Assembly: GCA_024655865.1 (NCBI GenBank)
Contig: JANLFM010000018.1
Location: 1-27,038, forward strand
Direction: 5' to 3'
DNA length: 27,038 nucleotides
Source: Caldisericota bacterium
Lineage (GTDB): Bacteria; Caldisericota; JANLFM01
Part shown: positions 1-27,038 of the stretch, in pieces
Layout: each line of letters opens with the position of its first letter
Numbering within the stretch: the first letter of the stretch is position 1
Made by a program: the position numbers and the translations under genes
Notes under the pieces: generated by a model
Told to the model about the DNA's origin: nothing
The model's database searches: none
Seen by the model: only the letters and a program-made list of their open reading frames with translations

Positions 1-33
1 AAAATCAGAGCGGGATGTTCAGGTCTTGCAATC
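1..33 (+). mobile_element. Right end of an IS110-family copy lying left of the window
   Basis: These 33 bases are the exact reverse complement of 26588-26620, which directly follow the stop codon of the IS110-family transposase at the right edge of the window (and include its last base). By analogy, base 1 should be the last base of a TGA stop of a second, plus-strand transposase copy lying outside the window. The transposase itself is not visible here, so only the shared end is certain. The identity ends at base 33; beyond that the two flanks differ. Confidence 0.65.
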
Positions 34-298
34 ACACATTTTGGTCTTATGAGGAGCACTGAAAGGACTTAGAAATTGAAAGAGGGCTGCTTGGAAATAT
101 TGAGTTCGATTTTGGAGAATTATTTTTGGGTCCCAGGGGTCCAGGAGAAACGAATTCAGGAACAAATTCGCTCAGAAGGAACCCAGTGGAAAGTAGCCCG
201 CCTGAAAGTTAACTTTTCCACTCTGGAAGGCAAATAACTCTCAGTTCGTCAAGGAAGGGACTCAGTGGAAAGTGAGCTCAATTTAAGAGGCCATCTTT
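34..298. other. Intergenic stretch without a recognisable gene
   Basis: I see no credible coding region here. An 11-base direct repeat, CAGTGGAAAGT, occurs at 184-194 and 263-273, each preceded by a similar AAGG-A-C context. The first copy can also pair with an inverted ACTTTTCCACT at 212-222, giving an imperfect hairpin. The stretch lies just outside an insertion-sequence end and may be a mobile-element remnant. Confidence 0.4.
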
Positions 299-691
299 TC
301 AGGAGGCGATCTCAAAGACCCCTCCCAAGAAAACCGCCACCGCACCTCCCACGATAAGGTAGCCCCCGTAATTCAGGCCGCTTATGAAGCTCTGGAAGTT
401 GGTCCAGCTTCCAAAAAGGGACTGCAGTTCTGGGCTTCCCAAAACAAGATAAATGAGGTAGACCATGCCCCCGCCCAGGGCCAGGTGGATTAAGCCCATC
501 ACTTTAGAGGGAGCGATCATCAAAATCAGGGAAAGCCCGGCGGCAGCCAGAGTGAGCCAGAATTTCCAGGAATCTGCACTCGAGGTTCCTTCCCAAAAGG
601 TTGCCGGGTTGGCGCTGAAGAAGGGGAGAAAAAAGCCCACGATCACAGCCACTGATCCTAAAGCTATTAGTACCCTTGCCAGAAATCTCAC
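299..691 (-). CDS. Small four-helix membrane protein, unknown function
   Basis: A 130-residue protein with four hydrophobic stretches, at roughly residues 4-24, 45-62, 66-84 and 106-126, and little else. A loop between helices 1 and 2 is rich in Ser, Trp and Phe. I do not recognise the family. I chose the GTG start at 691 because AGGAGG lies six bases upstream. A longer reading from TTG at 739 is possible, but its first codons are the dispersed repeat at 723-749, so it is unlikely to be real. A promoter candidate at 760-788 places that repeat in the 5' leader. The gene stands alone among repeats and mobile-element traces, so it may be accessory. Confidence 0.6.
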   Translation of the reverse strand: MRFLARVLIALGSVAVIVGFFLPFFSANPATFWEGTSSADSWKFWLTLAAAGLSLILMIAPSKVMGLIHLALGGGMVYLIYLVLGSPELQSLFGSWTNFQSFISGLNYGGYLIVGGAVAVFLGGVFEIAS

Positions 692-722
692 TTTATACCT
701 CCTCTCGATTTCCCAACCCCTC

Positions 723-749
723 GGGGTCAGGTCTTGCAATCACACATTT
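723..749 (+). repeat. Dispersed repeat, CAGGTCTTGCAAT family, copy 2
   Basis: Reads GGGGTCAGGTCTTGCAAT followed by CACACATTT. The core CAGGTCTTGCAAT is shared with the IS110 ends at 18-33 and 26588-26603 and with the copies at 801-829 and 1359-1385; the copy at 1127-1154 differs by one base. It lies between the promoter candidate and the start codon of the small membrane-protein gene. Confidence 0.75.
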
Positions 750-759
750 CCTTAGGCTG

Positions 760-788
760 ATTTTACCCCATATAAATTTATAAGCCAA
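760..788 (-). promoter_or_regulatory. Sigma-70 type promoter candidate for the membrane-protein gene
   Basis: On the minus strand TTGGCT (783-788) is followed after exactly 17 bases by TAAAAT (760-765). The -10 matches TATAAT at five of six positions and the -35 matches TTGACA at four of six. Transcription from here would carry the repeat at 723-749 in a leader of about 60 bases. Confidence 0.45.
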
Positions 789-800
789 ACGTCGAACCTC

Positions 801-829
801 GGGGGTCAGGTCTTGCAATCCAACAATTT
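801..829 (+). repeat. Dispersed repeat, CAGGTCTTGCAAT family, copy 3
   Basis: Reads GGGGGTCAGGTCTTGCAAT followed by CCAACAATTT, in the same orientation as the copy 78 bases to the left. The CCAACAAT tail matches the flank of the IS110 end at 26588-26620 on its own strand. Confidence 0.7.
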
Positions 830-1126
830 CGCTGGAGATTCCCCCTGGCCCAGCCTTAGCGCAGGGAATTCCGGGCTCTGGGTCTGAGGGGAGAGGTTTT
901 TTCAGGTTTTCTACTCAAGTGTTCTCTGCGGAAGCTCCTGTGGCCCAGCGCGGTTACAGGATGCTCGCGAGGAACCCGATTCAAGCGGGATATAAGCATA
1001 ATTTTAGGTTTCAGGGGAGCGAGTTTTAGGCTCCAAGGCCCGATAATTAATTTGCAAAAAGCTTTATAACCAGGGCAAACTTCCTCGCAAGAATCTCCCC
1101 CGCAAGGCGGGAGCGAAGTGACAACA
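830..1126. other. Intergenic stretch without a recognisable gene
   Basis: The only open frame here (minus strand, about 98 codons, 856-1152) has an Arg/Pro/Leu-rich composition, no ribosome-binding site and starts inside a repeat, so I do not call it. No RNA gene is apparent. The stretch is bordered on both sides by copies of the dispersed repeat. Confidence 0.4.
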
Positions 1127-1154
1127 GGGGGTCGGGTCTTGCAATTACACATTT
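1127..1154 (+). repeat. Dispersed repeat, CAGGTCTTGCAAT family, copy 4
   Basis: Reads GGGGTCGGGTCTTGCAAT followed by TACACATTT. It differs from copy 2 by an A-to-G change in the core and a C-to-T change just after it. Same orientation as copies 2 and 3. Confidence 0.65.
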
Positions 1155-1330
1155 TCTTCTTTTAGGCCTTCTACGCGCTTCCAGGGAATGCCCTCAGGCA
1201 CCATCGCTACAGAGTGAAGACTGCCGCAGTGTTACTCCTTATCTGCGTTGCTCCTTATGTTGCTCTTTATAGCTCTTTATTAATTCTTGGCTAATTGAAA
1301 GCTTCCCAGCAAAGAAATCTTCCTTAGCCT

Positions 1331-1353
1331 AAAAAGCAATAGGAGCCTATTAG
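1331..1353 (-). terminator. Possible Rho-independent terminator after clpC
   Basis: On the minus strand, 40-65 bases past the clpC stop, AATAG and CTATT can pair around a GCTC loop and are followed by GCTTTTT. The stem is short and AT-rich, so this is weak. Confidence 0.3.
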
Positions 1354-1358
1354 AACTG

Positions 1359-1385
1359 AAATGTTGCATTGCAAGACCTGACCCC
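1359..1385 (-). repeat. Dispersed repeat, CAGGTCTTGCAAT family, inverted copy 5
   Basis: On the minus strand this reads GGGGTCAGGTCTTGCAAT followed by GCAACATTT. It is opposite in orientation to copies 2-4 and lies 11 bases beyond the clpC stop codon. Confidence 0.7.
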
Positions 1386-1396
1386 ATCAGGTGGGA

Positions 1397-3664
1397 TCAG
1401 CTCGTGGCGGGAATAGCTTCGATCAGTCTGCGGAAGACGATCGTGGAGTCCTCGCAGTCGATCACCACGGTGTCCCCTTCCTGGAACTCACCCTCCAGGA
1501 TCTTCTCGGAAAGCGGGTTCTCCACCATATGCTGGATGGTGCGCCTCAGTGGGCGAGCGCCGAAGGAGGGATCGAAGCCCTTCCGGGCAAGAAGGTCCTT
1601 TGCGCTATCCGTGAGCACTAAATAGAGCTTTTTGCTCTTAATTTCCTTGCCAATTCGGGCGATCATCAAGTCCACGATGCGCCTGATGTGCTCGGGCTCT
1701 AAGGGATGGAAGATGATAATTTCGTCCAGACGATTTAAAAACTCGGGACGGAAGTTTTTCTTAACCTCTTCGAGGAGTCGTTGTTTCATCTCCTCGTAAG
1801 CGAGTATCGGTTGATCCTCCAGGCGGAAGCCAAATGGTTTTGCCAGAGCTCCGGCTGTCCCCAGGTTGGAAGTGAGGATGATGATCACATGGCGGAAATC
1901 CACAACCCTTCCCTGGGCATCGGTGAGCCTGCCATCGTCCATAATCTGGAGCAGGATGTTGAAGACATCGGGGTGGGCCTTTTCAATCTCATCGAAGAGC
2001 ACGACCGAATAGGGGTGGCGGCGCACCTTCTCCGTGAGCTGACCGCCTTCCTCGTAGCCCACGTATCCCGGAGGGGCTCCCACCATGCGGGAGACGGTGT
2101 GTTTCTCCATGTACTCGGACATATCTAACTTCACCAGGGCGTCCTCGGTGCCGAAGAGGTACTCTGCCAGGGCGCGGGCCAGCTCGGTCTTCCCCACTCC
2201 CGTGGGCCCTAAAAAGAGGAAGGAGCCAATGGGCTTTCTCCTGTCCTTCAAACCAGCGCGGGAGCGCCTCAGGGCCTCAGCCACGGCCTGAACTGCCTCC
2301 TCCTGATCCACAATGCGTTCGTGGATCGCCTCCTCGATGTGCAGGAATTTCTCCGCCTCGGATTGAGCCAGCCTGGTTACGGGGATGCCTGTCCAGATGG
2401 AGACGATCTGCGCCACATCCTCAGGAGTGACCTCCTTGGATTCCCTTCCCTCTTCCAGGCGTACCTTGGCTGAAGCCTCGTCCATTAAATCGATGGCTTT
2501 ATCGGGAAGGAATCTGCCCGTGATGTACTTATCGGCCAGCTCCACCGCGGCCTCCACGGCCTCATCGGTAATTTCCACTTTATGGTGCTCCGCGTAGCGG
2601 TGGCGGATCCCCTTGAGGATGCTCTTGGTTTCCTCAACCGTGGGTTCGTTCACGTGAATGGGCTGAAACCTGCGCTCTAAGGCAGCGTCCTTCTCAATGT
2701 ATTTGCGGTAATCGTCGAAGGTGGTGGCGCCAATGCACTGGAGCTCTCCCCGGGCAAGGGCGGGCTTGAAGATAGAGGCGGCGTCTATTGCTCCCTCCGC
2801 AGCACCAGCGTGCACGATGTTGTGGAACTCGTCCACGAAGAGGATGATCTCGCCCTGCTGCCTGCGGATCTCGTTGATAATCTTCCTCATCCTCTCCTCG
2901 AATTCCCCCCGGTATTTCGTCCCGGCCACGATGGCCGCCATATCCAGGGAAACCACCCTTTTATTGCGCAACGGTTCAGGAACGTTTCCAGAAACTATAC
3001 GCTGGGCCAGGCCCTCAACGATGGCGGTTTTCCCCACACCGGGTTCCCCGATCAGGGCAGGGTTGTTCTTGGTGCGGCGGCAGAGGATGTTCACCACTCT
3101 CTTGATCTCATTCTCCCTGCCAATCACGGGATCGAGTTTACCTTCCCGAGCAAGTTGGGTGAGGTCCCGGGAGAACTGGTCTAAAGTGGGCGTGTTCGTT
3201 CTCCCCTTTTGCTGCTTTTCCGGTGTAAGAAGGGAATTAACCGTGGCCCGGGCCCGAGGGAGGTCCACTCCCTCTTCCTCCAGGGCTCTGGCAGCTACCC
3301 CTTCTCCCTCGCGGAGGAGGGCCAGAAGCAGATGCTCGGTACCCACATAGGGATGACCCAGCTCCTTGGCTTCCGTGTAGGCCAACTCCAATACCCTTTT
3401 GGCTCGCGGCGTGAGGGCAATCTGAGCTCCCATATAAAAGGACTCCACCCGGTGAGAGGTAGTGATCATCTCCTCCACCCTGGTTCTGAGGGCAGTGAGG
3501 GAAACTCCCATCTTTTCTAAAGCTTGAACGGCGATATTGTTTCCCTCCTTGATAATTCCCAAAAGGAGGTGCTCGGTTCCTAAATAATTGTGGCCCAAGC
3601 GATGCGCTTCCTCCATCGCCAGGGTAATTACCCTCTGTCCGCCTTCAGAAAATCTATCCCACAT
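1397..3664 (-). CDS. clpC: ClpC-like AAA+ unfoldase without the M domain
   Basis: ATP-dependent unfoldase that feeds proteins into ClpP. The 755 residues show two Clp_N repeats (about 1-145), a first AAA+ module with Walker A GEPGVGKT (206-213) and Walker B ILFVDE (274-279), and a second with GPTGVGKT (486-493) and VVLFDE (554-559). A C-terminal small domain follows, with a PFGF segment suited to ClpP docking. The N-terminus is ClpC-like, but only about eight residues separate SAKVRL (398-403) from VTPEDV, where ClpC normally has a coiled M/UVR domain of about 60 residues. The length therefore resembles ClpA. The neighbours are not the usual ctsR-mcsA-mcsB. The start is supported by the conserved N-terminus. 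No ribosome-binding site is visible, and a TATAAT lies 11 bases upstream, implying a very short leader. Confidence 0.93.
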   Translation of the reverse strand: MWDRFSEGGQRVITLAMEEAHRLGHNYLGTEHLLLGIIKEGNNIAVQALEKMGVSLTALRTRVEEMITTSHRVESFYMGAQIALTPRAKRVLELAYTEAKELGHPYVGTEHLLLALLREGEGVAARALEEEGVDLPRARATVNSLLTPEKQQKGRTNTPTLDQFSRDLTQLAREGKLDPVIGRENEIKRVVNILCRRTKNNPALIGEPGVGKTAIVEGLAQRIVSGNVPEPLRNKRVVSLDMAAIVAGTKYRGEFEERMRKIINEIRRQQGEIILFVDEFHNIVHAGAAEGAIDAASIFKPALARGELQCIGATTFDDYRKYIEKDAALERRFQPIHVNEPTVEETKSILKGIRHRYAEHHKVEITDEAVEAAVELADKYITGRFLPDKAIDLMDEASAKVRLEEGRESKEVTPEDVAQIVSIWTGIPVTRLAQSEAEKFLHIEEAIHERIVDQEEAVQAVAEALRRSRAGLKDRRKPIGSFLFLGPTGVGKTELARALAEYLFGTEDALVKLDMSEYMEKHTVSRMVGAPPGYVGYEEGGQLTEKVRRHPYSVVLFDEIEKAHPDVFNILLQIMDDGRLTDAQGRVVDFRHVIIILTSNLGTAGALAKPFGFRLEDQPILAYEEMKQRLLEEVKKNFRPEFLNRLDEIIIFHPLEPEHIRRIVDLMIARIGKEIKSKKLYLVLTDSAKDLLARKGFDPSFGARPLRRTIQHMVENPLSEKILEGEFQEGDTVVIDCEDSTIVFRRLIEAIPATS

Positions 3665-3675
3665 TTCTTAAGTCA

Positions 3676-3681
3676 ATTATA
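3676..3681 (-). promoter_or_regulatory. -10 element of clpC, near-leaderless
   Basis: TATAAT on the minus strand ends 11 bases before the clpC ATG, so a start point 6-7 bases downstream would leave a leader of only about 4-5 bases. I see no good -35 at the right spacing. No Shine-Dalgarno sequence precedes the ATG, which fits near-leaderless initiation. Confidence 0.45.
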
Positions 3682-3707
3682 TCCCTTTTTCGATTTTAGT
3701 GCTTCTT

Positions 3708-4871
3708 TTATTTCCGGGGTTTGAAGGGAGACATCTCCCTCAATCTCTCCACTACTTTAGGCAGGACCTCCAGGAAACGGTCCACGTCCTCCACGGTATT
3801 CTCTCGACCGAGGGTGATCCTCAGGGAGCCCTGGGCCAGCTGAGGATCTATTCCCATAGATAATAACACGTGAGAGGGCTCTAAACTTCCCGAGGTGCAG
3901 GCGGATCCCGAAGAACAGGCAAAACCCTCGGCGCTTAAAAGGAGGAGCATGCTCTCTCCCTCGATGTACTGGACGCAGATGGAGACGTTTCCCGGAAGCC
4001 TTAATGTCCTGTGGCCCGTGAGGACGTAATCGCTCAGCCGTTCCTCGAGCCCCTTAATCAGGCGCTCCCTGAGATTTAAGTTGTGCTCCATGCGCTCCCG
4101 GAGCTCCTTCTTCGCCAATTCAGCGGCCTTTCCCAGTCCCACAATGCCCGGAACATTTGTCGTTCCCGCGCGCAGGTTTCTCTCCTGGCCTCCACCATGG
4201 ATCAAGGGCTCGATGGCCACGCCTTTGCGCATATAAAGGGCCCCCACTCCTTTGGGCCCGTAAAATTTGTGCGCCGAGAGGGAAAGGAGGTCCACCCCCA
4301 AATCCTTGACATCCACGGGAATGCTCCCCACGGTCTGCACGGCGTCCGTGTGGAAGAGGACCCCCCTTTCGTGGGCGATCTGAGCCAGTTCTTTGATGGG
4401 CTGAATTGTGCCCACCTCGTTGTTGGCGTGCATAACAGAAACGAGAATTGTTTGATCGGTGAGGGCTTTCTTTAACTCCTCGGGGTGCACGAGCCCGTCC
4501 TTATCCACGGGGAGGTAGGTCACATGAAACCCTCTCTTCTCTAAATAGCGGCAGGTCATTTCCACGGCATGGTGTTCGATGGAGCTGGTGATAATGTGGT
4601 TTCCCCGGCTTTTGAGTTTCTCCGCAATTCCTTTGAGGGCAAAGTTATCGGCCTCCGTCCCGGAGCCGGTAAAGATGATCTCTCGGGGATCACAGTTAAT
4701 TAATTCCGCCACCTGCGCCCTGGCCTCCTCCACGGCACGGGCGGCCAGCTGCCCATAGGAATGAAGGGAAGAGGCGTTTCCGAACTGTTCGCTGAAGTAG
4801 GGAAGCATGGCCTCCAGCACTTCGGGATGCACAGGGGTAGTGGCGGCATGGTCAAAATATACGGACTTCAT
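3708..4871 (-). CDS. nifS: Cysteine desulfurase (NifS/IscS family)
   Basis: PLP enzyme that takes sulfur from cysteine for Fe-S cluster and other thio-cofactor assembly in the cytosol. The 387-residue protein begins YFDHAATTP, carries the PLP-binding lysine in SAHKFYGPKG, the family signature HTDAVQ, and the active-site cysteine loop CSSGSACTSGS near residue 325. The loop has the length typical of NifS/IscS group I. It overlaps the upstream Rrf2 regulator by ATGA, so the two are translationally coupled, as in iscR-iscS operons. No scaffold gene (nifU/iscU) follows in the window. Whether it serves Fe-S assembly or tRNA thiolation cannot be decided from sequence alone. Confidence 0.93.
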   Translation of the reverse strand: MKSVYFDHAATTPVHPEVLEAMLPYFSEQFGNASSLHSYGQLAARAVEEARAQVAELINCDPREIIFTGSGTEADNFALKGIAEKLKSRGNHIITSSIEHHAVEMTCRYLEKRGFHVTYLPVDKDGLVHPEELKKALTDQTILVSVMHANNEVGTIQPIKELAQIAHERGVLFHTDAVQTVGSIPVDVKDLGVDLLSLSAHKFYGPKGVGALYMRKGVAIEPLIHGGGQERNLRAGTTNVPGIVGLGKAAELAKKELRERMEHNLNLRERLIKGLEERLSDYVLTGHRTLRLPGNVSICVQYIEGESMLLLLSAEGFACSSGSACTSGSLEPSHVLLSMGIDPQLAQGSLRITLGRENTVEDVDRFLEVLPKVVERLREMSPFKPRK

Positions 4872-5284
4872 TTATTTTTAACCTCCTTCTGGTCTTCAAG
4901 TAAATCCGCCAGAGAAACCTCGAGCATCTTTTCCAGGGAGAGATTGAGATTCGTCCAGAAAGGTCTGGTAAGGCACTCCTCAAAATTGAGGCAGCGCGAT
5001 TTCGTCTTCAGGCACTCCACGAGACTGATCCTTCCCCCTAAGGCCTCGAGGATCTCTTTGACCCTGATCTCCTGGGGCGTTTTGCTCAAGAGGTACCCGC
5101 CCTTAGTACCGCGGATGCTTCTTAAAAGTTGAGCCCTCTTCAAATCGAGCATGATTCTGGCTAAGAAGGGGTAAGGAATCCCGCATTCCTGGCTGATGGT
5201 CTTCAGGGTATGGGGCTTGCCGCACCTTGAAGCCAGAAAGGCCATCACCTTGACTCCGTACTCTCCTCTGGCGGAAATCTTCAT
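4868..5284 (-). CDS. Rrf2-family Fe-S responsive regulator (IscR-like)
   Basis: Winged-helix transcription regulator of 138 residues starting with the family pattern MKISARGEYGVKVM. The recognition helix region lies around 28-50 and the wing around RGTKGGYLLS. Cys91, Cys98 and Cys104 form a C-X6-C-X5-C set like the cluster ligands of IscR, so it probably binds an Fe-S cluster. It is coupled to the cysteine desulfurase by ATGA. The dyad operator at 5290-5312 ends five bases before its start codon, suggesting autoregulation. The start is fixed by the conserved N-terminus; no Shine-Dalgarno sequence precedes it, so the message is probably leaderless. CymR-like cysteine control is an alternative, but the three cysteines favour Fe-S sensing. 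Confidence 0.88.
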   Translation of the reverse strand: MKISARGEYGVKVMAFLASRCGKPHTLKTISQECGIPYPFLARIMLDLKRAQLLRSIRGTKGGYLLSKTPQEIRVKEILEALGGRISLVECLKTKSRCLNFEECLTRPFWTNLNLSLEKMLEVSLADLLEDQKEVKNK

Positions 5285-5289
5285 GAGGA

Positions 5290-5312
5290 TAGTTTACCAT
5301 TTTGGTCAAGTA
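5290..5312. promoter_or_regulatory. Dyad operator for the Rrf2/IscR-like regulator, overlapping its -10
   Basis: TAGTTTACC (5290-5298), ATTTT and GGTCAAGTA (5304-5312) form an inverted repeat matching at seven of nine paired positions. On the minus strand the pattern CTTGACC-AAAAT-GGTAAACTA resembles IscR-type sites in other bacteria. It covers the minus-strand hexamer TAAACT (5291-5296), a -10 candidate six bases before the regulator's ATG, and lies about 40 bases upstream of the divergent pfkA start. Confidence 0.6.
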
Positions 5313-5341
5313 GTTAAAGTTCCTTTTTTTGCAGCATCTTT

Positions 5342-5347
5342 TATAAT
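5342..5347 (+). promoter_or_regulatory. -10 element of pfkA, leaderless
   Basis: A perfect TATAAT ends seven bases before the pfkA ATG, which would put the transcription start at or next to the first codon. No Shine-Dalgarno sequence is present. A convincing -35 is not visible; a T-run lies in between. Confidence 0.5.
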
Positions 5348-5354
5348 TCATACT

Positions 5355-6317
5355 ATGAGCAAAAAAATTGGCGTTCTCACATCTGGAGGGGATGCCCCGG
5401 GGATGAACGCAGCTATCCGGGCCGTAGTCCGCCAGGGCATCTGGAAAGGCGCTCAAATTATAGGAGTGATGCGCGGATACGAGGGCCTGATCTCCGGGGA
5501 GTTTACGGAACTCGGCCCCTCCTCAGTTTCGGGAATCATCCAGCGCGGAGGAACCATCCTCTTAACCGCAAGGTGCGAGGAGTTCAAGACGGAGGAGGGA
5601 ATTGAGCAGGCCGTCTCCCATATCCGGGAAGCGCAACTTGACGGCCTGATCCTCATAGGCGGAGATGGAACCTTCCGCGGAGGAATGGAGCTGGAAAAGA
5701 GAGGAGTGGCTACAATTGGGGTTCCAGCCTCCATTGATGACGACGTCTGGGGAACCGATCACACCATCGGTTTTGATACCGCAGTAAACACCGCCCTCTT
5801 GGCTTTAGACAAAATTCGTGATACCGCTACCTCGCACGAAAGAGCTTTCGTGGTGGAGGTGATGGGGAGAACGGCGGGGTACATCGCCTTGATGTCCGGG
5901 CTCGCAGGAGGGGCGGAGTTCATCGCCATCCCAGAGGTCCCCTTAAAAATCGAGGAGATTGCTCAGGCTTTAAAGCGAGGATTTGAACGCAAAAAGAGGC
6001 ACTTCATCATCGTCCTGGCAGAAGGGGTAATGGGCGCTTATCAATTAGCGCAAGAACTTTACGAGCGCACCGGGCACGAGATCAAGGTGAGCATCCTGGG
6101 ACACATTCAGAGAGGAGGAAACCCCTCAGCCTACGACCGTTACCTTGCAAGCCGCCTGGGAGCTGCGGCCGTTGAGGCCATAATCTCCGGGAAGCGGGGT
6201 GAGATGGTGGGATTGAAGAACGAGGAGATTGCCCTCACTCCTTACGCTGAAGCCGTTTCCCGGCGCAAGGAAATCAATATCTCGGCCTACGAGCTCTCCA
6301 AAATTTTGGGTTTGTAA
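5355..6317 (+). CDS. pfkA: 6-phosphofructokinase, ATP-dependent type
   Basis: Phosphorylates fructose 6-phosphate to fructose 1,6-bisphosphate, the committed step of glycolysis. The 320 residues match the usual bacterial length. The N-terminus MSKKIGVLTSGGDAPGMNAA is canonical and rules out the longer upstream frame. GGDGT has Gly where pyrophosphate-dependent enzymes have Asp, indicating ATP use. The catalytic loop reads PASIDDD instead of the usual PGTIDND, keeping both key aspartates, and the MGR motif reads MGRTAG instead of MGRHAG. The substrate loop GHIQRGG is intact. The stop codon shares one base with the histidine kinase start (TAATG), so pfkA heads a three-gene operon with a two-component system. 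No ribosome-binding site is seen. Confidence 0.93.
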   Translation: MSKKIGVLTSGGDAPGMNAAIRAVVRQGIWKGAQIIGVMRGYEGLISGEFTELGPSSVSGIIQRGGTILLTARCEEFKTEEGIEQAVSHIREAQLDGLILIGGDGTFRGGMELEKRGVATIGVPASIDDDVWGTDHTIGFDTAVNTALLALDKIRDTATSHERAFVVEVMGRTAGYIALMSGLAGGAEFIAIPEVPLKIEEIAQALKRGFERKKRHFIIVLAEGVMGAYQLAQELYERTGHEIKVSILGHIQRGGNPSAYDRYLASRLGAAAVEAIISGKRGEMVGLKNEEIALTPYAEAVSRRKEINISAYELSKILGL

Positions 6318-8053
6318 TGAAAAAATTCCTCACCCTTCGCAACCAGTTAATCCTCTTGATCGCTGTCCTGGTTTTGGCAATGTTGGTAGGGGCAGCCTTC
6401 TTCCTCACCAACCAGGCGCAAAAAGCCCTGATGGAGGAAAAAATTGACAAGGTCACGGGAATCACCAGGCAGATGGCCATCTATTACGAGGAAGCCATAT
6501 CCCGCCTGAGCAGTGATCCCCAATTTGTAAGCCTTTCCCAGAAGGACCAGAGAAAGATGCTGGAGCAGGAACTCCAGAAGTTCACCTCCATCCTCAAGGA
6601 AGCTTATCCCAATATTTTTTACGGTTACTTCATCGGGGAATACGGAGCTCCCATCGCCTATAAGCCTACACCTCAACCCGGCCTCTCCTGGATCACGGAC
6701 GCCCAGATCACAAATTTGGTCAAGGATGGCGAGATCGTAGGCTATGCCTTCGCCATGGAGGACCGAAGCGTGGTTCAGGCGCAACTATCACAGATCAGGA
6801 ACGTTTCTTTAGGAATGACTGCTGCTTTGATGATCTTAGGTGCTATCGGGGCGTTCCTCATCGGAACTAACCTCTCCCGGGGGGTTGTGGGAATCAAGAG
6901 CGGATTGAAGAAAATGGAGTACGATCTTTCCTTCAGGCTGCCCAGATATTCGGGGGAGATCGGGGAAATCGCTGAGGCCGTAAATCGTCTGGGGGCAGCC
7001 CTGGAGGAGGCCAGGGATTACACTCGCTACGTCTTAGAGAACATTTCCACCGGGATCATCTCCCTGGACGAGGAGGGAAAAATAACGGTCTTCAACCCCG
7101 CAGCCGAGAAACTTTTGGGAGTAAAGGCCTCAGAAGCCCTGGGCTCGGGGTACGAGGGAGCGATTATGAAATCCAGTATCCCGCAGAAATCGAAGCTCCT
7201 CTCCTTGATCAAGGAACACAAGGAAGGTGAGCAGGCAGTGGTGATCTCCGCGCTCAAGCCGGAGCCTCTGGAGTTAGGAGTAAGCATCTCCTCCCTTTTT
7301 TCCTCGAAGGGAACTTTCACGGGCAAAATCATCACCATCGAGGACCTTTCCATGAAAAGAAAACTGGAAGAGCTGCTCCGGCGCTCCGACCGTCTGGCCG
7401 CACTGGGGCTTTTCTTAAGCGGTATCGCCCACGAAGTGCGCAACCCCTTGACCTCCATTAAGGGCTTCCTGCAGCTTCTGCTCTCCCGAAAACTGATATT
7501 GCCGGAGGGAATAAATGCCGCTTCTTTAGTGATCAAGGAGACGGAAAGGCTCAACAAGCTCTTAACGGACCTGCTCTCCTTTGCCAGCCCCGCACCTGCG
7601 AAGATAGAGCGGAAAAATGTCCTGGAAATTTTAGAGAGGACGCTCACTCTTCTCGAGGATCAGATAAAAAGGCAGGGGGTTGAGGTCGTAAAAGAGCTGG
7701 AAAACCTTCCGCAGGTGGAAGTAGACGAGCAAAAACTGGAGCAGGTTTTTTACAATATTCTACTCAACGCCGTTCAGGCCATGCCGGACGGGGGGAAGCT
7801 TACCCTGAAAGCCAGGCTCTTTGATGAGGAGGCCGTGATTTCCTTTTCGGATACCGGTCCCGGTATCCCCGAGGAGCACCTGGACAAGGTCTTCGATCCC
7901 TTTTTCACCACCAAGGACCGGGGTACGGGGCTGGGATTGGCCGTTTCTCATAGAATGATGGAGGCCCTTGGGGGTAAAATAGAAGTTCAGAGCAAAAAAG
8001 GGGAGGGAGCAACCTTTGTTGTGCACCTACCCCTCTTTAAAGAGGAGAAATGA
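6317..8053 (+). CDS. Membrane sensor histidine kinase, NtrB/AtoS-like with PAS
   Basis: Signal-sensing kinase of 578 residues. Two membrane helices (about 10-32 and 165-185) flank an extracytoplasmic sensor segment of about 130 residues. A HAMP-like segment follows (about 186-235), then a PAS domain (235-345), the dimerisation domain with phospho-acceptor His372 in GIAHEVRNPL, and an ATPase domain with NAVQAM (N box), DTGPGIP (G1) and GTGLGLAV (G2). It starts on the last base of the pfkA stop and overlaps the response-regulator gene by ATGA, so it surely works with that regulator. The ligand is unknown; the operon with pfkA hints at a carbon- or energy-related cue, which is inference. Confidence 0.92.
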   Translation: MKKFLTLRNQLILLIAVLVLAMLVGAAFFLTNQAQKALMEEKIDKVTGITRQMAIYYEEAISRLSSDPQFVSLSQKDQRKMLEQELQKFTSILKEAYPNIFYGYFIGEYGAPIAYKPTPQPGLSWITDAQITNLVKDGEIVGYAFAMEDRSVVQAQLSQIRNVSLGMTAALMILGAIGAFLIGTNLSRGVVGIKSGLKKMEYDLSFRLPRYSGEIGEIAEAVNRLGAALEEARDYTRYVLENISTGIISLDEEGKITVFNPAAEKLLGVKASEALGSGYEGAIMKSSIPQKSKLLSLIKEHKEGEQAVVISALKPEPLELGVSISSLFSSKGTFTGKIITIEDLSMKRKLEELLRRSDRLAALGLFLSGIAHEVRNPLTSIKGFLQLLLSRKLILPEGINAASLVIKETERLNKLLTDLLSFASPAPAKIERKNVLEILERTLTLLEDQIKRQGVEVVKELENLPQVEVDEQKLEQVFYNILLNAVQAMPDGGKLTLKARLFDEEAVISFSDTGPGIPEEHLDKVFDPFFTTKDRGTGLGLAVSHRMMEALGGKIEVQSKKGEGATFVVHLPLFKEEK

Positions 8054-9414
8054 AAAATAAATTCAAGGTTCTTATAGCGGACGACGAGCCCTCGGTGAGA
8101 GAGCTTCTGAGGAATATTCTGGAAGATGTGGGAGTTTTAGAAATCGAGGAGGCGGAAGACGGGGAAAGCGCGCTCTCCCTGATCAACGGCCAGGGGTTTG
8201 ATCTTATATTTCTGGACATTAAAATGCCCAAAACTGATGGCATGAGCGTTTTGAAAGAGCTCTCCCAGTCCGGAAACATGCCCAGGATTATCGTGATCAC
8301 GGCATTCGGGGATTTCTCCACTGCCCTTCAGGCTATGGGGTTAGGTGCTTTCGATTATCTGAACAAGCCCTTCGACATCGAGGAGATTAAAAACCAGACC
8401 CTAAGGGTGATGCACCTCAAGGAGCTTGAGGAGGAGGTTAAATCCTTAAGGAGAAAATTCCCCGAGGCCAGGGAGTTCCGCGAGCAGATTGTGGGCCGCT
8501 CGGAAAAGATGCTGGAAATTATCAAAACCGTAGGGCGCATTGCTCCTTCTCCGGTTACAGTCCTGATCATGGGTGAAAGCGGGACGGGAAAGGAGTTGAT
8601 TGCCCGGGCAATTCACGGCGCCTCCCCGCGCAGGGAAGGGCTGTTTTTGCCCGTAAATTGCGCCGCTATCCCGGAGACTCTCCTTGAGAGCGAGCTTTTC
8701 GGGTACGAGAAGGGAGCCTTCACTGGCGCTCAGGTGCGCACTCCAGGAAAGTTTGAGCTTGCGGACGGAGGAACGATCTTCTTAGATGAAATCGGGGATA
8801 TGTCGCTTTCCCTTCAAGCAAAAGTTCTGCGCGTACTACAGGATAAGACCTTTATGCGCATAGGGGGCAAGGAACCGGTAACTGTGGATGTTCGGGTGAT
8901 TGCCGCCACCAACCAGGACATTGAGGAGATGGTGAGGATGGGTCGCTTCCGGGAGGACCTGTACTACCGGCTCAACGTGTGCCTGCTCAAAATTCCCCCC
9001 TTGAGGGAAAGGAGGGAGGACATCGAGGAACTGACCTACTACTTCCTGGAGAAGTATTCCCGGGAATACGGCAAGCAGGTGAACAGGGTAACCCCGGAAA
9101 CCATGGAAAAGCTGCTCACTTACTCCTGGCCGGGAAACGTGCGGGAATTGGAGAACTACGTTGCGCGCGCAGTTGCCTCCTCCGCAGCCCAGGTGCTCAC
9201 CCCTGAGGATTTTCCCCTCCCTGAGGAAAAAATGGAGAAAGGAGAAATTCCCCTTCTTCCTTTAGCCAAGGCCACAGAGGAGCTGGAAAAAAGGCTGATC
9301 AAGGAAGCTTTGGAGGTCGCAGGGGGAAATCAGACACAGGCCGCAAGAATTCTCCAGATATCCAGGCAGACCCTGGCCACAAAAATCAAGGAGTACGGGA
9401 TAAAGATTGATTAA
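8050..9414 (+). CDS. NtrC-family sigma-54 activator response regulator
   Basis: Activates sigma-54 RNA polymerase after phosphorylation by the upstream kinase. The 454 residues contain a receiver domain with acceptor Asp56 in LIFLDIKMP, an AAA+ domain with Walker A GESGTGKE, the sigma-54 contact loop GAFTGA and Walker B IFLDE, and a C-terminal Fis-type helix-turn-helix (GGNQTQAARILQISRQTL). All three modules look intact. It is the last gene of the pfkA operon. I saw no -24/-12 sigma-54 promoter in the window, so its targets probably lie elsewhere. Confidence 0.93.
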   Translation: MKNKFKVLIADDEPSVRELLRNILEDVGVLEIEEAEDGESALSLINGQGFDLIFLDIKMPKTDGMSVLKELSQSGNMPRIIVITAFGDFSTALQAMGLGAFDYLNKPFDIEEIKNQTLRVMHLKELEEEVKSLRRKFPEAREFREQIVGRSEKMLEIIKTVGRIAPSPVTVLIMGESGTGKELIARAIHGASPRREGLFLPVNCAAIPETLLESELFGYEKGAFTGAQVRTPGKFELADGGTIFLDEIGDMSLSLQAKVLRVLQDKTFMRIGGKEPVTVDVRVIAATNQDIEEMVRMGRFREDLYYRLNVCLLKIPPLRERREDIEELTYYFLEKYSREYGKQVNRVTPETMEKLLTYSWPGNVRELENYVARAVASSAAQVLTPEDFPLPEEKMEKGEIPLLPLAKATEELEKRLIKEALEVAGGNQTQAARILQISRQTLATKIKEYGIKID

Positions 9415-9510
9415 GGGAGGCAACTGGGTTTTAAGCACAATCCGGGAGCTTTTCGGGTTTCCTTCCCCGCTTAGGCGCATGAATGGGTATTATTCGCTTT
9501 GGAATGGGCG

Positions 9511-10614
9511 CTATTCCTGAGCTAACTTGAAAAGAAAGCCAAAATCCTGGTTCTGCACCATGGCCTGGACGATTTTTATCCCCGTCTGGGTATGAGCTGA
9601 AACCCGCAAGAACTTGCCCTCCCGGGAAACCTGAGGATCTCCCAGCAAGGAGGAGAAGTTCGTGCCAGGGAAGACAGCAGAGTAAGAGCGCTCCAGAGCC
9701 GATTTAATCTTTTTAAGATCCAGTTCCGCGCTCCCTTCATCCTTATACCTTAAGAGGAACTCAATTCGCCCGGGATCGTTGAGCACAGAGTAGGCGCAGA
9801 AATCCTGAAAATTGCCGTTTAAGAGACACTCGGATCTTTCTGAGGCATAGGTGGAATAGTTCTCCTCGGTGACTTCAGGGTTGAGTTTCACTATTCCCTC
9901 AAGGTTGGGCAACACGGGAGCAGGGCCAAGGTAAAAGGAGGGAGCATTTTCCAGAAAGGGGGCGTATTCCTTCCAGAAATCAGTTTCCGTAAGGGACTGG
10001 CTTGTTCCCTTGATCCCTTCCAGCACCTCTTCCCGATGAACGGGATACTCCTTCAGGTTGGAGAAGTGTTCCATAATCAGGAAGTCCTCCACCTGAGCCA
10101 CCTGGCCGAAAAGGGCAAGGGTGCTTGCAGGATCGAGGCTGCCGTCCAAATAGACTGCCCCTCCCTCTTCCCTCTTCTGAAATCCTTCTTCCTCCATGCG
10201 TTTGAGGAGGGTGCTCCAGTCGAAGGAACCCCTGACCACCTCTATGGGGGCATAAGGGGTCCAGGCCGCTTCCCCAAGATCCTTGAAGGAAAGGTGAAGT
10301 TCGCTGGCGAAATCCGGAAGGTAGAAAACCCGAAAAAGGGAGGTGGAGAGATCGTAAGGGGCGGATTTCTGGGCAAATTCCAGGAACTCCTCCGGTTTAG
10401 TGGTAGTCATCGTGGAGGCCGTTAGTGTTTTTAATTGAGCATAATTGGTGTAGAAAACCCCGCCGCATTCGGAAAAAATTTTGGCGGGCATAAAAGAAAG
10501 GAGGTTTCCCTTTTCCCCTGGAGGATTCCACTTTTCGAGGATAGTGTAGACCAGAAAAGCGAGAACTATCCCCAAAGCGATGAAGGGGACAACGAGAAAC
10601 CCCCTCTTCTTCAT
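9511..10614 (-). CDS. Membrane-anchored extracytoplasmic protein, unknown function
   Basis: A 367-residue protein with a positively charged N-terminus and one hydrophobic helix (about 6-25), most likely an uncleaved anchor with the rest outside the membrane. The mature part is acidic and aromatic-rich, with no motif I can name. It recalls large DUF3352-like surface proteins, but this is a guess. The start overlaps the end of the fmdB-like gene by four bases (ATGA), so the two form an operon. It converges with the response-regulator gene across about 100 bases. The stop codon lies in a small hairpin-forming stretch (GGAAT and ATTCC, 9500-9516). Confidence 0.75.
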   Translation of the reverse strand: MKKRGFLVVPFIALGIVLAFLVYTILEKWNPPGEKGNLLSFMPAKIFSECGGVFYTNYAQLKTLTASTMTTTKPEEFLEFAQKSAPYDLSTSLFRVFYLPDFASELHLSFKDLGEAAWTPYAPIEVVRGSFDWSTLLKRMEEEGFQKREEGGAVYLDGSLDPASTLALFGQVAQVEDFLIMEHFSNLKEYPVHREEVLEGIKGTSQSLTETDFWKEYAPFLENAPSFYLGPAPVLPNLEGIVKLNPEVTEENYSTYASERSECLLNGNFQDFCAYSVLNDPGRIEFLLRYKDEGSAELDLKKIKSALERSYSAVFPGTNFSSLLGDPQVSREGKFLRVSAHTQTGIKIVQAMVQNQDFGFLFKLAQE

Positions 10615-10832
10615 AGACCGCAGGAAGAGCAGCTGGAGCCTGAACAGCTACTGCAGCCGGAACCGGAGGAACCGAGGAGATCATCAAACCCCGAAGCGGC
10701 GAAGGTGGACATCACCCTTTTAATGTTCTTGCTCCCGCATTTAGGGCAGATAATTTCCTTCTCCTCCTGATTCAGGTGGAGAACCTCAAATTTGTTCTGG
10801 CAATCCAGGCACCTGTACTCGTAAATTGGCAT
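10611..10832 (-). CDS. FmdB-family zinc-ribbon protein
   Basis: A 73-residue protein opening with MPIYEYRCLDC, the hallmark of FmdB-type zinc ribbons. Cys8 and Cys11 pair with CPKCG (starting near residue 29) to bind zinc. After a short linker it ends in a Gly/Ser/Cys-rich tail (GCSSCSGSSCSSCGL), common in this family. Its role is generally unknown; a regulatory or protein-binding function is usual speculation. AAGGGA lies seven bases before the ATG. A good promoter at 10857-10884 drives it together with the anchored protein downstream. Confidence 0.88.
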   Translation of the reverse strand: MPIYEYRCLDCQNKFEVLHLNQEEKEIICPKCGSKNIKRVMSTFAASGFDDLLGSSGSGCSSCSGSSCSSCGL

Positions 10833-10856
10833 ATTTCTTCCCTTCTTTCTAAGTCA

Positions 10857-10884
10857 ATAATATTTATTATCATCCATTAGTCAA
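10857..10884 (-). promoter_or_regulatory. Sigma-70 type promoter for the fmdB-like operon
   Basis: On the minus strand TTGACT (10879-10884), a 16-base spacer and TATTAT (10857-10862) give five of six matches in each hexamer. TATTGACT recurs just downstream of the -10, so a tandem operator is possible. Confidence 0.5.
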
Positions 10885-10934
10885 TAAACCGAATTTTCGC
10901 CTCTTTATTCCCGGCTTTCTCGGGTTGGGGTAAA

Positions 10935-11570
10935 ATGAAAGCTGTGGAGCTTTTAACCTACGCTATAACGGTTTTTGTGATGCTTTTCACGGTCGTGGAC
11001 CCCATCGGCCTTTTGCCGGTTTTAATGGGGCTTACAGGTCCTCTTTCCCATAAGGAAAGGGGGCGAATCGTATCCAAGGCCGTGTTGGTAGCTGCAAGTG
11101 TCATGGCCTTTTTTGCCCTTTTTGGGAAGTTCATCCTGCTTTATTTCGGGATCAGCCTGGGGTCCTTCTACATTGCCGGAGGGGTCCTCCTCTTTCTGAT
11201 CTCCATTGACATGATTTTCGCCAGGCCTTCCCGGGCCAGGGAAACGCGAAAGGAAGAGGAAGAGGGGAAGCGCCGCCTGGAGGAGATCCACGTTTTCCCC
11301 CTGGCTATCCCTATGCTCTCCGGGCCAGGAACCATCGCCACCGTGATGCTCTTGAAATCCCTGGCTGAGGGGGATCCCTTGCGGCTTCTAATTTTCGCCT
11401 TGAGCACGGTTCTGGTGCTCGTGGCTTCCTGGGCCATACTCAGAGCTGGAGCTTTCATCCTGGGGCGCATTGGTCAAACCGGGGTGCTGGTGATCAGCCG
11501 TCTCATGGGGATTCTCCTTTCCGCTTTAGCGGTTCAGTTCGTGGTAGACGGAATAAAAAGCCTTTTCTAA
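10935..11570 (+). CDS. MarC-family integral membrane protein
   Basis: A 211-residue protein with about six transmembrane helices and the family pattern FTVVDPIGLLPV near the N-terminus, with AIPMLSGPGTIATV after a charged cytoplasmic loop (about residues 95-125). MarC-type proteins are predicted transporters; the older link to multiple antibiotic resistance is not supported for most members. GGGG lies upstream of the ATG at suitable distance. The stop codon abuts the first copy of a 27-base repeat that could serve as a terminator. Confidence 0.9.
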   Translation: MKAVELLTYAITVFVMLFTVVDPIGLLPVLMGLTGPLSHKERGRIVSKAVLVAASVMAFFALFGKFILLYFGISLGSFYIAGGVLLFLISIDMIFARPSRARETRKEEEEGKRRLEEIHVFPLAIPMLSGPGTIATVMLLKSLAEGDPLRLLIFALSTVLVLVASWAILRAGAFILGRIGQTGVLVISRLMGILLSALAVQFVVDGIKSLF

Positions 11571-11595
11571 AAATGGGGACTGTCCCTATTTTTTC
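11569..11595 (+). repeat. 27-base repeat around GGGGACTGTCCC, copy 1; possible terminator
   Basis: Identical over 27 bases to 11640-11666. The block has A-run, TGGGGACTGTCCCTA, then a T-run. AATGGGG can pair with CCCTATT around an ACTGT loop (one G-T pair) followed by T residues, so it can act as a terminator for the MarC gene, whose stop it overlaps by two bases. Similar GGGGAC-GTCCC blocks occur as dispersed repeats in other genomes (recalled, not checked). Confidence 0.7.
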
Positions 11596-11639
11596 TATAG
11601 CTGATCAGGAGCTGCTTCCGGGGTCGAATTTTGCAGCAG

Positions 11640-11666
11640 AAAAATGGGGACTGTCCCTATTTTTTC
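11640..11666. repeat. 27-base repeat around GGGGACTGTCCC, copy 2
   Basis: Exact direct copy of 11569-11595, 71 bases further on. It contains the gcvPB stop codon (11657-11659) and its last two lysine codons, so the end of that gene is made of repeat sequence. Between the copies, GCTGC and GCAGC can pair and CTGATCAG is a palindrome. Confidence 0.75.
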
Positions 11667-13078
11667 AGGATGGGATTCCTGTTGGCAGCTACCTCATCAA
11701 TTCTGCGCACCGGCGTATTATGGGGTGCCTCCCTCAAAAGCTCCGGATTTGTTCTGGCCTCCTCCTCAATTTGAATCAGAGCGCGGGCGAAGGCCTCCAG
11801 GGTCTCCTTGCTTTCGGTTTCTGTGGGCTCAATCATCAGGGCTCCCTCCACAATCAAGGGAAAGGCGATCGTGGGCGCGTGGAAACCGTAATCCAGGAGC
11901 CTTTTGGCAACATCGGTAACCTTAAGGTTGTATTCCTTTAAGGGGCTTGTGGAGAGCACGAACTCGTGCTTACAGATGCGGTCATAAGGAAGCTGATAGT
12001 GACCCCTGAGCAGATGGAGGAGATAGTTGGCATTCAAGACGGCGTCCTCCGTCATGCGCTTCAATCCCTCGCCTCCCATGGTGAGGATGTAAGCGTAGGC
12101 CTTTAGTGCCACGAGGAAGTTTCCCAAAAAGGAGCGCACCATGCCGATAGATTTAGGCCTTTCCCACTGCAGGTAGAATTTCCCCTCAGGATTCCGCTCC
12201 ACGGTAGGGACGGGAAGATATGGGACCAGGGCCTCCTTTACTCCCACCGGGCCGGCTCCGGGACCTCCTCCTCCGTGGGGAGCGGAGAACGTCTTGTGCA
12301 GGTTGAGGTGAACAACGTCAAAGCCCGTGTCTCCGGGGCGAACGTATCCGCAGATACCGTTCAGATTTGCGCCATCGTAGTAAAGGAGCCCTCCGGCCTC
12401 GTGCACTAATCGAGAGACCTCGAGAATGTTTTCATCAAAAAGCCCCAAAGTGTTGGGGTTGGTAAGCATCAGGGCCATAACCTTAGGGGAGAGCTTGCTT
12501 TTCAGATCCTCAAGGTCCACTCCGCCTCTTTGGTCGCTTTTAACCTCAATAACCTGACACCCGGTGAGGGCCGCGGAAGCGGGGTTGGTTCCGTGGGCGG
12601 AATCCGGGATTAAGACGGTGTCCTTTTTTTCGCCCCTTTCATCCATATAAGCGCGAATCAGAAGGAGGCCTGTGAGCTCTCCATGGGCACCAGCAGCGGG
12701 CTGGAAGGTGAACCTGGACATACCGGTAATCTCGGCGAGATATCGTTCCAGATGATAAAGAAGCTCCAGCGCTCCCTGAAGCGTGCCTTCGGGCTGCTCC
12801 GGGTGAAGCAGGGCAAACTCCTTCATCCGGGCAAGGTCCTCGTTGATCTTGGGATTGTACTTCATGGTGCAGGAACCCAGGGGATAGAAACCGGTATCCA
12901 CAGAGTAGTTCTTCTGGGAAAGAAGGGTAAAATGGCGCACCACCTCGGGTTCGGAAACCTCAGGAAGACCAATTTCCTGGCGCACCTCAAAGGGAGGAGG
13001 TGTTTGGGGAACATCGAGCTCGGGAAGGCTGAAACCAGTTTTTCCCTTTTTGCTTTTCTCGAAAATCAGCTCGCTCAT
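11657..13078 (-). CDS. gcvPB: Glycine dehydrogenase (decarboxylating) subunit 2
   Basis: PLP-carrying half of the split P-protein; with gcvPA it decarboxylates glycine and passes the aminomethyl group to the lipoyl arm of GcvH. The PLP lysine is in [17 protein letters not shown], followed by the glycine-rich loop. I chose the ATG at 13078 (473 residues, MSELIFEKS) because AGGAGG lies six bases upstream and ATGA overlaps the gcvPA stop. A start six codons earlier at 13096 is possible but has poor spacing. The last codons and stop lie in the 27-base repeat. Last gene of the gcv operon. Confidence 0.95.
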
Positions 13079-14418
13079 TTTAAACCTCCTCGCCATTCTT
13101 TGAGCAGGTGAACCAGCTTATCCAGGTTCTCCTTGGGGTGCACTTCGGTTACGGTCACAAGGACTTCCTGCTTCAAAGAAGGATAGTATTTTTTAAGGGG
13201 GATCCCACCCAGGATGGAGTTTTTCAGGAGAAAATTTAGGAATCCCTCTGGTTCTTGAGGAAGGGTGAGCACGAACTCGTTAAAAAATTCTCCCCGGAAG
13301 CGGAGCTTGACCCCGGGAATTTCCTCCAGAGCCTGAGAGAGGTAATGGGCCTTATGGTAGCACTGTTCGGCCACGGCGCGAAAGCCCTTCTCGCCCATAA
13401 GGGAAAGGTAAATTAAGGCTCTCAGGGCACAAAGGGCCTGATTGGAGCAGATGTTAGAGGTAGCCTTTTCCCTCCGGATGTGCTGTTCCCTGGTCTGCAG
13501 CACCATGACGAAGGCTCTTTTGCCCTCGGCGTCCCGGGCCTCGCCAATGATTCTTCCGGGCATGCGCCTCATAAATTGTTCCCTGGTAGCAAAAATACCC
13601 AGTCCCGGTCCGCCAAAGCTGGGAGGAATACCCAGGCTCTGTCCCTCTCCGGCTACAATATCCGCACCCAGGGAACCGGGAGGTGGAAGCAGGCCCAGAG
13701 AAACCGCCTCCGAGAAGGAGTAAATGAAAAGGCCGCCCCTTTCGTGGATTACCCGGCTGGCCTCCGCCACCGGCTCCAGCACGCCGAAATAATTGGGGTT
13801 CTGGAGGATCAGGGCGGAAAAATCTTTCTCCGGAAGGGCGTCGAGGTCCGTTTGGCCCTTTTCTGTCCAGGGGAGCTCCACTAAATCCAGGCCCAGGTGC
13901 TGAGTATAGGTGCGCAAAACCCTTTGATATTGGGGATGAAGGGCTGCGGAGTAGGCCAGGGCCTTTCTTCCCGTAATTGACCTCGCCATCAGCGCGGCTT
14001 CCGCTACCGCCGAGGCGCCATCATACATTGAGGCGTTAGCCACCTCCATCCCGGTGAGCAACGAGACCAGAGTCTGGTATTCAAAGATGGCCTGGAGGGT
14101 CCCCTGGCTCACCTCAGCCTGATAAGGTGTATAGGCGGTATAGAACTCCACACGCCCGGAAAGGTGGTCCACAGCATGGGGGATGAAATGCTGGTAAATG
14201 CCGCCCCCCAGGAAGGATTGAAGTTCTGCGAGATCCCTGTTCTTTTCCCCTAATTCCTTTATGTGTTTTTCGAGCTCCGGTTCGGAGAGGGAGGTAATCT
14301 GTAAGGCCGGGCTCCTGACCTCCGGGGGAATGTCGGAGAAAAGCTCCTCCACGGATTCCATCCCCAGGGAAGCCAGCATCTCCTTCCTGTCGGCATCAGT
14401 AAGAGGAAGGTAGCGCAT
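13075..14418 (-). CDS. gcvPA: Glycine dehydrogenase (decarboxylating) subunit 1
   Basis: N-terminal half of the split P-protein (447 residues), starting [15 protein letters not shown] as usual for the family and containing the conserved segments [14 protein letters not shown] and [10 protein letters not shown]. It lacks the PLP lysine, which is on gcvPB; the two subunits assemble together. It lies one base after gcvH and overlaps gcvPB by four bases, so expression is coupled. The split two-gene P-protein is typical of Firmicutes, Thermotogae and many thermophiles, in contrast to the single-chain form of enterobacteria. Confidence 0.95.
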
Positions 14419-14419
14419 T

Positions 14420-14809
14420 TCAGGAAATCGTGCTCAAGTAGCTCTCGTAATCCTCGGAGTTCAAAAGCTCCTCCGCTTCCTTGGGGTCCTTAATCTCCAT
14501 GATCACCATCCAGCCTTCTCCGTAGGGATCCCTGTTTACCTTCTCCGGGGCCTTGCTCAAAGCATTATTAATCTCTATGACCTTGCCGGAAAGGGGTGCG
14601 TAAACATCAGAGGCCGTTTTCACGCTCTCCACGACAAGGAGGGTCTCTCCCTTTTTTACTTCCTTCCCCAGCGGGGGAAGGTCCACGTAAACGATATCTC
14701 CCAGATGCGATTGGGCGAAGTCCGTAATTCCTACCTTCGCCCTATTCCCTTCGATCAGAGCCCACTCGTGCTCCCTGGTATATTTGAGTTCTTTGGGATT
14801 AACGCTCAT
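14420..14809 (-). CDS. gcvH: Glycine cleavage system H protein
   Basis: Lipoyl carrier of the glycine cleavage system (129 residues). The lipoylated lysine is Lys64 in VVESVKTASDVYAP. The start MSVNPKELKYTREHEW is canonical, and AGGAGG lies shortly upstream at the end of gcvT. It shuttles the aminomethyl group from the P-protein to GcvT and electrons to the L-protein. No L-protein or lipoate-protein ligase gene is in the window. Confidence 0.96.
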   Translation of the reverse strand: MSVNPKELKYTREHEWALIEGNRAKVGITDFAQSHLGDIVYVDLPPLGKEVKKGETLLVVESVKTASDVYAPLSGKVIEINNALSKAPEKVNRDPYGEGWMVIMEIKDPKEAEELLNSEDYESYLSTIS

Positions 14810-14810
14810 T

Positions 14811-15935
14811 TTAAACCTCCTTGGCTCTAATTTTTCCCACGGTTCCGCTCTTCCAGAATGGGGTCTCCACTACCTGGGCGCGGACCAGTTTTTCCCTGAT
14901 CTGAACTTCCAACTCCGTCCCTGGCTGGTGATACTCGATCCTCAGGTATGCCAGGCCGATTCCTTTCTTCAAAGAAGGGGAGTAGGCGCCGCTTGTGACC
15001 ATTCCCACCTCTTCCCCATCTTTGAGCACCTTATAGTGCTCTCGCGGCACTCCCTGTTCCAGGAGTTCAAATCCCACAAGCTTCCTTTTTGGCCCCTCAG
15101 CCTTCACTTTGAGCAGAACTTCTCTGCCGATGAAATCGCCCTTTCCGAGTTTTACTACCCAACCCAATCCGGCTTCTATGGGGTTCGTGGTCTCGTCGAT
15201 GTCGTTCCCGTGAAGGGCGTATCTCATTTCCAGACGAAGGGTGTTGCGTGCTCCCAGCCCACAGGGTTCAAGGGGCAGACCCTTTCCTTCCTCCATTAAA
15301 ATCTCCCACACTCTGGGGGTCTCGTCCCAGGGAGAGAAAATTTCGAACCCGTCCTCTCCTGTGTAGCCCGTACGGGAAATGATTACGGGAACTCGCTCAA
15401 TCTGACTTTCCGTGAGATGAAAGTAGGGAAGGTTATTGAGGTCAAAGGGGACCACTTTCTGGAGAATTTCCTGGCTTGAGGGCCCCTGAAGTGCAATTTC
15501 TCCCCAAAGAGGGGATTCGTTTGTAATCTCAGCCCCGGGAATTTCGTGCTCCTTAAACCAGGCAAAGATTTTTTCGGCGTTGGAGGCATTGGGAACAAGA
15601 AAATATTCGTCCTCTTTGAGGCGTCCCACGATCAGGTCGTCCTTAATCCCACCCTCTTCGTTGAGCACTGTGGAATACTGGGACTGTCCCACCTTGAGTC
15701 GGGAAACGTCGTTTGTGGTCATATGTTGCAGGAATTCAAGGGCCTTGGGCCCTTTTACGCGGATTTCCCCCATATGGGAGACATCGAAAAGTCCGGCCTT
15801 CTGGCGTACCGCCAGATGTTCCTCAACGATTCCCCGGTACTGCACCGGCATTTCCCACCCCGCGAAGGGCACCATCCTGGCGCCTAACTTGAGGTGGAGC
15901 TCGTAAAGGGGAGTTCTTTTAAGCATAATCCTCAT
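14811..15935 (-). CDS. gcvT: Aminomethyltransferase (glycine cleavage T protein)
   Basis: Transfers the methylene group from aminomethyl-GcvH to tetrahydrofolate, releasing ammonia. The 374 residues are near the family norm and include FAGWEMPVQY near the N-terminus, DVSHMGEI, TGYTGEDGFEIF (folate pocket region) and GLGARNTLRLE. It overlaps the upstream phosphoribosyltransferase by 17 bases. ATG at 15935 has AAGGAAAGGA directly before it; an internal ATG three codons later is an alternative. First of the four gcv genes. Confidence 0.95.
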   Translation of the reverse strand: MRIMLKRTPLYELHLKLGARMVPFAGWEMPVQYRGIVEEHLAVRQKAGLFDVSHMGEIRVKGPKALEFLQHMTTNDVSRLKVGQSQYSTVLNEEGGIKDDLIVGRLKEDEYFLVPNASNAEKIFAWFKEHEIPGAEITNESPLWGEIALQGPSSQEILQKVVPFDLNNLPYFHLTESQIERVPVIISRTGYTGEDGFEIFSPWDETPRVWEILMEEGKGLPLEPCGLGARNTLRLEMRYALHGNDIDETTNPIEAGLGWVVKLGKGDFIGREVLLKVKAEGPKRKLVGFELLEQGVPREHYKVLKDGEEVGMVTSGAYSPSLKKGIGLAYLRIEYHQPGTELEVQIREKLVRAQVVETPFWKSGTVGKIRAKEV

Positions 15936-16581
15936 TCCTTTCCTTGAACTTCTCTCTGGACTCCTTCAAGAGCTGGCAAACTGTCTGGTCTGAAGTCTGA
16001 GTAAAATCCTCGAAAAACTGCCCTACGGCCATGAAATAGGCCGGGACATCCAGGGCACAAATTCCTGAAACCAGGGGCTCAAGCAGAGCTACAGCCTCAG
16101 GGGAAGCCACGGGTACGGCAATCACCACTTCCCTTGGGGCTTTCGCTTTAACGCTCAGGACTGCGGCTTTCATAGTAGAGCCTGTGGCTATTCCGTCATC
16201 GGTGAGCACTGCTACCCGGTCTTTAATAATCAAGGGCTTGAGCCCCCCGCGGTAAAGTTCCAGCCTGCGCCTGATCTCTCTCTTTTCTTCTTCCAGAATG
16301 CGCTTTAAGTAAACTTCGTCCAGCTCCCAGGAGCGAAAGTGCTCATCGAGGATCACTTCCCCCTCCTCAGTTACTGCCCCAATAGCCATTTCCGGATCAA
16401 AAGGGGCGCCGATTTTTCTGGGAACGATTACGTCTAAGGGGGCATTCCATCTCAGGGATAGCTCATAACCCACCTCTACGCCTCCCCTGGGGATAGCGAG
16501 GATTACCGGAGACTTTTGCGCCAGATTCTTAAACCTCTCGGCGAGCAGTGCTCCTGCTTGCCTGCGGTTTGGAAAAAGCGT
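15919..16581 (-). CDS. Phosphoribosyltransferase-like protein, probable ACG start
   Basis: Cytosolic PRTase-fold protein of the COG1926 type; its substrate is unknown. The PRPP-binding loop reads VLTDDGIATGSTMKAA, and FFEDFTQTSD near the C-terminus is typical. The first ATG/GTG/TTG in frame is GTG at 16473, but that would remove the conserved opening FPNRRQAGALLAERF and the strand VILAIPRGGVEVGY, both readable upstream in the same frame. The only room for a start is between TAG at 16585-16587 (the stop of the upstream gene, same frame) and that segment. ACG at 16579-16581 is seven bases after GGGAGGAG, so I extend to it (220 residues). A sequencing error for ATG, or TAG readthrough, would also explain it. 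Confidence 0.7.
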   Translation of the reverse strand, partial: TLFPNRRQAGALLAERFKNLAQKSPVILAIPRGGVEVGYELSLRWNAPLDVIVPRKIGAPFDPEMAIGAVTEEGEVILDEHFRSWELDEVYLKRILEEEKREIRRRLELYRGGLKPLIIKDRVAVLTDDGIATGSTMKAAVLSVKAKAPREVVIAVPVASPEAVALLEPLVSGICALDVPAYFMAVGQFFEDFTQTSDQTVCQLLKESREKFKERNEDYA

Positions 16582-16584
16582 ATT

Positions 16585-17106
16585 CTAACTCCTCCCTAAA
16601 ATATAGTCCTCCGCCTTTTCAATGGCCCTTTTTTCTTCCTCAGTCAGAGGATAGGTGGAAACGCCTTTCTTGATGGGCTTGGCATAAACTCGATAGCTCT
16701 CGCGACCGTAAAGCCCGGTGATCACCCATCCATTGCTCTGGGCGTCAAGGACGGCCAGCGAGAAGCTCAACTCTCCGGAAGTATCAGGGAAGGCGTTATA
16801 CCTTTCCAGGGCCGCTCCCTGGAGAAAACGCTGAGAACGGTGCTCCAGGATGGTCAGGCGGCTATTCAGCTCCGCGTTTTCTTTAACCACCTTCTCCACG
16901 TCCTGGCCCAGTTTTCCCAATGCTTCCTCCAGATTGAGGTTGTCCGCCCCCCTGAGCAGGGAGCGTAAATGGCCCAAGAGCCTGTAGGTTTGACCCCTTT
17001 CTTTAAGAAAAAGGACAAGAAGCACAAGGCAGAACAAGAACAAAACAATTACAGCTATAAAGGAATAAACTGACAATTCCTTTAACCAGCTCATAAAATC
17101 CCACAT
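16585..17106 (-). CDS. DUF4446-type membrane-anchored coiled-coil protein
   Basis: A 173-residue protein with one N-terminal membrane helix (about 14-34), a short coiled coil (about 60-90) and a C-terminal domain with YNAFPDTSGELSFSLAVLD, GLYGRESYRVYAKP and PLTEEE, which matches what I know of DUF4446 proteins. These are often found near parB in Clostridia, as here, but the function is unknown. AGAGGG lies eight bases before the ATG and a promoter candidate is at 17138-17166. Its TAG stop is in frame with the downstream phosphoribosyltransferase. Confidence 0.82.
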   Translation of the reverse strand: MWDFMSWLKELSVYSFIAVIVLFLFCLVLLVLFLKERGQTYRLLGHLRSLLRGADNLNLEEALGKLGQDVEKVVKENAELNSRLTILEHRSQRFLQGAALERYNAFPDTSGELSFSLAVLDAQSNGWVITGLYGRESYRVYAKPIKKGVSTYPLTEEEKRAIEKAEDYILGRS

Positions 17107-17137
17107 CGCTTCTGCCCTCTTTGCTTCATTTTTAAAA

Positions 17138-17166
17138 AGTCTACATCAGGGACAACTTTCTGACAA
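17138..17166 (-). promoter_or_regulatory. Promoter candidate for the DUF4446-PRTase-gcv run
   Basis: TTGTCA (17161-17166), 17 bases, then TAGACT (17138-17143) on the minus strand. The -35 matches five of six and the -10 four of six. It lies in the only gap over 100 bases between the par and gcv gene groups. I see no glycine riboswitch there. Confidence 0.45.
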
Positions 17167-17221
17167 TCTTTTTGAAGAAGATTTTGATAGGGGGATCGGG
17201 CCGCTTAAGCCTACAAGCGTT

Positions 17222-17995
17222 TTAGACCTCATTGGGTTTCAGGATCGGTTTTTTCCTGGCCAGGATCATCATCCTCTGGCTTTCCACATTAAAAGGCTCA
17301 CCGTTCCAACCCCCGAAAACCCTCTCTACGGCAAAACCGGTTTCCTTCAGAAACCGGGTCAAAGCCGTGAAGGGATATAGCTTGAGCCTTCTTTCCGCCT
17401 CTTTTCTTCCCCCGGGGAAAACGTAAATCTTCCTCGTGATCAAAAGGTCGGTCGTGGGATCAAAGCGATTTCTCTCCAGAATGAAGAAGGCTTTTTTATC
17501 CTTCCAGGTTTCGTTCTGGAAGTGCCTGATGATGTAGTCCCTGTTTTCCAGATCGAGGAAGAGAAAGCCCTCAGGCTTTAGGGCCCGGTTTATGCGCAAA
17601 AGCACTTCCAGGTTTTCCTCGTCCTCAAAATAGCCGAAGCTGGACCAGAAAAACAGGGCACCGGCGTACACATCCTCCTCTTCCAGCAGGCGCACATCCT
17701 GAACCCTGAACTGGCAAAGAACTCGTTGCTTTTCGGCCTCCTCCTCGGCCCTGTGGATGAAAAGCGGGATGACATCAATTCCCACCATCTGGAATCCCCT
17801 TTTCGCAAGCAAAAGGGTGTGGCGCCCGATGCCACACCCCACATCTAAGAGCGGTCCGGATTCCGGGTTGGGAAGGAAGGGCAAAACAAATTCCACCTGC
17901 TTTAAGGTTCTCTCGGGCGGGATCTCCTCGAGAACACATTTCAGGTAGTAATCATCAAAATAATCTGGAAGCCAGTCAGGCAGTTTACGTTTCAC
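17222..17995 (-). CDS. Class I SAM-dependent methyltransferase, substrate unknown
   Basis: A 257-residue methyltransferase with SAM-binding motif I LLDVGCGIGRHT near residue 50, a motif II acid in MVGIDV and the segment LKPEGFLFLDLENRDY near residue 145. The class resembles small-molecule or tRNA methylases such as UbiE/SmtA-like proteins, but no substrate motif is visible. The only possible start is a GTG that lies inside the parS site at 17987-18004 and overlaps the end of parB by 11 bases. It is therefore the last gene of the par operon, and ParB bound there sits on its translation start region at the DNA level. Confidence 0.82.
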   Translation of the reverse strand: MKRKLPDWLPDYFDDYYLKCVLEEIPPERTLKQVEFVLPFLPNPESGPLLDVGCGIGRHTLLLAKRGFQMVGIDVIPLFIHRAEEEAEKQRVLCQFRVQDVRLLEEEDVYAGALFFWSSFGYFEDEENLEVLLRINRALKPEGFLFLDLENRDYIIRHFQNETWKDKKAFFILERNRFDPTTDLLITRKIYVFPGGRKEAERRLKLYPFTALTRFLKETGFAVERVFGGWNGEPFNVESQRMMILARKKPILKPNEV

Positions 17996-18842
17996 GTGAA
18001 ACGTCGCGTCGGCGCGTAATTATCTCCCAGATGCGCCGGAGATCGGTATAAGAGTAGTATTCGATCACGATTTTACCCACGGGCTTTCCCTTCAGGACTT
18101 TCACCTTGGTACCGAGCACCAGCTTGAGGTCGGCTTCTATCCTTTCTCTTTCTTGAACAAAAAGGTCCCGGGCGCCAGGCTTTTTCTCCTTCTGTGCGCT
18201 CACTAATCTCTCAGTTTCGCGCACGGTGAGCTTCTTTTCCTCGACGGTACGCAGGGCCTTAAGCATCTCCTCTTCGCTTTCCAGAGAAAGCAGGGCCCGC
18301 GCCTGACCGTAGGAAATCCTCCCTGATTTTAAACTGGCCTGTACTGCGGAAGGGAGGTTTAGAAGGCGGAGGAGATTGGCCACCTCGGAGCGGCTTTTGC
18401 CAATGCGCTCCGCCGCTTCCTCCTGAGTGAGGTGAAATTTCTCCATGAGCTCCTTAAGGGCCTTAGCCACCTCCAGGGGATTGAGATCCTCTCTCTGGAG
18501 GTTCTCCACCAGGGAAATTTCCAGAGCTTGAAGGTCATCCAGCTCCTTCACCAGGGCAGGGATGCTGGAAAGACCCGCAAGCTGCGCGGCTCGCCACCTT
18601 CTTTCACCCGCTATCAGCTCGTAATTCTGTCCCTTGGGACGAACGAGAACAGGGTGAACCACCCCGTGCTGTTTTATAGAGTTCACGAGTTCCTCTAAGG
18701 CGTCCCCACCGAATTCTTCCCTGGGTTGAAGGGGGGAGGGGTAGATCGAGGTAAGGGGTATTTCTAAAAGCTCACCCCCGACCTCCAGTTCGGATCCGGG
18801 AATAAGCGCACCCAACCCCTTTCCCAAACCCCTTTTAGTCAT
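17985..18842 (-). CDS. parB: Chromosome partitioning protein ParB (Spo0J)
   Basis: CTP-dependent clamp that loads at parS and spreads, directing origin segregation with ParA and recruiting SMC. The 285 residues include KGLGALIP near the N-terminus (ParA contact region), IAGERRWRA (77-85) and ENLQREDLNP (113-122) of the CTP-binding domain, and the helix-turn-helix TQEEAAERIGKSRSEVANLL (139-158). The C-terminus ends VSRET because the last codons are the parS site. It overlaps parA by ATGA and the methyltransferase gene by 11 bases. Confidence 0.96.
   Translation of the reverse strand: MTKRGLGKGLGALIPGSELEVGGELLEIPLTSIYPSPLQPREEFGGDALEELVNSIKQHGVVHPVLVRPKGQNYELIAGERRWRAAQLAGLSSIPALVKELDDLQALEISLVENLQREDLNPLEVAKALKELMEKFHLTQEEAAERIGKSRSEVANLLRLLNLPSAVQASLKSGRISYGQARALLSLESEEEMLKALRTVEEKKLTVRETERLVSAQKEKKPGARDLFVQERERIEADLKLVLGTKVKVLKGKPVGKIVIEYYSYTDLRRIWEIITRRRDVSRET
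17987..18004. promoter_or_regulatory. parS site at the parB / methyltransferase junction
   Basis: A perfect 18-base palindrome, ACGTTTCACGTGAAACGT, containing the parS core GTTTCACGTGAAAC. It encodes the final VSRET of ParB and includes the GTG start of the next gene. Known parS sites cluster near oriC and often lie within parB itself. Confidence 0.93.
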
Positions 18843-19597
18843 TTTTCCAGCACCTCCTTTGCCAGAGCCAGATAAGCTTGCGCACCCCTGGAGTGGGGCT
18901 CATATTCCAGGATCGATTTTCCGTGGGAAGGAGCTTCAGCCAAACGAACGGAGCGGGGGATATTGGAGCGAAAGACCCTCCCCTCAAAAACTGCGCGCAC
19001 ATCCCGTTCCACGTCCTGGGAAAGGGTGGTCCTGCCGTCAAACATGGTGAGGAGCACACCCTCGAGTTCCAATCTGGGGTTTAGCCTGCGGCGCACCAAG
19101 TTGATGGTATTGAGAAGCTGAGTAACCCCTTCTAAGGCATAAAACTCGCACTGGATGGGAATTAATATGCTGTCTGCCGCCGTCATGGCGTTGATCGTGA
19201 GAAGTCCTAAAGAAGGAGGACAATCAAGCAAAACGAAGTCGTATCCGTCCTTGATATCCTTCAAGGCTTCCTGGAGGCGGTACTCTCTGGAAACCATCGC
19301 TACAAGCTCAATTTCTGCTCCCGCCAGTTCAATTGTGGAGGGTATGAGGAACAATCTCTGATATTTAGTGGGAAGAACGGCCTCTTGTGCTGGGAGCTCC
19401 TCCAGCAAAAGCTGGTATACGGATAAGCTTAACTCAGAGCGGTCCACACCCAGCCCGATAGTGGCGTTTCCCTGGGGATCGAGATCCACGATCAGGGTCT
19501 TGTTGCCTAAATGAGCCAGGGCAGCTCCCAGATTGACAGCCGTGGTGGTCTTACCCACTCCACCTTTTTGGTTAGCCAGGGCTATTACTCTCGCCAC
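18839..19597 (-). CDS. parA: Chromosome partitioning ATPase ParA (Soj)
   Basis: Walker-type ATPase that forms DNA-bound dimers and moves ParB-parS complexes; in Firmicutes Soj also controls DnaA. The 252 residues start MARVIALANQKGGVGKTTT with the deviant Walker A motif, and carry LIVDLDPQGNAT and FVLLDCPPSLG. There is no N-terminal DNA-binding extension, so it is the chromosomal type. The start is GTG with GAGGA six bases upstream. Its own promoter overlaps the end of rsmG. Confidence 0.96.
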   Translation of the reverse strand: MARVIALANQKGGVGKTTTAVNLGAALAHLGNKTLIVDLDPQGNATIGLGVDRSELSLSVYQLLLEELPAQEAVLPTKYQRLFLIPSTIELAGAEIELVAMVSREYRLQEALKDIKDGYDFVLLDCPPSLGLLTINAMTAADSILIPIQCEFYALEGVTQLLNTINLVRRRLNPRLELEGVLLTMFDGRTTLSQDVERDVRAVFEGRVFRSNIPRSVRLAEAPSHGKSILEYEPHSRGAQAYLALAKEVLEK

Positions 19598-19608
19598 TTC
19601 AAGTCCTC

Positions 19609-19632
19609 ATTATACTATGTTTCCCGGGAAAG
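19609..19632 (-). promoter_or_regulatory. parA promoter with Noc-site-like palindrome
   Basis: TATAAT (19609-19614, minus strand) lies 11 bases before the parA GTG. Just upstream is TTTCCCGGGAAA (19620-19631), which matches 12 of 14 bases of the Noc-binding consensus ATTTCCCGGGAAAT and is a two-base symmetric variant of the parS core. It occupies the spacer where the -35 would be reached, so it could be an operator. It also encodes SRET at the end of RsmG. Confidence 0.5.
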
Positions 19633-20343
19633 CAAGGGCCTTTTGGCCGGGATGCCCGCCCTCCTGGGATACTTTTCCGGGGTGGGCTCCACCTTTTTGA
19701 CCACAAGAAGGTTGCGCGTGAGATCCCAGTAAGGAAGGGTGTAGGGAACAATTTTTTCCAGTTTGCCCCCCAGCTCCTCCAAAGCGAAGCGCGCCTCCTC
19801 AATTTCTTCCTTCACCTCTTCCTGCTTCCAGGCAATGAGATAGCCTCCCAGGCGCAGAAAGGGAAGGCTGAGCTCCAATAGCTGATTAAGACGAGCCACG
19901 GCGCGAGAGACTACCCACTGACACTTTTCCCGGAGTTCCCCCCGACCAGCATTTTCCGCCCTGTCCCTGATTACCTCAGCGTCTATTTCCAAAAGGGGGA
20001 GGAGCTCATTCAGGAATTGGGCCGCATGAAGTCTGGGCTCAAGCAAAATTAAAGGAAAATGAGGGTTCAGGAGCTTAAGTGGTACGCCTGGAAAGCCGGC
20101 TCCGGAACCCAAATCCAAAACGAGGTCATCCTCACGAGGAGAAAAGGTCAGAAATCCGGCCAGGGAATCTAAAAAATGTTTAACGGCCACTTCCTCCTCG
20201 GTGCGCAAAGCGGTGAGGTTATGCCTCCGGTTCCACTCTAAGAGCAAATCCGTGTAAGCCTGGAATTTAAAAAGAAGATCCTCGGAGATTTCAAGGTTAA
20301 AGCACAAGGCTCCTTTTTTAAGCCAGAGTTGGGAGGTTTTCAA
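19615..20343 (-). CDS. rsmG: 16S rRNA (guanine-N7)-methyltransferase RsmG
   Basis: Methylates the N7 of G527 (E. coli numbering) in 16S rRNA, using SAM. The 242 residues show NLTALR near residue 42, the SAM motif [16 protein letters not shown] and VVSRAVARL. The start is TTG, overlapping the mnmG stop as TTGA; no other start exists before the conserved region. The C-terminal SRET comes from the palindrome in the parA promoter. A noc gene, which follows rsmG in Bacillus, is absent here. Confidence 0.95.
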
Positions 20344-22190
20344 ATCCTTGATTCCAGGTAGAACATGAGAGCAATGAGGTCGGCGTCCTTGACCCCGGGA
20401 GTACGCTGCGCTTGCGCGAAGTTGCGGGGCCTGAGGGCACTTAGCTTGGCCCGGGCTTCGTTGCTTAAATTGGGAACCTCATCGTAGGGGAGGTCTTCAG
20501 GCAACGTTCTGGCTTCCCATTTTTCCAGGCGCCGCCTCCAATCCTTTTCCCTTTCCAGGTACCCCCTGTATTTGATTTCCGTTATCACTCGCTCCCAGAT
20601 TTCATCAGGTATTTCGGGAAAGGTAGTCAGCCCCGGGAGCTCCTTCCAGTCAAGCTGGGGCCTTTCCAGAAGATCCGCCAGGCTCACCTGTTGAGTCAGC
20701 TTTCCCGCGTTCTTCTTTTCCAAAAGAGCATTGATTTTTTCTCCGGGGACAACCTTCGTGGTTTCCAGGAAGGACCTGGCCCTTTCTTTAGCCTTCATCC
20801 TCTCCTGGAAAATCAGCCATTTCTCTTTATCGATCAGGCCGAGCTCATAAGCGACGGGGCATAGCCTTTCGTCAGCATTATCCTGGCGCAGGCTCAGGCG
20901 AAATTCGGAGCGAGCCGTGAACATGCGGTAGGGCTCATCCACCCCAATGGTGGTCAAATCCTCTATCATTTGCCCGATGTAGCTCATGCTGCGAGAAAGA
21001 ATCAGAGGGGGTCTTTTTTGCACCTTTAATGCGGCGTTGACTCCCGCCACCAGACCCTGGCCGGCAGCTTCCTCGTAGCCGGTGGTGCCGTTAATCTGGC
21101 CGGCGCAGAAAAGTCCGGAGATCCTCTTCGATTCCAGGGTAAGGGAGAGTTCCCTGGGATCAATCAGGTCGTAGGCGATGGCATATCCTGGCCTGATCAT
21201 CTCTACCTCCTCCAGGCCGGGAATGGTGCGCAAAATCTGGAGCTGAATTTCCGCGGGTAGGCTGGTGTAAAGGCCCTGAAGGTACATTTCCACGGTATTC
21301 CATCCCTCGGGCTCCAGGAAAACCTGGTGCCGCGTTTTCTCCGGGAACCAGATGATCTTCTCCTCAATAGAGGGGCAGTATCGGGGCCCCACTTTAACCA
21401 TGTCACCTCTGCGCGAAGGGGAAAGGTGCAAATGCTGTCGAACTATTTCGTGGGTGCGCTCGTTAGTATAGGTGAGATAGCAGGGTTTCTGGGGAAAAGT
21501 GCGGGGCTCGTGCCAGAAGGAAAAGGTCAGGGGCTCCTCGCTGCCTGGTTGGGGTGTGGTACGGGAGAAGTCTACCGTGCGGGCATCGATTCGCGGCGTG
21601 GTCCCGGTATTGAAGCGCATAATCCTGAAGCCTAAGGAGGCCAGGGATTGAGAAAGAAAACGGGCAGGAAACTCCCAGGCTCGCCCTGCAGGAACCTGGA
21701 AGGGGCCGATGTGTACAACTCCCGAGAGGAATGTGCCCGTGCACAGGACCACTGCCTGGGCCTCAAAGAATTCGCCGCTTACTAACTTCACTCCCCGGCA
21801 TCGGTCGCCCTCTACCACTAACTCAGAGACCTCTCCTTGATAAAGGAGGAGGTTGGGCTGGTTCTCCAGGGCTTCCTTCACCGCCAGGGCGTAGAGGGCG
21901 CGGTCGTTCTGGGCCCGCAGGGACTGAACCGCTCTCCCGCGCGAGATGTTGAGCATTTTGATCTGGATCATTGTGCGGTCCGAGGCCTGAGCCATAAGCC
22001 CGCCCAGGGCGTCTATTTCCCGCACGAGCTGCGCTTTTCCTGGACCACCGATTGCCGGATTGCAGGGCATAACGCCAACGCGATCCAGGCTCAAAGTAAT
22101 GAGCAGGGTGCGACACCCTAATCTGGCCGAAGCCAGGGCTGCCTCAGCACCAGCATGACCGCCACCAACGATTATTACATCGTACTTCAT
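20340..22190 (-). CDS. mnmG: tRNA uridine 5-carboxymethylaminomethyl modification enzyme MnmG
   Basis: FAD enzyme (GidA) that works with MnmE to modify U34 of tRNA wobble positions. The 616 residues match the long-form length. The FAD-binding motif [15 protein letters not shown] is at the N-terminus, followed by [20 protein letters not shown], the catalytic-region CTGTF, and [16 protein letters not shown]. It starts four bases into the end of mnmE (ATGA) and ends with the rsmG TTG, so the three genes are coupled. Confidence 0.97.
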
Positions 22191-23530
22191 TTTCCAATGC
22201 AGAATCGGGAGAAGATCTCCTCAATTACTCTGGGCGAAATTTCCCTTCCTGTCAATTGGGCCAGGGCCCGTAAGGCGGAGCGGACTTCTTCACAAATCAG
22301 GTCCAGGGGTTGTTCAGGCAAAAACTCTAAAACCCTCTTCAGCGTTTCACGTGAAACGAGCAGGGCTTCCTTCTGTCTCAGGGAGAGATACCAGAGCTCT
22401 TCCCTTGAGGGCAGGAGTTTTCCCCCCTCCAGGGAAAGGAGTTTCATGAGTTCTGAGATCCCCTCGCCGGTCAAGGCCGAGATTTTGAGCACTATGGCTC
22501 GGGGAAAAGCGGTCCAATCGCCGTGCTCGCCAAGATCATGTTTGTTTCCCACAAGGATAGCGTTTTTTTCCTCCACCGCCTTTAAGACTTCTAAGTCCTC
22601 GAGGGTAGGGGGCGAGGAAATATCAACAACGAACACGACTATATCCGCCTGTCCCAGGAGTTCCCTGGTGCGCTTCTGCCCGGCAAGATCCAGGACGCCC
22701 CGGGCTTTCCCCAGTCCCGCGGTGTCCACCAGACGCATTTTGATTCCCTGGAAGTTAATCTCTTCCTCCACTGAATCCCTGGTCGTTCCAGGGATGGGGG
22801 TCACTATCGCCCGCTCCTCTCCCAAAAGGGCGTTGAGCAGGGAACTTTTGCCCACATTGGGTTTTCCCACAATCACGAGTTTCAGGGGCTTAAGCGCTCG
22901 TTCTCCAGATTCCGCTTTGTAAAGAATGCTCTCAATTTCCTGGAGGGCCTCCTTTAAAGTTAATTCCACCTCGCCCTCCTCTAAGTCCACATCCTCAGGA
23001 AAATCGAGAGCACCCTCAAAGAGCGCCAGCAGGGAAGTGAGCCTTTCCTCCAGAGCCTGAAGTTCCAGGGAGAATTCTCCCTCAAGCTGCCTGAGCGCTG
23101 CTTTAGCCAGAAAAAGGTTGGGGGCGTTGACCAGGGCGAGCACGGCTTCGGCCTGAGAAAGGTCCAGTTTTCCGTTCAGGAAAGCTCTTTTAGTGAACTC
23201 ACCGGGTCCCGCCAGGCTGACCCCCAGCGAAACGACCTCGTTTAAAATGGCCTCAAGGAGAGGTGGGCTTCCGTGGCAGTGGATCTCCACCACATCCTCC
23301 CCCGTGTAAGAACGAGGTGCGGGCATGTAAACGGCAAGGCACTTCTCCAGGGCGTCTCCGCTTCTCGCGTAAACCCGCACCACTTTGAGCACCCGGGGTG
23401 CAAAGTACTCCTTCCCTTTGCCTGTAAGCTGGAGCAAAACCCTTAAACTATCCGGACCGGAAATCCTGATAACGCCGATTCCGGATGGGAAAAACGGCGT
23501 GGCAATGGCAGCAACCGTGAGGGAGTCCAA
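22187..23530 (-). CDS. mnmE: tRNA modification GTPase MnmE
   Basis: GTPase partner of MnmG in wobble-uridine modification (447 residues). The N-terminal folate-binding region has [19 protein letters not shown]. The G domain carries GKPNVGKSS (G1), GTTRD (G2), DTAGL (G3) and NKHD (G4). The C-terminus ends FCIGK with the conserved cysteine. The start is TTG seven bases past the jag stop. The segment [10 protein letters not shown] is encoded by a parS site at 22343-22358, so the gene doubles as a ParB loading site. Confidence 0.96.
22343..22358. promoter_or_regulatory. parS site inside mnmE
   Basis: CGTTTCACGTGAAACG, a perfect 16-base palindrome with the same core as the site at 17987-18004. 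It is read as VSRET in mnmE, in the same frame as in parB. Confidence 0.92.
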
Positions 23531-23536
23531 ATCCAG

Positions 23537-24295
23537 TTAGCGGCCTTTGCGCAGATACCTGTAGGTGTTCTTGGAAGGAAGGGTGGAGCGCTTGGCGAAG
23601 GAAGGCAACCATTTTTTCGAGGGAGCGAGAGGGGAAGGAATGGAGGGTTTGTTGTTATTGGTTGTGCTCTGGGTGGGCTCGATGATTACCCGGCGGTAGG
23701 GCTCCTTCCCCTCCGAATGAGTACTCACATCCGTCCTGTTCTGAAGGGCAAGGTGGATCAGGCGTCTCTCCATGGGAGGCATAGGGGGGAAGGTGTAGGG
23801 TCTCTGAAGCCTCCTCACCCTTTCTGCAATGCGCAGGGCGGTCTTCCGCAGGGTCTCCTCCCTGCGCCCCCGGAACCCGTTGGCGTCGAGGACGGTGCGC
23901 ACTTTAAGCCCCTTTTTCGCTAGAACAGCCTGAAGCAGGAACTGAAGGGAGTTGATTGTCTCTCCGTGTTTCCCGATCACTCTGCCCAGGTTCTGTCCGA
24001 TGATGTTTAAGTAGAAGGAGCCGTCCCCGGGAGTGCATTCTAAATCTAACGATTGATCAATTTTCCCTAACAGTTCCTTCGCTGTCTCCTGAATGAACTC
24101 CGCCTCAGTGAGCAACCTGGTCACCCTGACCCGCGCCTGTCTGGCTCCTAAGCCAAACAGGCCCTGTCTGGGTTCTTCCAGGACTTCGATTTCAACCTTA
24201 TCCTGGGTGGTGCCGAGCTCTTCAAGTGCCGCCTGCATGGCCTCTTCCACCGAGCGGCCCGTTTTTTCGATCGCCGTCCCTTTAATCATCTTCAC
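23537..24295 (-). CDS. jag: RNA-binding protein Jag (KhpB)
   Basis: RNA-binding regulator linked to cell division and elongation in Gram-positive bacteria (252 residues). It has a Jag-N domain (EKTGRSVEEAMQAALEELG), a KH domain with the loop GRVIGKHGETINSLQ, and an R3H domain with RRLIHLALQ...THSEGKEPYRRVII. A basic, low-complexity tail of about 45 residues follows (Ser/Asn/Lys-rich), longer than in many relatives. The GTG start overlaps the yidC stop (GTGA); an ATG two codons later is an alternative. Confidence 0.94.
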   Translation of the reverse strand: MKMIKGTAIEKTGRSVEEAMQAALEELGTTQDKVEIEVLEEPRQGLFGLGARQARVRVTRLLTEAEFIQETAKELLGKIDQSLDLECTPGDGSFYLNIIGQNLGRVIGKHGETINSLQFLLQAVLAKKGLKVRTVLDANGFRGRREETLRKTALRIAERVRRLQRPYTFPPMPPMERRLIHLALQNRTDVSTHSEGKEPYRRVIIEPTQSTTNNNKPSIPSPLAPSKKWLPSFAKRSTLPSKNTYRYLRKGR

Positions 24296-25125
24296 TTATC
24301 CTTTTTGCTCTCCTGGGTTTTCACAGCAAGAGCCTGGGGCCTGAGAGGAATTCCCTTGAAGACGATCAGCTGCTGCGCGATCTGGAGAAGAGAGAACATT
24401 ACCCAGTAGAGGGATACAGCAATGGGGATGGAGAGGGAAATCCAGCCTATGAGCAGGGGGAAGAGAATCATCATCAAAGTACCTCCCTGCTGCCTGGAGC
24501 TTCCCATAGTGTAGGATTGAAGGTACATAGTTAACGCTACAAGTATAGGCCAGAGATAGTAATACCACCCTCCCTGGGTGGGAAGGTAGGCGAGATTGAA
24601 CCCCAAAAACCAGGCTCCCGGAGTTGCTCCTCTGACGAATTGCGCCATTTCAGCGCCGTTCACAACGGTCGTGGTGTAAGTGTGGTAAAGGAGGTAAGGA
24701 TTAGTAGGGGTAGTGGTGCTCATGGTCAGGCCGTAGGATGTAGCCACATCTATGGGCGCGGGGTCAAGAGGCATGAGGAAGTAAGCCTGAATTGCAAACC
24801 AGAGGGCCCACATGATAATCAACTGGGGGATCTGAAGAAGGCAAGATGATGTAAAGCAACCAGCGGGGTTGATCCCGTGTTTCTTGTAAAGCTGACTCAT
24901 AGCCTTGTTCAGCTGATCGGGATCGTTTTTGAACTTCTTCTGGATCTCTTGCATTTCCGGGGTCATCTTCTGCATCTTAAGGGAGGTCATAAGCGATTGT
25001 TGCTGCGGCCAGTAAAGCAAGGCCTTCAAAATAACGGTGAGAAAAATGATCGCCACCCCATAGTTGGGCACAAGGGCGTAGAAGAAATCCAGAGTTTTAG
25101 TCAGTATGTCTTGTAACCAAGCCAA
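24292..25125 (-). CDS. yidC: Membrane protein insertase YidC (short Gram-positive type)
   Basis: Inserts membrane proteins alone or with Sec. The 277-residue form lacks the large periplasmic domain of Gram-negative YidC. It also lacks a lipoprotein cysteine near the start. Membrane helices are visible at about residues 20-40, 95-115, 165-185, 200-220 and 225-250, with the cytoplasmic hairpin KMQKMTPEMQEIQKKFKNDP between the first two. The start is TTG with AAAGGAG eight bases upstream. The block between helices 2 and 3 is long and Thr/Tyr-rich. Confidence 0.95.
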   Translation of the reverse strand: MAWLQDILTKTLDFFYALVPNYGVAIIFLTVILKALLYWPQQQSLMTSLKMQKMTPEMQEIQKKFKNDPDQLNKAMSQLYKKHGINPAGCFTSSCLLQIPQLIIMWALWFAIQAYFLMPLDPAPIDVATSYGLTMSTTTPTNPYLLYHTYTTTVVNGAEMAQFVRGATPGAWFLGFNLAYLPTQGGWYYYLWPILVALTMYLQSYTMGSSRQQGGTLMMILFPLLIGWISLSIPIAVSLYWVMFSLLQIAQQLIVFKGIPLRPQALAVKTQESKKDK

Positions 25126-25140
25126 ATTTGATTCTCCTTT

Positions 25141-25362
25141 CTATGGTACCGGGTCGTAGCCTCCGGGGTGGAAGGGATTACAGCGCAAAATGCGCTTAAT
25201 CGCCATCCATCCGCCTCTGGCCACCCCGTATTTTTCAATAGCCTGAATGGCGTACTGGGAACAGGTGGGAATATACCGACAGGAGGGAGGGGTATAAGGA
25301 GAAATGCCCCTGCGGTAAATATGAATTAAAAACAAAACGGCCTTCTTAAGCAATTTGCTCAT
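25141..25362 (-). CDS. yidD: Membrane protein insertion efficiency factor YidD
   Basis: A 73-residue protein with the full family pattern: an amphipathic N-terminus ([19 protein letters not shown]), [13 protein letters not shown], and the C-terminal [14 protein letters not shown]. It assists YidC-dependent insertion. It overlaps the end of rnpA by 17 bases and precedes yidC by 15, matching the conserved order. Confidence 0.95.
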
Positions 25363-25744
25363 CGTTAGTCATTTGCTTATCGCTGGTCAAAATGTTAGCC
25401 TTTTTTAAAAGCCTCTCCAATTCCTCCTTAAGCTCCTCGAAGCTCAAGTTTAGCGCACTCCCTTTTCCAATTACCACTATTTTAAAAAGCGGTGAAATTC
25501 GGGGGCGAAGCACACGATAAGCCTCCCGGAGCCTCCTTCTGAGAAGGTTCCTTTCCACCGCTTTCCTGACATCCCTGGTGGTTCCGAAGCCAGCACCCCA
25601 ATGGTTATCAGCCTTATAATACAGAATAATCCAGGGGGAAACCAGGACCTTTCCTTCGCGACAAACCCCCTTGAATTCCTTGCGTCCAAGTCTTCCCTCT
25701 TTGGGAAAAGAGTACTGCAAAAAGCGCTCAATTTCCTTAAGCAA
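25346..25744 (-). CDS. rnpA: Ribonuclease P protein component
   Basis: Protein subunit of RNase P, which trims tRNA 5' ends with the M1 RNA. The 132 residues carry the signature [17 protein letters not shown] (RNR-like motif) and [12 protein letters not shown], and end in a 15-residue polar tail. The start is TTG, overlapping the last eight bases of rpmH; no ribosome-binding site is free of the upstream gene, so coupling to rpmH is likely. Confidence 0.93.
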
Positions 25745-25874
25745 TAGTTATTTTATGGCGGCCCTTGAGCCTTCTCCTCTTTAAGATATTTCGGCCGGCC
25801 TTTGTTTTCATTCGGGCAAGAAACCCGTGCGTCCTGTATCTTTTTCTTAAATGCGGTTGATAAGTTCTTTTCAT
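25737..25874 (-). CDS. rpmH: Ribosomal protein bL34
   Basis: A 45-residue highly basic protein with the family pattern [20 protein letters not shown], then [19 protein letters not shown], and a short ITIA end. GAGG lies eight bases before the ATG. Its stop overlaps the rnpA TTG. A strong promoter sits at 25911-25939, so rpmH heads the long operon down to the par genes. In most genomes dnaA lies on the other side of rpmH; here mobile-element remnants do. Confidence 0.97.
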
Positions 25875-25883
25875 GTATTATAC

Positions 25884-25897
25884 CTCGTACCGACGAG
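25884..25897 (-). promoter_or_regulatory. Leader hairpin covering the rpmH ribosome-binding site
   Basis: In the roughly 30-base leader, CTCGT and ACGAG pair around CGGT, and the ACGAG arm contains most of the GAGG before rpmH. The stem is only five pairs, so its effect is uncertain. Confidence 0.35.
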
Positions 25898-25910
25898 ACA
25901 TTGCTCACTA

Positions 25911-25939
25911 ATTATAGGGAAAGGGATAAGTGCGGTCAA
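25911..25939 (-). promoter_or_regulatory. Strong sigma-70 type promoter for the rpmH operon
   Basis: TTGACC (25934-25939), a 17-base spacer and a perfect TATAAT (25911-25916) on the minus strand. The predicted start near 25904 gives a leader of about 30 bases before rpmH. Confidence 0.8.
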
Positions 25940-25997
25940 ATTGCTGTTGTACGGTGTCCAAGACATACTATACACTTTCGCTCTTCTTAAAACTTTC

Positions 25998-26398
25998 TTA
26001 AAACTTAAAAGGTTTTGGGCCGGGGTAAGATGTGGGGGGAAATTGTGTAGGGGCAAGGTTGGGCCGGGTTGGATGCCCTAAACCCTGGTGTGGTCGTTTT
26101 CCATTATACACCTCATGGGTCCATTTCCTTAAGGCAGCTCTCTTAAAGCAGCTTTCGTCTCCTCCAGGTTATCCTCATCCTCATAGAAGGCCCAGAACTC
26201 CTCCCTGAGGGTGCGGTTCATCCTCTCCACTTTCCCGTTCAGCTTGGAAGAACGAGGGTAAGGGAAGGGGGGTGGCTGAGGAGGTATAGAGATCACTGGG
26301 GAGTTCTCTTCCTTTTGGGGGTTTTGGGCCTATCTTCCAGGGACTGGAGGTTCTTGGGATTAAACCTTCTTTTCCAGCGGAATTTTCTGCTTGGCTCC
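25998..26398 (-). pseudogene. Decayed DDE transposase (IS481-like), frameshifted and internally deleted
   Basis: Three broken pieces of one transposase can be read on the minus strand. The N-terminal region reads RWKRRFNPKNLQSLEDRP then KTPKRKRTPQ and meets TGA at 26293-26295, where relatives have Trp (TGG). The C-terminal integrase-core piece reads KLNGKVERMNRTLREEF, WAFYEDEDNLEETKAALREL and stops at 26129-26131. It continues in another frame as RKWTHEVYNGKRPHQGLGHP down to TAA at 25998. The middle, which should hold the first two catalytic acids, is missing. It is clearly inactive. The family call (IS481-like versus another IS3-superfamily group) is from motif memory. Confidence 0.65.
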
Positions 26399-26587
26399 TA
26401 CCTCTATGACGATTTTGCCTTTCCTTGAAAAAATCTCTGGTTGAAGAGCAGCTGGAGGCTAATTTAATACGGGGTTAATAGGGGGGCGCGTAAGTGATCG
26501 GAGTGGGCCTTGGGGGTCTGGGCCTCTTTCCTGGGTTGAAGATCGCCGCCAGCACCGCTCCCGGATTTAAGAGTTGTTGGATTGTTG
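26399..26587. other. Intergenic stretch without a recognisable gene
   Basis: I see no gene, RNA or clear repeat here, apart from a short tandem TTGTTGGATTGTTGGATT at 26574-26591, which runs into the IS110 end. It lies between the decayed transposase and the IS110-family end. Confidence 0.4.
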
Positions 26588-26620
26588 GATTGCAAGACCT
26601 GAACATCCCGCTCTGATTTT
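26588..26620 (-). mobile_element. Right end of the IS110-family element
   Basis: The 33 bases that follow the transposase stop codon on the minus strand are identical to window bases 1-33 on the plus strand. They end in GTTCAGGTCTTGCAATC, so the element end or its target carries the same CAGGTCTTGCAAT core as the dispersed repeats at 723-1385. The exact element boundary cannot be fixed from these two copies. Confidence 0.65.
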
Positions 26621-27038
26621 CAAGTGGTCCCTACCCCCTCTCGCATTCTGTAGCTCCTCCTCTCTTTGAGCATTGACCAGATTACACGCACCAGATGTCG
26701 CCCCAGAGAGCGGATGGCCTGGTTGTGTTTCTTTCCTTCCCTCCTTTTCCGCTCGTAATATGCCCGGGACTCAGGAACCTGCTCCATGTGCCGAGCTACT
26801 GCAACCATCATGGCCCCTTTTCCCCTCCAGTTCACCTGACGGGGCCTCTTCGTTCCCTGGAACTGACCCGATTGGTGGGAGAGAGGGCACATGCCCAGAT
26901 AAAGGGCCAAGCTCTTTTCAGAATCAAATCGCTTTAGGGTCCCGATCTCTCCCGCAAGCTCAGCGGCAGAGATCTTGCCGAAGCCGGGAATGGAATGCAG
27001 GATGCGGGCGAGCTCCGATTCCTGAACCAGGCTCTCCA
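26620..27038 (-). CDS. IS110-family transposase, C-terminal part (runs off the window)
   Basis: The last 139 codons of a transposase open through the right edge; the start is beyond the window. ILHSIPGFGKISAAELAGEI, then LKRFDSEKSLALYLGMCP, SHQSGQ and the ending around RVIWSMLKERRSYR are the C-terminal transposase_20 region of IS110/IS1111 proteins, which holds the conserved serine region. Reading upstream to the window edge shows no stop, so this part is intact. The N-terminal DEDD (RuvC-like) domain is outside the window. The short, 33-base distance to the shared end fits the IS110 group, in which the bridge RNA is encoded on the other side of the gene. Confidence 0.88.
   Translation of the reverse strand, partial: ESLVQESELARILHSIPGFGKISAAELAGEIGTLKRFDSEKSLALYLGMCPLSHQSGQFQGTKRPRQVNWRGKGAMMVAVARHMEQVPESRAYYERKRREGKKHNQAIRSLGRHLVRVIWSMLKERRSYRMREGVGTT

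What the first reader, a model, noticed from the sequence alone, without database searches (positions are those of the whole stretch)
723..1385. Dispersed CAGGTCTTGCAAT repeat may be the bridge-RNA target of the IS110-family element
Four repeat copies lie between 723 and 1385, and both IS110 ends carry the same core GTCTTGCAAT. IS110-family enzymes (IS621 is the known example) use a bridge RNA with a CT core dinucleotide and often insert in REP-like repeats; CT sits in the middle of GGTCTTGC. The flank after the first IS end (CACACATTT) matches repeat copy 2, and that after the second (CCAACAAT) matches copy 3, as expected if the element inserted into repeat copies.
Basis: partly seen in the sequence, partly recalled or inferred. 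Interest (0 to 1): 0.6.

Follow-up and report, generated by a model that had tools for sequence, protein, structure and literature searches.

The report
RNA-guided jumping gene in RAYT repeats
The repeat marks the ends of small mobile elements moved by a RAYT-type transposase, and a second, unrelated jumping gene (IS110 family) inserts precisely into it, apparently because its own guide RNA base-pairs with the repeat; relatives in many bacterial phyla carry guides whose letters change together with their insertion sites.

Summary
The repeat (GGGGTCAGGTCTTGCAAT...) occurs about 43 times in this 1.8-Mb genome and bounds an intact RAYT transposase gene and inverted-repeat units of 258-505 bp. Both contig ends are right ends of IS110 copies broken off in assembly. 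With the left ends recovered from other contigs, 7 of 7 IS junctions lie in the repeat at one point: GGGG-TC-AGGTC. The core is TC, not CT. The non-coding RNA region upstream of the transposase (contig C44) has the two-loop bridge-RNA layout. Its first loop carries GGGGGUC (left target guide) and GACUUGA (right guide, 7 pairs with TCAGGTC, one wobble). In about 30 relatives (50-70% identical transposases, many phyla) the guides covary with the insertion flanks, right (p about 5e-5) and left (p about 5e-5), also after one-per-cluster thinning. In at least five relatives the IS sits at the end of a RAYT element; in 10 of 51 the hit repeat has an inverted partner downstream (0 of 51 in shuffles). 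This is a new clade-level example of a known kind, IS110 bridge-RNA elements targeting REP-type repeats. RNA expression and transposition are untested.

The parts
1..18 (+). Right end (left-donor side) of one IS110 copy: AAAATCAGAGCGGGATGT; the rest of the copy is lost at the contig edge
   Evidence: Identical to the right end at 26603-26620(-) and on contig C14; conserved AGCGGGATGT in relatives
19..20 (+). Core dinucleotide TC of this IS copy
   Evidence: Left ends read GGGG-TC-TATCATC, right ends GGGATGT-TC-AGGTC
19..41 (+). Right half of the target repeat (TCAGGTCTTGCAATCACACATTT)
723..749 (+). Intact RAYT-type terminal repeat (unoccupied IS110 target GGGGTCAGGTC at 723-733)
802..828 (+). 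Intact RAYT-type terminal repeat (unoccupied target at 802-812)
1128..1154 (+). RAYT-type terminal repeat with one change in the target (GGGGTCGGGTC); left end of a 258-bp inverted-repeat unit
1358..1385 (-). RAYT-type terminal repeat in inverse orientation; right end of the 258-bp unit 1128-1385 (unoccupied target at 1375-1385)
   Evidence: both ends of the unit align with units on C44 (76-84% over 63-72 nt)
26583..26602 (-). Right half of the target repeat next to the second IS110 copy (core TC at 26601-26602)
26603..27038 (-). 3' part of an IS110 element: C-terminal 138 aa of the transposase (26623-27036) and right end; cut by the contig end
   Evidence: Pfam Transposase_20, E 5.3e-18; 60% identical to a complete 393-aa relative

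Best explanation
The dispersed repeat is the terminal repeat of a RAYT (REP-associated tyrosine transposase, Y1) element and of its non-autonomous inverted-repeat derivatives. An IS110-family element inserts into it by bridge-RNA guidance. Proposed mechanism: the circular IS (junction GGGATGT-TC-TATCATC) expresses the RNA encoded upstream of tnp. [quoted passage not shown] The second loop binds the IS's own ends (CGGGAUGGU with GGGATGT-T; UGUAGA with TCTATC). The DEDD recombinase then exchanges strands at the TC core and inserts without duplication. Shown by sequence: junctions, core, guide matches, guide-target covariation, two-loop RNA architecture, RAYT association. Inferred from IS621 and ISEc21: transcription, RNA binding, the recombination chemistry.
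For: 7/7 junctions in the repeat at one position. The target 11-mer GGGGTCAGGTC has 34 genomic copies, 32 of them continuing as the repeat; reversed control 3. Guides lie in the first loop of the upstream RNA; both guides in the right order arise in 93 of 20,000 shuffles. Right guide versus right flank across relatives: observed 65.5 against 46.8 for shuffled pairing, p 5e-5, n=24; left guide p 5e-5, n=30; right donor guide p 2e-4. The right-guide and left-guide signals hold at one element per 90/80/70/65% protein cluster. Exact cases: L082 CUUGUGA/TCACAAG, L079 UGCCUGA/TCAGGCA, L087 CAGACUUGA/TCAAGTCTG. Consensus fold: two stem-loops with internal loops, 23 of 41 pairs with compensatory change. 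The transposase relative has DEDD and Transposase_20 domains and matches IS621 and ISCro4 chains. RAYT: NF047646 above its cut-off, flanked by the repeats in inverse orientation. IS directly before RAYT genes in L068, L078, L115, L123 and at a RAYT-element end in L086.
Against: No expression, binding or transposition data. The middle of the element is not assembled in this genome (about 51 N-terminal and 138 C-terminal residues only). The left guide has G at position -5 where three of the four native left flanks have T. Covariation stops after about position 7 of the right target, and several relatives pair only 4-5 bases or need a bulge. No empty site was found: the same-genus genome lacks the repeat. 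The lowest-energy fold lets the two target guides pair with each other. Rfam has no match, even at E 1.
Confidence: 0.92

Rival explanations
1. AGGTCTTGCAAT is simply part of the IS110 element's own end, so its presence at all copies says nothing about target choice.
For: All three native right ends carry it, one with a single change further on (AGGTCTTGCATT on C14).
Against: The repeat occurs about 40 times without any IS. Left ends carry the other half, GGGG-TC. In relatives the sequence after the conserved GGGATGT-TC varies (TCACAAG, TCAGGCA, TCAAGTC ...) and follows the guide. Flanks of the three native copies diverge after the repeat.
Confidence: 0.02
2. The IS lands in these repeats because of protein recognition or their exposure as RAYT cleavage sites; the guide match is a by-product.
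For: REP-type repeats attract several unrelated IS families (PMC1525189).
Against: Base-by-base covariation of both guides with both flanks in independent insertions and a uniform core position. Covariation alone cannot exclude an extra contribution of protein or DNA structure.
Confidence: 0.05
3. The repeats are classical REPs/REPINs (GTAG-tagged palindromes).
For: RAYT gene bounded by inverted copies, inverted doublets, many copies.
Against: Twelve copies folded as 36-nt DNA give 0 to -3.4 kcal/mol and no shared stable hairpin; no GTAG/GTGG head.
Confidence: 0.1

Closest known systems
IS621 (IS110 family, E. coli) and its bridge RNA (PMC11208160)
   Same: DEDD plus Transposase_20 recombinase; RNA upstream of tnp with target loop then donor loop; left guide reads like the top strand and right guide pairs with it; targets a REP-type repeat
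   Different: Core TC instead of CT; target GGGGTCAGGTC instead of ATCAGGCCTAC; right guide about 7 nt instead of 4; transposase only distantly related (phmmer E 1e-8); target is a RAYT-element end without the REP palindrome
ISPpu9 / ISPpu10 / ISPa11 (IS110/IS1111 elements in Pseudomonas REPs, PMC1525189)
   Same: All copies sit in REP-type repeats at one position, as here (7/7 junctions)
   Different: Pseudomonas REPs are palindromic; ISPa11 is of the IS1111 type with the RNA downstream; guide covariation across phyla was not described there
ISEc21 seekRNA (IS110 type, PMC11187229)
   Same: Upstream non-coding region, bottom-strand match before top-strand match; targets another mobile element
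   Different: Its target is a coding site in IS3-family transposase genes, not RAYT ends
RAYT elements (PMC2817692)
   Same: Y1 transposase gene bounded by inverted copies of a dispersed repeat
   Different: Terminal repeat GGGGTCAGGTCTTG lacks the GT(A/G)G head and palindrome; that paper found its RAYTs only in gammaproteobacteria

Membership tests
IS110-family insertion sequence | Transposase with N-terminal DEDD RuvC-like and C-terminal Transposase_20 domains | tested here: met
   Relative L051: PF01548 E 7e-21, PF02371 E 8e-18, NF033542 164 bits over cut-off 140. Native copy: Transposase_20 E 5e-18 and the start of DEDD on C44 (25.5 bits, below cut-off); the middle is not assembled
IS110-family insertion sequence | Long non-coding region upstream of tnp (IS110 type), not downstream (IS1111 type) | tested here: met
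   About 260 nt upstream, about 18 nt after the stop codon
IS110-family insertion sequence | Site-specific insertion with a dinucleotide core at both junctions | tested here: met
   TC at 4/4 left and 3/3 right ends; TC or rare variants in relatives
Bridge RNA (IS621 kind) | Two stem-loops with internal loops for target and donor | tested here: met
   Consensus of 23 sequences, 23/41 pairs with compensatory changes
Bridge RNA (IS621 kind) | Target loop complementary to both strands of the target, covarying with insertion sites | tested here: met
Bridge RNA (IS621 kind) | Donor loop complementary to the IS ends | tested here: met
   TCTAC/GUAGA and TCTAT/AUAGA switch together, p 2e-4; left donor guide CGGGAUG matches the right end by inspection
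Bridge RNA (IS621 kind) | RNA is expressed, bound by the recombinase, and required | not testable with these tools
   Needs bench work
RAYT element | Y1 transposase of the REP-associated type flanked by inverted dispersed repeats | tested here: met
   NF047646 86.1 bits over cut-off 80; repeats on both sides in inverse orientation
Classical REP | GT(A/G)G head followed by a G+C-rich palindrome | tested here: not met
   No head, no stable hairpin in 12 copies
Rfam RNA family | Match to a curated covariance model | tested here: not met
   No match up to E 1

The most novel reading that the evidence does not exclude
A cross-phylum IS110 clade specialised on RAYT elements: its bridge RNAs keep re-tuning to the terminal repeats of whichever RAYT element lives in the host, so the two mobile elements co-diversify, and the IS may hitch-hike when the RAYT or its derivatives move.
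Probability: 0.4. Interest if true: 0.6.

Novelty: new member of a known kind. Interest (0 to 1): 0.45.

Why it matters
It shows, from sequence alone, a naturally varied set of bridge-RNA guides matched to their insertion sites in one IS110 clade with a TC core and a longer right guide. That is useful for the rules of guide-target pairing (core, guide length, wobble, bulges). It also links two kinds of mobile element, an RNA-guided IS and a RAYT whose ends are its landing sites, outside the pseudomonads and enterics where REP targeting was described.

Tried and rejected
CT in GGTCTTGC as the core: rejected, since left and right ends overlap only at TC upstream of it. The repeat as part of the IS end: rejected, since intact copies exist without IS and relatives' flanks differ. 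Classical palindromic REP: no hairpin. Viral contigs: no relative of the IS. Plasmid records: only IS110 proteins below 60% identity, best about 29%. Empty sites in same-genus and same-family genomes: none; the repeat is absent from G001, G002 and G004 and present only twice in G003. Right end of the G037 relative (L051): not found after its transposase, so its guide (predicted target GGGG-TC-GCGAATCG) could not be checked against a right flank. Rfam: no match. Literature search for the repeat sequence: seven papers, by their titles unrelated except possibly one on Thiobacillus denitrificans; none was opened.

Full report
Observation. The repeat is present as described and is far above chance: six exact GTCTTGCAAT in the window against 0.09 expected, four of them in 723-1385, and 43 copies of the extended motif in the genome with none for the reversed control. 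The window is a whole contig (C9). It begins and ends with the same 38-nt sequence in inverse orientation: AAAATCAGAGCGGGATGT, then TCAGGTCTTGCAAT.

What the repeat is. On contig C44 a copy lies 37 nt before an intact 280-aa gene that starts MARPLRIEYPG (L012:7908-8750), and two inverse copies lie downstream. The protein is a REP-associated tyrosine transposase (NCBIfam NF047646, 86.1 bits, cut-off 80; Pfam Y1_Tnp, E 4e-14). Elsewhere the repeat forms inverted pairs bounding units of 258-505 bp. Two of these (277 bp each) are 85% identical over their length, and the unit 1128-1385 of the window shares both ends with them. So 723-1385 is a cluster of RAYT-element ends with at least one non-autonomous unit. 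The copies do not form a stable hairpin and have no GTAG head, so they are not classical REPs. The repeat is absent from the same-genus genome, which suggests a recent arrival or expansion.

The IS110 element. The window's right edge encodes the C-terminal 138 residues of an IS110 transposase (Transposase_20, E 5e-18). A search for the right-end sequence gave three copies (C9 start, C9 end, C14 end), all followed by CAGGTCTTGCA. The left end was recognised at the end of C44, where a DEDD domain begins. Its sequence TCTATCATCGGATTTATG occurs four times, always after GGGG and always near a contig edge (sequences). Overlaying both sides on the intact repeat leaves one reading: target GGGG-TC-AGGTC, core TC, no duplication beyond the core. 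All seven junctions obey it. The 11-mer GGGGTCAGGTC has 34 genomic copies, 32 of them continuing as the repeat, so a guide of this length is enough to explain the preference.

The guide RNA. The roughly 260 nt between left end and start codon fold better than shuffles (z -3.1). The consensus of 23 relatives has two stem-loops with internal loops and 23 of 41 pairs with compensatory changes. The first loop reads CUCUGGGGGUCAGC ... UCGACUUGA-AAUGCCGC. GGGGGUC equals the left target plus core (it pairs with the bottom strand), and GACUUGA pairs with TCAGGTC on the top strand with one G-U. The order and strands are those reported for IS621 (PMC11208160) and for the IS110-type seekRNA (PMC11187229). 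Both guides in that order arise in 93 of 20,000 shuffles of the same RNA. The second loop carries CGGGAUGGU and UGUAGA, matching the IS's own ends GGGATGT-T and TCTATC.

Relatives. A scan of 84,980 species genomes gave 68 loci, about 33 of them with a nearly complete element, in Zetaproteobacteria, Gallionellales, Nitrospira, Atribacteria and others; shorter matches include Bipolaricaulota. Left and right ends are conserved (GGGG-TC-TACCAT; AGCGGGATGT-TC), but the flanks are not identical. Right guide and right flank covary: 65.5 pairing points against 46.8 in shuffled pairings (positions 4-7, n=24 distinct guides, p 5e-5). Left guide and left flank likewise (n=30, p 5e-5). The right donor guide switches with the IS's left end (GUAGA with TCTAC, AUAGA with TCTAT; p 2e-4). 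The right- and left-guide signals remain when only one element per protein cluster is kept (right: n=15-28, p 5e-5 to 0.006; left, from position -5: n=12-24, p 5e-5 to 3e-4). The insertions lie in different hosts and contexts, so shared descent of the flanks is an unlikely cause. Examples: L082 CUUGUGA with TCACAAG; L079 UGCCUGA with TCAGGCA; L087 nine pairs with TCAAGTCTG; L058 left guide GAGGGUC with left flank GAGGGTC. Some pairs are weaker (4-5 bases, or better with one bulge).

Target identity in relatives. In L068, L078, L115 and L123 the IS right end is followed within about 30-90 bp by the start of a RAYT gene; in L086 the hit repeat and its perfect inverted partner bound a RAYT gene. 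L058 has a RAYT within about 320 bp, and in L080 the left flank lies in a RAYT reading frame. The reconstituted target has an inverted partner (at most 2 mismatches in 15) within 2 kb downstream in 10 of 51 loci, against 0 of 51 shuffled controls. So the ends of RAYT elements and of small inverted-repeat units are a recurrent target of this IS110 clade; for the other loci the nature of the target is open.

Shown and inferred. Shown by sequence: junctions, core, guide matches, covariation, RNA architecture, RAYT association. Inferred from IS621 and ISEc21: circular intermediate, RNA expression from the joined ends, RNA-protein complex, strand exchange.

Known or new. IS110 elements in REP-type repeats and bridge RNAs are known (IS621; ISPpu9, ISPpu10, ISPa11 in PMC1525189). 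I found no report of this clade, its TC core or RAYT-end targeting in the papers searched, but subscription literature, supplements and ISfinder were not searchable. I file it as a new member of a known kind. The open, more interesting reading is specialisation on RAYT elements with guide co-diversification.

Noticed in passing
window 11569-11595 and 11640-11666: Second perfect 27-nt direct repeat (AAAAATGGGGACTGTCCCTATTTTTTC, 71 bp apart), with an inner near-palindrome (GGGACTGTCCC); similar GGGGACAGTTTATTTTC is seen near a repeat copy on C5 (L005). Possibly the end of another RAYT or MITE family.
   Followed up: no
L012:9468-9671 (C44, about 50 nt beyond the RAYT element's outer right repeat): T-box leader (Rfam RF00230, 113 bits) directly after the RAYT element end.
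   Followed up: no
L031 1480-1503 (C60:89114-89137): One IS left flank carries a partial repeat (GGGGGTCAGGTCTTG) about 20 bp before the occupied GGGGG-TC. This cluster follows DNA resembling window 299-410, so a homologue of the gene at 299-739 appears truncated there.
   Followed up: partly
L023 (C7:1944-2759) and L022 (C8:22734-22859): Remnants of other IS110-family elements: one with an in-frame TAG, one a short fragment lying between two repeat copies.
   Followed up: no
L051 (G037:C1), right guide CUCGAUUCGCGA: Same-phylum relative with a different right guide; predicts target GGGG-TC-GCGAATCG; its right end is missing after the gene.
   Followed up: partly
window 26130-26260: Short remnant that by eye resembles an integrase/DDE transposase gene near the second IS110 copy.
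   Followed up: no
L103 right flank: The occupied repeat belongs to a near-perfect palindrome of about 58 bp (TCAAGTCTACGCATTACGCATTATTCGCTGAATAATGCGTAATGCGTAGACTTGACCC), a REPIN-like minimal unit.
   Followed up: no
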